64,000 nucleotides of DNA from Eubacteriales bacterium. Lineage in GTDB: Bacteria > Bacillota > Clostridia > Oscillospirales > Butyricicoccaceae. The notes beneath the pieces were generated by a model, which ran no database searches, was not told the DNA's origin, and saw only the letters and a program-made list of their open reading frames with translations. Below are positions 1 to 64,000 of this stretch, piece after piece. The position numbers and the translations under genes were made by a program. The stretch lies in assembly GCA_030524285.1 (NCBI GenBank), contig JAUNGQ010000003.1, positions 89,563 through 153,562 of the forward strand, in the 5' to 3' direction. The number at the start of each line of letters is the position of its first letter. Within the stretch, counting starts at the first letter, position 1.

Positions 1-7
1 AATATAG

Positions 8-43
8 CAAAAAGCAAGAGTCAGGCACACATGTGCCTGACTC
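8..43 (-). terminator. Terminator of the glycosyltransferase-proC operon
   Basis: A 11-12 bp perfect inverted repeat (GAGTCAGGCAC and its complement, 18-43) lies just past the proC stop. Read on the minus strand it is followed by a T-rich stretch. Confidence 0.8.
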
Positions 44-64
44 TTTGACGTAGGAAACAGAAGA

Positions 65-874
65 TTATTTGCTCATTTCCTGTGATTTTTTCACACAGGC
101 ATCAATAGCAGCTATCACGGAAGCGCGCATACTGCTCTTTTCCAGAGACGCGACGGCTTCAATGGTAGTTCCACCTGGAGAGCAGACATTGTCCTTGAGT
201 ACACCTGGGTGCATACCGGTTTCCAGCACCATTTTAGCAGCGCCGAGAACAGACTGTGCGGCAAACGTATATGCCTGGGCACGCGGCATACCATGCAGAA
301 CGGCTGCATCTGCCATAGCTTCAATAAACATATACACATAAGCCGGAGAAGAACCGCTGACGCCCACGACTGCATCCATCATGCTTTCCGGTACAATTTC
401 TGCTTTGCCAAAGCTATTCAGGATTTGCATGACAATATCCTGATCTGCTTTCGTCATTGCGTTGTTGAAGCAGACAGCAGACATTGCTTCTCCCACCATC
501 GCCGGTGTATTTGGCATGACACGGGCAAGCTTCACGGACTTACCAAATCGGGTTTCATTAGCTGTAATTGTCTGTCCGGCAGCGATTATGATGATAATTG
601 CATTTGCTTTGATGACATCCCTGATTTCTGCGATCACAGTTTCATACAAGTACGGCTTAACAGAAAGTATAATAATATCAGCTTGTGATGCTGCTGTGGC
701 ATTATCCTTCTGGATGATCTGAATACCAAAGTCCCTCTGTAATGCCTCCAGCTTGGGTGCAGAAGGATTGCTGGCAATAATCTGTTCCGGAACAGCCAAA
801 CCGGACGTGACGATACCGCCGATCATCGCCTTTGCCATGTTTCCAGCGCCGATAAATGTGATTTTTTCTTTCAT
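65..874 (-). CDS. proC: Pyrroline-5-carboxylate reductase
   Basis: Catalyses the NAD(P)H-dependent last step of proline synthesis in the cytosol. The 269-residue protein has the usual family length. The N-terminal Rossmann fold opens with a GAGNMA nucleotide loop (residues 9-14). The C-terminal dimerisation domain carries the conserved SGSSPAYVY and SPGGTT segments. The start codon directly follows the stop of the upstream glycosyltransferase gene (TGA then ATG), with a GGAGG site inside the end of that gene, so the two are translationally coupled. A second, single-domain ProC-like protein is encoded at 10621-11106. Confidence 0.96.
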   Translation of the reverse strand: MKEKITFIGAGNMAKAMIGGIVTSGLAVPEQIIASNPSAPKLEALQRDFGIQIIQKDNATAASQADIIILSVKPYLYETVIAEIRDVIKANAIIIIIAAGQTITANETRFGKSVKLARVMPNTPAMVGEAMSAVCFNNAMTKADQDIVMQILNSFGKAEIVPESMMDAVVGVSGSSPAYVYMFIEAMADAAVLHGMPRAQAYTFAAQSVLGAAKMVLETGMHPGVLKDNVCSPGGTTIEAVASLEKSSMRASVIAAIDACVKKSQEMSK

Positions 875-2014
875 TCAGGATTCCTCCGATTTTGAAGTAA
901 TGGTTTTTCCAATGTGCTTGCAGAGATCAATCGCAGCATCTGGCTTTGCAATGCACTGAATACCTGCTTTTAAGCGGTTCAGATGTCCCGGACAACGGAA
1001 CAGCAGATGCATTGCATCTGCAATCTGAAATGTTTTTGTAACAAAAATTGCAGCGCCATTTGCCTGTAAAAATTCCACATTGCGGTCTTCTACACCTGGA
1101 AGTGGGTTAATCATCAGCATAGGCAGACCCTTTGCAAGAGATTCACTGGTTGTAATACCGCCTGGCTTGCTGAGCAGGCAGTCTGCGGCATCCATAATTT
1201 CATCTACGTTTTCTACGTAACCAAATAACTTGATTGGATTTTTGGTTTTCAGTGCACTGATTTGCTGATACAGCTTTTCATTGCTGCCACAGATTACCAT
1301 CATCTGTACATCAAACGGAAGCTTTTCAATGGAAGCAATATAATCCGGAAGATCACCAAAGCCCATACCGCCGCTCATAATCAAAACAGTTGGCATAGTT
1401 TTATCCAGCCCAAGTGTTTGGCGCATTTCGAGCTGATCGTGCTTTTGGCGGAAACAATCGCGGATTGGAATACCATATGGCAGGACACGAGAGAAGTCGA
1501 TCTCGCGGCGTGCAAATTGTGGCTCCAGATATTCGCTTGGCGCAACGATATATTCAAAATATTCGACATCGCACCAGTAATTCTGTACGGTGAAATCCGT
1601 AATGATACCATAGCATGGACAGGTAACAGCACCGCGTTCCTTGAGTAAATCCACAGCCTGTGCAGCAAATACCATGGTGCAGACAATACAATCTGGAGCA
1701 TAGTCATTGATGGCATGGCGCAGACGGGACGCAAGAAATTCATCTGTCAACCGGGAAGGTGTATATTCATTAAATTCCTTTTCATCCTGATAATCATATA
1801 CAGTCGAAGCAACACCGTGCATACGGGATAATGTCTTCATAGAAAGAAAATAACCGCTTGCAGTCGCTTTTTTCAGCTTTGGACTGATATATTCAAACAT
1901 ATCCAGAATTTTACATTCTGCATCAGGATACATTTTGGTAAAGCAATCGGAAACAGCACTGGCAACTGCATTATGTCCATTGCCAAGTGGTGCTGTGATA
2001 ATGAGCAGCTTCAT
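875..2014 (-). CDS. MGDG synthase/UgtP-like glycolipid glycosyltransferase
   Basis: A GT-B glycosyltransferase of the monogalactosyldiacylglycerol synthase/UgtP family, which transfers a sugar to diacylglycerol at the inner membrane face. The N-terminus has the family's glycine/histidine acceptor loop (APLGNGH, near residue 12). The C-terminal half has a GGMGFGD turn and the donor-binding KPGGITTSESLAKGLP segment. I chose the ATG at 2014 because AGGAGG lies 8 bases upstream. An in-frame TTG two codons earlier sits too close to that site. The acceptor lipid and sugar cannot be read from sequence. It is co-transcribed with proC, without an obvious metabolic link. Confidence 0.85.
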   Translation of the reverse strand: MKLLIITAPLGNGHNAVASAVSDCFTKMYPDAECKILDMFEYISPKLKKATASGYFLSMKTLSRMHGVASTVYDYQDEKEFNEYTPSRLTDEFLASRLRHAINDYAPDCIVCTMVFAAQAVDLLKERGAVTCPCYGIITDFTVQNYWCDVEYFEYIVAPSEYLEPQFARREIDFSRVLPYGIPIRDCFRQKHDQLEMRQTLGLDKTMPTVLIMSGGMGFGDLPDYIASIEKLPFDVQMMVICGSNEKLYQQISALKTKNPIKLFGYVENVDEIMDAADCLLSKPGGITTSESLAKGLPMLMINPLPGVEDRNVEFLQANGAAIFVTKTFQIADAMHLLFRCPGHLNRLKAGIQCIAKPDAAIDLCKHIGKTITSKSEES

Positions 2015-2080
2015 AAACAAATCCTCCTAGAAATCTATATCATAGTATAAAGCAATAGCAGGAAAATGCAAGCCGAAGAC

Positions 2081-2119
2081 AAACAAAAAGTGGACACGAA
2101 TATGAAATTCGTGTTCACT
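2081..2119 (-). terminator. Terminator of the thi operon
   Basis: A 13-bp hairpin with one mismatch (arms 2089-2101 and 2107-2119) is followed on the minus strand by CTTTTTGTTT. It lies just past the thiE stop. Confidence 0.85.
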
Positions 2120-2137
2120 TTGACATTTTAGATACAA

Positions 2138-2719
2138 TTATAGAAACGGACACATGGTTTCTTTTACATCCGTACAAGTCATCAGGCCGGACATAATACA
2201 TGCGCCAGCGGCGCCAGTCTGCATGACAGCAGGATAGCGTTCCGCATTGATACCACCGATGCCGAATACGGGTAAGACGGTAGCTTCACATACGCGCTGC
2301 AAAAAGGACAAGCCGCGCGGTGGAAGACCGGCTTTGCAGTCGGTCAGGAAGATATGTCCTGCCTGCACATAAGTTGCGGGTGTACCGGCAAGCTGAGCAG
2401 CTTCTTCTGGAGAATGTAGGGAAACACCAATCCGTTCAAAATCAGACAGGTTGTCTTTCTGATTCATAAATATGTGAAAAGGCAGATGAATACCCTTGCA
2501 GCCGATGCGGCGGGCAACATCAATGTAAGTATTGATGTTTAACGGGACATCGTATTTCTGGCAAATAGACAGACAATCCCGTGCCAGCGACTCATATGCT
2601 GTTTCTGATAAATCCTTTTCCCGCAGGACAATGCAATATGGATGCTGGGAAGCAATGCGTTCTATCCGTGTCAGAAATGGCTCCTGACACAGCTTCCGAT
2701 GTGTCACACAGATTAGCAT
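2138..2719 (-). CDS. thiE: Thiamine-phosphate synthase-like protein
   Basis: A TIM-barrel protein of the ThiE/TenI family. ThiE joins hydroxymethylpyrimidine-PP and the thiazole phosphate into thiamine phosphate; TenI is a thiazole tautomerase. Visible marks are the REKDL strand (near residue 34), the TDCKAGLPPRG phosphate loop (near 127) and a GIGGIN loop near 153. At 193 residues it is slightly short for ThiE. Being last in a thiS-F-G-H operon supports a thiazole-branch role, but ThiE and TenI cannot be separated by eye. Its start overlaps the thiH stop by one base. Confidence 0.8.
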   Translation of the reverse strand: MLICVTHRKLCQEPFLTRIERIASQHPYCIVLREKDLSETAYESLARDCLSICQKYDVPLNINTYIDVARRIGCKGIHLPFHIFMNQKDNLSDFERIGVSLHSPEEAAQLAGTPATYVQAGHIFLTDCKAGLPPRGLSFLQRVCEATVLPVFGIGGINAERYPAVMQTGAAGACIMSGLMTCTDVKETMCPFL

Positions 2720-3906
2720 CAGCCTGCGTAAATATAGTCGGAGAATACAGGTTGGAGTCCCTGGTCAATGATAGCCTGACGTACTTCATCGACACTGCGT
2801 CCATCGTCAATGATGAACTGTGGATCACCCTTAGATTCTCCATCATCAATATGTTCACCAATACCCGTGGATACGCCTGCCGAAATCTTGGTTGCAGCGA
2901 TATTGATGATACCGTTGCGGAAGCCCTCGCGTTCACGTGTGGAGATTGTAATGCTGGCAAATGGCATAAACAGACGATATGCACAGACAATCTGCATCAA
3001 CTGTGTCTCATGTACATCCTTCGGATTGATCTTGTCATTGTTGATAATCGGGCGCAGACGCGGGCAGGAAAATGCAATTTCTGCATGCGGATATTTTTTC
3101 TGAATCAGATATGCATGCATACCAGTGGCAAACGCATCCTTGCGGAAATCATCCAGACCGAGCAGGGCAGCGAAGCCAACACCGCGCATACCGCCCATAA
3201 TTGCACGCTCCTGTGCGTTGAGACGGTATGGAAAAATACGCTTGTGACCGCCCAGATGCAGTGTTTCGTATTTATCAGGGTTATAGGTCTCCTGAAATAC
3301 TGTGACGTAATCTACACCGCATTCATGCAGATAACGGTATTCATCGGAGTTAAGCGGATAGATTTCGACACCGATGACAGTGAAATATTTTCGGGCAATT
3401 TTACATGCCTCACCGATATAGTCTACGGGGGACATGGAGCGGCTCTCACCGGTCAGAATCAAAATTTCCTTCAAACCGGACTTTGCAATAGCCGACATTT
3501 CCTTGTCAATTTCCTCCATATTCAGCATACCGCGGTGAATTTTGTTATGACAGTTAAAGCCACAGTAAATACAGTAATTTTCGCAGTAATTGGCGATATA
3601 GCATGGCGTAAACATCATAACGGAATTGCCAAAATGCTTCCGTGTTTCCTGTTGGGCACGCTTTGCCATCTGTTCCACATACGGCTGTGCGGCAGGAGAA
3701 AGCAGAGCGGCGAAGTCTTGCGGAGACAGTGTATCCTTAGACAGTGCACGGATAACATCAGAGGAAGTATATTTGGTCTCATCATAGCTTTCACGGGCTT
3801 CTAGCACCTGTTCTATGATGTTGCCGGGAACAATTTCCATGCCCTCCTGATACTCCATATGGCTGGTTTCACGCGTGATATATTTTGCATTGATAATTTC
3901 GCTCAT
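2719..3906 (-). CDS. thiH: 2-iminoacetate synthase (radical SAM)
   Basis: Cleaves tyrosine to dehydroglycine (2-iminoacetate) and p-cresol for thiazole formation, the anaerobic alternative to ThiO. The radical SAM cluster motif CENYCIYC (CX3CX2C) sits near residue 92. The C-terminal half has the ThiH-type ISTRERE and SAGVSTGIGEH segments. At 395 residues it is somewhat longer than the E. coli enzyme (377). AGGAGG lies 6 bases before the ATG, and only 11 bases separate it from the thiG stop. Confidence 0.95.
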   Translation of the reverse strand: MSEIINAKYITRETSHMEYQEGMEIVPGNIIEQVLEARESYDETKYTSSDVIRALSKDTLSPQDFAALLSPAAQPYVEQMAKRAQQETRKHFGNSVMMFTPCYIANYCENYCIYCGFNCHNKIHRGMLNMEEIDKEMSAIAKSGLKEILILTGESRSMSPVDYIGEACKIARKYFTVIGVEIYPLNSDEYRYLHECGVDYVTVFQETYNPDKYETLHLGGHKRIFPYRLNAQERAIMGGMRGVGFAALLGLDDFRKDAFATGMHAYLIQKKYPHAEIAFSCPRLRPIINNDKINPKDVHETQLMQIVCAYRLFMPFASITISTREREGFRNGIINIAATKISAGVSTGIGEHIDDGESKGDPQFIIDDGRSVDEVRQAIIDQGLQPVFSDYIYAG

Positions 3907-3917
3907 GGTGCGCCTCC

Positions 3918-4682
3918 TCAGTCAGCCAGGAATCCGGTCAGTGGAGAAGAAGCGGAAGCCTTTTCCAGAATACGGCCCATGCCGGACAGATATGCCGTGC
4001 GGCCTGCTTCAATTGCCTGCTTGAATGCACCAGCCATTGCCGGAATATCGCCTGCAGTCGCGATTGCAGTGTTGGACATGACTGCGGCACAGCCCATTTC
4101 CATTGCCTCACATGCCTGGCTTGGTTTGCCGATACCTGCGTCAACGATAACAGGAAGATCAATTTCATCCACAAGAATCTGGATAAATTCCTTGGTTAGC
4201 AGACCCTTATTGGTGCCGATTGGCGCGCCAAGCGGCATAATTGCAGCCGCACCTGCATTGACCAGATCACGCGCTGCATTCAGATCCGGGTACATATATG
4301 GCATGACGACAAAGCCTTCCTTTGCCAGAATTTCAGTTGCCTTGATGGTTTCATAGTTGTCTGGAAGCAGGTATTTGGAATCGTGGATGCATTCGATTTT
4401 GATAAAATCTCCACAGCCAACCTCACGTGCCAGCCGTGCAATGCGAACCGCTTCTTCTGCGTTGCGTGCGCCAGACGTGTTTGGTAGAAGAGTTACACCC
4501 TCTGGAATGTAGTCCAGAATGTTGTCAATGCTGCCGAGCGTTGCACGGCGCAATGCCAGTGTAACAATCTGTGCGCCGGCATGTTCTACTGCTGCCTGGA
4601 TGAGGTCAAGCGAGTATTTGCCAGAGCCGAGAATAAAGCGGGAAGTAAATTCATGTTCGCCGATTTTAAATGTATCAGTCAT
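3918..4682 (-). CDS. thiG: Thiazole synthase
   Basis: Condenses deoxyxylulose-5-phosphate, dehydroglycine and sulfur from ThiS thiocarboxylate into the thiazole ring. The FIKIE strand carries the expected Schiff-base lysine. The C-terminal [11 protein letters not shown] and MSNTAIA segments are typical phosphate-binding loops. The ATG at 4682 gives 254 residues, the normal size, with AAGGAG 8 bases upstream. A longer in-frame extension upstream has no ribosome site. Confidence 0.96.
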
Positions 4683-4716
4683 GATAATATCTCCTTTTAT
4701 GATAAAAATGAAATGA

Positions 4717-5526
4717 TTAAGGGGTTTCGATATCCAGCAGCAGACGAAGTACCATATTTGCCTGATGACCGGCACATACGGATACACGCGGCGCCATCAA
4801 ACCGACACCATTTGCCGCGGCCGTTTTTTCATCACCGCACACATACAGGCGGGTCATACGTTTTTTTGTCACAATTTCATTGCAGGAACCATAACCGGCC
4901 ATACCAGAGCCTGCTACAATACGGATATGCTCTGTTTCACTGAGCAGAGTAGAAACCAGCTCTGCTTTGCAGTCAGGATTGTCAAAAGCTTCACAAACGA
5001 TATCGCAACCGCTGAACAATTCCACTGCATTGGATGAATCAATTCGTACAGTATGGGTTTCGATCGTAATAAACGGATTGATTTCATGCAATAACTTAGC
5101 CGTGGCATCCGTCTTGGTCATGCCAAGATGGGATACAAAATAATTTTGACGGTTCAAATTACTTGGTTCCACAGTATCAAAGTCTGCCAGGACCAGATGA
5201 CCGACGCCGGTGCGAGCGAGCATAGCGGCGATATTAGAACCAAGTCCGCCGAGTCCGGCAATACCGACGCACGCCTGTTTCATACGTTCATGTACATGTG
5301 GTGTATGTCGTGCTGCCATCATATGTTCCAGCACATCCTGTGGCGGCATAGCACCTTTTTCAATAACGGTTATACTGTCACCGTCGTGCAGCTGTAGTTC
5401 ATCAGTAGTTTGAAAACCGTTCAGGATGACAACAGAGACATTTGGCAGCTGTTTTCGTGCAGTTGATTGAAGCATTGCACCATTGGATACTTCCAGTGGT
5501 TTACCATTACAGGTAATATGTAGCAT
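4717..5526 (-). CDS. thiF: ThiF adenylyltransferase with a ThiS-like N-terminal domain
   Basis: Activates the ThiS C-terminus by adenylation so it can accept sulfur. Residues about 88-265 form the E1-like fold, with the GLGGLGS nucleotide loop near residue 91 and [13 protein letters not shown] just after it. Residues 1-66 resemble a ThiS/MoaD beta-grasp domain, but this region ends EKGAMPPQD and lacks the terminal Gly-Gly needed for sulfur transfer. It therefore probably serves structure or docking, while the separate ThiS carries sulfur. The start overlaps the thiS stop (TGATG), implying coupling. Confidence 0.9.
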
Positions 5527-5720
5527 CAGCCGCCACCCATAAAGCAGACGATTTCAATGACATCATCGTCATGTAACATATGTGTGCTATATTGTCCCTT
5601 TGGTACGATTTCGTGATTGACTTCGACAGCAATGCGGTTTATTTGATAACCCTGTTGTTCCAGCAGTTTGTTCACGGTCAGCCCTTCCGATGCCGGAATA
5701 AATTCACCGTTTACCTTCAT
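5526..5720 (-). CDS. thiS: Sulfur carrier protein ThiS
   Basis: A 64-residue beta-grasp sulfur carrier whose C-terminus, MGGG, ends in the glycines that are adenylated and thiocarboxylated. The ATG at 5720 has AAGGAGG seven bases upstream. This site lies right after the TPP riboswitch terminator, so thiS is the first gene of the regulated operon. Confidence 0.93.
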   Translation of the reverse strand: MKVNGEFIPASEGLTVNKLLEQQGYQINRIAVEVNHEIVPKGQYSTHMLHDDDVIEIVCFMGGG

Positions 5721-5749
5721 ACGGTTTCCTCCTTTGGAATAAAATGAAA

Positions 5750-5787
5750 AACAAAAAAGACCATCGGCTTTTGGAAGTGATGGTCTT
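5750..5787 (-). terminator. Riboswitch-controlled terminator before thiS
   Basis: The minus strand has a 9-bp hairpin (AAGACCATC paired with GATGGTCTT) followed by six Ts, between the TPP aptamer and the thiS ribosome site. This is the expression platform of a transcription-terminating TPP riboswitch. Confidence 0.85.
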
Positions 5788-5812
5788 AAAAATTTTTTCT
5801 CAAGTAGAATCC

Positions 5813-5906
5813 TCAAAACTCCCTACGCCGGTATTAACCGTACAGGTTCAATGAGTAAGGAAGCATGCCATTCCACTCTCAGCCGCTTGCCGCGGCTCCC
5901 CAGTTG
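5813..5906 (-). promoter_or_regulatory. TPP riboswitch (THI element)
   Basis: The minus strand carries GGGGAGCC, then GGCTGAGAGTGG, then GAACCTG and the TACCGGCGTAGGGAG block, which are the conserved thi-box segments in order. The AACT/AGTT ends can close P1. Binding of thiamine pyrophosphate would favour the terminator just downstream and switch off thiSFGHE. Confidence 0.95.
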
Positions 5907-6011
5907 AAGAACAATGTTCAGTTGTCTTTCTGTAGCATATTATACGGCAGGTTCGTCGAAATGTCAAATATTTTGTGAAAAGAGGCTGGTGCCCAATGAA
6001 TGAGGGGCAAC

Positions 6012-6036
6012 AAAGGCTCCCTCGTTTGAGAGAGCC
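6012..6036 (-). terminator. Hairpin terminator, GGCTCCCT type
   Basis: A 9-bp stem with one G-T pair (6015-6023 with 6028-6036) follows the stop of the DUF4367-like gene, then TTTGTTG on the minus strand. A near-identical hairpin lies at 7347-7372. Confidence 0.6.
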
Positions 6037-6057
6037 TCATGTTGTGCAATTGTACTA

Positions 6058-6372
6058 TTATGCCATCTCAATCAATTCACGCGCCATCTCAAACAGTGTT
6101 TCAGCGTCGCAGCCGCCGTGACACAGCAATTCATACTGTATATCGTCCTGTTCCCAGATAATACTGGAAATGGTTGTCATTTCTATTTCTTCTACACCTT
6201 CCGAGATAAAGTAATCATCGCGTTCCAGGTTTTGCTGATCCTCCTCTGTCAGCGCATAGCCTTCCGGAACGAACTTGTAGGTATCATGATAAAAGCGTAC
6301 CTCAATGCCGTCGATTACCCTGGTTTCAACTGCTGGGCGTTCCTCTGTATGAGGTATCATGCTGTGTGTCAT
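6058..6372 (-). CDS. DUF4367-like fragment
   Basis: A short acidic protein whose C-terminal part (IIWEQDDIQYELLCHGGCD...ELIEMA) resembles the DUF4367 domain of membrane-bound anti-sigma-like and lipoproteins of Clostridia. Family members normally carry an N-terminal membrane segment and are much longer. Neither the ATG at 6372 nor an in-frame TTG at 6429 has a ribosome site. The longer reading would give a lipobox-like LSC, but it runs through the apparent promoter of the divergent epimerase gene. I suspect a truncated remnant. Confidence 0.45.
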   Translation of the reverse strand: MTHSMIPHTEERPAVETRVIDGIEVRFYHDTYKFVPEGYALTEEDQQNLERDDYFISEGVEEIEMTTISSIIWEQDDIQYELLCHGGCDAETLFEMARELIEMA

Positions 6373-6400
6373 TGACGAACATGACAGGAAATGGTAAACT
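6372..6400 (+). promoter_or_regulatory. Promoter of the epimerase-like gene
   Basis: TTGACG and TAAACT boxes are separated by 17 bases, about 50 bases before the start codon. Confidence 0.55.
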
Positions 6401-6449
6401 AAAATAAAGAATGCCGCAGACAGTGGCAAGAGAAACGGAGAGAGGTTTT

Positions 6450-7334
6450 ATGCAGTATACGATAGAAAATGAACAGTTTATTGTAGTCATTGACAGTAAA
6501 GGCGCAGAGCTTAGCTCTATGAAGTCCAAGGCATCCGGTACAGAATATGTCTGGCAGGCTAACCCAACGATATGGGCACGCCATGCGCCGATTTTGTTCC
6601 CAATTGTGGGACGTCTGAAAGATAAGACCTATTCTGTCGGCGGTGTGGAATATACGATTACACAGCATGGATTTGGACGTGATCTGGAATTTTCCTGTAC
6701 AGCTCAGTCGGAAACCAGCATTGATTTTACATTGACACCAAATGCATATACGCAGCCGATGTATCCATTTGATTTTTCCTTGACCGTGCGTTATACGCTG
6801 GATGGCAATACGCTGAAAAAGGAGCATATTACCACCAACAACGGTAATACGGATATGTATTACGAAGTAGGCGGACATGACGCATATAATGTAGCACTGG
6901 AGCCGGGGGAAACCATGGCGGATTATTACGTTGATTTTGGCGAAGGCGATGCTGTACATCCGCTGATCAACAATGAAGCTCTGATGATTACAAAGGACAA
7001 GCGTGATGTTCCGCTGAAGGATGGCAAGCTGTACTTGACCAGTGAACTGTTTGCACTGGATGCACTGATTCTGGATGATGTAAAGACCCGTTCTGTCAGT
7101 GTCAAGAGCGATAAATCCGCACATTGCGTCCGCATGGATTTTGAAGATTTCCCATATCTGGGTATCTGGAGTAAATACACCGGTGAAGATACCAATTATG
7201 TCTGCATCGAACCGTGGAGCACGCTGCCAGATGCAGCTTATCTGGACCACGCACTGGAAAATAAGATAGGAGTACGCTGTCTGAAGCCGGGAAAAACGGA
7301 GACACTTACTTTCTCAACAACCATTATGGAATAA
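6450..7334 (+). CDS. Aldose 1-epimerase-like protein (LacX type)
   Basis: A 294-residue galactose-mutarotase-fold protein, close to the LacX-type aldose epimerases that interconvert anomers of hexoses. The candidate catalytic histidines lie in TQHGFGRDLEF (near residue 74) and VGGHDAYN (near 143), and a glutamate lies in CIEPWS near the C-terminus. The start follows a GAGAGAGG site. The gene stands alone between two similar hairpin terminators, so the sugar substrate cannot be inferred from neighbours. Confidence 0.85.
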   Translation: MQYTIENEQFIVVIDSKGAELSSMKSKASGTEYVWQANPTIWARHAPILFPIVGRLKDKTYSVGGVEYTITQHGFGRDLEFSCTAQSETSIDFTLTPNAYTQPMYPFDFSLTVRYTLDGNTLKKEHITTNNGNTDMYYEVGGHDAYNVALEPGETMADYYVDFGEGDAVHPLINNEALMITKDKRDVPLKDGKLYLTSELFALDALILDDVKTRSVSVKSDKSAHCVRMDFEDFPYLGIWSKYTGEDTNYVCIEPWSTLPDAAYLDHALENKIGVRCLKPGKTETLTFSTTIME

Positions 7335-7346
7335 GCTTGCAAACGA

Positions 7347-7372
7347 AAGGCTCCCTTATCTGAGGGAGCCTT
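7347..7372. terminator. Bidirectional terminator, GGCTCCCT type
   Basis: A perfect 10-bp stem AAGGCTCCCT/AGGGAGCCTT with a 6-base loop separates convergent genes and can act on both strands. Confidence 0.75.
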
Positions 7373-7386
7373 AATAACGAAAGATA

Positions 7387-7884
7387 CTATGCCCGATACA
7401 TTGCCGAAACGCGCGCATGATCCAGCACGTGTCCACGCATGGCATGCATCATTTCGTTGAGGTAGAAACCCGGCTGGAGATCAAGCTTGCAGTCCAGCGC
7501 ATAGACGGTCAGATCATATTCGTGATCCTGATCCGGAGGAGCCATACCGCCATAACAGGAAGCCTCTTCTCGGGATTCGTGGCTGGCAACGCTGTGCTCA
7601 CTGGTACAGCCCTGAATAAAATCTGGATTGTTGCGGCTGATATCTTCTGCCACATCCGTATCCATCAGATTACAGATTGTCCAGTGGATCCATGTAAATC
7701 CGCATACCGGAATGGCATCCGGATCGTCGAGGACGACGGCAAAGCTGACAGTACCCTTTGGTGCATCCGTGATGGAAAATGGAACCGAACGAACCGGCTT
7801 GCCATCTGCGGCAAGGTCATTGCTATATTTGCCAAAGCGGTCATCCCAGTAACCGTTGATGATGCCTGTGCTTGTTACTTTCAT
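7387..7884 (-). CDS. YbhB/YbcL family PEBP-like protein
   Basis: A 165-residue phosphatidylethanolamine-binding-protein fold related to E. coli YbhB/YbcL (Raf-kinase-inhibitor-like). The family signature is visible as DDPDAIP (residues 52-58) with FTWIHWTICNL following, and GGMAPPDQDHEYDLTVYALD further on, with the ligand-pocket histidines. There is no signal peptide, so it is cytosolic. The cellular role of bacterial members is not settled. AGGAGG lies 9 bases before the ATG. Confidence 0.93.
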   Translation of the reverse strand: MKVTSTGIINGYWDDRFGKYSNDLAADGKPVRSVPFSITDAPKGTVSFAVVLDDPDAIPVCGFTWIHWTICNLMDTDVAEDISRNNPDFIQGCTSEHSVASHESREEASCYGGMAPPDQDHEYDLTVYALDCKLDLQPGFYLNEMMHAMRGHVLDHARVSAMYRA

Positions 7885-7977
7885 AGATAAAGCCTCCTAT
7901 TTCATAATTTGGTACTTATATTATAACAGCTTTTACAAAATACCACAAACAATTGTCGGACAAACAAGGAAAAGTGC

Positions 7978-8006
7978 TTGTAATTTGACGGGTGATTGTT
8001 TATAAT
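7978..8006 (+). promoter_or_regulatory. Promoter of yajC
   Basis: TTGTAA and TATAAT are separated by 17 bases, about 40 bases before the yajC start. Confidence 0.65.
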
Positions 8007-8044
8007 TGTAGTATTGTAAATTTTGACGGGAGGTGTAATTCCAA

Positions 8045-8350
8045 ATGGTAATGCAATTTTTGCTGGATACAGAAATGCCGGATGCAAGTGCATATCTTTC
8101 CTTTCTTCCACTCATTCTTCTGATCGTGCTGTTTTATTTCCTGCTGATCCGTCCGCAGAGAAAGCGTGAAAAGCAAGATAAGTTGATGCGCGATTCCATT
8201 TCTACGGGTGATCGTGTCTGCACCATCGGCGGTATTATTGGACGTGTGGTTCAGGTTAATGATGATGAAATCGTGCTGGAGACCAGCGGCAGCACCCGCA
8301 TTCGTTTCAATAAGTGGGCAATCCGCAGCCGTATTGAGGATGAGGCGTAA
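8045..8350 (+). CDS. yajC: Preprotein translocase subunit YajC
   Basis: A 101-residue single-span inner membrane protein of the Sec-accessory family. One hydrophobic helix (about residues 18-36) is followed by the LIRPQRKREK junction and the small beta-domain with GDRVCTIGGIIG and IVLETSGSTRIRF. It is the first gene of a run leading into the SCIFF genes. GGGAGG lies upstream of the start. Confidence 0.95.
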   Translation: MVMQFLLDTEMPDASAYLSFLPLILLIVLFYFLLIRPQRKREKQDKLMRDSISTGDRVCTIGGIIGRVVQVNDDEIVLETSGSTRIRFNKWAIRSRIEDEA

Positions 8351-8418
8351 AAAACACGTATGATTTCCATCAATTCCGCGTAATGTGTTCCTGAGAACAT
8401 GATACAGGAGGGATGGGT

Positions 8419-8820
8419 ATGAATCGTACAGAAGGAAAGGACGGCAGAGCTGTTTTGTGGGCAGCGCCGATGCTGCTGGGTCTGTTGCTGATTTTCGGCG
8501 GCACACTGGCAGGCGCGGCATTGCTTTCAGCCGGGGCTTTGGGACAGCAGCTTGCACCGTTGGCGGCATATGTACCGCTGGCATTGGGCGGCTTTACTGC
8601 AGCATTTTGGGGTGCACGGCGTGCGCCGGTACAAAAATTTTTGATGGGTATGCTGATTGGTATTCTGTTGCTTGGCTGTCTGCTTGTACTCGGGCTTACG
8701 CTGCGTGACGCAGCATTTATGGCGCCGACCGCCGGAACAACTGCCGGTATTTTGTTGGCTGCCTCGCTTCTGGGAGCGATTCCGGGCGCGGCGGCAAAAA
8801 AGAAAAAACGGCGCAGATAA
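8419..8820 (+). CDS. TIGR04086-type membrane protein
   Basis: A 133-residue, four-helix, Ala/Leu/Gly-rich membrane protein ending in a lysine/arginine-rich cytoplasmic tail (KKKKRRR). Length, topology and position between yajC and the SCIFF precursor fit the TIGR04086 family, whose function is unknown to me. I preferred the second ATG because AGGAGG is only one base from the first and 7 bases from the second. The conserved position suggests, but does not prove, a link to SCIFF export or handling. Confidence 0.75.
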   Translation: MNRTEGKDGRAVLWAAPMLLGLLLIFGGTLAGAALLSAGALGQQLAPLAAYVPLALGGFTAAFWGARRAPVQKFLMGMLIGILLLGCLLVLGLTLRDAAFMAPTAGTTAGILLAASLLGAIPGAAAKKKKRRR

Positions 8821-8857
8821 TCTGTGCCTGATTATATCAGGAAAGGAGAAATCAATT

Positions 8858-9001
8858 ATGACACATATTAAGACTCTGAACACCTGCACTTTTAAGGAAA
8901 CTGCTGCTAAGGGTGGCTGTGGCGAATGCCAGACTTCTTGCCAGTCTGCATGCAAGACTTCCTGCACCGTTGCAAACCAGAAGTGTGAGCACGAGAAGTA
9001 A
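8858..9001 (+). CDS. scfA: SCIFF ribosomal peptide precursor
   Basis: A 47-residue precursor of the six-cysteines-in-forty-five-residues family, a ranthipeptide processed by a radical SAM enzyme that forms thioether links between cysteine and alpha carbons. The core CGECQTSCQSACKTSC plus C43 provides the six canonical cysteines (21, 24, 28, 32, 36, 43). A seventh cysteine lies at position 10 in the leader-like N-terminus. GAAAGGAG lies 8 bases before the ATG. The cognate maturase is encoded 76 bases downstream, beyond a hairpin. The biological role of SCIFF peptides remains uncertain. Confidence 0.95.
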   Translation: MTHIKTLNTCTFKETAAKGGCGECQTSCQSACKTSCTVANQKCEHEK

Positions 9002-9027
9002 GTCATAGCTTACATCAGAAACACGCG

Positions 9028-9058
9028 CGGGACTGACAGATGTCAGTCCCGAAATTTT
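9028..9058 (+). terminator. Hairpin terminator between SCIFF precursor and maturase
   Basis: A perfect 11-bp stem (9028-9038 with 9041-9051) is followed by AAATTTTTG. Partial readthrough would give much more precursor than maturase mRNA, as in many peptide-maturase pairs. Confidence 0.8.
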
Positions 9059-9077
9059 TGACAGGAGTAATTTTACT

Positions 9078-10451
9078 ATGATACATCGTTTTTCCATGAA
9101 GGGTGTCAACATCCTGATGGATATCAACAGTGGTTCGGTCCACGTCGTCGATGACGCTGCTTATGCACTGTCCGCTGTTGTGGCTCCGGGCATGACGGAG
9201 CAGTGTCCGGATGACATTATCCGCAGCCTATCTGACCAGTTCACACCTGAACAGCTACAGGAAGCTTATCGTGAGCTGTATGAGCTGGAGCAGAATGGCT
9301 ATCTGTTTGCCGATGACGATTATATCAACATTGCAGCAGCCATTCCAACTGGTGCGCCGATTAAGGCTTTGTGCCTGCATGTTTCCCATGACTGTAACCT
9401 GCGCTGCAAGTACTGCTTTGCTGAAACCGGTGATTTCGGCATGGGCAAACGCATGACCATGGATTTTGAAGTGGCAAAAAAGGCAATCGATTTTGTTATC
9501 GAGAAGTCCGGTGCACGCCGAAATATTGAAATTGATTTCTTTGGCGGCGAACCGCTGATGGCATGGGAAACAGTGAAAAAGACTGTCGATTATGCACGTT
9601 CCTTGGAAAAGGAAAAAAATAAGAAATTCCGTTTCACCATCACTACCAACGGTCTGCTGCTGGACGATGAGAAAATTGATTACATAAATAATAATATGGA
9701 TAACTGTGTCCTGTCTCTGGACGGCAGAAAGTGTATCAATGATGAAATGCGTCCGACAGCGGGCGGTATTGGCAGCTATGATATCATTGTACCGAAGTTC
9801 AAGAAGCTGGTTTCCCAGCGCGGCAAGGATCGGGATTATTATGTCCGTGGCACATTTACCAGTAAGAATCTGGATTTCACCAAGGATGTACTTGCCATTG
9901 CGGATGAAGGCTTTGATCAGTTGTCCGTTGAACCGGTGACCAGCGAACCGGGAACTGGCTATGATATCAGCGAAAAGGATCTGCCGCGTATTGGTGAGGA
10001 ATATGAAAAGCTGGTTGACGTCATGCAGGAGCGCCGCAGGGAAGGAAAGGGATTCAACTTCTTCCATTTCATGGTAGATTTGCAGCAGGGTCCGTGTGTC
10101 ATCAAGCGTCTGCGTGGATGTGGTGCAGGCTATGAATATGTAGCTGTAACACCGGATGGGGAAATCTATCCATGCCATCAGTTTGTCGGTCATCCGGAAT
10201 TCCTGCTGGGTACGCTGGATGACGGCAAATTTGATATGGAAATTTCCAATCATTTTTCCGGACTGAATGTATGTACCAGACCGAAATGCAAGGACTGTTG
10301 GGCAAAATTCTACTGTTCCGGCGGCTGTGCGGCGGCAAATTTCAACATGAATGGGGATATCGAAACGCCGTATGAAATGGGCTGCGAGTTACAGAAAAAG
10401 CGCCTTGAATGTGCAATTTACCTTAAAGCGGCCGAATTGATGGAAGAATAA
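9078..10451 (+). CDS. scfB: SCIFF peptide maturase, radical SAM/SPASM
   Basis: Installs thioether cross-links in the SCIFF peptide (CteB-type enzyme). Residues 1-90 form the peptide-recognition (RRE-like) region. The radical SAM motif CNLRCKYC (CX3CX2C) is near residue 112, and FFGGEPLM and TTNGLLL follow as expected. The SPASM domain supplies cysteines in GCGAGYEY, IYPCHQF, CTRPKCKDC and YCSGGCAA for two auxiliary 4Fe-4S clusters. Length (457) is typical. The GGAG site sits 10 bases before the ATG. Confidence 0.96.
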   Translation: MIHRFSMKGVNILMDINSGSVHVVDDAAYALSAVVAPGMTEQCPDDIIRSLSDQFTPEQLQEAYRELYELEQNGYLFADDDYINIAAAIPTGAPIKALCLHVSHDCNLRCKYCFAETGDFGMGKRMTMDFEVAKKAIDFVIEKSGARRNIEIDFFGGEPLMAWETVKKTVDYARSLEKEKNKKFRFTITTNGLLLDDEKIDYINNNMDNCVLSLDGRKCINDEMRPTAGGIGSYDIIVPKFKKLVSQRGKDRDYYVRGTFTSKNLDFTKDVLAIADEGFDQLSVEPVTSEPGTGYDISEKDLPRIGEEYEKLVDVMQERRREGKGFNFFHFMVDLQQGPCVIKRLRGCGAGYEYVAVTPDGEIYPCHQFVGHPEFLLGTLDDGKFDMEISNHFSGLNVCTRPKCKDCWAKFYCSGGCAAANFNMNGDIETPYEMGCELQKKRLECAIYLKAAELMEE

Positions 10452-10493
10452 TTTGGCAACCCTCCAAAATATCAAAACTTTATGAAATATTGG

Positions 10494-10521
10494 TTGAAAT
10501 TTAAAAAATTCGCTCTATAAT
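10494..10521 (+). promoter_or_regulatory. Promoter of the ProC-like gene
   Basis: TTGAAA and a perfect TATAAT are separated by 16 bases. The predicted transcript has a leader of about 90 bases, so the ProC-like gene is not simply an extension of the SCIFF operon. Confidence 0.75.
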
Positions 10522-10527
10522 GTACAT

Positions 10528-10620
10528 AATAAAAAGTGGATACTTCTCACATATCCACTGTCCGCCGAACAAATTCCCCCATTATTGTCCGGTAGGAAAA
10601 CATATTAGAGGTGAATTAGT
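10528..10620 (+). promoter_or_regulatory. Structured 5' leader of the ProC-like gene
   Basis: The leader holds an 8-bp hairpin (AGTGGATA 10535-10542 with TATCCACT 10552-10559). A second stem of 8 bp with one mismatch follows (CCGAACAA with TTGTCCGG, about 10564-10593). There is no T-run on this strand, so this is not a simple terminator. No known riboswitch was recognised. Confidence 0.4.
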
Positions 10621-11106
10621 ATGCCGCATAGTATTGGACTTGGCATGATCGGCAAAAGCGAGCTCTCCGATCGCCTTTTGGAAGGTATTTTACGGGACAA
10701 GGTTGTCACCGGAAATCATATTCATATTGCAGAAAAGAATGAAAAGCTGCGGGACCATTATCTGGGACTCGGCGTTAATTGTACACCAGATGTTTCGGCA
10801 TCCATGCTCCGTTCGGAAATTATGATTCTTTCCGGCGAGAAGCACGATTTTTCCACGCTTCTTTCCTCTGTCTGCGGCACAACGCGCGGACGCGTACTGG
10901 TTTCTACCATTCCAGGACGCAGCTGTGAATACGTACAGGAACGTGTAGCAAAGGCAACGCATGTTGTCTGCGTGAAGAGCGAGGATACGGAGGATGGCAG
11001 ACATATCAGCCATCTGACCTACTCCCAGCGTTTTCCGAAGCATATGAAGTCTGCTGTTGAGGATATTTTTCGTTCTATCGGTGAAATTGAAACAGAACAG
11101 CTATAA
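10621..11106 (+). CDS. Single-domain ProC-like NAD(P)-binding protein
   Basis: A 161-residue protein matching only the N-terminal Rossmann domain of pyrroline-5-carboxylate reductase. It shows a degenerate GLGMIGKS loop, a beta-strand with HIHIAEKN and the strand-loop EIMILSGEKHDF, where ProC has IIILSVKP. The C-terminal dimerisation and catalytic domain of ProC is absent, and the C-terminus instead has a short KHMKSAVEDIFRSIGEI helix. It is unlikely to reduce pyrroline carboxylate. The gene has its own promoter and a GAGGTG site. Function unknown; a nucleotide-sensing or regulatory role is speculation. Confidence 0.7.
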   Translation: MPHSIGLGMIGKSELSDRLLEGILRDKVVTGNHIHIAEKNEKLRDHYLGLGVNCTPDVSASMLRSEIMILSGEKHDFSTLLSSVCGTTRGRVLVSTIPGRSCEYVQERVAKATHVVCVKSEDTEDGRHISHLTYSQRFPKHMKSAVEDIFRSIGEIETEQL

Positions 11107-11176
11107 AAAAGAATAACGAATAACAGAAACAGGCTGAGAATATCTTGTTAGCAGGGAACCGGAAAGGGGAACGGCG

Positions 11177-11776
11177 ATGAAACGAAATATCCTCAGCTTT
11201 TCTGTTGTCCGGCGGCTGCGGCAGTCACCGATTTTTGCATTTCTTGTAGCAGTTCTGCTGTGCGGTGTATTGGCGGGAAGCTTTACTGGTATGCACATTC
11301 CGCAGACAGACGGAAGCTATGTCAATGACCTGGCGAGACTGGTATCCAGCAACGCGGCAGGGAAAATGCCGACGCTGCGCACGGTAGCTGCATGTCTGGT
11401 GGGGGCCTATGGCTGGATGATGGCAGCGCTGATGCTTGGCGCTATCATTGGAAGGCTACTCTGGATTGCATTGCTGATGGCAGTGCGTGGGTTTTTACTG
11501 GCATTTGCCGCTGCCGCGGCGCTGGCAGAATCCGGGTTATGGGGGATTTATATCTCTGTAGTGTCCATCGGCATGTCTGCTGTGTTTTGGATGCCTGCGA
11601 TGCTGCTGTTGTGTACTGCCGTACTGGATGCTGGGATGACGCAGGATGGGAAGGGTTATTTTGCTGCACTGAAACATAACCGCGGCGCCGTGATACTCTG
11701 TGCAGTGTTACTGTTTGGCTCTGTATTATGGCGGCTGCTTGCAGTTCCTGTACTGTTGGGTATGTTTGGCTCATGA
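11177..11776 (+). CDS. Membrane protein, possibly SpoIIM-like
   Basis: A 199-residue integral membrane protein with about five helices. The first (residues 18-36) is followed by an extracytoplasmic loop of about 30 residues, then four more hydrophobic segments. Size, topology and basic N-terminus resemble stage II sporulation protein M, which acts in engulfment, but I see no decisive motif. AAAGGGG lies 7 bases before the ATG. The start region can be enclosed by an 11-bp inverted repeat. It is followed by a strong terminator. Confidence 0.5.
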   Translation: MKRNILSFSVVRRLRQSPIFAFLVAVLLCGVLAGSFTGMHIPQTDGSYVNDLARLVSSNAAGKMPTLRTVAACLVGAYGWMMAALMLGAIIGRLLWIALLMAVRGFLLAFAAAAALAESGLWGIYISVVSIGMSAVFWMPAMLLLCTAVLDAGMTQDGKGYFAALKHNRGAVILCAVLLFGSVLWRLLAVPVLLGMFGS

Positions 11777-11780
11777 AAAA

Positions 11781-11823
11781 AGACGTGTATGGTTTTGTTT
11801 CCGTACACGTCTCATTTTTTTCT
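11781..11823. terminator. Bidirectional terminator
   Basis: A 9-bp stem (AGACGTGTA/TACACGTCT) is followed by CATTTTTTT on the plus strand and preceded by AAAAAA, so it can end both the SpoIIM-like gene and the convergent chromate transporter genes. Confidence 0.85.
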
Positions 11824-11841
11824 GTACATTGGCGGATTGTT

Positions 11842-12408
11842 TTATAGTCCGAGGACAATACCAAGCACAGCGCCGCCGATCACGAATACAATCGGGTGCA
11901 GCTTTGGAAGCTTATATACACCGATCAGCGCTACGATATATACGATGATTGGTACGATGCGGAAGAAATCCATGACGGAGCCACCTGCTACAAGTGCATC
12001 GGTGTTGAACAGGGAAAGAAGGAAGACCTCAAACATTGCACCTGCGATCAGGCCGGCAGTTGCCGGACGGATACCGTAAAAAACATCGTTGACCAGTGGG
12101 GAATCCTTGAATTTTTCCATGAAGTGGGAGACAATCAGGATAACAATATAGGACGGCAGTACCAAGGAGAGTGTTGCAATAACAGCACCTGGTATCCCCG
12201 CTGCATGAAAACCGGCATAGGTAGACATATTAATACCGATTGGTCCCGGTGTGGATTCCGAAACGGCAATCATATCGGTTAGCTGGCTGACAGAGAACCA
12301 GCCATATTGGATCGCAATCTGTTTCAGGAATGGCAGTGTGGCAAGGCCGCCGCCGATAGCAAACAGGCCGGTTTTAAAAAATTCAACAAACAGCTGTAAA
12401 AAAATCAT
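11842..12408 (-). CDS. Chromate transporter half-protein (second)
   Basis: A 188-residue CHR-domain membrane protein with five or six helices. The conserved N-terminal FKTGLFAIGGGLATLPFL motif is followed by DMIAVSESTPGPIGINMSTYAGF. Short CHR proteins of this kind occur as adjacent pairs that together replace the fused ChrA. The substrate may be chromate or another oxyanion. The gene starts three bases after the stop of its partner, so both are likely made together. Confidence 0.9.
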   Translation of the reverse strand: MIFLQLFVEFFKTGLFAIGGGLATLPFLKQIAIQYGWFSVSQLTDMIAVSESTPGPIGINMSTYAGFHAAGIPGAVIATLSLVLPSYIVILIVSHFMEKFKDSPLVNDVFYGIRPATAGLIAGAMFEVFLLSLFNTDALVAGGSVMDFFRIVPIIVYIVALIGVYKLPKLHPIVFVIGGAVLGIVLGL

Positions 12409-12411
12409 TGC

Positions 12412-12954
12412 TTACATTCCCTTCTTTTTTCCGCCATGCAGTAGAGCGCCAGCAAGTCCACATACCAGAACAGCCGCAATCGGAGTGATATTCAGCAGAG
12501 CAACAGAAACAAAAGTTAGAATTAAAATCACGAGTGTAGCGGCATCCTTGACATTTTTTTTCATCATGGTGTAAATGGTTTTTGTTACCAGTGCGCATAC
12601 GGCGATGCGGATACCGGCAAAAGCGTGTTGTATCGCAGCATATTCTGCAAAGTGCGTTAGAAATCCGGCAATGACAGTGATAATAACGATAGAGGGGAAG
12701 ACGATGCCCAAAGTGGTAAAAAGAGCGCCAACCGGTCCGCGTTTGCGGTTGCCAATATAGGTTGCAACATTGACGGCAATTACGCCCGGTGTGCATTGTC
12801 CAATGGCATACATATCGGTCAGCTCATCCTCGGTACACCATCCCTTTTTTTCCACAACCTCGCGCTGTAAAATCGGCAGCATGGCATACCCTCCGCCAAA
12901 TGTAAACGCGCCAATACGGGCAAACGTTAGAAACATTATAATCAATTCATGCAT
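12412..12954 (-). CDS. Chromate transporter half-protein (first)
   Basis: A 180-residue CHR-domain protein with the FARIGAFTFGGGYAMLPIL motif and the DMYAIGQCTPGVIAVNVATYIG segment typical of the family. It is the upstream member of a split ChrA pair and pairs with the 188-residue protein. AAGGAG lies in front of the ATG. The gene follows a DUF1273 gene with an 18-base gap. Confidence 0.9.
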   Translation of the reverse strand: MHELIIMFLTFARIGAFTFGGGYAMLPILQREVVEKKGWCTEDELTDMYAIGQCTPGVIAVNVATYIGNRKRGPVGALFTTLGIVFPSIVIITVIAGFLTHFAEYAAIQHAFAGIRIAVCALVTKTIYTMMKKNVKDAATLVILILTFVSVALLNITPIAAVLVCGLAGALLHGGKKKGM

Positions 12955-12972
12955 AACATGTATTTCTCCTTT

Positions 12973-13494
12973 TTATAAGCATTCATCAAAGGTGAGCTGC
13001 ATATCCGCCAGATTATCAATTTGTAGACCGGAACGGCGGGCATATGCCACAGTATAAGCTGTGCCGCCAGGCGTACCGTCAAAAAAGCAGATACAGCGGC
13101 TGCTTTGCTCTACCAGGAAGCGGTCACGAATGGTATAACATTCCGGCTGGTAGCGGTCAAATACCGGGAAAATCCGTGCCGCCTGCGACAACACAGTGTG
13201 GTAGCGCTTCTGCCATTCGGGTTCCCAGTATTGTTGCATACCGGGATATGCAATAGCAGCCCAGAGGTCAATATAAAGTCCCTGCATCTGTAACTCCAGA
13301 ACCATCTCAGCAGCCCAGAGGTCAAAACCGCGGCTCATGCCGGAAAGAAAATGGCGGCAACCATTGTCAGCAGCCTTTTGAATTGCGTTTCGCAGGCGGG
13401 AGAGCATATCTGTAAAAGCAGCACAGCCCTCCGGCATATCTTTGGGCATTTTTTCCGGTCGATAACCGGAAAAACAGCATACCGATGATTTCAT
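12973..13494 (-). CDS. DUF1273/YpsA-like SLOG protein
   Basis: A 173-residue protein of the DUF1273 family (B. subtilis YpsA), a Rossmann-like SLOG fold thought to bind nucleotides or ADP-ribose-type ligands. The N-terminal CCFSGYRPEK motif and the FLSGMSRGFDLWAAE loop near residue 50 are characteristic, as is FFDGTPGGTAYTVAYA near the end. YpsA has been linked to cell division in B. subtilis; its role here, beside a chromate transporter pair, is unknown. Confidence 0.9.
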   Translation of the reverse strand: MKSSVCCFSGYRPEKMPKDMPEGCAAFTDMLSRLRNAIQKAADNGCRHFLSGMSRGFDLWAAEMVLELQMQGLYIDLWAAIAYPGMQQYWEPEWQKRYHTVLSQAARIFPVFDRYQPECYTIRDRFLVEQSSRCICFFDGTPGGTAYTVAYARRSGLQIDNLADMQLTFDECL

Positions 13495-13555
13495 TGTGTC
13501 ACCCTCTTATCATAAGATTACATTGTAGCACCAAAGCAGGAAAAATACAACAGGT

Positions 13556-13585
13556 TTGAAACAGCATCATCTTTTATGCTATAAT
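13556..13585 (+). promoter_or_regulatory. Promoter of rlmA
   Basis: TTGAAA and TATAAT are separated by 18 bases, 40 bases before the start codon. Confidence 0.7.
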
Positions 13586-13624
13586 AACTTTAAAAACAAG
13601 AAACGGGAAGGATGAAGAAAAACG

Positions 13625-14470
13625 ATGCTGATTTGCCCGAACTGCGGTGAGCCTTTGGTACAAAAGCAAAGCGCATTTCGCTGTGTACATGGACACAGTT
13701 ATGATATTGCCCGCTCCGGGTACTGTAATCTTTTACAATCCTCACGGTCCGGAGATCGTACCGGCGACAGTAAGGAAATGGTTGTGGCACGTCGCCGGTT
13801 CCTTGATCGCGGCTATTATACAGGGCTCGCGGATGCTCTGTGTCGACAGACAGATAGACTAACAAAAGGGAATTTGGCGGTCCATTTTGTTGATGCGGGC
13901 TGTGGGGAAGGCTACTATACGCGTAGAATGGCTGGAACATTGCAGGAAAGCGGCAGGCTGTCGGCTGCTGTTGGTATTGATATTTCCAAGGCGGCAACGC
14001 AATATGCTGCCAAACGGGACAAAAATACACAGTATATCACCGGAAGTGTGTTTCATATGCCGTTAGAGGCACATTGTGCAGACTTCATCTGTTCGATTTT
14101 TGCACCGACGCCCGCACAGGAATTCCATCGGGTAGTAAAAGCAGACGGCTGTGTCTTATGTGTCGTACCGGGGGAGGAGCATCTCTGGGAGCTGAAATGT
14201 GCTGTTTATGATATACCATATAAAAATCGGGAGGAAAAGCATCATATGGATGGATTTCAGCTGGTAAAAAAGCAAAAGGTCATCTATTCTGTATATATTG
14301 ACAATCCGGAAGATATTCGTACACTATTTGCCATGACACCATATGCACACCGTACACCGAAAAGAGGGATGGAACGGTTGCAGGCTCTACAGGAGCTGGA
14401 GGTAACGTTATCGTTCCTGTTATTGGCTTTTCAGCCGGAAGAAAATGATAAAAATGCTTTTCCTACATAA
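13625..14470 (+). CDS. rlmA: 23S rRNA (guanine-N1) methyltransferase RlmA family
   Basis: A SAM-dependent methyltransferase of the RlmA family, which modifies G745 or G748 of 23S rRNA. The N-terminal zinc site is formed by C4, C7, C20 and H24 (CPNCGE and RCVHGHS). The SAM pocket begins at VDAGCGEGYY (near residue 90), and SIFAPTPAQEFHRV follows. Some members alter tylosin or mycinamicin sensitivity. Whether G745 or G748 is the target cannot be told here. Confidence 0.92.
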   Translation: MLICPNCGEPLVQKQSAFRCVHGHSYDIARSGYCNLLQSSRSGDRTGDSKEMVVARRRFLDRGYYTGLADALCRQTDRLTKGNLAVHFVDAGCGEGYYTRRMAGTLQESGRLSAAVGIDISKAATQYAAKRDKNTQYITGSVFHMPLEAHCADFICSIFAPTPAQEFHRVVKADGCVLCVVPGEEHLWELKCAVYDIPYKNREEKHHMDGFQLVKKQKVIYSVYIDNPEDIRTLFAMTPYAHRTPKRGMERLQALQELEVTLSFLLLAFQPEENDKNAFPT

Positions 14471-14521
14471 GGAAGTATGCTATACTGAACAAATAAAAGC
14501 AAACAGAGAGGAGGAAATGTT

Positions 14522-15472
14522 CTGCCAAAGAAATCAGATACAGAAACAGGAGTTGTAAAACAGATTGCCGGTGCGATGGTGCGCAGTTATTTTACAGATG
14601 GCATACCAAAGGCATCAGCAGAACTGTCTTACTATCTGTTGTTTTCCATTTTCCCGCTACTGTTAGTTGTCAGCACCCTGATGTCTGCCATGCAGGTTTC
14701 ACAGGTAACGCTGTTGAAGATACTCAGCTTGCTGCCCGGTGATATCCAGCGGATTATTTCCCCAATTATCACACGTTATCTGGGTAATGTTACGCCATTT
14801 GTGTTTATCTGGCGAATTTTTTCGTTTAGTATTCTGGGTATTTATTTTATGAGCCGGACGATCAGCTCCCTCGTGCATACGGTCAATCGGATTTATAATA
14901 TCCCGAACCGCCGCGGCGGCATTGGACAATTGATTTTTGAGGTACTAATGGCAGCAGGTCTGATTTTTGCCATTGTATTTTCCTTTGTGCTTTGGATTTT
15001 AGGGCGGAGTATCCGCAACTTTATTGCACGCTATATGGAATTACCCGGTCAGCTGCAATGGATATGGAGCTACGGACGATTTATTATTGCAATCGGGCTG
15101 ATGTTCCTGTTTATCCTGATCTTATGCTATCTGTGTCCAAACTGCATTATGCGGCTGAAGGAAGCGTTGCCGGGTGCAATTTTTACAATCATTGCATGGG
15201 TCATCTGTACGGTACTGTTTTCGTTTTATACTACCAATATCAGTCAGTATGATGCCCTGTACGGCTCTATCAGTGCAATTATGATTCTGATGCTCTGGAT
15301 GTATCTTACGGGAATTATATTGATTTTGGGCTTTGAGCTAAATCTGATTTTGATGAAGCGGAAGCATAAAAACTTTATTTGCAAGGGAAGACCATGGTAT
15401 GCCCGTGTCCTCTCTGGTAATACAAAGAAGAAACACAGAAAAAGGCGAAGGATTAGAAGGAAGGTACGTTAA
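14522..15472 (+). CDS. YihY/BrkB-family membrane protein with apparent CTG start
   Basis: A six-helix YihY/UPF0761 membrane protein. The hallmark ASAELSYYLLFSIFPLLLV is followed by five further hydrophobic segments, and a very basic tail ends the protein. The first canonical start, ATG 14576, has no ribosome site and would remove the N-terminal helix usual in the family. An AGGAGG at 14509-14514 is placed 7 bases before an in-frame CTG at 14522, giving 316 residues. I favour CTG; the alternative is the ATG. Confidence 0.75.
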   Translation: MPKKSDTETGVVKQIAGAMVRSYFTDGIPKASAELSYYLLFSIFPLLLVVSTLMSAMQVSQVTLLKILSLLPGDIQRIISPIITRYLGNVTPFVFIWRIFSFSILGIYFMSRTISSLVHTVNRIYNIPNRRGGIGQLIFEVLMAAGLIFAIVFSFVLWILGRSIRNFIARYMELPGQLQWIWSYGRFIIAIGLMFLFILILCYLCPNCIMRLKEALPGAIFTIIAWVICTVLFSFYTTNISQYDALYGSISAIMILMLWMYLTGIILILGFELNLILMKRKHKNFICKGRPWYARVLSGNTKKKHRKRRRIRRKVR

Positions 15473-15474
15473 CG

Positions 15475-16095
15475 ATGAAGGTTGTTGCATTTAATGGCAG
15501 TCCGCGCAAGGGCGGCAATACGGAAATCTGTTTGAAGCTGATCGAAGAAGAGCTGAATAAGCAGGGGATTGAGCTGGAAATTGTACAGGTTGGAAATAAG
15601 GCGAAGCCGTGTGTTGCATGCTATCAATGTCTGGAAAACGATGATGGCTATTGTGTCCAGCAGGATGAAGTAAACAGTTGGATTGATAAGATGACAGAGG
15701 CTGACGGTATTATTCTGGCATCTCCAGTTTATTATGGAGGTATTGCCGGCGGCATGAAGTGTTTTCTGGACCGTGCGTTTTTGACGGCAGGCGGAAAGCT
15801 GCATCATAAAGTGGGAGCAGCCGTTGTCACACTGCGCCGTTCCGGTGGTCTGGAAACCTACCAGCAGCTCAACGCATATATGAACACCATGGAAATGGTT
15901 ATGGCAACCTCAGACTACTGGCAGGCGGCACATGGACTGGATAAGGGAGAGGTCTGTCAGGATACCGAGGGTGTTGAAGTCATGCAGAAGCTTGGACGCA
16001 ATATGGCGTGGCTGCTCAAGCTGATTGAGCATGGCAAGGGCGTGATTGATCCGCCGGAAACCGGTCCACGCACTATGACAAACTTTATCCGTTAA
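15475..16095 (+). CDS. Flavodoxin-like NAD(P)H oxidoreductase
   Basis: A 206-residue FMN-binding flavodoxin-fold protein of the NADPH-dependent FMN reductase/iron-sulfur flavoprotein type. The FMN phosphate loop is GSPRKGGNTE (residues 8-17). A cysteine-rich stretch CVACYQCLENDDGYC (near 48-62) and SPVYYGG (near 83) fit the family. The cysteines could hold a redox centre, but the spacing does not allow a firm cluster assignment. The start is two bases after the stop of the YihY-type gene. Confidence 0.88.
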   Translation: MKVVAFNGSPRKGGNTEICLKLIEEELNKQGIELEIVQVGNKAKPCVACYQCLENDDGYCVQQDEVNSWIDKMTEADGIILASPVYYGGIAGGMKCFLDRAFLTAGGKLHHKVGAAVVTLRRSGGLETYQQLNAYMNTMEMVMATSDYWQAAHGLDKGEVCQDTEGVEVMQKLGRNMAWLLKLIEHGKGVIDPPETGPRTMTNFIR

Positions 16096-16179
16096 GACAG
16101 GGAAGATGAAAAACGCGGCTTTATTTTTGGTATTTTCGTGGAAAATACAGCATTTGCCAGAAAAATGGAAACATTTCAT

Positions 16180-16207
16180 TTGACAAAACAACACGCTATG
16201 ATATAAT
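16180..16207 (+). promoter_or_regulatory. Strong promoter of the HPr-like gene
   Basis: Perfect TTGACA and TATAAT boxes are separated by 16 bases. The leader of about 80 bases contains a GGTG-CAAA-TCACC inverted repeat and ends in AAGGAGG. Confidence 0.85.
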
Positions 16208-16295
16208 GAAGCCATCAAGGAGTTTGAATTCGGTGCAAATCACCCTTTATGTGCCGGATACGTTTATCCATTACTTATAAGGAGGTTATTTCATT

Positions 16296-16547
16296 ATGAC
16301 TAGAGCAATTCGCGTAAAGAATACGGAAGACATTCAGAAGATTAACAAGATCGTTACCAAGTTCCCGTTTGATGTATGGATTCATGGCAAGTCTGGTATG
16401 GTTGACGCTAAGTCTCTGCTGGGCATGTTCCTGTTGAGCCTGAACGAAGAGCTGCGTTTGGTTATCGAGGATGATATCGATCCGAAGCAGGTTAAGAGAC
16501 TGTTCGAAGATCTGGAAGACTATCTGGATATTGAGGACGACGACTGA
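16296..16547 (+). CDS. HPr-like protein lacking the active-site histidine
   Basis: An 83-residue HPr-fold protein. The C-terminal half is clearly HPr-like, with VDAKSLLGMFLLSL matching the HPr DAKSIMG region that carries the Ser46 regulatory site. The His15 loop (GLHARPA in HPr) is replaced by KINKIVTKFPFD with no histidine, so it cannot carry phosphate from PEP. This resembles the logic of Crh in Bacillus, a regulatory HPr without His15, although similarity to Crh itself is not shown. A strong promoter and terminator make it a one-gene unit. Confidence 0.85.
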   Translation: MTRAIRVKNTEDIQKINKIVTKFPFDVWIHGKSGMVDAKSLLGMFLLSLNEELRLVIEDDIDPKQVKRLFEDLEDYLDIEDDD

Positions 16548-16563
16548 TATATTGTAAATAAGC

Positions 16564-16595
16564 AGCAGCGGAGCATTTTGCTCCGCTGCTTTTTT
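16564..16595 (+). terminator. Terminator of the HPr-like gene
   Basis: A perfect 11-bp stem (16564-16574 with 16580-16590) is followed by a run of Ts. Confidence 0.92.
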
Positions 16596-16602
16596 GTGCA
16601 GG

Positions 16603-16646
16603 AATTATATAAGCCGGAAACAGGAAAATACAACCTGCTTCCGGCT
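16603..16646 (-). terminator. Probable terminator of the convergent orphan gene
   Basis: A 13-bp stem with one mismatch (16612-16624 with 16634-16646) follows the stop codon on the minus strand. The run after it (TATATAATT) is only moderately T-rich. Confidence 0.55.
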
Positions 16647-16653
16647 CATGCTT

Positions 16654-17229
16654 TTAATTCTCATATTTTGCCCGGAGATAAGCAATCAGGGCAGGTGTGC
16701 GGTGGTCAATATCCTCCTGTGTAATGCCACGCAGACAGGTCATTTGATCTTTTACTATATCGGAACCGGTAATCAGACAGTAACCAGTGGAAGCTTCCGT
16801 ACAGATACGGATCGACATTTTATGCCAGAGCTGTCCAGAACCGGCTGTCCGCTGTTCATATTGTGCTTTCTGCCGTTCATATAAGGCATGACCTGTGCCG
16901 ATGTCCTTCACTTCGGCACACGATATGCGCAGATGTAATGCTTGCGCCAGTGCTCTTGCGCCTTCCAAGCGCATGTCCCAGTCATGTTGTAAATATGAAG
17001 CATCTTCAGGATAATATGCTTCAATCACAGCTAGAGCAGTCCGGGCATAATGAATGCTGCTGTCCGGAAGTACTTTCAGTGGATACTGCTTCTTTAGCTG
17101 TTCCAGTGCAGTATCTAGCGGAACCGCACAGGGCTTCAGCATTGGTAGATATAACTCTATCAGTTGGTCAACCAGATCAGCAGTCTGACTGTCAATTCTC
17201 TTTTCTATCAGCATATCAAAATAATCCAT
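16654..17229 (-). CDS. Hypothetical protein, 191 residues
   Basis: A soluble, mostly helical protein with no signal peptide or membrane helix. I do not recognise the family. It begins MDYFDMLIEKRIDSQTADLVDQ and has a C-terminal ITGSDIVKDQM segment. The ATG at 17229 has AAGGAGG 7 bases upstream; a longer reading upstream lacks a ribosome site and is rejected. It is a monocistronic gene between the HPr-like gene and the envelope locus, divergent from the latter. Confidence 0.75.
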   Translation of the reverse strand: MDYFDMLIEKRIDSQTADLVDQLIELYLPMLKPCAVPLDTALEQLKKQYPLKVLPDSSIHYARTALAVIEAYYPEDASYLQHDWDMRLEGARALAQALHLRISCAEVKDIGTGHALYERQKAQYEQRTAGSGQLWHKMSIRICTEASTGYCLITGSDIVKDQMTCLRGITQEDIDHRTPALIAYLRAKYEN

Positions 17230-17297
17230 ACGATTACCTCCTTCGTCCATCCGTATGAGCAGTATACCAGAAAAAAATAAAAAGGGAAAGATTGAAT

Positions 17298-17326
17298 TTG
17301 ACATACTATGGTACTCATGATACACT
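17298..17326 (+). promoter_or_regulatory. Promoter of the GH26-SLH gene
   Basis: TTGACA and TACACT are separated by 17 bases, just upstream of an AAAGGGGG ribosome site. Confidence 0.7.
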
Positions 17327-17354
17327 TAATGTGATAACAAAAGGGGGTTTTTAT

Positions 17355-19241
17355 GTGAAAAAACGAATATTAGCAACAGCATTGTCTGTTTTTGTTGCAG
17401 CAAGTAGCCTTTCTATTTCTGCACTGGCGGACAGCAGTACGACAACGTATGATACGGCATACAAAGATTTAAACAAACGGACTGAGATTTATGTAGTCAC
17501 GGATACCAAGCCGGCATCTTATCCGTTTTATCATGCCAAATATGAGCCGCAGTGCGGAACCTACTATGGACGCACAACGGATGCAGGGCCGCTCGGCTCT
17601 GGAAGATATGGATTGCTGAATGGAGAGGGAATAAAAAATGAGTCCGTATGTTCTTTCTATTACGAACTGGGCGGCAGTATTCCGCTGAGTAGTTATGCAT
17701 ATATTTTTAGCGATTTGATTTCTTCAGGTGAGCGTGCGTTTCTGCTCAATCTGAATTTTGTCAATGAAGCGGAGGACTGCGATACCATTGTTAGAGGCGG
17801 CATCGATTCCAGAATTATTGAAACGTTCCAATATCTCTCACAATTTAAGGGGCCAATTTTCTGCCGTATCGGTGGTGAAATGAATGTATGGAGCAAAGCT
17901 GTTTCGGCGGAAAAGTTCCAGAAGGCCTATCGGCATGTAGTAGATATTGGTCATCAGTACGCCCCGAATGTTGCGTATGTGTTCTCACCCAATTACAGTA
18001 GCAGCTACAAGACGGATATGGATTCGTATTATCCGGGTGATGCTTATGTGGATTGGGTTGGCGCTTCTCTGTACTATAACCGTTATCCCAACGCTTCGGG
18101 TAGCTCAGATGCCTTTTCCGGTACAAATATGTATGGTAGTGCGCTGTTGAACGTTCAGCAGACGGTGAATCTTGGAAAGCTGCACAGTAAGCCGATTATG
18201 ATTACAGAAGGTGGCTCGGCTACCTCTCAGAATGGTATCGACACCTCTGATTTTGCTTCAGAACGTATTCGAGAGGCAATGTCCTTCCTGACAATGGTTT
18301 ATCCGCAGATTAAATGTATTATTTATTCCGATACCAATTTTAATGCACCTGGTATTTCCACGTATTCAATCACAGATAATGCAAGGGCTGCCGCAGCATA
18401 TAATCAGGCGGTAGAAGCAAATCCGACGCTGCTGCATTCGTTAGATGGTAAGGCATCCTATTATACAAAGCTTTCGGATTATAGCCAGACTTGGCAGAAA
18501 ACGATAACGCTTGCAGCCTATAGCTATTCCGCATCGCACCAGACTGCCCATTGGTATATTGATGATGAATTGAAATATTCTACGAGCACATACCCGTACA
18601 CATATACGATTGACTGCAATACCCTAACTGCCGGAGATCATACCATCAAAGTTGTTTTTGATGATGGCGCAAGTAAAAGCTATTCCTTTGATTCAGCGAA
18701 GTATTATACCGATACGCCGTTTCTGGATGTGCCGGGCAACCGGTATTATACCCAACCGGTGATCTGGGCAGTAGAGAATGGCATCACCTATGGTACGTCT
18801 GATACAACCTTCAGTCCGGAGCTGGGCTGCACACGCGGGCAGATTGTTTCGTTCCTGTATCGTGCGGCTGGCAGTCCGGTTGTATCTGGAAATAATAATC
18901 CGTTTACAGATGTAAAATCTACGGATTATTATTACGACGCAGTACAATGGGCCGTCAATAATGGTATTACCTTCGGGACAAGCGAATCGACGTTCAGTCC
19001 GAAGCAGAATTGTACCCGTGCGCAAGTGGTATCATTGCTGTGGAGGTATGAGCATTCGCCTGCTGCATCGAGCAGCATTGCATTTACTGATGTTTCTCCC
19101 GATGCATATTATTATCAGGCTGTCCGGTGGGCTGTGGAAAGCGGCGTGACAAGCGGCACAAGCGATACAACCTTCTCGCCAAAGGATACCTGCACCAGAG
19201 CACAGATTGTATCCTTCCTGTACCGGGATCTCAATTCATAA
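17355..19241 (+). CDS. Secreted GH26-like glycoside hydrolase with three SLH repeats
   Basis: A 628-residue exported wall protein. A signal peptide (about residues 1-26, cleavage near ALA-DSS) precedes a TIM-barrel-like domain to about residue 370. That domain has GH26 (beta-mannanase) features: CRIGGEMNVW with the candidate acid/base glutamate and MITEGGSAT with the candidate nucleophile. A beta-rich linker follows. Three SLH repeats (FLDVPGNRYY, FTDVKSTDYY, FTDVSPDAYY, each followed by TRxQIVSFLYR-type ends) should bind pyruvylated wall polymer. The start is GTG after GGGGG. A CsaB-type pyruvyl transferase is encoded 2.3 kb downstream. The sugar substrate is not known. Confidence 0.85.
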   Translation: MKKRILATALSVFVAASSLSISALADSSTTTYDTAYKDLNKRTEIYVVTDTKPASYPFYHAKYEPQCGTYYGRTTDAGPLGSGRYGLLNGEGIKNESVCSFYYELGGSIPLSSYAYIFSDLISSGERAFLLNLNFVNEAEDCDTIVRGGIDSRIIETFQYLSQFKGPIFCRIGGEMNVWSKAVSAEKFQKAYRHVVDIGHQYAPNVAYVFSPNYSSSYKTDMDSYYPGDAYVDWVGASLYYNRYPNASGSSDAFSGTNMYGSALLNVQQTVNLGKLHSKPIMITEGGSATSQNGIDTSDFASERIREAMSFLTMVYPQIKCIIYSDTNFNAPGISTYSITDNARAAAAYNQAVEANPTLLHSLDGKASYYTKLSDYSQTWQKTITLAAYSYSASHQTAHWYIDDELKYSTSTYPYTYTIDCNTLTAGDHTIKVVFDDGASKSYSFDSAKYYTDTPFLDVPGNRYYTQPVIWAVENGITYGTSDTTFSPELGCTRGQIVSFLYRAAGSPVVSGNNNPFTDVKSTDYYYDAVQWAVNNGITFGTSESTFSPKQNCTRAQVVSLLWRYEHSPAASSSIAFTDVSPDAYYYQAVRWAVESGVTSGTSDTTFSPKDTCTRAQIVSFLYRDLNS

Positions 19242-19262
19242 AGTAACAAGTTAAAATGATAC

Positions 19263-19302
19263 AATGGCATGATCTTCTACGTGAAGATTGTGCCATTTTT
19301 TT
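19263..19302 (+). terminator. Terminator of the GH26-SLH gene
   Basis: A long imperfect stem (19263-19277 with 19283-19297) ends in ATTTTTTTC. Confidence 0.85.
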
Positions 19303-19327
19303 CTTTATAGTTGTAAAGGATTGTTTG

Positions 19328-19356
19328 TTGCGAAAGAAATAGTCCTATGCTATAAT
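19328..19356 (+). promoter_or_regulatory. Promoter of the LtaS-like gene
   Basis: TTGCGA and TATAAT are separated by 17 bases. The leader of about 145 bases contains an 8-bp hairpin (AATGGATG 19427-19434 with CATCCATT 19445-19452). Confidence 0.65.
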
Positions 19357-19507
19357 AAAAAAATATTTAAGGCGTGTCAGAAAACAAAGAAATTGCTCAA
19401 AAAATCGCTGGAAAAAGGAATTTTGGAATGGATGGCAAACAAGGCATCCATTGTAAATATATGGTTCAGACAGAGGTTTGGAACAGTTGAATAGAGGTGT
19501 TCTTTTT

Positions 19508-21355
19508 TTGTCTCAAATAAAAAATGGGAAATGGGATATAACGGGAAAATCCCAAAAAAGTCAGATATGGATAACGTGTATCGTATTGGTTCTGGGTGCA
19601 TGTGAGCTTGGATTCTTCAGCCTGTATTTGAGTACCGGAAGCTACGAATTGGGACTGATGGCTTTTTATCTGCGCCATCCAAAGCTTATTATACTGAATA
19701 TTGCGCCGATTATATTGCTTTGCCTGCTGCTTTGGTTCATTGGCAGACGTGCATGGCTTGCCTTTTTGCTCACTAGCGCAGTCAGTATGGCATATTCGTT
19801 TGCAGAATATTGGAAGCTGATGTCGCGCAGTGAGACAGTCTATGCAGAAGAGCTTACCCTGATTGGCGAAGCACTGGAAATGAGTGAACGATATATTTCC
19901 TTTACACGGGTCATGTATATCATGATAGGGCTGATTCTGCTTGAAACACTGCTTCTACTGATTTTTTTCCGAGGCAGACCGAGCGGTGTACGTCTGCGCC
20001 TTTTGCTTACGCTGGCGGCTCTTGTGATTGGCGGCGTAGGATACCAGACGATTTATACCAGTGAGAAAGTATATAACTCTATGGAGGTTTGGGAAGCGTT
20101 AAATCCGTGGTTTGAAAACAGCCAATACATATCCAGAGGTGGTCTGTATCCGTTTCTTTACAGCATTCAGGATGCGATACCGCAAAAGCCGGATGGATAT
20201 GACAAGGATGAAACGGAGCAGCTTCTTCTCGAATACCAGACAGATGATATTCCAGACGATCAAAAGGTCAGTGTCATTTCCATCATGTTTGAAGCTTTCA
20301 GTGACTTTTCCAAATATACGGACAGCATTACAGGGCCAGACCCGTACGCCGCTTATCATCAATTGCAGCAGGAGAGCTATTCCGGTAATTTGTTTACCAA
20401 TATTTTTGCCGGAGGGACCATTGATACGGAACGCTGCGTGCTAACCGGCTTTTCTGAGTTGCCGAACTTCAGGACGCCTAGCTGGAGCTATGCACGGTAT
20501 TTTTCAGATCAGGGTTACAGCATCAATGGCTCGCATGCCGGATATCAGGCATTTTATAACCGTTCCGAGGTCAATCGTAATCTTGGACTTGGAGAGTATC
20601 TGTTTTTTGAGAACCATTACAACACGTTGTATGACGGGATTGCACCGGACAATGTGCTGCTGCCGGAAATTGCAAGGCTTTGTCAGGAACAGATGGAGGA
20701 AGGAAATCCGGTATTCTCTTACAATGTAACCTACCAGAACCACGGCCCGTACAGCGCGACGGATTCCTATTTTGAAGAAGAGTATGTCCCGCAGGGGAAT
20801 ATGTCAGATAGCAATTATAACATCATCAATAATTATTTGAGTGGTATCGCGGATACCGGTGAGCAGATGCTTGCCATGGCAGATACATTCCGTGGTTCGG
20901 ATCAGCCGGTGATCCTGCTGTTTTTTGGTGACCATAAACCATGGTTGGGGGAGCAAAGTATTGCTTATGCAGCGCTCGGAATTGATGTTACATCGCAAAA
21001 TGATCAAAGCATGTATAATTACTATCAGACCGAGTATCTGATCTGGGCAAATGATGCGGCAAAGGATGTACTGGGAAAGGAATTCATCGGTGAGGGTTCT
21101 ACAATCAGTCCGTGCTTCCTGATGAATGTGCTGTTTGAACAGTGTGGCTGGGAAGGCCCTTCCTACATGAAGCTGACAGATGAAGTGCGTGAGTTGATCC
21201 CGATTGTATCCAGCAATGATATTTTTTCAGAAAACCAAGCGTTGCTTACCGAAGCTGAGCTTTCGGAAAAAGCAACGGAAGCAATTGCCTCTATGCGTAG
21301 AACACAGTATTACCTTGCACAGGATGCAGATGGGATGCTACCAGAAAAGGGATAA
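19508..21355 (+). CDS. LtaS-like membrane sulfatase/phosphoglycerol transferase
   Basis: A 615-residue membrane protein with about five N-terminal helices and an extracellular alkaline-phosphatase/sulfatase domain, as in lipoteichoic acid synthases. Visible active-site marks are FEAFSDF (metal ligand glutamate, about residue 268), GGTIDTER with the candidate nucleophile threonine, YQNHGPYS and FFGDHKPW. The likely activity is transfer of phosphoglycerol, or another phospho-alditol, to a glycan. The TTG at 19508 has AGAGGTG 8 bases upstream. Another TTG at 19478 is possible. It is the second gene of the envelope locus. Confidence 0.83.
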   Translation: MSQIKNGKWDITGKSQKSQIWITCIVLVLGACELGFFSLYLSTGSYELGLMAFYLRHPKLIILNIAPIILLCLLLWFIGRRAWLAFLLTSAVSMAYSFAEYWKLMSRSETVYAEELTLIGEALEMSERYISFTRVMYIMIGLILLETLLLLIFFRGRPSGVRLRLLLTLAALVIGGVGYQTIYTSEKVYNSMEVWEALNPWFENSQYISRGGLYPFLYSIQDAIPQKPDGYDKDETEQLLLEYQTDDIPDDQKVSVISIMFEAFSDFSKYTDSITGPDPYAAYHQLQQESYSGNLFTNIFAGGTIDTERCVLTGFSELPNFRTPSWSYARYFSDQGYSINGSHAGYQAFYNRSEVNRNLGLGEYLFFENHYNTLYDGIAPDNVLLPEIARLCQEQMEEGNPVFSYNVTYQNHGPYSATDSYFEEEYVPQGNMSDSNYNIINNYLSGIADTGEQMLAMADTFRGSDQPVILLFFGDHKPWLGEQSIAYAALGIDVTSQNDQSMYNYYQTEYLIWANDAAKDVLGKEFIGEGSTISPCFLMNVLFEQCGWEGPSYMKLTDEVRELIPIVSSNDIFSENQALLTEAELSEKATEAIASMRRTQYYLAQDADGMLPEKG

Positions 21356-21369
21356 TCGAACAGCAACAG

Positions 21370-21418
21370 AAACCGGTCAAAGCGTCTATAGATTGTGGGG
21401 AAGGGCTTTGACCGGTTT
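21370..21418 (+). terminator. Hairpin after the LtaS-like gene
   Basis: A perfect 14-bp stem (21370-21383 with 21405-21418) with a 21-base loop. The tract after it is only partly T-rich, so termination may be incomplete. Confidence 0.55.
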
Positions 21419-21433
21419 ACAAATAGATTTTCC

Positions 21434-21462
21434 TTTTCATGTGAAGAGAAAAATGATATAAT
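21434..21462 (+). promoter_or_regulatory. Possible promoter of the GT-CsaB gene
   Basis: A perfect TATAAT has a weak TTTTCA 17 bases upstream, about 130 bases before the start. Confidence 0.45.
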
Positions 21463-21590
21463 AAAAGGTATTATGATATCCTGTTCAAATATGGAGTTTT
21501 TATCATGCATAAGATTTCCGTTATGGAAACAGAGATATGCGTTTAGAATGAACAAAACCCGGCTGATATATTGGCTGGATGGAGGATTAC

Positions 21591-23198
21591 ATGAGGATTT
21601 TACAGGTAATGGGCGGCAGCGATGTCGACGGTGTAAAAAACCATATCGTATCGCAGGCACAGGCACACAGCAGAGACTGTGAGATCTGTGTCATCAGCCT
21701 GTGTGAAAATCCTGTCTCGGAGGCTGATACAGATCAACTGTATATCAAAAGCCTTACATGTTCTGATATACAGGAAATAGAACATATAACAAAAGAATTT
21801 GTTCCTGATGTATTGTATTGCAGTGGCAGCACTGCATTTTTGGTGTGTGCCCGTCTCCGAACAAAGCTTCCTGTTCCCATTGTGGCAGAGCTGCGGACAG
21901 AAAGACAAATTGCAGATACCAGCGTGCAGAAATTTGATTTCTATCTGCCAGCATCAGAACAGCTTGCAAAAGCAATGATCCAGCGTGGGATTCGCCCGGA
22001 AATCATCTTCATGTCCGCAGATGATCAGGATATGGATGCTTATGCAGCCCATATCATGGACTGCTGTACTGCTGCAGCCCATCGTTTTGCACTGCCGAAA
22101 AACCGGCGGGATGGTTTCGTTATTTGTGGTGCATATGGCAAGGGGAATACCGGAGATGAGGCAATTCTCCAGGCAATTGTACAGGAGCTGCGTGAACTTG
22201 ATCCCGACCGTCCCATTACGATCATCACACGCTCGCCGGAGGAAGCCAAGCTGCATTATCGTACCAATGCAATTTACACCTTTCGGCTTGATCAGGTCAT
22301 TCAGAGCTTCCGCAGGGCCGCTGTTTATATCAATGGGGGCGGCAGTCTGATTCAGGATGTTACCTCATCCCGTTCCCTGCGATATTATCTGCTGACATTG
22401 GAGCTTGCGAAACAATGCGGCTGCAAGGTCATGATGTATGGCTGCGGCATTGGCCCATTGCACCATTCCCGCAATCGAAAAAAGGCTGCACGTACGATCA
22501 ATCGCTCGGTTGATGTGATTACCCTGCGTGATCGGCTGTCGTTCAATGAATTGAAGCGGATGGGGATTGACAGGCCGGACATTCATTTGTCCGCAGATCC
22601 CGCGTTCCGGTTGCAGCCAGCACCGGAACAGGATGTGCGGCAGGTGATGCAGCACCTTGGTATTCCGTTTGGGCAGGCTTTTCTTGGCGTAGGGCTGCGT
22701 GACTGGAAGGGACTGTTTAAAACAGAGGATGCCATTGCCGCAGCGCTGGATGAAGCATATGAAGCATATGGCTTGGTACCGTTGTTTGTGCCCATTGAGT
22801 ATCCGTCCGACATTGCCCCGGCAGAGCGTATCAGCAAAAAGCTACACTGTCCGAATTATGTTGTCCGTGAGCAGCAGAGTATTGCGCTGACAATTGGTCT
22901 GCTGGCACAGACAAAAGCTGTGCTGGGTGTCCGCCTGCACTCCATATTGTTTGCTGCGGCGGCGGGGGTGCCGGTAATTGGAATCAGCTATGATGTCAAG
23001 GTCGATGGCTTTTTGGATTATATCAAAAGTGATACCTGCGTCCCATTTCATGCTGTTACCAAGGAGAAGCTAGTGGGACTTATTGATGTCTGCGTTTCTG
23101 GACAAAGACAGATTGAGGTCAGGAAAATGGCAGAACAGCTTCGCGGGCTGGAACGGGAGAATATCCGGGCCGCGAAGGATATGTTAGAGCAGGAATAG
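21591..23198 (+). CDS. csaB: Glycosyltransferase N-domain fused to CsaB-type polysaccharide pyruvyl transferase
   Basis: A 535-residue two-part protein. Residues about 1-165 look like the N-terminal half of a GT-B (GT4) enzyme (MGGSDVDGVKNHIV loop, then ELRTERQ). They lack the C-terminal donor-binding half, so catalysis by this part is doubtful. From about residue 178 (ICGAYGKGNTGDEAILQ) to the end it is a CsaB-type transferase, with INGGGSLIQDVTS, YGCGIGP and GVRLHSILFAAAAGVPVIGI. CsaB adds ketal pyruvate to wall polysaccharide, the ligand for SLH domains, which fits the SLH protein upstream. ATG 21591 follows GGAGG. Confidence 0.88.
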   Translation: MRILQVMGGSDVDGVKNHIVSQAQAHSRDCEICVISLCENPVSEADTDQLYIKSLTCSDIQEIEHITKEFVPDVLYCSGSTAFLVCARLRTKLPVPIVAELRTERQIADTSVQKFDFYLPASEQLAKAMIQRGIRPEIIFMSADDQDMDAYAAHIMDCCTAAAHRFALPKNRRDGFVICGAYGKGNTGDEAILQAIVQELRELDPDRPITIITRSPEEAKLHYRTNAIYTFRLDQVIQSFRRAAVYINGGGSLIQDVTSSRSLRYYLLTLELAKQCGCKVMMYGCGIGPLHHSRNRKKAARTINRSVDVITLRDRLSFNELKRMGIDRPDIHLSADPAFRLQPAPEQDVRQVMQHLGIPFGQAFLGVGLRDWKGLFKTEDAIAAALDEAYEAYGLVPLFVPIEYPSDIAPAERISKKLHCPNYVVREQQSIALTIGLLAQTKAVLGVRLHSILFAAAAGVPVIGISYDVKVDGFLDYIKSDTCVPFHAVTKEKLVGLIDVCVSGQRQIEVRKMAEQLRGLERENIRAAKDMLEQE

Positions 23199-23249
23199 TA
23201 ACAATTAGGTAACAATCGGGCTTATTGGCATGGGCTGGCACCCGCTGCC

Positions 23250-23278
23250 TTGACTTTAAATACCCTGTATGATATACT
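23250..23278 (+). promoter_or_regulatory. Promoter of murJ and following genes
   Basis: TTGACT and TATACT are separated by 17 bases. It gives a leader of about 170 bases with a small CTGCA/TGCAG hairpin but no recognised element. Confidence 0.6.
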
Positions 23279-23454
23279 CAATAAGAATATAGATTTCTTC
23301 ACAAAAGAAACTCTGAAAAACCCGCTGGCATATAAAAAAGTGCAAAAACTGCAGTTTGCAGGAAGAAACAGCCAGCAGGCAGGGCAGGGGAAGTAACGTC
23401 TCCCGTCAATATCCAAACAGAGGATGCCCGTGCGGAGGTTTAGCGGAGGTTTAC

Positions 23455-25008
23455 ATGTCAGAGAAAAAGGCAAACCGGCTGAAAACAGTGGGGCTGGTTA
23501 TTGTTATCACGTTCTTGGGAAAAGCGCTTGGTTTGATCAGAGATATGCTGCTGGGGCATCATTTTGCCACAGGTATGGAAAGCACAGCCTTTCTGACAGC
23601 CAGTCAGATTCCCAGAAACTTTTTTGATGCGGTTTTTGCTTCAGCCATCTCATCCAGTTTTATTCCTATCTTTAATGAAATATTAGAGAAAAAAGGAAAG
23701 GATGAGGCTTTTAAGCTGACCCGCAGCTTTTTTACGTTAATGGGATTGTTTACCCTGCTGTTGAGCGGTATTGGTATCCTGTTTGCACCGCAATTGACGA
23801 CGCTGTTTGCGGATGGCTTTGATGCCGAAACAGCAGCCTTGTGTACACGGTTGTTACGTATGCTGTTCCCAACAGTCTTTTTTACGGGAATCGCATTTTC
23901 TATGGTTGGTGTTTTGCAGTCGCTGGGAGAATTTAATATTCCCGCAGCGCTCAGCATTGCGTCCAACGGCATTATTATCGTTTATTATCTGTTCTTTTGC
24001 GATCGGTTTGGTATTTATGGCCTGACCATTGCATTTTTAATTGGATGGGCCATGCAGGCGTTGATGCAGATTCCATCGCTGCATCGTTTTGGATTCCGCT
24101 ATGTTCCTTCCTTATGGCATCCCGGTATCCGCAGTATTTTTGCATTGATGCTGCCGGTCATGGTGTCTACATGGATTCAGCCGATCAATCAGGCGGTATC
24201 CACGCGATTCGGTTCGTACCTGTTTGATGGCGCAGGTGTCTCGGCAATCAATTATGCCAACAGTATTTTTACCGTTGTCGCCGGTATTCTGGTGCTTTCG
24301 ATTACCAATGTAATCTTCCCGGAAATGAGCCGGTTGAGCACACTGAACAAGACAAAAGAATTGCAGGAGCTGGTAAGCTCTTCGTTGCGTAAAATGCTGT
24401 TCCTGCTGCTGCCGATGACGGTTGGTATGATGCTGCTGTCTACACCGCTCATCCAGCTGTTTTATGAGCATGGCGTGTGGGATGATTTTTCTACCAGAAT
24501 TACAAGCCGTGCGCTGATGTTTTTATCAGTTGGCATGATTGGGTATGGCGTACAGAATGTTCTGGTTCGTGTGTTCTATGCGGAAAAGAATGGAAAGGCG
24601 CCGCTGATTACCGGTGCTGTATCGATTCTGCTCAATTTGCTGCTGTGTGCAGTGTTGTCCCCGATACTTGATGTTGCGGGACTGGCGCTGGCATCTGCAC
24701 TTTCCACCACGGCATCGGCGCTGTTGCTGCTTATATTTATGGTAAAGCGGAATCAGGGCATGTTTGATACTGTCTTTTGGAGTGCGTTGGTACGTATGGT
24801 ATGCTGTACAGCCGTAATGGGAATTGTGGTTGCTCTTGTGAAAGCAGGCTGTGTCTCTGTATTGCCGGCAACGGTAATAGGCAGATGTATTTTGCTGGCT
24901 GGCTGTACAGTAGCAGGAATTGTCAGCTATTTTGTCACAGCGCTGCTGCTGCGGCTGGACGAGCTTTCATTGGTTCGCGGAATAGTTGCCAGATTCATTG
25001 GAAAGTGA
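23455..25008 (+). CDS. murJ: Lipid II flippase MurJ family
   Basis: A 517-residue MATE/MOP-superfamily protein with about 14 helices. The N-terminal GKALGLIRDMLLGHHFATGMES segment and the FDAVFASAISSSFIPIF loop are typical of MurJ. MurJ flips lipid II; in this context a paralogue that flips a secondary wall polymer precursor is possible. The ATG at 23455 follows GCGGAGG. Its 3' end is closely followed by the start of the polymerase-glycosyltransferase gene. Confidence 0.92.
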   Translation: MSEKKANRLKTVGLVIVITFLGKALGLIRDMLLGHHFATGMESTAFLTASQIPRNFFDAVFASAISSSFIPIFNEILEKKGKDEAFKLTRSFFTLMGLFTLLLSGIGILFAPQLTTLFADGFDAETAALCTRLLRMLFPTVFFTGIAFSMVGVLQSLGEFNIPAALSIASNGIIIVYYLFFCDRFGIYGLTIAFLIGWAMQALMQIPSLHRFGFRYVPSLWHPGIRSIFALMLPVMVSTWIQPINQAVSTRFGSYLFDGAGVSAINYANSIFTVVAGILVLSITNVIFPEMSRLSTLNKTKELQELVSSSLRKMLFLLLPMTVGMMLLSTPLIQLFYEHGVWDDFSTRITSRALMFLSVGMIGYGVQNVLVRVFYAEKNGKAPLITGAVSILLNLLLCAVLSPILDVAGLALASALSTTASALLLLIFMVKRNQGMFDTVFWSALVRMVCCTAVMGIVVALVKAGCVSVLPATVIGRCILLAGCTVAGIVSYFVTALLLRLDELSLVRGIVARFIGK

Positions 25009-25018
25009 GGCGTATGAC

Positions 25019-27631
25019 TTGTCGATAATCAAAGAAAGCCTTATTTATATGGTTTGTTGTGCCATCTGGGGTGACATTCGGGAAAGTAGAACCTTTGCTG
25101 TATTGCGCCGCATTGGCACATGGATTGTACAGCAAATTACCGGAAGTATGCTGTTTGCATGGGTGACCGGACAAAATAATGAACAGCCACAGAAATCAAG
25201 GCTGTTCCGGCGGCTGCATATGCTTATCTGGCGGCTGTTCCATGCGTTACGGCTTGACAAGCTCATGAATGGCAGTATCTTCATGAAACCGCTGTTGTGG
25301 TGTGCGCTTGCCATGATTCTCGCGCCGATTGTCCCGACAATCGTTGTACTTGCATTGGTGCTTGCATCCTTTTTATCCTTGCTGTGCTCCTTTGGCAATA
25401 CAAAGCAATTGGAGCTGGCATATTCTCCGGTAAATAAGTGGATGTATTTGTATGCAGTGATCTACCTGCTTGCCATTGTTACATCAACCTCTGTTTCCGG
25501 AAGCTTGTATGTCGGTGCGCTCACCGTTTTCTTCCTGCTATTCTATACTGTATTGACCACAGTAATTCGCAAGTGGAGCCAGTTGTACAGGTTGCTCGTT
25601 GGTATGTTGGGTGCTGGTGTCGTTGTTTCGTTATATGGCTTCTGGCAGTACACCCATCCAACAGAATATGCTGCTGCATGGGTAGATTCGGATATGTTTT
25701 CGTCCATTACGGCACGCGTGTATTCCACGCTGGCAAATCCAAATGTACTGGGTCTTTATCTGCTGTTAATTATTCCGATTTGTGCGGCATTGATGCTGTC
25801 TGCACCCGGAAAGTTAAAAAAGATTCTGTATGCGGTCATGGGGGTGCTTCTGGTTGGTTGCCTGATGCTGACCTATTCCAGAGGCTGTTATCTGGCGCTA
25901 CTGTTTGAAATAGCGGTATTTCTGGTCCTGCTTGATTATCGTTTCCTTTTTGTTGGCATTCTTGCACTTGCATTGTGCCCGTTATATCTGCCGGATACGA
26001 TTATTGATCGTTTTTCCAGCATCGGTGACTTGGGCGACTCGTCAACTGCGTATAGAGTGAATATCTGGATTGGCACCATACGGATGCTGAAGGACTACTG
26101 GCTGTGCGGCATTGGACCGGGGGAGCAGGCATTCAATGTCGTATACCCGTCCTATGGTCTGTCGGCTATTGTAGCTCCACATGCACATAACCTGTTTCTT
26201 CAGATTACCTGTGATGCAGGCATTGCTGGCTTGGGCGTATTTGTTTTGCTGATTATTTCTTTCCTGCGTACCTGTTGCACCGCAATGAAAAAAGAGCGGC
26301 ACAGCGATGCAAGGCTGTTCCAGATTGCGGCTGTTTCTGGTTGTCTGGGATTTTTGCTAGAAGGCATGACGGATTATGCATTTTATAATTACCGTGTTAT
26401 GTTTTTGTTTTGGGGCTTTTTGGGACTTGGCGTCCTGTTTACCAAAGCAGACAAGCTCAAAGAGGCAGATCTGGATGGACAGAGACTGTGGCATGAAATT
26501 CCGGAAGGACAGCAAAAGCGGATTCGTGTATTGAATATCATTTCAGATACCAATATTGGCGGCGCAGGACGTTGCCTGATCAATTTCCTCAAATATTATG
26601 ACCGCGCCCGATATGATGTCGGCATTGTTCTGCCAAAGGGCAGTGCGCTGGCAGAGGAGTGCAGAAGGCTGGATACGTATGTCGTGGAAGCAGATATCGA
26701 AGGTGACCGATCACTTGATCCGCGTGCCGTTCCTGTTCTGCGGGCTATGACGGCGGCGGCTGATCCCGATATTGTCCATACGCACGGCAGTATGAGCGGA
26801 CGTATTGCAGCGCGCGGATCAAACGCCAGGTTAATTTATACCAGACACAGTGCATTTCCGATTCCGGATAATATGAAGCATGGCATACGTCATGAGGTGA
26901 ATCGTTTGGTCAATGAGCTGTATGCGGACCGTATTATTGCGGTCAGCAAGGCGAATGAAGAAAATCTGACGGATACCGGTGTAAGACCGGATATGATTGA
27001 CACCATGATGAATGGTGTTGAGCCGATTGTCCGGGCCTCTGCTACTGAGCAAAAGCGCTGGCGGGAACGTCTGGGACTGACGGAGCATGATTTTGTCATT
27101 GGCATTCTTGCACGTATTGAGGAATACAAAGGGCATATGCTGCTGCTGGAAGCGGCTGATACACTCAAGCGTGAAGGTTATCCCTTGAAGGTTCTGATTG
27201 CCGGCAATGGCAGCTTTGAGGATACGATCCGGGAAAAAATCCGGGAGCTGCATCTGGAGGAGACCGTTTACCTGCTCGGTTTTACCAAACAGGTAAGTGA
27301 ATTCCTGTCTATTCTCGATTTACAGGTAAATTGCTCTTTTGGAACAGAGGCTTCCAGTCTGGCTATGCTGGAAGGCTTCAGCATCGGCGTTCCGGCCGTT
27401 GTCAGCAACTATGGAGGCAATCCGTGGCAGGTATTTGACGGTCAGAATGGTCTGTTATTTGAAAATAAGAACAGTGACGATCTGGCCAGATGCCTGCGCC
27501 AGCTGATGAATGACCGGACATTGCTAAGTTCTATGAGCCAAAATGCGCAGAAGATTTACGAAGAGCGTTTTACCGGTCAAATATATGCCCGCAATGTAGA
27601 ATCGGTTTATGCGCGGGTTCTGGAGAAATGA
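25019..27631 (+). CDS. O-antigen ligase/Wzy-like polymerase fused to GT4 glycosyltransferase
   Basis: An 870-residue fusion. Residues about 85-480 form a polytopic membrane domain with ten or more helices and the O-antigen ligase/Wzy signature in the large loop (AYRVNIWIGTIRMLKDYWLCGIGPGEQAF, then HAHNLFLQI). Residues about 505-870 are a GT4 enzyme, with NIGGAGRCLINF, IVHTHGSMSGRI, ARIEEYKGH and a donor motif ending SLAMLEGFSIGVPAV. One chain could thus add a sugar on the inside and polymerise or ligate the glycan outside. The TTG at 25019 has GAGG 8 bases upstream; another TTG at 24986 lacks one. Confidence 0.85.
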   Translation: MSIIKESLIYMVCCAIWGDIRESRTFAVLRRIGTWIVQQITGSMLFAWVTGQNNEQPQKSRLFRRLHMLIWRLFHALRLDKLMNGSIFMKPLLWCALAMILAPIVPTIVVLALVLASFLSLLCSFGNTKQLELAYSPVNKWMYLYAVIYLLAIVTSTSVSGSLYVGALTVFFLLFYTVLTTVIRKWSQLYRLLVGMLGAGVVVSLYGFWQYTHPTEYAAAWVDSDMFSSITARVYSTLANPNVLGLYLLLIIPICAALMLSAPGKLKKILYAVMGVLLVGCLMLTYSRGCYLALLFEIAVFLVLLDYRFLFVGILALALCPLYLPDTIIDRFSSIGDLGDSSTAYRVNIWIGTIRMLKDYWLCGIGPGEQAFNVVYPSYGLSAIVAPHAHNLFLQITCDAGIAGLGVFVLLIISFLRTCCTAMKKERHSDARLFQIAAVSGCLGFLLEGMTDYAFYNYRVMFLFWGFLGLGVLFTKADKLKEADLDGQRLWHEIPEGQQKRIRVLNIISDTNIGGAGRCLINFLKYYDRARYDVGIVLPKGSALAEECRRLDTYVVEADIEGDRSLDPRAVPVLRAMTAAADPDIVHTHGSMSGRIAARGSNARLIYTRHSAFPIPDNMKHGIRHEVNRLVNELYADRIIAVSKANEENLTDTGVRPDMIDTMMNGVEPIVRASATEQKRWRERLGLTEHDFVIGILARIEEYKGHMLLLEAADTLKREGYPLKVLIAGNGSFEDTIREKIRELHLEETVYLLGFTKQVSEFLSILDLQVNCSFGTEASSLAMLEGFSIGVPAVVSNYGGNPWQVFDGQNGLLFENKNSDDLARCLRQLMNDRTLLSSMSQNAQKIYEERFTGQIYARNVESVYARVLEK

Positions 27632-27640
27632 GGAATTGCA

Positions 27641-28120
27641 ATGGAAAATAAACCAAAGAAATTGATTCGGCCAAATTTGTTTGATGTCATTGTCATCTGT
27701 ATTATTTTGGTTGTGGCAGCTGGTGTTTATTTCATCAGCCATCGTGACGTTAGCTCTGAGGCAGAAACAACACAGGTGGTATATACAGTGGAAATCACCA
27801 AGCTTGCAGAGGGAACCAGCAAGTATCTCGAAGTTGGACAGACAATGCAGGATAATAAAAACAGCTGTGTTGCAGGCGAGATTACCAATATCGAAGTGGA
27901 ACCATATTTGGTCAAGACAACCAATAAGGAAACCGGAGTGATTGAAGATAAAGACGTTTCAGGTTATGAAACTGTTCTGATTACGCTGAAGGCTGATGGC
28001 ACTATCTCAGATCATAACATTTCACTGAATGGGACAACAGCACTTCGGGTTGGCGGAAAAATCAGCTGTTCCAATGGAAGCTTTACCGGTTCGGGTTATG
28101 TAGTAAGCATTGAGCGCTGA
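27641..28120 (+). CDS. DUF4330 protein, first copy
   Basis: A 159-residue protein with one N-terminal membrane helix (about residues 14-33) and an extracytoplasmic beta-rich domain, fitting DUF4330. It starts 9 bases after the polymerase-glycosyltransferase fusion. DUF4330 genes tend to lie near wall-glycan genes, but their function is unknown to me. It shares size, topology and a FDVIVICIILVVAAGVYF-type start with the next gene, so the two are probably tandem paralogues. Confidence 0.8.
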   Translation: MENKPKKLIRPNLFDVIVICIILVVAAGVYFISHRDVSSEAETTQVVYTVEITKLAEGTSKYLEVGQTMQDNKNSCVAGEITNIEVEPYLVKTTNKETGVIEDKDVSGYETVLITLKADGTISDHNISLNGTTALRVGGKISCSNGSFTGSGYVVSIER

Positions 28121-28130
28121 GGTGATGGAA

Positions 28131-28661
28131 ATGAACAAAAGAAGGTTTCGTATTTTTGATATCGTGATCCTTTTCGTCGTTATTATATTGGCGATAGGAG
28201 TTTATTATAAGTTTTTTGTGTTGGGCGATGCAGCACAGTCTTCAGTAGAGACAAAAACAGTACCGGTTACATTTACTGTTGAAATCGATGAGCGCAGACA
28301 ATATATTGTAGATATGCTGCAGGAAGGCGATACGGTTTATCTGAGCAAAAATACAGAAGAGGATGACAGCGTGGATGGAACCAAGTTGCTGTCGGAAGAT
28401 CAGGAAAGCTTTGGTACAATAACCGATATCGAAATCAAACCGACAAAAGAAGCGATTGTGCGGGATGACGGAACAGTCGTAGATGGAACATTTCAAGACC
28501 GCTATGATATTTTTATCACAATTTCCAGCGAAGGACAGATAAAAGATGACATTGTTCAGGTGAATGATTACAACTTGATGGTCAATAAATCCTTTGCATT
28601 TGTAACCAAATATTATGCAACCAACAGTAAAATTTGCAGCGTGACAACATCGGAGTCCTGA
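28131..28661 (+). CDS. DUF4330 protein, second copy
   Basis: A 176-residue paralogue of the preceding gene. It has a membrane helix at about residues 8-27 (FDIVILFVVIILAIGVYY) and an external domain starting VPVTFTVEID. The ATG at 28131 has GAGGTG 6 bases upstream and lies 10 bases beyond the stop of the first copy. Two divergent copies in tandem suggest a heteromeric membrane-anchored partner of the polymerase, which is inference. Confidence 0.78.
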   Translation: MNKRRFRIFDIVILFVVIILAIGVYYKFFVLGDAAQSSVETKTVPVTFTVEIDERRQYIVDMLQEGDTVYLSKNTEEDDSVDGTKLLSEDQESFGTITDIEIKPTKEAIVRDDGTVVDGTFQDRYDIFITISSEGQIKDDIVQVNDYNLMVNKSFAFVTKYYATNSKICSVTTSES

Positions 28662-28715
28662 TAACAGGAAAACCGGCTTGTTCCGAGAACATCAAAAACA
28701 CACGAGGAGGCTTGT

Positions 28716-29843
28716 ATGGGACAAAAAATCTTAATGGCGCTGAACCGGTTTGATATTGGCGGCGCAGAAACCCATGTGGTGGAACTGTCCAAAGAGCTTC
28801 AGCGTCGTGGGTATGAGATTATTCTGGCATCCAGCGGCGGATCCTATGTTTCTGAGCTGGAAGCGTCTAATATACGGCATTTTACGGTGCCGCTTGACGA
28901 GCGAAGCTTTGTAAAAATGTTCCGTTCTAAGCGGATACTAAAAAAGCTGATTGAAACAGAAAAGCCGCAGCTTGTCCATGCCCATGCTCGGATTCCTGGA
29001 TTTCTGTGTGGCTTATTGCAAAAGAAAATGAAATTCCCGTTTGTGACTACTGCGCATTGGGTATTCTATACGGACACATTGCTGCGGATGCTGACAGACT
29101 GGGGACAGAGTACGATTGCAGTCAGCGAAGATATCAAGACTTATCTGATGGAAAGCTATCATGTGCCGGCATCACAGATTGTAGTGACAGTAAACGGTAT
29201 TGATACGGATAAATTCTCACCAGATATCCCAAAAGAGGAAATCATGCAGGAGTTGGGGCTGGATGCATCAGCGCCGATTATCGGAACAGTAAGCCGATTG
29301 GATGACAGCAGAGCGCTGTGCGCCAGAAAAATGATTGCAATTGCGCCGAAGCTGGCAGAGGAATTTCCGGGACTGCAAATGGTCATTGTCGGTAGCGGCG
29401 ATGTCTATGAGGAATTGAAGGCTGCGGCAGAACAAGCCAACCATCAAATCGGACGTAATTGTATTGTTATGACCGGTGCACGAACAGATATCAATCGTCT
29501 GGTGGCAGTCTGTGACGTCTTTCTTGGTGTAAGCCGTGCCGCTCTGGAAGCCATGGCGGAGGAAAAGCCTGTCGTGCTGGCAGGCAATGAGGGCTATATT
29601 GGTATTTTTTCTGAGCGGACGCTGGACAAGGCAAGAGAAAGTAATCTTTGCTGTCGCAGTTGCCCCCCGCTGGAAGAGAATGTGCTCATTCGTGATGTTA
29701 CAGCCCTGCTCCATACATCAGCAGAGGAGCGCAATAAGCTTGGACGCTATGGGCGTGAGCTTGTCCTCCGAGAATATTCTGTTAAGCGCATGGCAGATGA
29801 CTGCGAAAAGGCATATCAAATGGTCTGGAATCAGAGAACATAA
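28716..29843 (+). CDS. GT4 family glycosyltransferase
   Basis: A 375-residue cytosolic GT-B enzyme. Marks are the N-terminal FDIGGAETHVVELSKEL loop, HAHARIPGF, TVNGIDTDKF, the domain-linking GTVSRLD and the late ALEAMAEEKPVVL donor-binding motif with its glutamates. It is the last gene of the envelope locus, and GAGGAGG precedes the ATG. The sugar donor and acceptor are not determinable. Confidence 0.92.
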   Translation: MGQKILMALNRFDIGGAETHVVELSKELQRRGYEIILASSGGSYVSELEASNIRHFTVPLDERSFVKMFRSKRILKKLIETEKPQLVHAHARIPGFLCGLLQKKMKFPFVTTAHWVFYTDTLLRMLTDWGQSTIAVSEDIKTYLMESYHVPASQIVVTVNGIDTDKFSPDIPKEEIMQELGLDASAPIIGTVSRLDDSRALCARKMIAIAPKLAEEFPGLQMVIVGSGDVYEELKAAAEQANHQIGRNCIVMTGARTDINRLVAVCDVFLGVSRAALEAMAEEKPVVLAGNEGYIGIFSERTLDKARESNLCCRSCPPLEENVLIRDVTALLHTSAEERNKLGRYGRELVLREYSVKRMADDCEKAYQMVWNQRT

Positions 29844-29888
29844 GAACGGTTATTTCTGAATAGAAAGAACACAATGTATTTTTCTATA

Positions 29889-29926
29889 CCTCCGGTAGCT
29901 GGCATGAAGCCCGCCGGAGGCTTTTT
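29889..29926 (+). terminator. Terminator of the envelope locus
   Basis: A 7-bp CCTCCGG/CCGGAGG stem is followed by CTTTTTC. Confidence 0.85.
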
Positions 29927-30013
29927 CTTGCAGGGAAAAACTGCTGTTCCCGATGGAATGGAAATGGAAAAGTGTCAAGTACAAAACGGTCAAAATCAGT
30001 TGAAAAAGTATAG

Positions 30014-30044
30014 ATTTCGTTGGTGATTCCTACGAGATTTTTTT
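30014..30044 (+). terminator. Possible second terminator upstream of the purine promoter
   Basis: A 7-bp stem with one G-T pair (30014-30020 with 30032-30038) runs into seven Ts. No gene clearly needs it, and it lies just before the purE promoter. Confidence 0.4.
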
Positions 30045-30061
30045 CATATGAAAACAAAGTA

Positions 30062-30090
30062 TTGCACTTGCCGAAAGACTGTAATAAAAT
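30062..30090 (+). promoter_or_regulatory. Promoter of the purine operon
   Basis: TTGCAC and TAAAAT are separated by 17 bases. Transcription should start near 30097, leaving a 255-base leader before purE. Confidence 0.7.
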
Positions 30091-30144
30091 AATAGTGCAG
30101 TATCAATCTCTTTTTCAAATTGGCAGAAAGGAGTTCTGAAGGGT

Positions 30145-30252
30145 ATGTTTGCTGGATGCTTTGTAAACAGAGCATATACCGTACAGTTTGCTGAGCTGTG
30201 TTCCCGTCAGGGCAATTTTTGCAGCTATTTTGAGTCTGATACTGTCCGATGA
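30145..30252 (+). CDS. Possible leader peptide (35 residues) upstream of purE
   Basis: A small ORF starts with ATG after AAAGGAG and GAAGGG sequences. It encodes a 35-residue, cysteine- and aromatic-containing peptide beginning MFAGCFVNRAY. Its stop lies 10 bases before the terminator stem, so a ribosome at the stop could disturb that hairpin. It spans the structured leader. I cannot tell whether it is translated; a chance ORF inside a riboswitch-like RNA is the alternative. Confidence 0.35.
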   Translation: MFAGCFVNRAYTVQFAELCSRQGNFCSYFESDTVR

Positions 30253-30262
30253 AGAATCAATT

Positions 30263-30300
30263 GCAGGACATTGTATGTTTCTACGATGTCCTGCGTTTTG
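30263..30300 (+). terminator. Leader terminator before purE
   Basis: A perfect 9-bp stem GCAGGACAT/ATGTCCTGC is followed by GTTTTGCTTCTT. It lies inside the operon leader, 58 bases before purE, so it works as an attenuator rather than an operon end. Confidence 0.75.
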
Positions 30301-30351
30301 CTTCTTGAAATATTTTTTGAGTAAGCATTCAAAAACGAAGGAGATATCGTT

Positions 30352-30846
30352 ATGAAAAAAGTTTGTATCGTAATGGGATCTGACAGTGATCTCAAGGTTA
30401 TGGAAGGCTGTATGAACAAGCTGGATTCTTTCGGCGTACCGTATGATGTCCGCATTGTGTCTGCACACCGCACGCCGGCGGCGGCTGAACAGCTGTCCAA
30501 GAATGCTGCGGCAGACGGTTATGGCGTTATCATTGCAGCAGCAGGCAAGGCTGCGCATCTGGGTGGCGTTCTGGCAGCACAGACAACGTTGCCGGTTATC
30601 GGTGTTCCGATCAAGTCCTCCTTCATGGATGGTTTGGATAGCCTGCTATCCATTGTCCAGATGCCGTCCGGTATCCCGGTAGCAACAGTTGGTGTCAATG
30701 GCGCTGATAATGCTGCTATTCTGGCAGTACAGATGCTGGCGCTCAGTGAACCGGAGTTGGTAGAGAAGCTGGCACAGTTTAAGGCAGACATGCAGGCAGC
30801 TGTCGAGGCCAAGGACGCCAAGATCAGCGCACAGTTCGCCAAGTAA
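30352..30846 (+). CDS. purE: N5-carboxyaminoimidazole ribonucleotide mutase
   Basis: Converts N5-CAIR to CAIR in purine synthesis. The 164-residue protein has the PurE signature MGSDSDL (residues 9-15) and SAHRTP (43-48), plus AAGKAAHLGG. No purK or purC lies in this operon, so these steps are encoded elsewhere or bypassed. AAGGAG lies before the ATG. Confidence 0.95.
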   Translation: MKKVCIVMGSDSDLKVMEGCMNKLDSFGVPYDVRIVSAHRTPAAAEQLSKNAAADGYGVIIAAAGKAAHLGGVLAAQTTLPVIGVPIKSSFMDGLDSLLSIVQMPSGIPVATVGVNGADNAAILAVQMLALSEPELVEKLAQFKADMQAAVEAKDAKISAQFAK

Positions 30847-30941
30847 ATCTACTCTGTAGAAAGGATATATTTCCGATCAAAAACCGGATATAAAGTGATC
30901 TAAGTGGGATTTAGGCAGCACGGAAAAGCCGGGAGGTTTTG

Positions 30942-30977
30942 ATGCGGAAGAATATCATAACCAATCGTTATCTCTGA
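30942..30977 (+). CDS. Possible 11-residue leader peptide before purF
   Basis: GGGAGG is placed 5 bases before ATG of an 11-codon ORF (MRKNIITNRYL). Its stop overlaps a GACAG/CTGTC hairpin (30976-30990). It sits in the 175-base gap between purE and purF. Translation is unproven. Confidence 0.25.
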   Translation: MRKNIITNRYL

Positions 30978-31021
30978 CAGCATATCTGTCACCAGAATTC
31001 TTTTTTGAAAAAAGGTTTTGT

Positions 31022-32497
31022 ATGAAATATAAAATGAGAAAAGCAGCACATACACCATTTGGTGTCAGTGATAAGCTGCATGAAGAATGTGGCGTCTTCG
31101 GCGTTTATGTAAATAAAGAAGATATCGGAAAAATCAGTCCCTCACATGATGCCTATACGGCTCTATTTGCCTTACAGCACAGAGGGCAGGAGGCGTGTGG
31201 CATTGCCGTGAATAATAACGGCGTGATCCGTTGCCATAAAGATATTGGACTTGTCAATGAGGTATTCAACCAGAAGATTTTGGATGATATGCCGGGTACA
31301 ATGGGTATTGGTCATGTACGATATTCTACCACCGGCCTCCAGTCCCGTGAGAATGCGCAGCCGGTCTGTATTACACATTGCAAGGGAAATCTGGCCATTG
31401 CACATAATGGCAATCTAGTCAACGCAGGCAAGCTGCGCAGACAGATCGAAATGGACGGCGGCATTTTCCGTTCCTCCTCAGATACGGAGGTTCTTGCGTA
31501 TACCATTGTCAGGGAACGCCTGAAATGCGGAAGCATTGAGCAGGCTGTCCTGCGTTCTATGGAGGTTATCGAGGGCGCATATTCTCTTGTCGTCATGTCG
31601 CCGCGCAAGCTGATTGCAGCACGTGACCCGCATGGCTTCCGTCCGCTTTGTATCGGCAAAATGATGAATTCGTATGTCTTTGCGTCGGAATCGTGTGCAC
31701 TTGATGCGCTGGGGGCAGAATTTATCCGTGATGTGGAGCCGGGCGAGCTGGTTGTGATTGAGGACGGCGAAATGCGTTCGATGCACTGTAATATTCAGTG
31801 TGACCACACTATGTGTGTGTTTGAATACATTTATTTTGCGCGTCCCGATTCTGTTGTTGATGGTGCTTCTGTTGCTTATGCGCGGCAGGAGGCAGGGAGA
31901 TACCTGTTTGAAGAGCATCCAGTTGAAGCTGACGTTGTTGTCGGGGTACCGGACAGCGGCATTCCGGCAGCAATTGGTTATTCCAAGGCTTCCGGTATCC
32001 CATATGATGTCGGTCTGATTAAGAATAAATATATTGGTCGTACCTTTATCCAACCGGGGCAGGACAAGCGGGAACGTTCTGTGCGCATTAAGCTGAATGC
32101 CCTGCGCAACAATCTGGAAGGCAAACGTGTGATTCTGGTTGATGACTCGATTGTACGAGGAACAACCTGTGCACGTCTGGTTAAAATCCTGCGGGATGCG
32201 GGTGCAAAAGAAGTACATATGCGTATTTCCGCACCTCCGTTCCTGCATCCATGCTTCTTTGGCACGGATGTACCGGATCGTGAGTATTTGATTGCATATG
32301 GACGTACAGTAGAAGAAATTCGTCAACTGGTCGGCGTTGATTCGCTTGGCTATCTGTCGCTTGAGGCGACAAATAAAATTGCAGTAGGTGCACACTGCGG
32401 CTTCTGCAACGGATGCTTCAGCGGAAACTATCCGATTGAAGTTCCGGACACCATAGAAAAGAATATATTTGAAAGTGGGATTGGTGAAAATGGTTAA
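31022..32497 (+). CDS. purF: Amidophosphoribosyltransferase
   Basis: Makes phosphoribosylamine from PRPP and glutamine, the committed purine step. A short propeptide ends before the nucleophile cysteine in HEECGVFGVY (about residue 23). The PRPP motif VILVDDSIVRGTT is present near residue 371. Late cysteines including CGFCNGCF indicate the B. subtilis-type enzyme with a 4Fe-4S cluster, which is oxygen-labile. Length 491. The end overlaps the purM start. Confidence 0.96.
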   Translation: MKYKMRKAAHTPFGVSDKLHEECGVFGVYVNKEDIGKISPSHDAYTALFALQHRGQEACGIAVNNNGVIRCHKDIGLVNEVFNQKILDDMPGTMGIGHVRYSTTGLQSRENAQPVCITHCKGNLAIAHNGNLVNAGKLRRQIEMDGGIFRSSSDTEVLAYTIVRERLKCGSIEQAVLRSMEVIEGAYSLVVMSPRKLIAARDPHGFRPLCIGKMMNSYVFASESCALDALGAEFIRDVEPGELVVIEDGEMRSMHCNIQCDHTMCVFEYIYFARPDSVVDGASVAYARQEAGRYLFEEHPVEADVVVGVPDSGIPAAIGYSKASGIPYDVGLIKNKYIGRTFIQPGQDKRERSVRIKLNALRNNLEGKRVILVDDSIVRGTTCARLVKILRDAGAKEVHMRISAPPFLHPCFFGTDVPDREYLIAYGRTVEEIRQLVGVDSLGYLSLEATNKIAVGAHCGFCNGCFSGNYPIEVPDTIEKNIFESGIGENG

Positions 32498-33527
32498 TAG
32501 TCGTTCTGAAAGCTATAAGGCAGCAGGCGTTGACGTAACTGCCGGCTATGAAGCTGTCAAAAAAATGAAGCCGTTTGTAGAAAGCACATATATTCCAGGT
32601 GTACTCGGCTCGATCGGTGGCTTTGGCGGAATGTTTGAACCGCCGGTACAGGGAATGGAGCATCCGATTCTGGTTTCCGGCACGGATGGTGTCGGCACCA
32701 AGCTGAAGCTGGCTTTCCTGATGGACAAGCATGATACCGTAGGCATTGACTGCGTTGCCATGTGTGTCAATGACATTGCATGCTGTGGCGCACAGCCGCT
32801 GTTCTTTCTCGATTACATTGCCGTTGGAAAGAACTATCCCGAGCGCATTGCAGAGCTGGTCAAGGGCATTGCAGATGGTTGTAAGCAGGCTGGATGTGCA
32901 CTGGTTGGCGGTGAAACCGCTGAAATGCCAGGCTTCTATCCGGTAGACGAGTACGATATGGCTGGCTTCTCTGTTGGTCTGGTAGACCGTGACAAGATGA
33001 TTGACGGCACCAAACTGGCGGCAGGTGATGTACTGATTGGTGTTGCCTCCTCCGGCGTACATTCCAACGGTTATTCTCTGGTCCGCAAGACGCTCGGTAT
33101 CAATGAGAAGTCTGTACAGCGTTATATTGCCGAGTTTGGTAAGACGCTTGGCGAGGAACTGCTGACCCCGACAAAGATTTATGTAAAAACCATCCAGTCA
33201 CTGATTCAGGCTGTTGATGTCAAGGCAATGAGCCATATTACCGGCGGTGGTTTCTATGAAAATGTTCCGCGTATGCTGCCGGATAACATCTGTGTATCCA
33301 TTGAAAAAGCTGCACTGCCGACACCTGAAATCTTCAAGCTGATTCAGAAGACCGGTAATATCCCGGAGCGCGACATGTACAATACCTTTAACATGGGTGC
33401 AGGTCTGGTTGTTGCTGTTCCAAAGGAACAGGCTGACAAGGCGCTGGAGGCAATTACAGCAGCAGGCGAGACCGGCTACATCATCGGCGAGTGCAAGGCA
33501 GGCGAAAAGGAAGTTCAGCTATGGTAA
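32490..33527 (+). CDS. purM: Phosphoribosylformylglycinamidine cyclo-ligase
   Basis: Closes the imidazole ring (AIR synthetase). The 345-residue protein has SYKAAGVDVTAGYEAV at the N-terminus, then SGTDGVGTKLKLAF and GGETAEMPGFY. The ATG at 32490 lies within the last codons of purF (8-base overlap), preceded by a GGTGA-type site. Translational coupling is likely. Confidence 0.96.
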   Translation: MVNSRSESYKAAGVDVTAGYEAVKKMKPFVESTYIPGVLGSIGGFGGMFEPPVQGMEHPILVSGTDGVGTKLKLAFLMDKHDTVGIDCVAMCVNDIACCGAQPLFFLDYIAVGKNYPERIAELVKGIADGCKQAGCALVGGETAEMPGFYPVDEYDMAGFSVGLVDRDKMIDGTKLAAGDVLIGVASSGVHSNGYSLVRKTLGINEKSVQRYIAEFGKTLGEELLTPTKIYVKTIQSLIQAVDVKAMSHITGGGFYENVPRMLPDNICVSIEKAALPTPEIFKLIQKTGNIPERDMYNTFNMGAGLVVAVPKEQADKALEAITAAGETGYIIGECKAGEKEVQLW

Positions 33528-34150
33528 ATATCGCTGTTCTGGTTTCCGGCGGCGGTACAAATTTACAGGCAATTCTGGACGCACAGGCGCGAGGAGAAAT
33601 CAAAAACGGCAGGGTTACCGCTGTCATTTCCTCCAATGATACGGCATATGCGCTGGAACGTGCCAAAAACGCCGGCGTTTCGGGCTATACCATCAAAAAG
33701 AAGGATTATCCGTCCGGTGCAGAATATTGCAAGGCGCTGGCTGCATTTCTGCATGAAAAGGAAATCGGCCTGGTGGTTCTGGCAGGATTCATGACGGTGT
33801 TGGATGAATATTTCTGCAATGCATTTGAAAATCGCATTATCAACGTGCATCCGTCCCTGATTCCGTCCTTTTGTGGCGATGGCTTCTATGGTCTGCATGT
33901 CCATGAAGCAGCGCTGGCAAAGGGGGTCAAGGTAACCGGCGCCACCGTGCATTTTGTCAACGCTGTCACAGACGGCGGCCCGATTATTGCACAGAAGGCG
34001 GTTGCCGTTGAGCCGGATGACACACCGGAGATCCTGCAAAAGCGCGTGATGGCACAGGCAGAGCATATTCTTTTGCCGCGTGTGGTATCGCTGTTCTGCG
34101 AAGGCAGGCTGTCTGTTTCGGACAGCGGCATCGTTTCGATTGCTGAATAA
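33521..34150 (+). CDS. purN: Phosphoribosylglycinamide formyltransferase
   Basis: Formyltetrahydrofolate-dependent GAR transformylase. The 209-residue protein starts VLVSGGGTNLQAI and carries NVHPSLIPSF with the catalytic Asn-His pair, then GATVHFV and the DGGPIIAQKAV loop. The ATG at 33521 overlaps the purM stop by 7 bases. Confidence 0.95.
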   Translation: MVNIAVLVSGGGTNLQAILDAQARGEIKNGRVTAVISSNDTAYALERAKNAGVSGYTIKKKDYPSGAEYCKALAAFLHEKEIGLVVLAGFMTVLDEYFCNAFENRIINVHPSLIPSFCGDGFYGLHVHEAALAKGVKVTGATVHFVNAVTDGGPIIAQKAVAVEPDDTPEILQKRVMAQAEHILLPRVVSLFCEGRLSVSDSGIVSIAE

Positions 34151-34179
34151 AACAACATAGATAGAAGGAAGATTGTTTC

Positions 34180-34884
34180 ATGGAAATTTTTGATCTTGGC
34201 GCACAGTTGCGCAGCAACAGCTATCCGGGCCGCGGCATCGTGCTTGGCCGAAGTGCAGATGATAAGTCTGCTGTAATTGCATATTTTATCATGGGCCGCA
34301 GCGAAAACAGCCGCAACCGTATTTTCTCTGAGACAGAGGACGGTATCCGTACAGAAGCATTTGACCCGTCGAAGATGGTTGATCCGTCCCTGATTATTTA
34401 TCATCCGGTCCGTGTTTATGAAGGCGCAACTATTGTTACCAATGGCGATCAGACGGATACCGTACGGGATGGTCTGGCAGCAGGCAAGAGCTACATTGAA
34501 GCGCTGCGCACCCGTCAGTTTGAGCCGGATGGCCCGAACTACACACCGCGTATTTCCGGTATTGTCGAGCCGAATGGCGCGTATGAGCTGTCGATTCTCA
34601 AGAGCTTTGACGGCGATCCGGCATGTAATAAGCGTTTCTTCTTTGAATATGACGCACCGCGTGCAGGTCTGGGCCACTTCATCCATACCTACATGAACGA
34701 TGGTTCTCCGCTGCCGTCCTTTGAGGGAGAGCCGGAAACGGTACGCATTGAAGGTAATCTGAATGAATTTGCGGATATGGTTTGGGAAAACCTGAATGAG
34801 GACAACAAGGTATCCCTGTATGTTAGCTTCATTGATCTGGAAACCGGTAAGGCTTCCAGCGTAATCCGCAACAAGCACTGCTGA
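34180..34884 (+). CDS. purO: IMP cyclohydrolase, PurO-like
   Basis: A 234-residue protein of the IMP cyclohydrolase family first known from archaea (PurO, COG3363). It closes FAICAR to IMP. Recognisable parts are NSYPGRGIVLG (residues 13-23), AVIAYFIMGRSENSRNR and PNYTPRISGI. It replaces the cyclohydrolase half of bifunctional PurH, and the transformylase half is encoded by the next gene. Folate is not used in this step. Confidence 0.88.
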   Translation: MEIFDLGAQLRSNSYPGRGIVLGRSADDKSAVIAYFIMGRSENSRNRIFSETEDGIRTEAFDPSKMVDPSLIIYHPVRVYEGATIVTNGDQTDTVRDGLAAGKSYIEALRTRQFEPDGPNYTPRISGIVEPNGAYELSILKSFDGDPACNKRFFFEYDAPRAGLGHFIHTYMNDGSPLPSFEGEPETVRIEGNLNEFADMVWENLNEDNKVSLYVSFIDLETGKASSVIRNKHC

Positions 34885-34901
34885 GAGGAGAAAATGAAAT
34901 C

Positions 34902-36077
34902 ATGACTGAACTCGCACTGAAATATGGCTGCAACCCGAATCAGAAGCCATCTCGCATTTACATGAAGGAAGGCGAACTGCCGATTACTGTTCTGAACGGC
35001 AAGCCGGGTTATATCAACTTTATGGATGCATTCAACAGCTGGCAGCTCGTACGTGAGCTGAAGGCTGCTACCGGTATGGCTTCTGCTGCTTCCTTTAAGC
35101 ATGTCAGCCCGGCAGGCGCTGCTATCGGCACACCACTGTCTGATGTAGAAAAGCAGATCTATTTTGTTGATACCGAGGAAGAACTGTCTCCGATCGCCTG
35201 CGCATACATCCGTGCACGCGGTGCTGATCGTCTGTGCTCCTATGGTGACTGGGTAGCTCTGTCGGATACCTGTGATGCACAGACTGCAACCTATCTGAAA
35301 TATGAGGTTTCTGATGGCATTATTGCTCCGTCCTATACCGATGAAGCGCTGGAAATCCTCAAGAGCAAGCGCAAGGGTGGTTACACTGTTATCCAGATTG
35401 ATCCGGATTACGAACCAGCTGCCATCGAGCGCCGCGAAATCTTCGGTATCACCTTCGAGCAGGGTCACAATAACCTTAAAATTGATGAGGAAATGCTGGT
35501 AAACATCGTAACAGAGAACAAGGAGCTGCCGCAGCAGGCAAAGCTGGATATGATCGTATCCCTGATTACGTTGAAATATACCCAGTCCAATTCTGTTTGC
35601 TATGTCAAGAACGGTCAGACCATTGGCGTTGGCGCTGGCCAGCAGAGCCGTATTCATTGCACCCGTCTGGCAGGCAACAAGGCAGATAACTGGTTCCTGC
35701 GTCATCATCCGAAGGTACTCGGTCTACAGTTTGTTGACGGCATTCGCCGTCCGGACCGTGATAATGCAATCGATGTGTACACTTCCGATGAATATGAAGA
35801 TGTTCTGGCAGAAGGTGTATGGCAGACAAAATTCAAGGTAAAGCCGGAGCCGCTGACCGCAGAGGAGAAGAAGGCATGGATTGCCACCCAGTCCGGTGTT
35901 ACCGTAGGCTCGGATGCATTCTTCCCATTTGGCGATAATGTTGAGCGTGCAAAGAAGTCCGGCGTTGCTTACATCGCACAGCCGGGCGGCTCCATCCGTG
36001 ATGACCATGTTATCGATACCTGCAACAAGTATGGCATCGTGATGTCATTCACTGGTATTCGCCTGTTCCATCACTAA
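34902..36077 (+). CDS. Stand-alone AICAR transformylase
   Basis: A 391-residue protein equal to the C-terminal AICAR formyltransferase domain of PurH, which uses 10-formyltetrahydrofolate. It starts LKYGCNPNQKPS, followed by SFKHVSPAGAA with the catalytic Lys-His region and SNSVCYVKNGQTIGVGAGQQSR near residue 228. The cyclohydrolase domain is missing and is supplied by the PurO-like protein just upstream. GAGAGGAG precedes the start by 11 bases. Confidence 0.93.
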   Translation: MTELALKYGCNPNQKPSRIYMKEGELPITVLNGKPGYINFMDAFNSWQLVRELKAATGMASAASFKHVSPAGAAIGTPLSDVEKQIYFVDTEEELSPIACAYIRARGADRLCSYGDWVALSDTCDAQTATYLKYEVSDGIIAPSYTDEALEILKSKRKGGYTVIQIDPDYEPAAIERREIFGITFEQGHNNLKIDEEMLVNIVTENKELPQQAKLDMIVSLITLKYTQSNSVCYVKNGQTIGVGAGQQSRIHCTRLAGNKADNWFLRHHPKVLGLQFVDGIRRPDRDNAIDVYTSDEYEDVLAEGVWQTKFKVKPEPLTAEEKKAWIATQSGVTVGSDAFFPFGDNVERAKKSGVAYIAQPGGSIRDDHVIDTCNKYGIVMSFTGIRLFHH

Positions 36078-36101
36078 TTCTGAGCATAAAAAGTAGAAAG
36101 A

Positions 36102-36134
36102 GTCAGGTGCGCTTTTGGCGTACCTGACTTTTGA
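36102..36134 (+). terminator. Hairpin between the AICAR transformylase gene and purD
   Basis: An imperfect stem (AGTCAGGTGCGC with CGTACCTGACT) is followed by TTTTG. The short T-run suggests partial termination or mRNA stabilisation within the operon. Confidence 0.55.
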
Positions 36135-36170
36135 CGGTCTATAGAGAAGAAAACAAGGAGGATTTCCAAT

Positions 36171-37427
36171 ATGAAAGTACTGGTTATCGGCGGCGGCGGA
36201 CGGGAACATGCGGTCTGCATGGCGCTGGCAAAAAGCCCAAAGGTAGATAAAATCTGGTGCGCACCGGGTAACGGCGGTATTGCAGACGTTGCAGAGTGTG
36301 TTGACATCAAGGCAACCGATATTGATGGCGTTGTTGCATTTTCCAAGACAAATGATCCGGATCTGGTTGTTGTAACACCGGATGATCCGTTGGCACTGGG
36401 CATGGTAGATGCACTGGAGGCAGAAGGTATCCGTGCTTTTGGCCCACGCAAGAATGCTGCCGTAATCGAAGGCTCCAAGTCCTTTGCAAAGGACTTGATG
36501 AAAAAATATCACATCCCGACTGCGGGTTATGCTGTATTTGAGAATAGTGCAGACGCGATTGCTTATATTAAGGAAAATGGTGCGCCCATTGTTATCAAGG
36601 CGGACGGTCTGGCGTTGGGTAAGGGTGTAACCGTAGCGATGACCGAGGAAGAAGCGATTGCAGCAGTTAAGGATGCGATCGATGGCGGACGCTTCGGCGG
36701 CGCCGGTGCACGTGTTGTCATCGAAGAATTCCTGACCGGCCCAGAGGTTTCTGTTCTGGCATTTGTCGATGGCAAGAATCTGTCTACCATGCCGTCTGCA
36801 CAGGATCATAAGCGTGCATATGACAACGATGAAGGCCCGAATACCGGCGGTATGGGTGCATTCTCTCCGTCCCGTTTTTATACCGATGATATTGCACAGA
36901 CCTGTATGGATACCATTTTCAAGCCGACAGTTGCAGCTATGGCAGCAGAAGGACGTCCGTTCAGCGGCGTGCTGTACTTTGGTCTGATGCTGACTCCGAA
37001 GGGCCCGAAGGTCATTGAATACAATGCCCGTTTCGGCGATCCGGAGACACAGGCAGTTCTGTCGCGTTTAGAAAGCGACCTGTTTGAGATCATGAACGCA
37101 GTCATTGACGGCAAACTGAATGAAATGGATATCAAGTGGGCAGACAATGCAGCGTGCTGCGTTGTGCTGGCTTCCGGCGGTTATCCGTTGTCATATGAAA
37201 AGGGAAAGGAAATTACCGGTTTGGATGCGGTAACAGATTCTGTTGTATTCCATGCAGGTACTGCTGTTAAGGATGGCAAGATTGTGACCAGCGGTGGACG
37301 TGTTCTGGGTGTTACTGCAACAGCTCCGACTTTGGACGAAGCAATTCAGAAGTCCTATGCTGATGTAAAGAAGATTCATTTTGAGAAAGCACATTATCGT
37401 CTGGATATTGGCATTAAGAAGGGCTGA
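36171..37427 (+). CDS. purD: Phosphoribosylamine-glycine ligase
   Basis: An ATP-grasp enzyme making GAR, the second step of purine synthesis. The 418-residue protein begins VLVIGGGGREHAV and has PIVIKADGLALGKGV, EEFLTGPEVSVLAFVDG and EYNARFGDPETQ in order. CAAGGAGG precedes the ATG. It is the last recognised purine gene here; purL, purC and purB are not in the window. Confidence 0.96.
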   Translation: MKVLVIGGGGREHAVCMALAKSPKVDKIWCAPGNGGIADVAECVDIKATDIDGVVAFSKTNDPDLVVVTPDDPLALGMVDALEAEGIRAFGPRKNAAVIEGSKSFAKDLMKKYHIPTAGYAVFENSADAIAYIKENGAPIVIKADGLALGKGVTVAMTEEEAIAAVKDAIDGGRFGGAGARVVIEEFLTGPEVSVLAFVDGKNLSTMPSAQDHKRAYDNDEGPNTGGMGAFSPSRFYTDDIAQTCMDTIFKPTVAAMAAEGRPFSGVLYFGLMLTPKGPKVIEYNARFGDPETQAVLSRLESDLFEIMNAVIDGKLNEMDIKWADNAACCVVLASGGYPLSYEKGKEITGLDAVTDSVVFHAGTAVKDGKIVTSGGRVLGVTATAPTLDEAIQKSYADVKKIHFEKAHYRLDIGIKKG

Positions 37428-37439
37428 GAGGTGGAACAA

Positions 37440-37970
37440 ATGGAAGAGAGAAAGAACAGCATTCTTTCCTGCATGGCGGATGTCATCCAGCAGAATGGAT
37501 TCCGCACACAGTTTTTTGATGGTAAGGATGGCAATCCGCCGATGACCCGTGTCGAGTTGAATCGTCAGGGCAAAATAAAGCAGGATGTTATCATTGATAT
37601 GTGGTTCCCGCCGGCAAATATGGCACGGGAAGAAACAGCATTGTTCCAGATGCACGCAACTATGTTCCAGATTGAACCAGGTGCGATGGAAAAGAATTTG
37701 CCGGAACTGAAACGTGCGATTTTCTATATCAACAATTTCTGCACCATTGGCCAGTTTGGATTGTTTGAAGAGGATGGCGTGATTTATATGCGCCATAATA
37801 TCGTTGTTAACATGCAGGACGATTTGGAACGTATTGTCACCGATATCTGTGATTATTTCTCCCTGATGTTGACGGGTGTTCAGCGCTTTGTTGATGCCAT
37901 TGCACAGATTGCAATGGGCGCAGTCAGCATTGAAATCGCAAAGGAAATGGATCTTTTGCCCAATATGTAA
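37440..37970 (+). CDS. Hypothetical protein downstream of purD, YbjN-like size and fold
   Basis: A soluble 176-residue acidic protein with no signal or membrane segment. Alternation of helices and strands (FDGKDGNPPMTRVEL, then YMRHNIVV and a C-terminal long helix) recalls the YbjN/secretion-chaperone-like fold, but that is only an impression. The ATG at 37440 has GAGGTG 6 bases upstream; purD's stop is 12 bases before it, so it is in the purine operon. Function unknown. Confidence 0.7.
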   Translation: MEERKNSILSCMADVIQQNGFRTQFFDGKDGNPPMTRVELNRQGKIKQDVIIDMWFPPANMAREETALFQMHATMFQIEPGAMEKNLPELKRAIFYINNFCTIGQFGLFEEDGVIYMRHNIVVNMQDDLERIVTDICDYFSLMLTGVQRFVDAIAQIAMGAVSIEIAKEMDLLPNM

Positions 37971-37990
37971 TAGAACATGCTTTTACACAA

Positions 37991-38022
37991 AACGGTACAG
38001 TCTTTGGCTGTGCCGTTTTTCT
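37991..38022 (+). terminator. Terminator of the purine operon
   Basis: A 10-bp stem with one G-T pair (AACGGTACAG with CTGTGCCGTT) is followed by TTTCTTG. Confidence 0.85.
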
Positions 38023-38099
38023 TGTCTAACTAAAAATTTTTTGATTTTATGTAGCATTTTACGGTGTTGGCGGGTGTTGTAAGCGAAGGAGGCAAAGAC

Positions 38100-38576
38100 A
38101 TGGCTCAAATAACAGAAAATATAGATTATGTGATACACACATATCGGGATATGATATATCGTCTTGCATTTGCCCGTATGGGTACAAAATACGATGCAGA
38201 TGAAGTATTTCAGGAGGTGTTTGTGCGATATCTGAATAAACAGCCGAAATTTCGTGATGAAGAGCACCGCAAGGCATGGTTAATTCGGGTGACAGTAAAC
38301 TGCTGTAATAAATTATGGAATTCGTCATGGAGAAAGAAAACAGAAGCTTTACAGGAAAACCTGGTGTGGGAAACACCGGAAGACAATGATTTACATCAGG
38401 CATTGCAGCAGTTGCCGCCGAAATACCGTGAAGTGATTCATTTGTTTTATTACGAGGAACTGTCTACATCACAGATTGCGGATATTTTACACCGCAAGGA
38501 TGCAACGATACGCACACAGCTTACCCGTGCCCGAACGATGCTTCGGAATATTTTGAAGGAGGAAGATTATGTTTAA
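38100..38576 (+). CDS. ECF-type sigma-70 family factor
   Basis: A 158-residue sigma factor with only regions 2 and 4. Region 2 is YRDMIYRLAFARMGTKYDADEVFQEVF. Region 4 is LPPKYREVIHLFYYEELSTSQIADIL plus the recognition helix up to RARTMLRNIL. ATG 38100 has AAGGAGG 7 bases upstream. It overlaps the next gene by 8 bases, the usual arrangement with its membrane-bound regulator. The promoters it recognises are unknown. Confidence 0.93.
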   Translation: MAQITENIDYVIHTYRDMIYRLAFARMGTKYDADEVFQEVFVRYLNKQPKFRDEEHRKAWLIRVTVNCCNKLWNSSWRKKTEALQENLVWETPEDNDLHQALQQLPPKYREVIHLFYYEELSTSQIADILHRKDATIRTQLTRARTMLRNILKEEDYV

Positions 38577-39753
38577 GGAACGCTATCAGCATATGAGCAG
38601 GCAGATCACGCCAGACGATGCACTGGTACAAAAAGTATTGGAGACAGCTCACGTGCAGGAAAAACGTAAATTCAGAACCATCCGTCGTTATACCCGTCCG
38701 GCTGCGGCAATCCTTGCGGCGTGTATGGGCGTTACGATTGCCATGCCGGCACTGGCAGATAATGTGGAACCGGTCTATCAGGCAATTTATCAAATTTCCC
38801 CGTCCGCCGCACAGTTTTTTATGCCAGTGCATATGTCAGATGAGGAAAATGGCATCCGGATGGAGGTTGAATCCGCCTATGTCCATGGTAATACCGTAGA
38901 GGCATATATTACCATGCGGGATTTAACAGGTGATCGCATTGATGAAACGATAGACTTAAATGATAGTTATGACATTAATCTGCCGTTCGACTGTATGTCT
39001 GCAACATGTAATCTGGTAGATTACAACAAGGAAACGAAAACAGCCCGCTTTTATATTCTGATTCAGGGGTGGGAGGCAAACGGTCAGGATGATCAAAATT
39101 TTTCCGTTTGGTATAGTGGAGATATGGAAGATGGATCGGCAGGCGAACAGCCAACGTTGGTAACATCTCTTTCTGCCAAGGATATTGTAGGTGATAAGAT
39201 CACATTTACTCTAAATCATTTCTTGAGCCAAAAGAAGGAATACAATAATATCCAAATTCCGATTGACCTCTCCTCGGTCACAGATGCAGCGCAGACGCAA
39301 AAAGTCGAACTGAATGGATGGGGCAGTAGAAAAGATACTGCGGACGAGCCGACGCGGAGCAGTTTAGAAGACACTACAGACGAGCCGATGCCGAAAACCA
39401 TGACAGCGCTTGTTCCGGAAACACCGCGCCATGAATTTTCTGTTGACGGTGTTGATTTGACCGGAATTGCTTATATAGACGGTAAACTGCATGTGCAAAT
39501 TGCATCCAATACAGATGAGAAGATATTTGATGGCGAAGGCTATTTGACGTTGGTTAAGCAGGACGGAACAGTGGTGGAGTCGATCCATGACGGCATGTTC
39601 AACGATGGCAACATCAGGTATGACGAAGCTATTTTCGATGTTCCGAAGGATGAAATTTCGGATTATACACTGACTGGCACGTTTGTGACCTGCGGTATAA
39701 ATACGGAAGGTAACTGGCGTGTAACCTTCCCGCTGGAAAATGGAGAGAAATAA
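38569..39753 (+). CDS. DUF4179-like membrane protein, likely anti-sigma partner
   Basis: A 394-residue protein with an N-terminal cytoplasmic segment of about 42 residues, one membrane helix (about 45-63) and a large external beta-rich domain, as in DUF4179 proteins. The start overlaps the sigma gene by 8 bases. The topology and coupling suggest that it holds the sigma factor at the membrane and senses an external signal, which is inference. A Thr/Asp/Glu-rich spacer with a repeated ADEPT/TDEPM pattern lies near residues 262-275. Confidence 0.8.
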   Translation: MFKERYQHMSRQITPDDALVQKVLETAHVQEKRKFRTIRRYTRPAAAILAACMGVTIAMPALADNVEPVYQAIYQISPSAAQFFMPVHMSDEENGIRMEVESAYVHGNTVEAYITMRDLTGDRIDETIDLNDSYDINLPFDCMSATCNLVDYNKETKTARFYILIQGWEANGQDDQNFSVWYSGDMEDGSAGEQPTLVTSLSAKDIVGDKITFTLNHFLSQKKEYNNIQIPIDLSSVTDAAQTQKVELNGWGSRKDTADEPTRSSLEDTTDEPMPKTMTALVPETPRHEFSVDGVDLTGIAYIDGKLHVQIASNTDEKIFDGEGYLTLVKQDGTVVESIHDGMFNDGNIRYDEAIFDVPKDEISDYTLTGTFVTCGINTEGNWRVTFPLENGEK

Positions 39754-39763
39754 GCGGCAAAAC

Positions 39764-39797
39764 AAAAGGACGGAGAGTAAAATCTCCGTCCTTTTTC
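39764..39797. terminator. Bidirectional terminator
   Basis: A stem of about 10 bp (AAGGACGGAGA with TCTCCGTCCTT) is flanked by A and T runs between convergent genes. Confidence 0.88.
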
Positions 39798-39813
39798 CGG
39801 TTATGCTGTGTAA

Positions 39814-41169
39814 TTACAGGAAAATATATTTGAGTACAAATAGAACTGCAAGAATATACATCAGCGGTGTGATCTTCTTGGACTTGCCGCAGATCAGGTT
39901 GATGACGACATAAGAGATAATGCCAACAGCGATACCCTCGGAAATGCTGTACATCAGCGGCATACAAATCAGGCAGAGATAAGCCGGAATTGCTTCGGTG
40001 AGGTCATCAAAGTCAATTTCTGTTACTGCTGTAATCATCAGGAAGCCAACAAAGATCAGAGCCGGAGCAGTAGCAAAGCTTGGAATGGTAGTAAATACCG
40101 GAGCGAAAAAGATGGAAACAAGAAACAAAAGGCCAGTAATGACAGAGGATAAACCGGTTCTACCGCCTTCGGCAACGCCAGAGGAGCTTTCTACAAAGGT
40201 TGTTGTGGTAGAAGTACCCAGGACTGCACCAGCGGAGGTTGCAATGGCATCTGCCAGCAACGCCTGCTTGATGCGCGGAAGTTTGCCATTCTCATCCAGC
40301 ATATTAGCCTTATTTGCAACGCCAATCAGGGTTCCCAGTGTATCAAACATATCGACAAACAGGAAAGCGCAGATGATAACAATGAAATCGATCACGTTCA
40401 TATCAATGCTTGCAAAGTTAAAGCATTGTCCAAAAGTCTGGCGGATTGCGGTAATGTCGAAATTAGACCAAGACGGAATTAAGGAATAGAAACCATTCTC
40501 CATATCAATCTGGTAAATACCGGTCAACTGGCAGATAATGCCCAGAATCCATGTTGCGAGAATACCGATCAAAATAGAACCTTTTACATGCTTGACATGA
40601 AGCACGGCAATGATGATCAGTCCAATAACTGCCAGCAGTGCACCGATGCCGATGGTGTGAAAATCAGAGGTAAAGTTTACAACAGTTACCAGTGTAGAGC
40701 TGTCTACAACCAGATTGGCATTTTGGAGACCGATAAAGGCAATAAAAAGGCCAATACCAACCGAAACACCTTTTTTCAGCTGGAGAGGGATAGCATTAAA
40801 AATTGCTTCACGTACATTTGTCAATGAGAGTACAATAAAAATCAAACCTTCGACGAATACTGCAAGCAGGGCAAACTGCCATGAATATCCCATGGAACCG
40901 CAGACCGTGTATGCAAAATACGCATTCAGTCCAAGGCCCGGCGCAAGGGCAAACGGATAGTTAGCCAGTAACGCCATGCACATACAGCCGATAAATGCTG
41001 AGAGTGCAGTTGCCATCAGAACGGCATTGGTGTCCATGCCGGAGGCTGACAGAATGGACGGATTGACTGCCAGAATGTATGCCATCGTCATGAAGGTAGT
41101 AAGACCTGCTACAGCTTCTGTACGGACACTTGTGTGGTTTTCCTGGAGCCTAAATTGTTTTTCGAGCAT
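39814..41169 (-). CDS. AzgA/PbuG-type purine permease
   Basis: A 451-residue transporter of the NCS2-related AzgA/PbuG family, with about 13 helices, importing adenine, guanine or hypoxanthine. Signature stretches are TTFMTMAYILAVNP near residue 25, ALAPGLGLNAYF near 73, GIGLFIAFIGLQNA and the late TFVESSSGVAEGGRTGL. It lies 1.8 kb from the purine operon on the other strand. No purine riboswitch is visible upstream. AAGGAAGGG precedes the ATG. Confidence 0.93.
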   Translation of the reverse strand: MLEKQFRLQENHTSVRTEAVAGLTTFMTMAYILAVNPSILSASGMDTNAVLMATALSAFIGCMCMALLANYPFALAPGLGLNAYFAYTVCGSMGYSWQFALLAVFVEGLIFIVLSLTNVREAIFNAIPLQLKKGVSVGIGLFIAFIGLQNANLVVDSSTLVTVVNFTSDFHTIGIGALLAVIGLIIIAVLHVKHVKGSILIGILATWILGIICQLTGIYQIDMENGFYSLIPSWSNFDITAIRQTFGQCFNFASIDMNVIDFIVIICAFLFVDMFDTLGTLIGVANKANMLDENGKLPRIKQALLADAIATSAGAVLGTSTTTTFVESSSGVAEGGRTGLSSVITGLLFLVSIFFAPVFTTIPSFATAPALIFVGFLMITAVTEIDFDDLTEAIPAYLCLICMPLMYSISEGIAVGIISYVVINLICGKSKKITPLMYILAVLFVLKYIFL

Positions 41170-41360
41170 ATTTTTCCCTTCCTTTATATTGTGAAGTACA
41201 CTTCCGTTGGGAAGATGAATATATTATACCACAATTGGGGAAAAAAGTATGAGGATATTCAAGAGAAAAAGAATTTTTTTGGCGAATGGGCTCCATTTGG
41301 ATTGGAAACAATCCAATCAGGCAAAAACAACCGCTTTTTGAAAAAAATAAAAAGCAATTG

Positions 41361-41389
41361 TTGACAGATACCCCGGCAGGGTATATAAT
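41361..41389 (+). promoter_or_regulatory. Promoter of the copper operon
   Basis: Perfect TTGACA and TATAAT are separated by 17 bases. The spacer itself contains an inverted repeat that should bind CsoR. Confidence 0.9.
41368..41384 (+). promoter_or_regulatory. CsoR operator 1, within the promoter spacer
   Basis: The inverted repeat ATACCCC-GGCA-GGGTAT matches the G/C-tract palindrome of CsoR operators and lies between the -35 and -10 boxes, so bound CsoR would block polymerase. Confidence 0.85.
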
Positions 41390-41390
41390 C

Positions 41391-41413
41391 AAAATACCCC
41401 TTAGGGGTATTTT
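41391..41413 (+). promoter_or_regulatory. CsoR operator 2, downstream of the -10 box
   Basis: A perfect palindrome with arms AAAATACCCC and GGGGTATTTT covers the transcription start. Two operators suggest tight, possibly cooperative repression. Confidence 0.8.
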
Positions 41414-41432
41414 ATCGATGTGAGGTGCTGAC

Positions 41433-41735
41433 ATGGAAGAAAAGGCGTGTTGCTGTAATAAGACAAAAGAACGCACGGAAGAAGAGTATAAAAGGCTGAT
41501 TCACCGTCTGAACCGAATTGAAGGACAGATTCGCGGAATCCGCGGTATGGTGGAAAAAAATGCTTACTGTACGGATATTCTGGTGCAGTCTGCGGCAGTA
41601 ACGGCTGCTGTCAATGCATTCAACAGAGAATTGCTGTCCAATCATATCCGAACCTGTGTGGCGCAGGATATCCGGGACGGCAAAGATGAGGTTATTGACG
41701 AATTGGTGTCAACCCTGCAAAAATTAATGAAATAA
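41433..41735 (+). CDS. csoR: Copper-sensing repressor CsoR
   Basis: A 100-residue all-helical repressor released from DNA by Cu(I). The copper ligands are C46, H71 and C75, with the same spacing as C36-H61-C65 in the founding CsoR. An extra CCC cluster lies at residues 6-8. It is the first gene of csoR-HMA protein-copA and is preceded by two palindromic operators, so it is autoregulated. Other metals or sulfide are sensed by relatives, but the copper genes next to it make copper likely. Confidence 0.93.
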   Translation: MEEKACCCNKTKERTEEEYKRLIHRLNRIEGQIRGIRGMVEKNAYCTDILVQSAAVTAAVNAFNRELLSNHIRTCVAQDIRDGKDEVIDELVSTLQKLMK

Positions 41736-41748
41736 AGGAGGCATTTCT

Positions 41749-42120
41749 GTGGGAACCTATATTATTATTGCTGTTTTAGTTTTGGTGGTTATTTTTGCAG
41801 CCCGTTCCGGCATGAAACATATGAAGGGGGAAGGCGGCTGCTGTGGCGGAGGTGCAGATGAAGTCATTGTAGAAAAGAAGGAACTGCAAGGTAAGAAGAT
41901 AGGTGAAAAAGTTGTTCATATAGAAGGCATGATGTGCGACAATTGCCGAAAACATGTGGAAAAGCAGTTTAATAAAATAGATGGTGTCGTGGCAAGCGTT
42001 GACTGGAAGAAGGGCATTGCAGTTCTCTCCCTGTCACGTGAGGTCAGCGACAATGAAATCAGACAAGCGCTTGCATGGTCTGATTATAAGGTAACTGGCA
42101 TTGAGCCGGGAAAGGCATAA
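41749..42120 (+). CDS. Membrane-anchored HMA copper-binding protein
   Basis: A 123-residue protein with one N-terminal helix (about residues 3-18), a short GGCCGGG segment and a heavy-metal-associated domain whose GMMCDNC motif (near residue 61) binds Cu(I). It may hand copper to CopA at the membrane. GTG is the start, 7 bases after AAAGGAGG. It ends 2 bases before copA begins. Confidence 0.88.
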
Positions 42121-42122
42121 GA

Positions 42123-44642
42123 ATGGAGCAATATTCTGTTACAGGAATGAGTTGTGCTGCGTGCAGTGCACGTGTGGAAAAAGCTGTGTCAAAGGTTGAT
42201 GGCGTTACTGCCTGCTCTGTCAGCCTGTTGACCAATTCTATGGGAGTAGAAGGTACCGCAACAGCGCAGGCAGTGATTGCAGCCGTAGAAGCTGCCGGAT
42301 ATGGTGCATCATTAAAGGGGACAGGTGCGGAGGGATCATCCCGTTCTGTCACTATGGATGAAGATGCATTAAAGGATCGTGATACACCGGTTTTAAAGCG
42401 CAGATTGATCGCATCCCTTGGATTTCTGATTGTTTTGATGTATTTTTCTATGGGACACATGATGTGGGGATGGCCATTGCCGGCATGGTTTGCAAACAAT
42501 CATGTGGCAATGGGATTGATACAATTGCTTTTGACGGGCATTATCATGGTCATCAATCAGAAATTCTTTATCAGCGGTTTCAAGGGTTTAATTCATCGAG
42601 CACCCAATATGGATACCCTGGTGGCACTGGGTTCGATGGCATCCTTTGTATGGAGTGTCTATGCATTGTTTGCCATGACAGACGCACAGGTCAAGGGTGA
42701 TATGGATGCCGTCATGACCTATATGCATGAGTTCTATTTTGAATCGGCTGCCATGATCCTGACCTTGATTACTGTCGGAAAAATGTTGGAAGCGCACTCC
42801 AAAGGCAAAACAACCGATGCACTCAAAGGGCTCATGAAGCTTGCACCGAAAACCGCTGTTATCATTCAGAATGGAAAGGAAGTGGAAGTCTCCATTGAAC
42901 AGGTAAAAAAAGGTGACATCTTTGTTGTCCGCCCGGGTGAAAATATTCCGGTAGACGGCTTTGTATTGGAGGGCAGGAGTGCGGTCAATGAAGCTGCCTT
43001 GACTGGTGAAAGTATTCCGGTGGATAAGACAGTTGGCGATCCGGTTTCAGCGGCAACCGTGAACCAGTCCGGTTTTCTCAAATGTGAGGCTTCCCGTGTC
43101 GGCGAGGATACGACACTTTCGCAGATCATCCGTATGGTCAGTGATGCAGCGGCAACAAAGGCGCCAATTGCAAAAATTGCAGATAAGGTATCTGGTGTCT
43201 TTGTCCCGGCAGTAATTGCGATTTCCATTATTACTTTTGTGGTTTGGATGATCGTAGGCCAGACTGTTGCATTTGCATTGGCAAGAGCGATTTCCGTTTT
43301 GGTTATCAGTTGTCCGTGTGCACTCGGTCTGGCGACACCGGTAGCTATCATGGTTGGCAATGGCAAGGGTGCAAAGAATGGCATCCTGTTCAAGACAGCG
43401 GTTTCCTTGGAGGAAGCTGGCAAGGTTCGGGTTGTCGCGCTGGATAAGACCGGTACGATTACCTCTGGGGAGCCGAAAGTGACCGATCTGCTTCCGGCAG
43501 AGGGATGGACGGAAAATGAATTGCTCACACTGGCATATACGTTGGAGAACAAAAGTGAACATCCGCTCGCCAAAGCAATTGTTCAGAAAGCAAATGAATT
43601 ACAGCTATACGCAGAGGAAGTCACAGAATTTCAGGCCTTACCGGGCAACGGCTTATCGGCAATTTGGAATGGTGTGTCTGTCCATGGCGGCAGTGGAAGC
43701 TATATCAGTAGCTTGACGGCAATCCCGTTGAACTTGAAAAAACAGGCGGAAAAGCTGGCAGAAGAAGGTAAAACACCGCTGTTTTTCAGTAAGGATGGTG
43801 CGCTTGCCGGTATTATTGCTGTTGCAGATGTCATCAAAGAAGACAGCCCGCAGGCTGTCAAAGAATTGCAGAATATGGGCATTGCAGTTGTCATGCTGAC
43901 CGGTGATAATGAACGGACGGCAAGGGCAATCGGAAAACAGGCTGGCGTAGATGATGTGATCGCTGGTGTCCTGCCAGACGGCAAGGAGGCTGTTATCCGT
44001 TCACTCAAGCAAAAGGGTAAAGTCGCCATGGTTGGTGATGGCATCAATGATGCACCGGCATTGACCCGCGCAGATATCGGCATTGCCATTGGAGCTGGTA
44101 CGGATGTCGCCATTGATGCCGCGGATGTTGTACTCATGAAGAGCCGTTTGCGGGATGTTCCGGCGGCAATCCGTTTAAGCCGTGCTACCCTGCGCAATAT
44201 CCATGAAAATCTGTTTTGGGCATTTGCCTATAATGTCTGCGGTATTCCGCTGGCAGCAGGCGTGTTTATTTCGCTGTTTGGCTGGAAGCTGAATCCGATG
44301 TTCGGTGCAGCGGCAATGAGTTTGTCCAGCTTTTGTGTTGTTTCCAATGCATTGCGGCTGAATCTGTTTGATATCCGCAATGCAGCAAAGGATAAAAAAG
44401 TAAAACCTGTTAAGGAAAAGGAGCAAAAACCAATGACGAAGACAATGAAAATCGAAGGTATGATGTGCCAGCACTGTGAAGCACGTGTCAAAAAGGCTTT
44501 GGAAGCCATTGACGGCGTTACCGAAGCAGTTCCAAACCATGAGAGCAATACGGCTGTTGTCACGCTGAGCAAAGACGTGGCAAACGATGTGCTCAAGAGC
44601 GCGGTAGAAGCGCAGGATTATCCGGTACTGGGTATCGAATAA
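42123..44642 (+). CDS. copA: Copper-exporting P1B ATPase with C-terminal CopZ-like domain
   Basis: An 839-residue Cu(I) export pump. The N-terminal HMA domain has [11 protein letters not shown] (C11, C14). The membrane copper site CPC is in [13 protein letters not shown]. The phosphorylation loop DKTGT and the [12 protein letters not shown] hinge are present. Unusually, after the last helix and a Lys-rich linker the protein ends in a second HMA domain (about 771-839, GMMCQHC). That domain looks like a complete CopZ chaperone beginning at a Met codon with its own AAAAGGAG site, so it may also be made separately. Confidence 0.95.
44416..44642 (+). promoter_or_regulatory. Internal ribosome site and possible CopZ start inside copA
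   Basis: AAAAGGAG (44416-44423) lies 9 bases before an in-frame ATG (44433) of copA. Initiation here would give a 69-residue CopZ-like chaperone with the GMMCQHC copper site. Sequence alone does not show that it is used. Confidence 0.5.
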
Positions 44643-44656
44643 TTCATTTTATGCAA

Positions 44657-44698
44657 AAAATCACCGGAGAGAAGGTTTTAACCAACTCTCCGGTTTTT
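44657..44698. terminator. Bidirectional terminator after copA
   Basis: ACCGGAGA pairs with TCTCCGGT, with TTTTT on the plus side and AAAAAA on the other, serving copA and the convergent small gene. Confidence 0.85.
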
Positions 44699-44707
44699 GT
44701 ATTTTTG

Positions 44708-44953
44708 TTATTTGATTTCTACATAACCGATAATCAGGCCGGAAACACCGTCTTTTTCGTCTTCCAGTTCCAATACCTCGGCAAATTCGCGCCCATCTCT
44801 TGTATGGTAATTAGGGCGGCTATCATCGAAAATCACACAGCCGTTTTCCAGCTCCAAAGCACAGAGATCGCCGTTAAAAATACCACTGAGGACAGTTTCC
44901 TGCTGCAAGGGACGCAAACCAGTGCGTGCGTCCGCGATCATTTTACGTGACAT
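44708..44953 (-). CDS. Hypothetical protein, 81 residues, coupled to aspS
   Basis: A small acidic soluble protein beginning MSRKMIADARTG and ending GLIIGYVEIK. I do not recognise it. The ATG lies three bases after the aspS stop without a separate strong ribosome site, so it should be translated by coupling and is in the aspS transcript. It ends at the shared terminator. Confidence 0.6.
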   Translation of the reverse strand: MSRKMIADARTGLRPLQQETVLSGIFNGDLCALELENGCVIFDDSRPNYHTRDGREFAEVLELEDEKDGVSGLIIGYVEIK

Positions 44954-44956
44954 CGT

Positions 44957-46708
44957 TTAGTCGCGAACCTTGATGTGAACCTCACGGAGCTGATGCTCGG
45001 TGATTTCACCCGGTGCGCCGCACATCAGATCCTGTGCATTGCCGTTCATCGGGAATGCGATGACCTCACGGATATTTTCCTCGTTGCGCAGCAGCATAAT
45101 CATACGGTCAACGCCCGGTGCCATGCCTGCGTGTGGAGGTGCGCCGAACTGGAATGCATTGTACAATGCACCGAACTTGGTCTTGAGATCTTCCTCGGTA
45201 TAGCCTGCAATCTCAAATGCCTTTACCATGATGTCAAGGTTGTGATTGCGGACTGCGCCGGACGACAGCTCAACACCGTTGCAGACAATATCATACTGGT
45301 AAGCCAGAATTTCAGTCGGATCCTTGGTTTCCAGCGCTTCCAGACCGCCCTGCGGCATAGAGAATGGGTTATGGGTGAAGATAATTTTCTTTTCTTCCTC
45401 GTCAAATTCAAACATCGGGAAGTCGTTGATGAAGCAGAAGCGGTATGCATTCTTCTCAATCAGGTCAAGACGTGCACCCAACTCATTGCGCAGCTGGCCT
45501 GCATAGTTTGCAGCCTTGCTCTCACGGTCTGCGATAAAGAAGATGGTGTCGCCAGCTTCCAGACCTGCCAGCTCAGCAATTTCAGACTTCATATCGTCTG
45601 GAATAAACTTATCGATCGGGCCCTTGTAGGACATGTCATCCTTAACCTGCAGGTAGCCCAGACCGCCCATACCGATGGACTGTGCATATTTCAGCAGCTT
45701 CTCATGGAAGCCTTTGGACATGTTTGCATGAACCTTGATGGCACGGACTGTCTTCTTCAGGAACGGCTTAAAGGTGCAGCGCTGGAAGAACTCAGTCAGG
45801 TCAATGATACGCAGTGGGTTGCGCAGATCCGGCTTGTCGGTGCCAAACTCCAGCATAGCCTGCTTGTAGCTGATAACCGGATACGGAGCGGCGGTCACAG
45901 AAGCGCCCTCCGGAGCAAACTTTTCAAAGGTAGCAGTCAGAACTTCTTCGCCTGCACGGAACACATCTTCCTGTGTTGCAAAGCTCATCTCGAAGTCAAG
46001 CTGATAAAATTCACCAGGGGAACGGTCTGCGCGTGCATCCTCATCACGGAAGCATGGAGCAATCTGGAAATACTTATCAAAGCCGGAAACCATCAGCAAC
46101 TGCTTATACTGCTGCGGAGCCTGCGGCAGAGCGTAGAACTTACCCTTAAACTTGCGGGACGGAACAACATAGTCACGTGCACCTTCCGGAGAAGAAGCAC
46201 ACAGAATCGGGGTCTGGATTTCCAAAAAGCCCATTTCAGTCATCTTCTGGCGCAGGAAAGAAATCACCTGAGAACGGAATACAATGTTGTCCTTGACCTT
46301 TTTGTTGCGCAGATCAAGATAACGGTACTTCAGACGGACATCCTCACGGATTTCCTTGGAGGTCATGATTTCAAACGGCAGCTGACGATACACCTTACCC
46401 AGCATATCAACGGAATGTGCTTCCAGTTCAATGGTGCCAGTTGGAATCTTCGGGTTGTAGGTTTCCTCATCACGATGCTGAATCGGGCCTTCCACAGAGA
46501 TACAGTCTTCCTTGTTGATACCCTTCAAAAGGGAAGTATCACGCATAACAACCTGCATAACGCCGTACATATCGCGCAGGTCAATGAAGGATACGCCGCC
46601 ATGGTCACGAATGTTTTCAACCCAGCCGGCAATACGCAGGGTAGAGCCAACATCCGCTTCGTTGATCTGATCCATGGTCTTGTTGCGGTAGAGATTGGAT
46701 GTGTTCAT
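44957..46708 (-). CDS. aspS: Aspartyl-tRNA synthetase
   Basis: A class II synthetase of the bacterial type, 583 residues. The anticodon-binding OB fold is at the N-terminus (LRIAGWVENIRDHGGVSFIDLRD). Motif 2 surrounds FRDEDARADRSPGEFYQLD and motif 3 lies in GMAPGVDRMIMLL. The bacterial GAD insertion occupies the middle. The ATG at 46708 has AAAGGAG upstream; a longer reading runs back into the T-box leader. Whether it also charges tRNA-Asn cannot be told. Confidence 0.96.
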   Translation of the reverse strand: MNTSNLYRNKTMDQINEADVGSTLRIAGWVENIRDHGGVSFIDLRDMYGVMQVVMRDTSLLKGINKEDCISVEGPIQHRDEETYNPKIPTGTIELEAHSVDMLGKVYRQLPFEIMTSKEIREDVRLKYRYLDLRNKKVKDNIVFRSQVISFLRQKMTEMGFLEIQTPILCASSPEGARDYVVPSRKFKGKFYALPQAPQQYKQLLMVSGFDKYFQIAPCFRDEDARADRSPGEFYQLDFEMSFATQEDVFRAGEEVLTATFEKFAPEGASVTAAPYPVISYKQAMLEFGTDKPDLRNPLRIIDLTEFFQRCTFKPFLKKTVRAIKVHANMSKGFHEKLLKYAQSIGMGGLGYLQVKDDMSYKGPIDKFIPDDMKSEIAELAGLEAGDTIFFIADRESKAANYAGQLRNELGARLDLIEKNAYRFCFINDFPMFEFDEEEKKIIFTHNPFSMPQGGLEALETKDPTEILAYQYDIVCNGVELSSGAVRNHNLDIMVKAFEIAGYTEEDLKTKFGALYNAFQFGAPPHAGMAPGVDRMIMLLRNEENIREVIAFPMNGNAQDLMCGAPGEITEHQLREVHIKVRD

Positions 46709-46750
46709 ATTGAACTCCTTTCGGAACATAGTATTTCGGGAAATAAGCAT

Positions 46751-47016
46751 AAAAAAACTGCCCATCCCAAACGATACAGTTCAGGACGAACAGAAACTGT
46801 CCGCGGTACCACCTGATTTACCGGAAAAAGTCCGGTCACTCAAGAGCGCCATTTAACGCATGGCAGAACGGCGCACCTACTGCCCTGAACAATCAGGGGT
46901 TCAGATTGCGGCTGGTGAAGTGTTCTTCGCGCTCATTCATTCTACAGCATTCGCACTATCTGCTGTTCACTGGGAGCGATAAGGAGCGTTACTTTTCTTC
47001 GTCATCGCCAATATAC
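46751..47016 (-). promoter_or_regulatory. T-box leader of aspS
   Basis: The T-box core GGTGGTACCGCGG lies at 46802-46814 on the minus strand. Upstream are the stem I start (GATGACGAAGAAAAGTAACG) and an apical ACAGCA/TGCTGT hairpin. Downstream, AACTG-ATC/GAT-CAGTT plus seven Ts (46751-46782) forms the terminator. Uncharged tRNA would promote the antiterminator. I could not fix the specifier with confidence; the candidate loop reads AGAATGAATGAGCG. Confidence 0.85.
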
Positions 47017-47022
47017 TGTCTT

Positions 47023-47051
47023 ATTATAGTATAGCCAAAAACAGTTGTCAA
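47023..47051 (-). promoter_or_regulatory. Promoter of aspS
   Basis: Perfect TTGACA and TATAAT on the minus strand, 17 bases apart, start the T-box leader. Confidence 0.88.
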
Positions 47052-47065
47052 TCGGTAGAAATCAC

Positions 47066-47106
47066 GAAAAAGAAAGCATTCACGGTAAAAATTTTCCGTG
47101 AATGCT
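47066..47106 (-). terminator. Terminator of the trp transporter operon
   Basis: An 11-bp perfect stem (47075-47085 with 47096-47106) is followed on the minus strand by TTCTTTTTC. Confidence 0.88.
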
Positions 47107-47114
47107 GTGCTTTG

Positions 47115-47915
47115 TCAGGTATTTTTCCGTTTGGAAAGCAGAATGCGGTCATTATCCAATGTTTTTCCAGCACCGGCATGGAACCGTTCCAGTAAGTCAT
47201 TTACAGTGAGACCCTCACGTTCCTTGCCTTGAATATCAAGGATAATCTTGCCGCTATCCATCATCAGAGTACGATTCCCCAGATCCAGTGCATTCTGCAT
47301 GTTGTGTGTGACCATCAGTGTGGTGATTTGATGCTTTGCTACAACATCACGTGTGATTTGCAGCACCTTTTCCGCAGTTGCCGGATCCAGCGCTGCTGTA
47401 TGTTCATCGAGCAGCAGAAGCTTTGGCGGATCCATCGTTGCCATCAGCAGCGTCAGTGCCTGCCGCTGTCCGCCGGAAAGCAGGCCAACCGGCTGCTTCA
47501 TACGGTCTTCCAGTCCCATATTCAGCAGAGCGAGTTGCTCTCGAAAACGCTGTTTATCTGCACGGCTGATACGAGAGAACCAACCGCCGTGTCCGGCAGC
47601 CAACGCCAGATTTTCTTCAATGCTCATACCTGGTGCACTGCCGCGCATTGGGTCCTGAAACAGACGCCCGATACTGCGTGCACGGGTATGTGGCGGCTGG
47701 AATGTGATATCTTTACCATCGAGTTCAATTGTTCCATTGTCTGTTAAAAAATCTCCGCAGATAGCGTTGAACATAGTAGATTTTCCAGCACCATTGGAAC
47801 CGATAATTGTTGCAAAGTCACCCCGATTTAAATGTAGAGAAACCTGGGATAAAGCCGTTTTTTCATTCACAGTTCCCTGGTTAAAGGTTTTGGATATATT
47901 TGTAAGCTTTAGCAT
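47115..47915 (-). CDS. trpZ: ABC transporter ATPase, TrpZ-like
   Basis: A 266-residue ATPase with Walker A GSNGAGKST (near residue 38), the signature LSGGQRQAL and Walker B LLLLDEHTAAL. It powers the permease encoded just upstream. The ATG at 47915 has AGGAGG 9 bases upstream and overlaps the permease stop by a few bases. Tryptophan specificity is inferred from the Trp T-box in front of the operon. Confidence 0.88.
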   Translation of the reverse strand: MLKLTNISKTFNQGTVNEKTALSQVSLHLNRGDFATIIGSNGAGKSTMFNAICGDFLTDNGTIELDGKDITFQPPHTRARSIGRLFQDPMRGSAPGMSIEENLALAAGHGGWFSRISRADKQRFREQLALLNMGLEDRMKQPVGLLSGGQRQALTLLMATMDPPKLLLLDEHTAALDPATAEKVLQITRDVVAKHQITTLMVTHNMQNALDLGNRTLMMDSGKIILDIQGKEREGLTVNDLLERFHAGAGKTLDNDRILLSKRKNT

Positions 47916-48847
47916 GATCCGGTTCCTCCTTTTTGTGACCAACCAAACCGGCGGCAGATCATCGGCCATTGTTTCCTGAGATATGGACCAGAGATTGCGA
48001 TGATAACGATAATAGAAGAAACCAGTTTGAGCATAAATGCCGGCATGTTGAAGCGCAGTGCAATGGTGTATACCAGACGGAAAATGAACGAACCAACAAC
48101 AACGCCAATGGCACGGCGACAGATACCACCTTTGCCGAGGAAGGTTGCACCGATCAACAGGGAAGCGAGGGCAATCGTTACCATACCCGTGCCAATGTTG
48201 ATATCTGCTGATTTTTGGGACTGTGCCAGCAGACAGCCAGACAGACCTGTAAACGCATTTGCAACACACAGACCAACAGTTGTGGTAAAAATCGGATTGA
48301 TGGAAGAAGAACGAACCATGTCCGGATTATTGCCTGTTGCACGGATTGCAAGACCCAGACGTGTATTGAGAAATATCGTCAGAAATAGAACAACAAGAAT
48401 CACTGCCAGCAATGCAATGATGAGAGTCTGTTTGCCCTGTAATGGAGTACCTTTGAGAATATCCTTCATAAAGGAATAGACTGTATCCGTCCGATTGAGA
48501 TTCAGTAGGGATGCACCGCCCATCACGCCAATGTTGACAGAGTACAAACCAGTATTGACAATAATGCCAGCAAGTAGGCTGTCAATACCCATACGTGTCT
48601 GTAATAGAGCGGTGATAAAGCCGGATAAGATACCGGCTATCATAGCGGCGGGAATGGATAAAAACGGATGACCGGCAATGGCAACCGTGGCGCCAACGGT
48701 TGCACCTAATGTAAAGCAGCCGTCCGTTGAAAGATCACAGACATTCAACATAGAGTAGCTGAGGAACAGCGCCAATACCGTCAGGGAGCAGATCAATCCA
48801 AGCTCCAATGCTGTCTGTCCCAAAGACAGTGCAGTTGAAAGCGACAA
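47909..48847 (-). CDS. trpY: ABC transporter permease, TrpY-like
   Basis: A 312-residue membrane protein with eight or more helices, related to branched-chain amino acid permeases (COG4120 type). GLAIRATGNNPDMVRSSSI near residue 175 is the cytoplasmic coupling loop. It lies between the binding-protein and ATPase genes. Confidence 0.88.
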   Translation of the reverse strand: MSLSTALSLGQTALELGLICSLTVLALFLSYSMLNVCDLSTDGCFTLGATVGATVAIAGHPFLSIPAAMIAGILSGFITALLQTRMGIDSLLAGIIVNTGLYSVNIGVMGGASLLNLNRTDTVYSFMKDILKGTPLQGKQTLIIALLAVILVVLFLTIFLNTRLGLAIRATGNNPDMVRSSSINPIFTTTVGLCVANAFTGLSGCLLAQSQKSADINIGTGMVTIALASLLIGATFLGKGGICRRAIGVVVGSFIFRLVYTIALRFNMPAFMLKLVSSIIVIIAISGPYLRKQWPMICRRFGWSQKGGTGSC

Positions 48848-48892
48848 GGTGGTTTCCTCCTTTTTCGATGGTTTTAATTATGTGTGTCAATT

Positions 48893-48919
48893 GAGCCTGA
48901 AGACAGTATCTTCAGGCTC
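48893..48919 (-). terminator. Hairpin between trpX and trpY
   Basis: A 10-bp perfect stem GAGCCTGAAG/CTTCAGGCTC without a T-run. It probably protects or limits the transcript so that the binding protein is made in excess. Confidence 0.5.
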
Positions 48920-48946
48920 ATCAAAAGTATCCTTTTCGTTATAAAA

Positions 48947-50026
48947 TTACTCTTCCAGATCGCTGAATTCCTCAGCTGTGGTGATTTCTTTAACCTGTGT
49001 GCAAAGCGGCTCGAATGCGGTCTTGATGGTTTCGAAGTCCAAACCCAGAGCTTCGCAGGTTTCGGTGTTAACGGTTGCAGTACCATTGTCGAAGGTCTGA
49101 ACCGGAACTTCAGCCGGGTCCAGATCATTTATCAGGATATCCGCAATCATGTTGGCAGTTTCTACACCCAGGTTTGCGTAATCAACACCATAGCCTACAA
49201 AGGCACCGTTCAGAGCAAAGGAATCAGCACCAGTGTAATGCGGGATTTTTGCATCGATGAACTTTTCATAGATACCCAGTTCAGCGGTCATGATGGTGTT
49301 GTCTGTTGGGGTAAATACGGCGTCAACGCCGTCGGCAATCAGTGCGTCGGCTGCCAATGCAACCTCATCATTTGTAGTACCAGTGCGTTCGACATATTCA
49401 ATACTGTTTTTTTCCAGATATTCCTTTGCACTTGCGATTGCGGTGGTAGAGGAATCCTGTCCCTGATCGTACAGCAGACCGATTTTCTTCGCATCTGGAT
49501 TTGCAGCGAAAATCAGGTTCATAATGGAAGCGGTATCCAGAAAATCGGATGTACCGGTCAGGTTGGAGCCGGGAGCTTCCAGAGAATCAACCAATTCGGA
49601 GCCTACCGGGTCTGTGACAGCAGAGAAAACAACCGGGATTTCGTTGTCTTCGGTTGCGGATTGCATGGCAATGGCAACCGGCGTTGCAACGCCAACCATC
49701 AAATCGACATCGTCGGCGATGAAGTTGGAAATAATCTGATTCATAACATTGGCATCAGCATTGCAGTTGTCATACGAAACCTCAAAGGTCACGTTATTTT
49801 CTTTTCCTGCCTTTTCCAGCTGTGCTTCCAGATTGTCGACAATCTGGTTCAGGGAAGCGTCGTCGACATAATTGCAGATACCTACTTTATAAGTTGTCGT
49901 GCTGTCGGAGCCGGCTGTGCTGCCAGAATCCGATGTGCTGCTGTTTCCGCAGGCAGTCAGGGATGTCAGCATAGTCATAGCAACTGCTGCTGCTGCCAGC
50001 TTGGTCAAAATGCGATTGATTTTCAT
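48947..50026 (-). CDS. trpX: ABC transporter substrate-binding lipoprotein, TrpX-like
   Basis: A 359-residue lipoprotein with a signal peptide ending in the lipobox LTAC (cysteine near residue 26), followed by a Ser/Thr/Gly-rich linker and a periplasmic-binding-protein fold of the COG2984 type (starting TYKVGICNYVDDAS). ATG 50026 has GGGAGG upstream. A leader with a TGG specifier strongly suggests tryptophan as substrate, as in known trpXYZ systems. Confidence 0.9.
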   Translation of the reverse strand: MKINRILTKLAAAAVAMTMLTSLTACGNSSTSDSGSTAGSDSTTTYKVGICNYVDDASLNQIVDNLEAQLEKAGKENNVTFEVSYDNCNADANVMNQIISNFIADDVDLMVGVATPVAIAMQSATEDNEIPVVFSAVTDPVGSELVDSLEAPGSNLTGTSDFLDTASIMNLIFAANPDAKKIGLLYDQGQDSSTTAIASAKEYLEKNSIEYVERTGTTNDEVALAADALIADGVDAVFTPTDNTIMTAELGIYEKFIDAKIPHYTGADSFALNGAFVGYGVDYANLGVETANMIADILINDLDPAEVPVQTFDNGTATVNTETCEALGLDFETIKTAFEPLCTQVKEITTAEEFSDLEE

Positions 50027-50077
50027 AGGTTTTTCCTCCCAAAAGTATATAGATTGTTTGGGCATTATAAAGTGGCA

Positions 50078-50354
50078 ATAAAAAAGCCCCCTATCCCTAC
50101 ATGGGACAAGAGCTTAAAAATCCTGCGATACCACCCAAATTGACGTAAAACGTCCTCTCGCTTTCCGCGCCACCACGCGTACCCGATGGATAACGGGTTG
50201 GGATCCCGTCGGCGTCTACTTGGTTTCCCGTTCAAGCCACCCTCTGGAGTCCATTCACACAGCTGCTCACCACTTTGATTCCACCATCCAAAGTTCTCTA
50301 AAGGTTCGCTGTACTGGCTACTACTCTCCTTCACAGGTTTTCATTTATTTAACT
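50078..50354 (-). promoter_or_regulatory. Tryptophan-specific T-box leader of trpXYZ
   Basis: The T-box core GGGTGGTATCGCAGGA is at 50121-50136 (minus strand). The specifier region reads TGTGAA-TGG-ACTCC, placing TGG (Trp) at 50251-50253. A terminator stem (50085-50115) ends in six Ts. Uncharged tRNA-Trp should allow readthrough into the transporter genes. Confidence 0.88.
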
Positions 50355-50360
50355 AGAATT

Positions 50361-50389
50361 ATTATATGCGCTTCGCATTTTTTTGTCAA
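50361..50389 (-). promoter_or_regulatory. Promoter of trpXYZ
   Basis: TTGACA and TATAAT on the minus strand, 17 bases apart. Confidence 0.88.
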
Positions 50390-50545
50390 GGCTTTTCAAG
50401 TTTTTTTCAATTGTATCCGAAAACAAAAAAATCCAGAAAATCTGACGGAATCTATTCCGATGTTTTTACAAATAATTCATATTTATGTGAAATTTTGTTT
50501 ATTTTCGTGTAGTAAGATTACGGTATTTACATAGGGGGCTTTATT

Positions 50546-51340
50546 ATGTGGATTAGCCGGTATTTTATGACCTTTATTATATATAGCTGTATGGGCTGGA
50601 TTTTTGAAACAATATATTGTACTATTGTCACGCGAAAATGGGCGAACAGAGGCTTTTTGTATGGTCCGGTGTGCCCAATCTATGGCTGTGGCGCAGTTGC
50701 TGTTACGCTGTTATTTCAGGCATTGAATCAGAATCAGGCAAACAGTATGCAGTGGTGGCAGGTATATCTGATTTCTGTCATTGGAAGTGCAATACTGGAG
50801 TTTGTGACCTCGCTTGTATTGGAAAAATTGTTTCATGCGTCGTGGTGGGATTACAGTCATTTGCCATTCAATATTCAGGGAAGAGTGTGTCTGCAAAATT
50901 CTCTTTTATTTGGCGTAGCCGGATTGGTGATCGTTTATATTATCTTTCCTGCTGTCAGCACATGGATTTCACCTGTACCGGAAATTGCCATAGAAGGCAT
51001 TTCCTTGGCTGCTATGGCATTATTTGCCATTGATGGTACGCTGACTGTTTGCGCACTGACCAACCTGAATGAAGCAATTCGTGAAAGCGAGGAGAATCTG
51101 AATCAGCATATGGAGCGATTTATCAGTTCTCTGGAGGAAAGGCGGCTGGATGTCAGCACACGAATTGCAGAGGAAAAGTTGCGGTTTTCCAGACAACATG
51201 CTGAGAAGACTGTGAAAAAATTCAATTATATGGACCGTTCGGCGCTCAAGCGTGTGGTAAAACTTCGCATGGCAAAGCACGAAAAATATGATGAACAGCG
51301 TGTGATTTTCTTTGAAGCATTAAAAAAATATAAAAAGTAG
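50546..51340 (+). CDS. CmpB-like putative ABC transporter permease (PF06541 type)
   Basis: A 264-residue membrane protein with about five helices and a charged coiled tail (about residues 175-264). The start FIIYSCMGWIFETIYC and the RGFLYGPVCPIYGCGAVAV segment are typical of the putative ABC-transporter type IV family. Many members stand alone without an ATPase, as here, so the transport role is unproven. The next gene, a broken zinc-ribbon protein, is 12 bases downstream. Confidence 0.85.
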   Translation: MWISRYFMTFIIYSCMGWIFETIYCTIVTRKWANRGFLYGPVCPIYGCGAVAVTLLFQALNQNQANSMQWWQVYLISVIGSAILEFVTSLVLEKLFHASWWDYSHLPFNIQGRVCLQNSLLFGVAGLVIVYIIFPAVSTWISPVPEIAIEGISLAAMALFAIDGTLTVCALTNLNEAIRESEENLNQHMERFISSLEERRLDVSTRIAEEKLRFSRQHAEKTVKKFNYMDRSALKRVVKLRMAKHEKYDEQRVIFFEALKKYKK

Positions 51341-51352
51341 GAGATTCATCGT

Positions 51353-51740
51353 ATGAAGTATAAAATACAGGCGTTTTTTGCAGGAAGAAATGGAATGGAT
51401 ATACTTTCCAGCGTATTGTCATGGATTGCAGTTATAACCGTGGCAGTTAGCTGTTTTATTCCGGTTCCACTGGTACGTTCAATCGTGTCTTCTGTTTCAC
51501 TTGCAGTATTTAATATATGCATATTACCGTGTTTTTTCACGCAATATCACAAAACGCAGAGCTGAAAATACAGCCTTTATCGGATTTTTTACACGGAAAA
51601 AGCTACGTTTTCAGCAGAGAAAAACACATAAATTCTATAGCTGTCCAAAGTGCAAGGCGATGCTTCGTGTTCCAAAGGGACGGGGGAAAATCGAGATTAT
51701 CTGCAAACAATGTGGAACACAATTTGTGAAAAACACATAA
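51353..51740 (+). pseudogene. Zinc-ribbon membrane protein broken by a frameshift
   Basis: Two overlapping reading frames together encode one small protein. The first (51353 to about 51500) gives MKYKIQAFFAGRNGMDILS and a membrane helix. The second, shifted by one base, continues LQYLIYAYYRVFSRNITKR and ends in a zinc ribbon (CPKC...CKQCGTQF). The joined product would be about 128 residues and match a clostridial family with a membrane helix, a FSRN-KR turn and a C-terminal zinc ribbon. One extra base near 51496-51500 explains it. A sequencing error or a programmed shift are alternatives; no slippery run is visible. Confidence 0.7.
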
Positions 51741-51814
51741 GATTTGTAGGAAAAAGAGGTCAGGTCAGCTGCCGGGCTTCAGCGCACAGTTTATTGTACT
51801 ATGAGGTGACAGCG

Positions 51815-52918
51815 ATGGAACACAGGAAGTCGTGCCAGGATATAGCTTGGTTCATCGGTTTTGCAGCGCTTGTTGCTGTTTTTACAAATGGAAGGGAAAT
51901 CATTCGCAGTGTGACAGATATACTGGGACTGTTTCAATCCTTTTGGATTGGTATTGCGATTGCATTTGTATTTAACAGGCCATACGATTTCCTAAGAGAA
52001 AAATACTACCGTACTGGCAAAATAAAGAAGAAAATTTCTGATATATTGGCAATATGCTCTGTTTACTTATCTGTTGCAGTAGCTTTAGCGGCAATGGTGT
52101 GGATTGTGATTCCGCAGCTTACCAGAAGTGTGAAATCTCTGGTTGAAGACGCAGGCATGTATATGGAAAACTTACAGCAGGAATTAGACACTGTCACGCA
52201 GATATTGAATTTACCGGCAATTGATTTGAGTTACCTTACCAATACTGTGCTTCAAGGGATTGTCCAGATCAATGATACAACCGGTACATTGATTTCTACG
52301 GTATTATCTGCAACGGGGACAGTTGTGAGTTTTCTGGCGACAGCATTGATTGCGCTTGTATTTTCGATCTACCTATTGGCCGGTAAGGAACGGATATTGG
52401 GACAGGCAAATCGTTTGCTGAAAGCATACCTTCCGGAAAAGGTATATACATATCTGTTGTACCTACGGAAAATTACAGTACAATCGTTTGAAAATTATAT
52501 TGTTGGCCAGAGTATCGAAGCTGTTATTCTCGGAAGCTTATGCTTTATCGGTATGCTGGTTTTAAGGTTGGATTATGCAAGTCTGATTAGCGTTGTTGTT
52601 GCTGTAACAGCCCTGATCCCGATACTTGGCGCATATATAGGAGGAGCAGTCGCTGTGATATTGCTCGTGATGGTGTCACCGTTCAAAGCTTGTATTTTTT
52701 TACTGTTCTTTCTTATCCTACAGCAGATCGAAAATAAAATTATATATCCAAGGGTTGTTGGAAACCGTATTGGTCTGTCCGGAATTTGGGTATTGCTGGC
52801 GATTACAGTCGGAACAAAATTAGGAGGTATTATCGGAACTGTTTTAGGAGTTCCGGTTACAGCGATTTTATATACGCTGCTGAAAGATGGGGTAATCAGG
52901 CGCGAACAGAGCTCATAA
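51815..52918 (+). CDS. AI-2E/PerM-family transporter
   Basis: A 367-residue membrane protein of the AI-2E (PerM/TqsA) family, with about eight helices. The C-terminal core shows ALIPILGAYIGGAVAVILL and the QQIENKIIYPRVVGNRIGLSGIWVLLAI signature. Substrates in this family range from autoinducer export to Na+/H+ exchange, so none is claimed. The ATG at 51815 has GAGGTG 6 bases upstream. Confidence 0.9.
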   Translation: MEHRKSCQDIAWFIGFAALVAVFTNGREIIRSVTDILGLFQSFWIGIAIAFVFNRPYDFLREKYYRTGKIKKKISDILAICSVYLSVAVALAAMVWIVIPQLTRSVKSLVEDAGMYMENLQQELDTVTQILNLPAIDLSYLTNTVLQGIVQINDTTGTLISTVLSATGTVVSFLATALIALVFSIYLLAGKERILGQANRLLKAYLPEKVYTYLLYLRKITVQSFENYIVGQSIEAVILGSLCFIGMLVLRLDYASLISVVVAVTALIPILGAYIGGAVAVILLVMVSPFKACIFLLFFLILQQIENKIIYPRVVGNRIGLSGIWVLLAITVGTKLGGIIGTVLGVPVTAILYTLLKDGVIRREQSS

Positions 52919-52934
52919 TTTTATATCAGATGCG

Positions 52935-52970
52935 GGTGTCGCTGAAGGGCGGCACCTTTTGCTGTTATTT
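52935..52970 (+). terminator. Terminator after the AI-2E-type gene
   Basis: GGTGTCGC pairs with GCGGCACC (one G-T pair), followed by TTTTGCTGTTATTTT. Confidence 0.75.
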
Positions 52971-53039
52971 TAGGGGTTTTAAGGCGTTGGAAAGTATGGT
53001 AAAATAATTTTATTCTTAAGACCACAGGAGGAAAGAAAA

Positions 53040-53219
53040 ATGGGATTTGCAGATCCGGTAAATTATACCGTTGTAACCTTTGACGGCGATTACGCCATGC
53101 TTCGCAATGAAAGCGATCCGACAGCACCGCTGACGCAGGTAGCAATCGCGCTGCTGCCGGAAGGCGTAACGGACGGTAGCCGCGTACAGCGCGTGATGCT
53201 GGAATACACGCTTTTATAA
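53040..53219 (+). CDS. Small DUF3006-like protein, 59 residues
   Basis: A short gene with AGGAGG 8 bases before the ATG. The product begins MGFADPVNYTVVTFDGDYAML and ends in a LLPEGVTDGSRV-type turn and strand, the pattern of DUF3006 (a small beta protein with a FxGDYAxL start and a PEGxxxGxxL end). It stands alone after a terminator. Function unknown. Confidence 0.7.
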   Translation: MGFADPVNYTVVTFDGDYAMLRNESDPTAPLTQVAIALLPEGVTDGSRVQRVMLEYTLL

Positions 53220-53246
53220 GAGGAAATAAAAATATATCGCATGGTA

Positions 53247-53275
53247 TTGCTATATTGGAAAAACAATCATAATAT
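53247..53275 (+). promoter_or_regulatory. Possible promoter of the MATE gene
   Basis: TTGCTA and TAATAT are separated by 17 bases, about 115 bases before the start. The rest of the gap is AT-rich without a recognised element. Confidence 0.45.
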
Positions 53276-53388
53276 TTTATTTTCTTGCTTTATTTTTCAT
53301 TTCCTCTTTTCATTTCCGCTTCAATGGTGTACATTATTATGAGGAATTTTAAAGATTTCATCGAAGTGAAGGAGATGAAAAGAGGAAA

Positions 53389-54738
53389 ATGGTGCTGATT
53401 CAAGATAAGAAATTTTATCGCATGTTCCTTGTACTCTGTCTGCCGATTGTCTTACAGAATGTCATTTCATTGAGTGTCAATCTAACAGATAATTTGATGC
53501 TGGGTCGGTATGCGGAGAGCGCTTTGTCTGGTGTTACCGCAGTCAATCAGATTCAGTTCATTTATCAGAATCTGTTGATTGGTATTGGTGATGGCCTGGT
53601 GATTTTGGCATCACAGTACTGGGGCAAAAGAGACACGGAAACCATCCGCAAGGTAGCAAGCATTGCGATGCGCACGGCATTGGTTTTGATGCTGATATTG
53701 TTTGTCGTTGTATCCCTGTTCCCAGAGCAGGTTGTAGGCTTATTCACCAAAGATCAGGCGATTATTGCGGAAGGTGTCAAATATCTCAATATTGTACGCT
53801 TTACCTACCCGTTCTTCTGTGTGACTACCATTCTGCTGGCTGTTCTGCGAAGCACAGAGGTCGTTAAGATTGCATTTTACCTGTCACTGAGCACACTTTG
53901 CATCAATTTCTGCATCAACTGGTGCTTGATTTATGGTCATTTTGGACTGCCGCGTATGGGTGTGGAAGGCGCTGCGATTGGCACACTGACAGCACGCATT
54001 GTTGAATTTGTTATCATCCTGCTTTACATAGCAAAGAAGGAAAAGAACCTGCGTTTGAAGCTACGGGATTTCCTGCATATTGATCACGAAATTATGGGGG
54101 ACTATTACCGTGTCAGCATACCGATTCTGTGTGTTTCGGCAATGTGGGGATTTAACACAGCGATGCAGACGGCAATCCTCGGTCATCTAACCTCCAGTGC
54201 AATTGCAGCAAACAGTATGGCCTCTAATCTATATTTGATTGTCAAAACGATTGCAGTTGGCGCTGCGTCCACAGCAAATGTCTTAATTGGCAAAGCAATT
54301 GGTCAGGGAGATATGCAGGTTGTCAAGCAGTATGCAAAAACGTTTCAGATTTTATTTGTCTTTATGGGCATCTGCTGCGGTTTGATTCTGTTTGTTCTGA
54401 CGGAGCCAGTGCTGTCACTATACAGCTTCTCAGACGAAAGCCGACAGCTGGCACGTACGTTCCTACATATCCTTTGTATTGTCATGGTTGGTATGTGCTA
54501 TCAGATGCCGGTCAATTCGGGTATTATCAAGGGCGGCGGCGCAACCAAGTATGCTATGGTGCTTGATCTTGTCAGCATCTGGTGCATTGTAATTCCGCTC
54601 TCGTTCTTTATGGCATTCTATGTCAAAGCATCCCCGGTTGTGGTTGTATGGTGTCTGAATCTGGACCAGCTGTTTAAAGCTGTTCCGGCATTCATTAAAG
54701 TGAATTATGGCCATTGGGCGAAGAAGTTGACAAGATAA
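53389..54738 (+). CDS. MATE-family efflux transporter
   Basis: A 449-residue, 12-helix multidrug/toxin-extrusion protein. It starts FLVLCLPIVLQNVISLSVNLTDNLMLGRYAE. The second half repeats the pattern (YRVSIPILCVSAMWGFNTAMQTAILGHL). The substrate cannot be predicted. An AGAGG site lies 3 bases before the ATG, which is close. Confidence 0.92.
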   Translation: MVLIQDKKFYRMFLVLCLPIVLQNVISLSVNLTDNLMLGRYAESALSGVTAVNQIQFIYQNLLIGIGDGLVILASQYWGKRDTETIRKVASIAMRTALVLMLILFVVVSLFPEQVVGLFTKDQAIIAEGVKYLNIVRFTYPFFCVTTILLAVLRSTEVVKIAFYLSLSTLCINFCINWCLIYGHFGLPRMGVEGAAIGTLTARIVEFVIILLYIAKKEKNLRLKLRDFLHIDHEIMGDYYRVSIPILCVSAMWGFNTAMQTAILGHLTSSAIAANSMASNLYLIVKTIAVGAASTANVLIGKAIGQGDMQVVKQYAKTFQILFVFMGICCGLILFVLTEPVLSLYSFSDESRQLARTFLHILCIVMVGMCYQMPVNSGIIKGGGATKYAMVLDLVSIWCIVIPLSFFMAFYVKASPVVVVWCLNLDQLFKAVPAFIKVNYGHWAKKLTR

Positions 54739-54752
54739 TAAAGAGGTACAAT

Positions 54753-54792
54753 GTCCGTCGGTTCTGTAGGAGCAGGCGGACGTTTTCTTTTT
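54753..54792 (+). terminator. Terminator of the MATE gene
   Basis: GTCCGTC pairs with GGCGGAC, followed by GTTTTCTTTTT. Confidence 0.75.
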
Positions 54793-54848
54793 GACAAACC
54801 GATAGAGCCGTGCTAAGATAGACAAAACAGACAGAAGGACTGATTACG

Positions 54849-55889
54849 ATAGAAGAGAAACAGCACAAGCGGCGGGTGCGGTATAAAGGTACGCATCCAC
54901 GTAAATTCAGTGAAAAATATAAGGAATTGAATCCGGAAAAGTATCAACAGGATGTAGAAAAGATCATTGGACAGGGAAAGACGCCTGCCGGCATGCATAT
55001 TTCCATTATGGTAAATGAAATTCTGGATTTTTTACAGATTCAGCCGGGACAGATTGGCTATGATGCAACCCTGGGTTATGGCGGACATACTCGAAAAATG
55101 CTCGAATGCCTCAAGGGGAAAGGGCATATGTATGCCACCGATGTTGACCCAATTGAGTCCAAGAAGACGAAGGAGCGTCTGGCGACACTCGGTTATGGAG
55201 AAGATATCCTGACGATCCGGCGCATGAATTTTGCTGAACTGGACAAGGTTGCACCGGACGTGAAATTTGATTTTGTACTGGCAGATCTGGGTGTTTCTTC
55301 CATGCAGATCGATAACCCCGAACGTGGTTTTACATTTAAGTATGACGGTCCGCTTGATCTGCGGTTAGATCCTTCTTCCGGTGTGACAGCAGCGGAACGT
55401 CTGTGCGAGCTGGATGAGGATGAGCTGGTTGGTATGCTGGTGGAAAATGCAGATGAGCCGTATGCAAATCGGATTGCCAAGGAAATCATGAAAACTCTGC
55501 ATAAGGGCGAGAAAATCGAAACCACACGCCAGTTGCATGATGCGATTGAGCGTGCATTGTCTTTCTTGCCAAAGGGGGAACAGAAGGAAGCGGTTAAGAA
55601 ATCGTGTCAACGATGCTTTCAGGCGCTGCGTATCGATGTAAACAGTGAATTTGAAGCGCTGTATGCTTTTTTGGAAAAGTTGCCGATGGTACTCAAGCCT
55701 GGCGGGCGTGCAGCTATTTTGACCTTCCATTCTGGCGAAGATCGTCTCGTAAAAAAGGCATTCAAGCAAGGGCTGCGGGATGGCATTTATCGTGAAGTAG
55801 CACGGGACATCATCCGTCCATCTGCCGAGGAATGCTATCAGAATCCGCGTGCACGTTCCACAAAAATGCGTTGGGCAGTAAAAGCATAA
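54849..55889 (+). CDS. RsmH/MraW-like methyltransferase paralogue with apparent ATA start
   Basis: A 346-residue relative of RsmH, the 16S rRNA m4C1402 methyltransferase. Residues about 45-340 hold DATLGYGGHTRKML (SAM loop), DLGVSSMQIDNPERGFTF and LTFHSGEDRLVKKAF. The N-terminus has an extra basic stretch, KRRVRYKGTHPRKF, typical of the second clostridial RsmH type. The first canonical start is GTG at 54876, inside that stretch and without a ribosome site. An AGAAGG sits 10 bases before in-frame ATA 54849, which gives the expected EEKxHKRRVRY start. It is not in a mraZ/fts cluster, so it is probably not the main RsmH. Confidence 0.8.
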   Translation: MEEKQHKRRVRYKGTHPRKFSEKYKELNPEKYQQDVEKIIGQGKTPAGMHISIMVNEILDFLQIQPGQIGYDATLGYGGHTRKMLECLKGKGHMYATDVDPIESKKTKERLATLGYGEDILTIRRMNFAELDKVAPDVKFDFVLADLGVSSMQIDNPERGFTFKYDGPLDLRLDPSSGVTAAERLCELDEDELVGMLVENADEPYANRIAKEIMKTLHKGEKIETTRQLHDAIERALSFLPKGEQKEAVKKSCQRCFQALRIDVNSEFEALYAFLEKLPMVLKPGGRAAILTFHSGEDRLVKKAFKQGLRDGIYREVARDIIRPSAEECYQNPRARSTKMRWAVKA

Positions 55890-55958
55890 AATAACTTTGT
55901 GAATATTGGTTTCGGATATAGCGGATTTGCTGATTTTATCGTAATTGGGTTACAATGC

Positions 55959-55987
55959 TTGACAGAACTCGTAAAACGTGATATTCT
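55959..55987 (+). promoter_or_regulatory. Promoter of nadA
   Basis: TTGACA and TATTCT are separated by 17 bases. The leader carries a short AAATC/GATTT hairpin; I found no firm repressor site. Confidence 0.65.
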
Positions 55988-56056
55988 CAAAACTGATAAA
56001 CATATAAATTTAGTGGGAAATCAAGTAGATTTACCATATTTAGGGAGAAATGACAT

Positions 56057-56971
56057 ATGATTCGTAAGATTCAGGATGAGATCCTGCGCCTGAAAAAAGA
56101 ACAGGACGTTTGCATTCTGGCACATAGCTATGTAGCCAGAGAAATTTCGGAAGTTGCAGACTTTGTTGGCGATTCCTATGGTCTTAGTGTTCAGGCTACG
56201 ACTGCACCGCAGAAAAATGTGATTATGTGCGGTGTGCGTTTTATGGCGGAAACCGTAAAGATTCTTTCCCCGGAAAAGACCGTTTACCTGGCTAACCCGA
56301 TCGCAGGATGTCCAATGGCAGAGCAGATGGACAAGGAATTGATCGGTGCATGGAAAAAGGCAAATCCGGGCTATACTGTTGTCGCATATATCAATACGAC
56401 TTCTGACCTGAAGACGATCTGTGATGTCTGCGTTACATCCTCTTCCGCAGTCAAGATTGTAAAAAATATGGATGCAGATAAAATCCTGTTTATTCCGGAC
56501 TGCAATTTGGGTCAGTATGTTGCAGAGCAGGTGCCGGAAAAGGAAATTAAGCTGTTGCAGGGCGGATGTCCGATTCATGCTGCTGTTCCGAAGAGAGCAG
56601 TTGATGAAGCGCGTGCGCTGCATCCAGACGCACTGTTGCTGGTTCATCCAGAATGTGTACCGGCTGTTGCGAAAGAAGCAGATTACATCGGTTCTACCAC
56701 CGGTATTATGAATTTTGCAAAGACTTCAGATGCCAAAGAATTTATTATTGGTACAGAAATCAGCATTGCAGAGCATTTACAGTATGAGTGCCCGGATAAG
56801 AAGTTCTATCCACTGAGCAAACAGCTGATCTGTCCAAACATGAAGGCTACCACGCTGGTTGATGTCCTGAATGTATTGAAGGGTGTCGAAGGCGAAGAGA
56901 TCGTCATGGATGAGGAAACACGTCTGGCAGCAAAGCACTGTATTGATGAAATGATTCGTCTGGGCGGCTGA
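56057..56971 (+). CDS. nadA: Quinolinate synthase
   Basis: Condenses iminoaspartate with dihydroxyacetone phosphate to quinolinate, using one 4Fe-4S cluster. The 304-residue protein is the short form. Cluster cysteines are in VIMCGVRFMAET, ICDVCVTSSSAV and LICPNMKATT. HSYVAREISEVADFVGDSYGL opens the active site. No nadB or nadC lies nearby, so the aspartate oxidation and decarboxylation steps are encoded elsewhere. Confidence 0.95.
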   Translation: MIRKIQDEILRLKKEQDVCILAHSYVAREISEVADFVGDSYGLSVQATTAPQKNVIMCGVRFMAETVKILSPEKTVYLANPIAGCPMAEQMDKELIGAWKKANPGYTVVAYINTTSDLKTICDVCVTSSSAVKIVKNMDADKILFIPDCNLGQYVAEQVPEKEIKLLQGGCPIHAAVPKRAVDEARALHPDALLLVHPECVPAVAKEADYIGSTTGIMNFAKTSDAKEFIIGTEISIAEHLQYECPDKKFYPLSKQLICPNMKATTLVDVLNVLKGVEGEEIVMDEETRLAAKHCIDEMIRLGG

Positions 56972-56992
56972 TTGTTGAAAGAAACCAAAACC

Positions 56993-57028
56993 GGCTCTGC
57001 TTTCTCTGGAAGGTAGAGCCATTTTTTT
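56993..57028 (+). terminator. Terminator of nadA
   Basis: GGCTCT pairs with AGAGCC, followed by ATTTTTTTC, directly before the mnmA ribosome site. mnmA must therefore rely on readthrough or on a promoter hidden in nadA. Confidence 0.75.
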
Positions 57029-57045
57029 CAGGAGAATATATCGTT

Positions 57046-58122
57046 ATGAAGGAAAAGATTCTTGCAGCTATGAGTGGCGGTGTGGACAGCTCAGCCTGTG
57101 CTGTGCTTTTGCTGGAGCAGGGATATGATGTTGCTGGTGTTACTATGGCGCTGTACGATCAGGGTGATATTGGAAAGACAACTCGTTCCTGTTGCTCCGC
57201 AGATGATATTGCAGATGCCCGCAGCGTATGCCATCGATTGGGTATTGAGCATTATGTATTTAATATGGGCGCGGCCTTTCATCAGGAAGTCATTGCGCGG
57301 TTTATTTCCGGTTATGCCTGCGGTCTGACACCGAATCCGTGTATTGACTGTAACCGGTATATTAAATTTGATGCCCTGCTGAAGCGTGCCGGAGATATTG
57401 GCTGTCAGAAAATTGCTACGGGGCATTATGCACGCATTGAATATGATGATATGCTGGACAGGTATGTGCTAAAAACGGCAGCGGATGAGCATAAGGACCA
57501 GACTTATTTCCTGTATTCCATGACACAGGAGCAGTTGTCCCATGTACTGTTCCCATTGGGTGGACTGACCAAGCCGGAAACCCGTCGGCTCGCAGAAAAA
57601 GCGGGACTAACCAATGCACATAAGGCGGACAGCCAGGATATCTGCTTTGTGCCGGACGGCGATTATGCAGGATTTATCCAGCGTGCCACTGGCGAAGAAC
57701 CACAGCCGGGTGATTTTCTGGATACGGACGGCAATGTCCTCGGACAACATCGTGGATTGGTGCATTATACGGTTGGACAGCGCAAGGGATTGGGCTTTGC
57801 TTTCCCAGAGCCGCGGTATGTCTGCAAAAAGGATGCGGCAACCAATACCGTAACCATCGGTAAATCAGAATATCTGTTTGCCAATCGCCTGCTTGCTGGT
57901 GACTGCAATTGGATCGCTGTGGAAAAGCTGACGGCACCGATGCGTGTTACGGCAAAAATCCGGTATGGTCAGAAGCCGCAGCTGGCCACACTGCTTCCAG
58001 ATGAAAATGGAACGATTGTAGCATTTGATGAACCTCAGCGCGCAATCTCTCCCGGACAGGCAACCGTCTGGTATGATGGTGATACTGTTGTGGGCGGCGG
58101 CACAATTATCAAAGCATTATAA
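57046..58122 (+). CDS. mnmA: tRNA-uridine 2-sulfurtransferase
   Basis: Thiolates U34 of tRNA-Lys, -Glu and -Gln using persulfide sulfur. The P-loop SGGVDSS is at residues 10-16. The catalytic cysteines are in NPCIDCNRYIKFD (about 98) and DSQDICFVPDGDY (about 197). The C-terminal beta domain completes a 358-residue enzyme of normal size. CAGGAG precedes the ATG. Confidence 0.96.
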   Translation: MKEKILAAMSGGVDSSACAVLLLEQGYDVAGVTMALYDQGDIGKTTRSCCSADDIADARSVCHRLGIEHYVFNMGAAFHQEVIARFISGYACGLTPNPCIDCNRYIKFDALLKRAGDIGCQKIATGHYARIEYDDMLDRYVLKTAADEHKDQTYFLYSMTQEQLSHVLFPLGGLTKPETRRLAEKAGLTNAHKADSQDICFVPDGDYAGFIQRATGEEPQPGDFLDTDGNVLGQHRGLVHYTVGQRKGLGFAFPEPRYVCKKDAATNTVTIGKSEYLFANRLLAGDCNWIAVEKLTAPMRVTAKIRYGQKPQLATLLPDENGTIVAFDEPQRAISPGQATVWYDGDTVVGGGTIIKAL

Positions 58123-58130
58123 AAGAAAGT

Positions 58131-58175
58131 ATCCTCTGTATCGCTCCTGAAAGGAAGCTGTACAGAGGATTTTTT
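58131..58175 (+). terminator. Terminator of mnmA
   Basis: A 10-bp stem ATCCTCTGTA/TACAGAGGAT with a 20-base loop, then TTTTT. Confidence 0.85.
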
Positions 58176-58178
58176 GGC

Positions 58179-58418
58179 TTAATTGAAGTATTCCATACGG
58201 GCGCCGTTTACAGTATATCCCATATCTGTTAGGCAGTTCCGAAGCATCTGTGGTGTAACACCGGTGTCATCAAAATCCACAGAAACCAGATTCCCATTCT
58301 GTCCGACAGCAACGGAAAGAACACCATTGCATTTCCGGTCAAGCTCTCTCTTAATGCGTTTTACATCGTGTGCACCGTTTAGGGATGTTACGGAAAAATA
58401 TGCACTGTTTTTTGACAT
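58179..58418 (-). CDS. HMA-fold protein without the metal-binding CxxC
   Basis: A 79-residue protein with the beta-alpha-beta-beta-alpha-beta pattern of heavy-metal-associated domains (FSVTSLNGAHDVKRIKREL, then GVLSVAV and LTDMGYTV). The metal loop reads SLNGAHD where the family has GMxCxxC, so copper binding is unlikely. The ATG at 58418 has GAGGTG upstream. Function unknown. Confidence 0.75.
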   Translation of the reverse strand: MSKNSAYFSVTSLNGAHDVKRIKRELDRKCNGVLSVAVGQNGNLVSVDFDDTGVTPQMLRNCLTDMGYTVNGARMEYFN

Positions 58419-58479
58419 ACTCATCACCTCAATACCAGTCTGTACCAAAATGCGGATTTTTATACATCGGAACCATTGC

Positions 58480-58508
58480 TTGACATTTGTTGACAGGAAT
58501 CATACAAT
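58480..58508 (+). promoter_or_regulatory. Promoter of the yibE/F operon
   Basis: TTGACA and TACAAT are separated by 17 bases. Confidence 0.75.
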
Positions 58509-58567
58509 AGTTGCAATGAATACCGGTTTTGGGAGGGATAATTACGAAATTTCCAGGGAATCGGGCG

Positions 58568-59680
58568 ATGAAGCTGCATATTACAGCCGATAGGCGCAAA
58601 AAAAGAATATTGATGCTGATATTGCTGATTGCAGCAATCATTGGCTATTTTTTGGTAGATCATGATGCATCTCTGTATGATACGACAATTGTAAAAATTA
58701 CCGCTATTGAAACAGAGCATACAGAGGTACAGGATGCGGTTGTTTCTGGGAAGGAAAATTATTATGTGCAGTCGATCACAGCACAGATATTAAATGGTGA
58801 TCGGAAAGGGAACACCGTAGCTTTGTCCAATCAGTATACAGATTCCAATGTGCGGGATGAAAAATACCGTGTTGGTGATAGTCTGCTGGTTGAGCTTGGA
58901 GATGATGGAACCTCAGGCAAGATACTGGAGCAGAAACGGGACACGCTGGTGTATCTGCTTGCAGTGGCGTTGCTGCTTGGTATGCTTGCGGTAGCCGATT
59001 TCTCCGGCCTGCTGGCGGTCTGTTCGTTAGCGCTTAATATTGCCCTGCTGACGATTGCACTGTATTGTTACTTAGATGGCTGGAATATTATGGCGCTGAC
59101 CGCTGTGATGATTTTCCTGTTTTCCATGCTGTCGCTGCTGATTGGCAATGGCTGGAATCGGCGGTCCATGCTATCTATTATCGTGACGCTGCTTTCTTTG
59201 GCGGCAACTGCGGCGATTTATCTGCTGGTACGTGCTGTTTCACCGGCTTTGCAATATCAAATGCTGGAATATGCTGTTGTGCCGGATGACCTGAGCGCAC
59301 TGTTTTTCTGTGAGATCATGGTTGGCGGTCTTGGCGCCGTCATGGATGTTGCAATCTCATTGATTTCTACGGCAGACGAGCTGTTGGAACAGAACCCGCA
59401 TATTGCATATAAAGAGCTGAAGCAATCTATCTGTGCAGTTTCAGATGATATTATGGGTACAATGGTTAATGTTCTGTTTTTTACCTATATCTGCGGGGGA
59501 CTGCCCGAAATGCTGTTAATGCTGCGCAATAATCTGACCTTTTCCTTTGTTTGGGAATATGTACTGTCTTTTGAACTGGTACGTTTTCTGGTAGGTTCAA
59601 TTGGTCTGGTACTCGCAGTGCCGATTTCTCAATGGGTGCTTCATATCTGGATGAAGAGACAGGAGGGAAGATATGGTTAA
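58568..59680 (+). CDS. YibE/F-family membrane protein, first
   Basis: A 370-residue protein with an N-terminal helix, an external beta domain (about residues 35-120) and about seven C-terminal helices carrying the YibE/F signature GGLGAVMDVAISLISTADEL. The ATG at 58568 has AGGGA 8 bases upstream. A stronger GGGAGGG at 58531-58537 points to an earlier, near-cognate start (ACG 58544), so the true N-terminus may be 8 residues longer. It overlaps the next gene by 8 bases. Function unknown; some relatives are called transporters. Confidence 0.85.
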   Translation: MKLHITADRRKKRILMLILLIAAIIGYFLVDHDASLYDTTIVKITAIETEHTEVQDAVVSGKENYYVQSITAQILNGDRKGNTVALSNQYTDSNVRDEKYRVGDSLLVELGDDGTSGKILEQKRDTLVYLLAVALLLGMLAVADFSGLLAVCSLALNIALLTIALYCYLDGWNIMALTAVMIFLFSMLSLLIGNGWNRRSMLSIIVTLLSLAATAAIYLLVRAVSPALQYQMLEYAVVPDDLSALFFCEIMVGGLGAVMDVAISLISTADELLEQNPHIAYKELKQSICAVSDDIMGTMVNVLFFTYICGGLPEMLLMLRNNLTFSFVWEYVLSFELVRFLVGSIGLVLAVPISQWVLHIWMKRQEGRYG

Positions 59681-60449
59681 GATACTTGCGGTCATTTTGC
59701 TTGCTTTGATGCTCGCAGTCGGGCGGGATCGTGGCTTACAGTCCTTTCTGACAATTTTAATGAATATTGCTATCCTGGCGGGCGTATTATTTGCTATCAC
59801 ACTGGGATTCCATCCACTTATTGTTGGCGTGATTGCAGGCGTTTTGCTGACAGTATTGATTTTGTTTTATCAGAATGGATACAATTTAAAAACAAAAGTA
59901 GCGTTTGGCGTGATTGTTGCAGTGCAGATCACGATGTTCTTGATTGGCATGGCTTTGTGTGTTTCGGGACATGCAGGCGGCTATAGTGAAGTGAAAATCA
60001 ATCTGGATGACGGATTATTTTTGGATGGAAACGTCAATCTTTCGATGCTGCAAGTGGAAATCACAGTTATTTTGCTCAGTTTGCTCGGAGCGGTCAAGGA
60101 TGCTGCTGTTGCAGTGACTTCTGCCGTCTATGAGGTACACCGGAACAATCCTGACTTAAAGCAATCGGAATTGTTTGCTTCCGGATTGAAAATTGGACGG
60201 GAAATTTTGGCAACGTCGATCAATACATTGTTTTTTTCCTGTGCAGGTGAATCACTGCTGCTGTTTAATATCATCTGCTATTGGGGGTATAGCTTTGGTT
60301 ATATTTTAAATTCCAAGGCATTGTATCAGGTTTTTCTGTATTCCGGTATAGCCGCACTGGGATGCATTGCCGCGATTCCATTGTCTGCTTTGGCTATGGC
60401 AAAGATACTGAAACGGAAGGATGTATATGGAAAGGCAAAAGGTATGTGA
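59673..60449 (+). CDS. YibE/F-family membrane protein, second
   Basis: A 258-residue paralogue containing only the membrane part, with about six helices and the matching LLGAVKDAAVAVTSAVYEV segment. It overlaps both neighbours, which indicates tight coupling. The pair probably forms a complex. Confidence 0.85.
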   Translation: MVKILAVILLALMLAVGRDRGLQSFLTILMNIAILAGVLFAITLGFHPLIVGVIAGVLLTVLILFYQNGYNLKTKVAFGVIVAVQITMFLIGMALCVSGHAGGYSEVKINLDDGLFLDGNVNLSMLQVEITVILLSLLGAVKDAAVAVTSAVYEVHRNNPDLKQSELFASGLKIGREILATSINTLFFSCAGESLLLFNIICYWGYSFGYILNSKALYQVFLYSGIAALGCIAAIPLSALAMAKILKRKDVYGKAKGM

Positions 60450-61128
60450 GATAGTTGTCAACGGTATATCTGTAACAGTTGTCCGCAAGAAGATTCGTTC
60501 TATGAATATTTATGTAAAACCGCCGGATGGACAGGTGCGAGTTTCTGTTCCAACGCGTACGAGTGACCGGATGGTTCAGCAGTTTGTGCTATCCCATTTA
60601 GGCTGGATTGAACGGCAGAGGGTGAATGTGATAGTACGCCATCCAGTATATCATTATGTAACAGGTGAAATCTATCCGGTTTTTGGCGTACCACACACAT
60701 TGATTTTACAGGACGGAAAAACCAAACGAACCTGCGGAGTCTATAAAGAGGATAATGCGGTAATCATGACTGCGTTGCCGGGCAGCACAGTGGAAGAGAG
60801 AAAGGTGCTTTTCCAGAAATGGCAGCGCAGACAACTGCATGATGTTGTTTCTATTATGATGCATCGATGGGCGAATGCGATCGGCGTTGAAGTCAGGGAA
60901 TGGCATATCAAACGCATGAAAACCAAATGGGGAACCTGCAACTACCGTGCTCATCGGATTTGGCTCAGCCTTGCACTTGCGGAACAGCCAATTGCATGTG
61001 TGGAATATGTTGTGGTACATGAGCTGTGCCATTTGCTGGAACCCAGACACAATGCACGTTTTTGGGAATACATGACACAGTATTTACCCGACTGGGGGGA
61101 AAGAAGGAAGAGACTGAATACTCTATAG
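60427..61128 (+). CDS. YgjP-like metallopeptidase (DUF45)
   Basis: A 233-residue zinc metallopeptidase-like protein. The zinc site HELCH (HExxH) near residue 198 is followed by LEPRHNARFWEYM, which supplies the third ligand, as in YgjP/WLM proteins. The MKTKWGTCNYRAHRIWLSLAL segment before it is characteristic. ATG 60427 has AAGG upstream and overlaps the second YibE/F gene. A substrate is not known. Confidence 0.92.
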   Translation: MERQKVCEIVVNGISVTVVRKKIRSMNIYVKPPDGQVRVSVPTRTSDRMVQQFVLSHLGWIERQRVNVIVRHPVYHYVTGEIYPVFGVPHTLILQDGKTKRTCGVYKEDNAVIMTALPGSTVEERKVLFQKWQRRQLHDVVSIMMHRWANAIGVEVREWHIKRMKTKWGTCNYRAHRIWLSLALAEQPIACVEYVVVHELCHLLEPRHNARFWEYMTQYLPDWGERRKRLNTL

Positions 61129-61134
61129 AGAAAG

Positions 61135-61170
61135 AAAAAAGGCTTTGAACTCATGTTCAAAGCCTTTTTT
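61135..61170. terminator. Bidirectional terminator between the metallopeptidase gene and tRNA-Ser
   Basis: A perfect 16-bp stem (AAAAAAGGCTTTGAAC with its complement) and a TCAT loop ends both converging transcripts. Confidence 0.92.
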
Positions 61171-61171
61171 C

Positions 61172-61262
61172 TGGCGGAGAGTCAGGGATTTGAACCCTGG
61201 GAACGCTCATCACGCTCACACGATTTCCAGTCGTGCGCCTTCGACCACTCAGCCAACTCTCC
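61172..61262 (-). tRNA. tRNA-Ser(GGA)
   Basis: The minus strand folds into a tRNA with acceptor stem GGAGAGT/ACTCTCC, anticodon loop CTGGAAA (anticodon GGA), a long variable arm typical of serine tRNA, T-loop GGTTCAAATCC, discriminator G and an encoded CCA. Length is 91 bases. Confidence 0.96.
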
Positions 61263-61298
61263 ATATTCTATTTTGCCGATCTCTCAGCAACGAAAATT

Positions 61299-61327
61299 AT
61301 TATACTATAAGAAGAAGGGTTTGTCAA
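61299..61327 (-). promoter_or_regulatory. Promoter of tRNA-Ser
   Basis: Perfect TTGACA and TATAAT on the minus strand, 17 bases apart, about 40 bases before the tRNA. Confidence 0.85.
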
Positions 61328-61369
61328 TTATAAAATTGAAATATTTTGAAAATTATTCCGACTTTTTGG

Positions 61370-61408
61370 AAAAAAATGAAAGATCCGGCTGCAATAAGCA
61401 ACCGGATT
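61370..61408 (-). terminator. Terminator of the typA-ridA operon
   Basis: An imperfect stem (61381-61392 with 61398-61408) is followed on the minus strand by CTTTCATTTTTTT. Confidence 0.8.
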
Positions 61409-61420
61409 CCATACAAACAC

Positions 61421-61798
61421 TTACTTTACACAGATGGTTTCCACTTCCAGTTTCGCACCCTTTGGCAGACCCGCTACAGCGAAGCAGGAACGAGCCGGAG
61501 CAGCGTCCGGAAAGTACTTGGCATAAACTGCATTGAATGCGGTAAAATCGGCCAGATCAGCGAGGAAACAGGTAGTCTTAACGACGTGAGAAAAATCCAG
61601 ACCGGCAGCCTCCAACAGCGCACCAATATTTTTCATCACCTGTTCTGCCTGCTCTTCGATGGTAGTACCTTCTACTTCACCAGTAGCCGGATTGATTGGA
61701 ATCTGGCCGGAAGTAAACAAATATCCATCGGTTTCAATTGCCTGAGAATACGGACCGATTGCAGCAGGTGCATGCGGGGTAGAAATAACATGTTTCAT
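61421..61798 (-). CDS. ridA: RidA-family imine/enamine deaminase
   Basis: A 125-residue trimeric protein that hydrolyses reactive enamine/imine intermediates made by PLP enzymes. Markers are AIGPYSQAIETDGYLFTSGQIPI at the start, the arginine in AARSCFAVAGLPKGAKLEVE-type position (PARSCFAV) and the final glutamate. It lies 17 bases after typA and is likely co-transcribed. Confidence 0.95.
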   Translation of the reverse strand: MKHVISTPHAPAAIGPYSQAIETDGYLFTSGQIPINPATGEVEGTTIEEQAEQVMKNIGALLEAAGLDFSHVVKTTCFLADLADFTAFNAVYAKYFPDAAPARSCFAVAGLPKGAKLEVETICVK

Positions 61799-61815
61799 TG
61801 CAAAAACTCCTTTCC

Positions 61816-63633
61816 TTATTTTCCTTTGAGCTTTTTCATACGTTCGGTATTAGACAAAATTGCTTTGCGCATACGAACACTCTTTGGAGTAATTTCAATT
61901 AGTTCATCATCGCTGATAAATTCCATTGCTTCTTCAATAGACATACGACGCGGCGGAACCAGACGAAGTGCATCATCGGCACCAGCGGAACGCATATTTG
62001 TCAGCTGCTTTTTCTTACACACATTGACTGCCATATCTTCATTCTTTGGAGAAGAACCAACGATCATACCTTCATATACTTCCGTACCTGCATCAATAAA
62101 CAGCTGGCCGCGTTCCTGTGCATTAAACAGACCATAAGCTACAGCAGTACCGGTTTCAAATGCAATCAAAGAACCGGTAGAACGTTTGGAAATTTCGCCC
62201 TTATACGGCATATAATCATAAAATACAGAGCTGAGAATACCTTCGCCTTTGGTATCAGTCAAAAATTCATTTTTATAACCAAACAGACCGCGTGCAGGAA
62301 TCAAAAATTCAACGCGCATACGATCACCCTGCGGCGCCATGTGCTGGAGTTCACCTTTACGTGCACCCATCTTTTCCATGACAGAGCCAAGCGCTTCTGC
62401 TGGAACATCTGCTACCATACGTTCAATTGGCTCATACTTTTTGCCATCGATGGTCTTGAATAGGGCACGCGGGGAACCAACCTGAAACTCATAGCCTTCA
62501 CGGCGCAGGGTTTCAATCAGAATAGATAGGTGCATTTCGCCACGTCCTGCAACACGGAAGGTGTCTGTATTTTCCGTCTCATGCACACGGAGAGAAACAT
62601 CCTTCAGTAGTTCACGATGCAGACGCTCACGCAGCTGACGGGAAGTAACATATTTGCCCTCACGTCCTGCAAACGGGGAATCATTGACAGAAAAATACAT
62701 TTCAACAGTTGGTTCGGAAATTTTAACAAATGGAAGTGGCTTTGGATTTTCCAGGGAACACAGCGTATCGCCAATGGTAACATTTTCAATACCTGATACA
62801 CACACGATATCGCCTGCGGAAATTTCATTTACCGGTGTATGTCCTAGGCTATCAATGGTATACATGGAAACAGCTTTTGCTTTGTATGGCTGAGAATGTC
62901 TATTATAGTTGCAGACCATTAAATCCTGACCGACACGCATGGTACCACGCTCAACACGTCCGATTGCAATGCGACCAACATAGTCATTGTAGTCAATCGA
63001 GGAAACCAGCATCTGCAAATCACCATCCGGATCGACATGCGGTGCCGGAATATGAGACAGGATGGTTTCAAACAACGGGGTCAGATCTGTACCCGGTGTA
63101 TTTGGAGAAAGGGAAGCCGTGCCATCACGACCGGAGCAATACAAAATCGGGCTGTCCAACTGTTCATCGGAGGCATCCAGAGTCAGCAGGAGCTCAAGGA
63201 CTTCATCACCGACATCACCGAGACGAGCATCCGGGCGGTCAATTTTATTGACAACAATAATAATCTTGTGACCAAATTCCAGAGCTTTTTCCAGAACGAA
63301 ACGGGTCTGTGGCATCGGACCTTCAAATGCGTCAACCAAGAGGATAACGCCGTCTACCATCTTGAGAATACGTTCAACTTCACCAGAAAAATCGGCGTGA
63401 CCCGGCGTATCAACAATATTAATTTTGGTATTTTGATAGTGTACAGATGTATTCTTTGCCAGAATCGTAATACCACGCTCACGTTCCAAATCATTGCTGT
63501 CCATGACGCGTTCTTCGACAACCTGATTGGTGCGGAACGCACCACCTTGTTTCAACATTTGGTCAACCAGTGTGGTCTTACCATGGTCAACGTGGGCAAT
63601 AATGGCAATATTTCTTAAATCGTCTCTTACCAT
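61816..63633 (-). CDS. typA: Ribosome-associated GTPase TypA/BipA
   Basis: A translational GTPase of 605 residues acting on the ribosome, needed in assembly or stress. The G1 loop is [12 protein letters not shown] (near residue 12), G2 lies in [13 protein letters not shown]3 in VDTPGHADF and G4 in NKIDRPDA. The C-terminal BipA-specific domain includes [22 protein letters not shown] 63633 has GGAGG 5-6 bases upstream. Longer readings lack this site. Confidence 0.96.
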
Positions 63634-63784
63634 GAGCTCCTCCATTATATGAAAATTCATTTTATTCGCTTACATTTTAATGCAATATATTATAACTCTT
63701 GTAATGTACTTTTTCTACCACCGATATCATCAAAAATTCCATTCTCTTTGTACAAATTTTTCATAAATATTTTTAAAGTTTTGC

Positions 63785-63813
63785 TTGACAATCAGAGGAG
63801 TTATGCGTATAAT
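63785..63813 (+). promoter_or_regulatory. Promoter of the tRNA-Gln genes
   Basis: TTGACA and TATAAT, 17 bases apart, lie about 35 bases before the first tRNA. Confidence 0.88.
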
Positions 63814-63848
63814 AATATTCGTTGGTTCACAAAGACCATAACAAATAT

Positions 63849-63922
63849 TGCCGAATTGTGTAAGGGTAGCACGACAGACTCTGACTCTGTTTGTGAGGGT
63901 TCGAATCCTTCTTCGGCAACCA
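63849..63922 (+). tRNA. tRNA-Gln(CTG), copy 1
   Basis: Acceptor stem TGCCGAA/TTCGGCA, anticodon loop CTCTGAC (anticodon CTG), T-loop GGTTCGAATCC, discriminator A and encoded CCA; 74 bases. Confidence 0.95.
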
Positions 63923-63925
63923 TAT

Positions 63926-63999
63926 TGCCGAATTGTGTAAGGGTAGCACGACAGACTCTGACTCTGTTTGTGAGGGTTCGAATCCTTCTTCGGCAACCA
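63926..63999 (+). tRNA. tRNA-Gln(CTG), copy 2
   Basis: Identical in sequence to the preceding copy, which ends three bases upstream. The 77-base repeat unit and the window edge leave open whether more copies follow. Confidence 0.95.
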
Positions 64000-64000
64000 C

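Follow-up and report, generated by a model that had tools for sequence, protein, structure and literature searches.

Among described systems, the leader of the E. coli pyrBI operon comes closest to the one considered here: a short leader ORF (pyrL) and an intrinsic terminator precede a nucleotide-biosynthesis operon. There, pausing is reported to keep ribosome and polymerase closely coupled and thereby to prevent termination (PMC5021804, PMC3641672 and PMC4824070). PMC4824070 also describes a terminator a few base pairs past a stop codon as almost fully repressed by the arriving ribosome, and terminators less than 100 bp into a coding region as escaping a ribosome that has yet to catch up, unless pausing couples the two. 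In B. subtilis, terminators a few nucleotides after stop codons are described as usual, and are read as a sign of polymerase outrunning the ribosomes (PMC7858274). In Salmonella, pausing at conserved nucleotides has been proposed to mediate purine-nucleotide sensing within mgtM, a short ORF with an unconserved peptide, high ATP turning the mgtCBR operon on (PMC3641672). Amino-acid attenuators of the trp type also combine a leader ORF with a terminator, and keep more than 20 bp between stop codon and terminator (PMC4824070). Finally, the ZTP/ZMP riboswitch (RF01750) can occupy the slot before purE. No purine leader of the kind presented below was described among the best open-access literature matches listed; an earlier description elsewhere is possible.

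The window, meaning the whole stretch of 64,000 nucleotides that was analysed, carries a run of purine genes in the order purE-purF-purM-purN-IMP cyclohydrolase-AICAR formyltransferase, assigned by TIGR01162 (204 bits), TIGR01134 (531 bits) and Pfam matches. The elements found in front of purE, the first gene of the run, are collected in Table 1. The promoter proposed in the preliminary description has a -10 box that is kept in the window and 10 congeners, and a weak -35 box recognised by eye. The 35-codon ORF and, at the position first given, the terminator were confirmed, with 10 nt between the stop codon and the terminator stem. The same promoter-ORF-terminator order is seen in congeners. 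The Shine-Dalgarno sequence reads AAAGGAG or AGAGGAG in all 11 aligned rows (window and 10 congeners). A terminator scan of the leader found one terminator against 0.5 expected in shuffled sequences; 97% of its pairs are kept in eight relatives (slid controls, 25-49%), and 11 to 13 of the 13 pairs are present in each of 10 congeners. Searches of the ORF peptide against Pfam and NCBIfam gave no match.

Table 1. Elements of the purE leader, numbered from the first letter of the window
Element	Position	Strand	Remark
Promoter, -35 box TTGCAC	30062-30067	+	weak; read by eye, missed by consensus scan
Promoter, -10 box TAAAAT	30085-30090	+	conserved in alignment of window and 10 congeners
Promoter, whole	30062-30090	+	17-nt spacer between -35 and -10
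Segment able to pair with 30216-30222 (pause-motif region)	30123-30129	+	predicted fold over the ORF ribosome-binding site
Shine-Dalgarno sequence of the small ORF, AAAGGAG	30127-30133	+	
Leader ORF, 35 codons, MFAGCFVNRAYTVQFAELCSRQGNFCSYFESDTVR	30145-30252	+	stop codon TGA, 30250-30252
Pause-like motif GGCAATTTTTGCA	30211-30223	+	presumed RNA 3' end C30222; incoming A30223
Intrinsic terminator stem-loop	30263-30294	+	13 pairs; short T tract from 30296
purE	30352-30846	+	TIGR01162, 204 bits

Two further features were noted around this layout. In many genera of the family, a GTAT can be seen by eye some 7 nt downstream of the -10 box, where transcription is presumed to begin; it could be involved in start-site selection. 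The operon lacks a single bifunctional PurH. Its place is taken, at 34180-36077 of the window, by two separate genes, one for an IMP cyclohydrolase-like protein (PF07826) and, after it, one for an AICAR formyltransferase (NF005492).

The best explanation of this leader is, in our view, a pyrBI-like translation-coupled transcription attenuator with a purine-sensitive pause, to which we give a probability of about 0.5. We infer such a device because the stop codon lies a short distance from the terminator, the ORF is about 100 nt long and a pause-like site close to consensus is present. Transcription would start near 30097 and a ribosome would load on the 35-codon ORF. Because the ORF is short, the ribosome would usually be left behind by polymerase, so that the terminator forms and transcription ends ahead of purE. 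Towards the end of the ORF, however, polymerase would encounter the pause-like site, at which the incoming nucleotide is a purine. Scarcity of ATP or GTP would prolong the pause and let the ribosome close up behind polymerase. Once at the stop codon, which lies just ahead of the terminator, the ribosome would cover the base of the hairpin and allow read-through into the purine operon. The sign of such a device fits end-product control. The conserved ORF, its stop beside the terminator, the terminator and a motif held at the nucleotide level are well supported by the sequence comparisons; a pause of polymerase at the motif, a response of this pause to purine nucleoside triphosphates and a blocking of the terminator by the ribosome are inferred.

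Compared with pyrBI, the leader precedes a purine rather than a pyrimidine operon, in Firmicutes rather than in E. coli. Where pyrBI has a uridine-rich stretch, the purE leaders have one or two consensus pause-like motifs with a purine at +1, and where the pyrBI terminator lies inside the ORF, most purE leader ORFs stop just before it. A short ORF does stand between promoter and terminator, its translation being deduced from conservation. The leader of mgtCBR differs by its operon, by the opposite sign of its response and by its use of alternative stem-loops, no conserved equivalent of which turned up in purE leaders; the latter have no conserved adenine stretch in the ORF, the conserved element being GG-N6-TGC-R. 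As for trp-type attenuators, the purE leaders have no conserved antiterminator, and their stop codons lie within about 12 nt of the terminator in the curated leaders as compared to more than 20. They also show no run of control codons in the 31 ORFs examined; purines are not amino acids, and glycine codons are mildly enriched.

To place the window leader among its relatives, 87 genomes of the family were surveyed. A purE gene was present in 79 and leaders were obtained from 78, the remaining match lying at a contig edge. A curated ORF-plus-terminator leader, with an ORF of 20-42 codons and a ribosome-binding site, was found in 65 of the 78 (window included). In nine leaders of the sister genera g7 and g8 (L146, L148, L149, L151, L152, L153, L156, L158 and L159), the same slot is occupied by a ZTP riboswitch, and none was detected by Rfam in eight ORF-type loci scanned alongside. 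Two leaders of genus g15 showed neither element in the scan, and L132, with its ORF leader farther upstream, was kept outside the curated set. One regulatory position ahead of purE is thus filled by a riboswitch in some genera and by an ORF-based device in others. The 65 leaders were combined with five from named records (L071, L085, L099, L105 and L107) into a curated set of 70; the peptide of L071 is identical to that of L122, and both probably come from the same genome. Nine of the 70 were located by hand-chosen anchor strings, the spurious ORFs of the ZTP leaders L152 and L159 were dropped and the start of L044 was moved to an internal ATG.

In 69 of these 70 leaders, the stop codon is placed at most 3 nt past and at most 12 nt ahead of the start of the terminator, a tightness that is weak proof by itself since most rows were picked with a stop limit of -6 to 20 nt. 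Among 47 representatives (L141, with its stop 30 nt beyond the terminator start, was excluded), an ORF that starts with ATG and has a good ribosome-binding site ended beside the terminator in 36 cases, as compared to a mean of 0.29 and a maximum of 2 in shuffled sequences; the representatives were partly selected for having such an ORF, the same rule being applied to real and shuffled leaders, and they are not independent lineages. One of the 78 family leaders, outside the 65, stood apart. In L032 (the genome of L069, Candidatus Butyricicoccus stercorigallinarum), a one-base difference from the nearest relatives, either real or an assembly error, is found near the motif; the frame of the leader ORF is shifted and continues over 57 codons through the terminator, as in pyrBI.

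The survey was extended to the order, where 357 of 394 genomes carried purE. Sixty leaders from other families, one per genus, were drawn from the best matches listed, a choice biased to nearer purE genes. They were not preselected for an ORF. A terminator was found in 38 and an ORF beside it in 18, to be compared with a mean of 1.3 (maximum 4) in shuffles treated by the same rule, or 3.6 (maximum 8) with five candidate terminators each shuffled. By pattern only, a ZTP-like core was visible in eight of the 60.

We then considered how specific this arrangement is. Similar distances also occur elsewhere: among 115 ordinary terminators within 432 kb of the window's genome, 32% have a stop codon in the range of 6 nt past to 13 nt ahead of them. 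A loosened scan of the same 432 kb returned three leaders of such build, namely that of purE and two others lacking the motif, one of which resembles ribosomal protein L32. At guaB and purA (27 loci in 15 genomes), no ORF-plus-terminator leader was seen among the 25 loci with a located start. A ribosome near the end of the purE leader ORF can reach the terminator, as in pyrBI, at a spacing similar to that of about a third of ordinary gene ends. This frequency, like the spacing described for B. subtilis, counts against the attenuator. With polymerase running ahead of the ribosomes, the purE leader would terminate by default and coupling could come from the pause alone; the model stands, and stop spacing ceases to be independent proof of it.

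The element that recurs among the leaders is a nucleotide motif close to the end of the ORF, GG-N6-TGC-R. It is present within the final 60 nt ahead of the terminator in 29 of the 47 representatives, as compared to expectations of 2.7 (maximum 9) from dinucleotide shuffles and 2.6 (maximum 8) from codon shuffles. Overall, 51 of the 70 curated leaders carry it, at a density of 18.2 per kb in leaders versus 1.2 per kb in the surrounding fetched DNA. Its distribution is uneven. Genera g6 (24/24), g10 (7/7), g3 (6/6), g14 (2/2) and g5 (5/6) have it in nearly every leader, g13 in one of two, the named records in three of five and g1, the window's genus, in only three of 10; in the last 60 nt of the eight leaders of g2, g4, g9, g11 and g12 together it was not found. 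Among the 18 ORF leaders of other families, which were held out, eight from four families contain the motif (shuffles, mean 0.7, maximum 4) and 10 lack it. This patchiness and the imperfect copy in the window count against the attenuator, which the presence of the ORF beside the terminator within and beyond the family supports. A short pattern of the g6 motif, searched across 15 genomes, also gave scattered matches outside purE.

An unanchored EM search of 31 leaders recovered GGGCATTTTTGC[A/G], with the window motif aligning with those of other genera. In an alignment anchored on TGCR, G is found at -10 in 56 of 69 rows and at -11 in 50 of 69; among the representatives, -3 is T in 42/46 and -1 is C in 44/51. 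The incoming base after GG-N6-TGC is A in 29 cases, G in 13, C in two and T in none, that is a purine in 42 of 44, whereas the base after TGC in purE coding DNA is evenly distributed (A 97, C 98, G 92, T 88). The extended E. coli pause consensus is given as G-11G-10T-3G-2Y-1G+1 (PMC6062546), and G-10 and Y-1 G+1 are named in PMC12288461 and PMC5423485. The leader motif agrees with this consensus position by position, but has A at +1 more often than the consensus G. The window copy, GGCAATTTTTGC-A, fits at four of the six positions (G-11, T-3, G-2 and C-1) and deviates at C-10 and A+1. The motif, enriched among the leaders and imperfect in the window, is a candidate for a pause site upstream of the terminator such as that of pyrBI, and may pause RNA polymerase. 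A NusG-type pause, described with TTNTTT at -11 to -6, was discarded since it is incompatible with G at -11 and -10. A small GCA/UGC hairpin seen by eye was also dropped as the conserved motif; it fails in several leaders that retain GG-N6-TGC-R. In L105 and L107, a copy of the pause-like motif (GGAGTATTTGCG) lies within the terminator of the purE leader and spans its loop.

Genus g6 offered a view of how the motif relates to the reading frame. In 21 of its 24 leaders (the codon table leaves out the divergent L121, L133 and L134), there are two copies at a distance of 20 nt, which are read in different frames and code for GHSC and SGIGA. The codons GGG, TGC, GGT and GCA are each present in 21/21, and an A follows the first TGC in 21/21 while the codon that this A opens varies between Ile, Thr and Met. 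Because the motif occurs twice in two frames, the nucleotides rather than the peptide appear to be selected. A contribution of the peptide to the conservation of the motif is possible, 33 of 44 motif copies sharing one frame.

Shuffling the 31 examined ORFs would yield 31.5 in-frame stops, and the frames stay open. The comparison of synonymous and nonsynonymous changes that had been called for gave pN/pS values of 0.69, 0.68 and 0.65 in three sets of equal-length ORFs, 0.68 being that of the window's genus (seven leaders); a fourth set (g6, 27 aa) gave 2.9 from few changes. The peptides differ among genera. Overall, the frame is held open and the peptide sequence is largely free, which is not ordinary selection on a protein.

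These data bear on the rival that survives best, in which the ribosome is the sensor: it would be stalled near the terminator by slow codons, by a nascent arrest peptide (G-x-F/S/I-A/C) or by a delayed release once the stop codon is reached. A synchronising pause is known from the trp leader. The nucleotide motif would, in that case, merely be a pause of this kind, as in the tlrB leader (PMC12288461). The conserved ORF with its stop near the terminator would suit such a sensor, as would the weak purifying selection on the peptide in three of the four sets, the prevailing frame of the motif and a mild enrichment of Ile (z 3.5) and Gly (z 3.4) codons in the 31 ORFs. On the other hand, the peptides vary between genera, the g6 set shows no constraint by its few changes, no strongly enriched control codon was found in the 31 ORFs and one ORF reads the motif in two frames. 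The last point weakens the arrest peptide in particular, identical nucleotides encoding both GHSC and SGIGA in one g6 ORF. We regard a sensing ribosome as rather unlikely, though it deserves to be kept in mind. Sensing of the formyl-Met supply through initiation on the ORF was also considered and rejected: less translation would give more termination, which is the wrong sign when set against that of ZTP riboswitches.

A second rival holds that translation of the ORF matters without a specific signal, the leader being an attenuator of growth rate or translation status and the TGC motif serving RNA stability or a fold-back onto the ribosome-binding site of the ORF. The helix between 30123-30129 and 30216-30222 keeps at least six of its seven pairs in eight of 10 congeners. 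In the 47 representatives, pairing of the ribosome-binding site with the leader's own 3' segment is stronger than in shuffled sequences (mean z -1.05) and than with mismatched segments (-15.3 versus -13.4 kcal/mol; mean rank 0.31 and 0.32), values that are inflated by the relatedness of the leaders. However, outside g1, g10 and g12 most genera show a mean z close to -1 or weaker, and the conserved G at -10/-11 and T-3 G-2 C-1 R+1 are not needed for this pairing. An attenuator that lacks a specific signal thus appears improbable. The fold-back itself is suggestive only. Within the purine-sensing attenuator, it might mask the ribosome-binding site in untranslated leaders, silencing late translation and sharpening the OFF state.

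The preliminary description had favoured a new metabolite-binding riboswitch controlling the terminator, with two folded domains and a five-base segment, TGTCC (30243-30247), used alternatively by the stem closing the second domain and by a pairing disruptive to the terminator. The window leader does fold more stably than shuffled sequences (z -4.3), less so without the terminator (z -2.3). Upstream of the terminator, 65% of the pairs are kept in eight relatives as compared to 38-50% in slid controls, and 28 cells are changed on both sides; this measure favours the upstream structure, which was derived from one of the compared sequences. The pair counts in eight relatives leave out L031 and L033, both of which are included in the helix check on 10 congeners. 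RNAalifold, applied to the window together with 10 congeners, retained nothing but the terminator and a hairpin at the ORF ribosome-binding site. Pairs upstream of the terminator are kept above controls, and the helix between 30123-30129 and 30216-30222 is a partial point in favour of the folded domain, but no aptamer-like consensus fold emerges over these 11 sequences. Similarly, TGTCC exists and can pair with GGACA (30266-30270), but the central pair is broken in all eight relatives counted: the terminator is conserved, the alternative pairing is not. Across the 47 representatives, antiterminator pairing with the 5' arm of the terminator is on average at chance (mean z -0.18), with L071 (z -3.3), L045 (z -2.5) and L135 (z -2.0) as exceptions. 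As first reported, no purine, PRPP, ykkC or T-box element is recognisable: within the window leader, Rfam yielded nothing that reached gathering level or had an E value below 1.7. Neither a conserved aptamer structure nor an Rfam match was thus obtained for a purine, PRPP, ZTP or new riboswitch, and the window leader has an ORF where its g7 and g8 counterparts have the ZTP aptamer. Even though a ZTP riboswitch fills the equivalent slot in related genera, the missing fold and Rfam match, the broken switch, the chance-level antiterminator and a frame kept open against the stops expected from shuffling make it very doubtful that this leader is a riboswitch, and we reject the proposal. The comparisons favour instead what the preliminary description had named as its alternative, an attenuation that depends on the ribosome.

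A broader form of the pyrBI-like reading can be put forward more tentatively, at somewhat less than even odds. It supposes a purine counterpart of pyrBI in several families of the order, in which an elemental pause, conserved as DNA independently of frame, would sense incoming ATP or GTP and so determine whether the ribosome arrives at the terminator early enough. The ORF would be disposable as a peptide, and the device would have evolved to be interchangeable with the ZTP riboswitch, in a phylum whose polymerase is believed to outrun ribosomes. If this is true, several families of gut Firmicutes would control purine synthesis by a direct equivalent of the textbook pyrBI switch, and an elemental pause sequence would have been visibly preserved by evolution regardless of the protein frame. 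One short leader would then address both the elemental pause as an in vivo sensor of nucleoside triphosphates and a deliberate catch-up of the ribosome in Firmicutes, a group in which runaway transcription is believed to be the rule.

Other elements were observed in the window. Two GC-rich inverted repeats (ACCCCTAAGGGGT and ACCCTGCCGGGGT) at 41361-41420 lie upstream of a gene for an NCS2-like permease (39814-41169, minus strand). They also adjoin a divergent gene that presumably encodes a CsoR-type metal repressor, and look like a candidate operator for it. Two T-box leaders are found at 46779-47014 and 50099-50343 (minus strand), and a TPP riboswitch at 5803-5912 (minus strand). Finally, two tandem tRNA genes with equal scores are located at 63849-63996.
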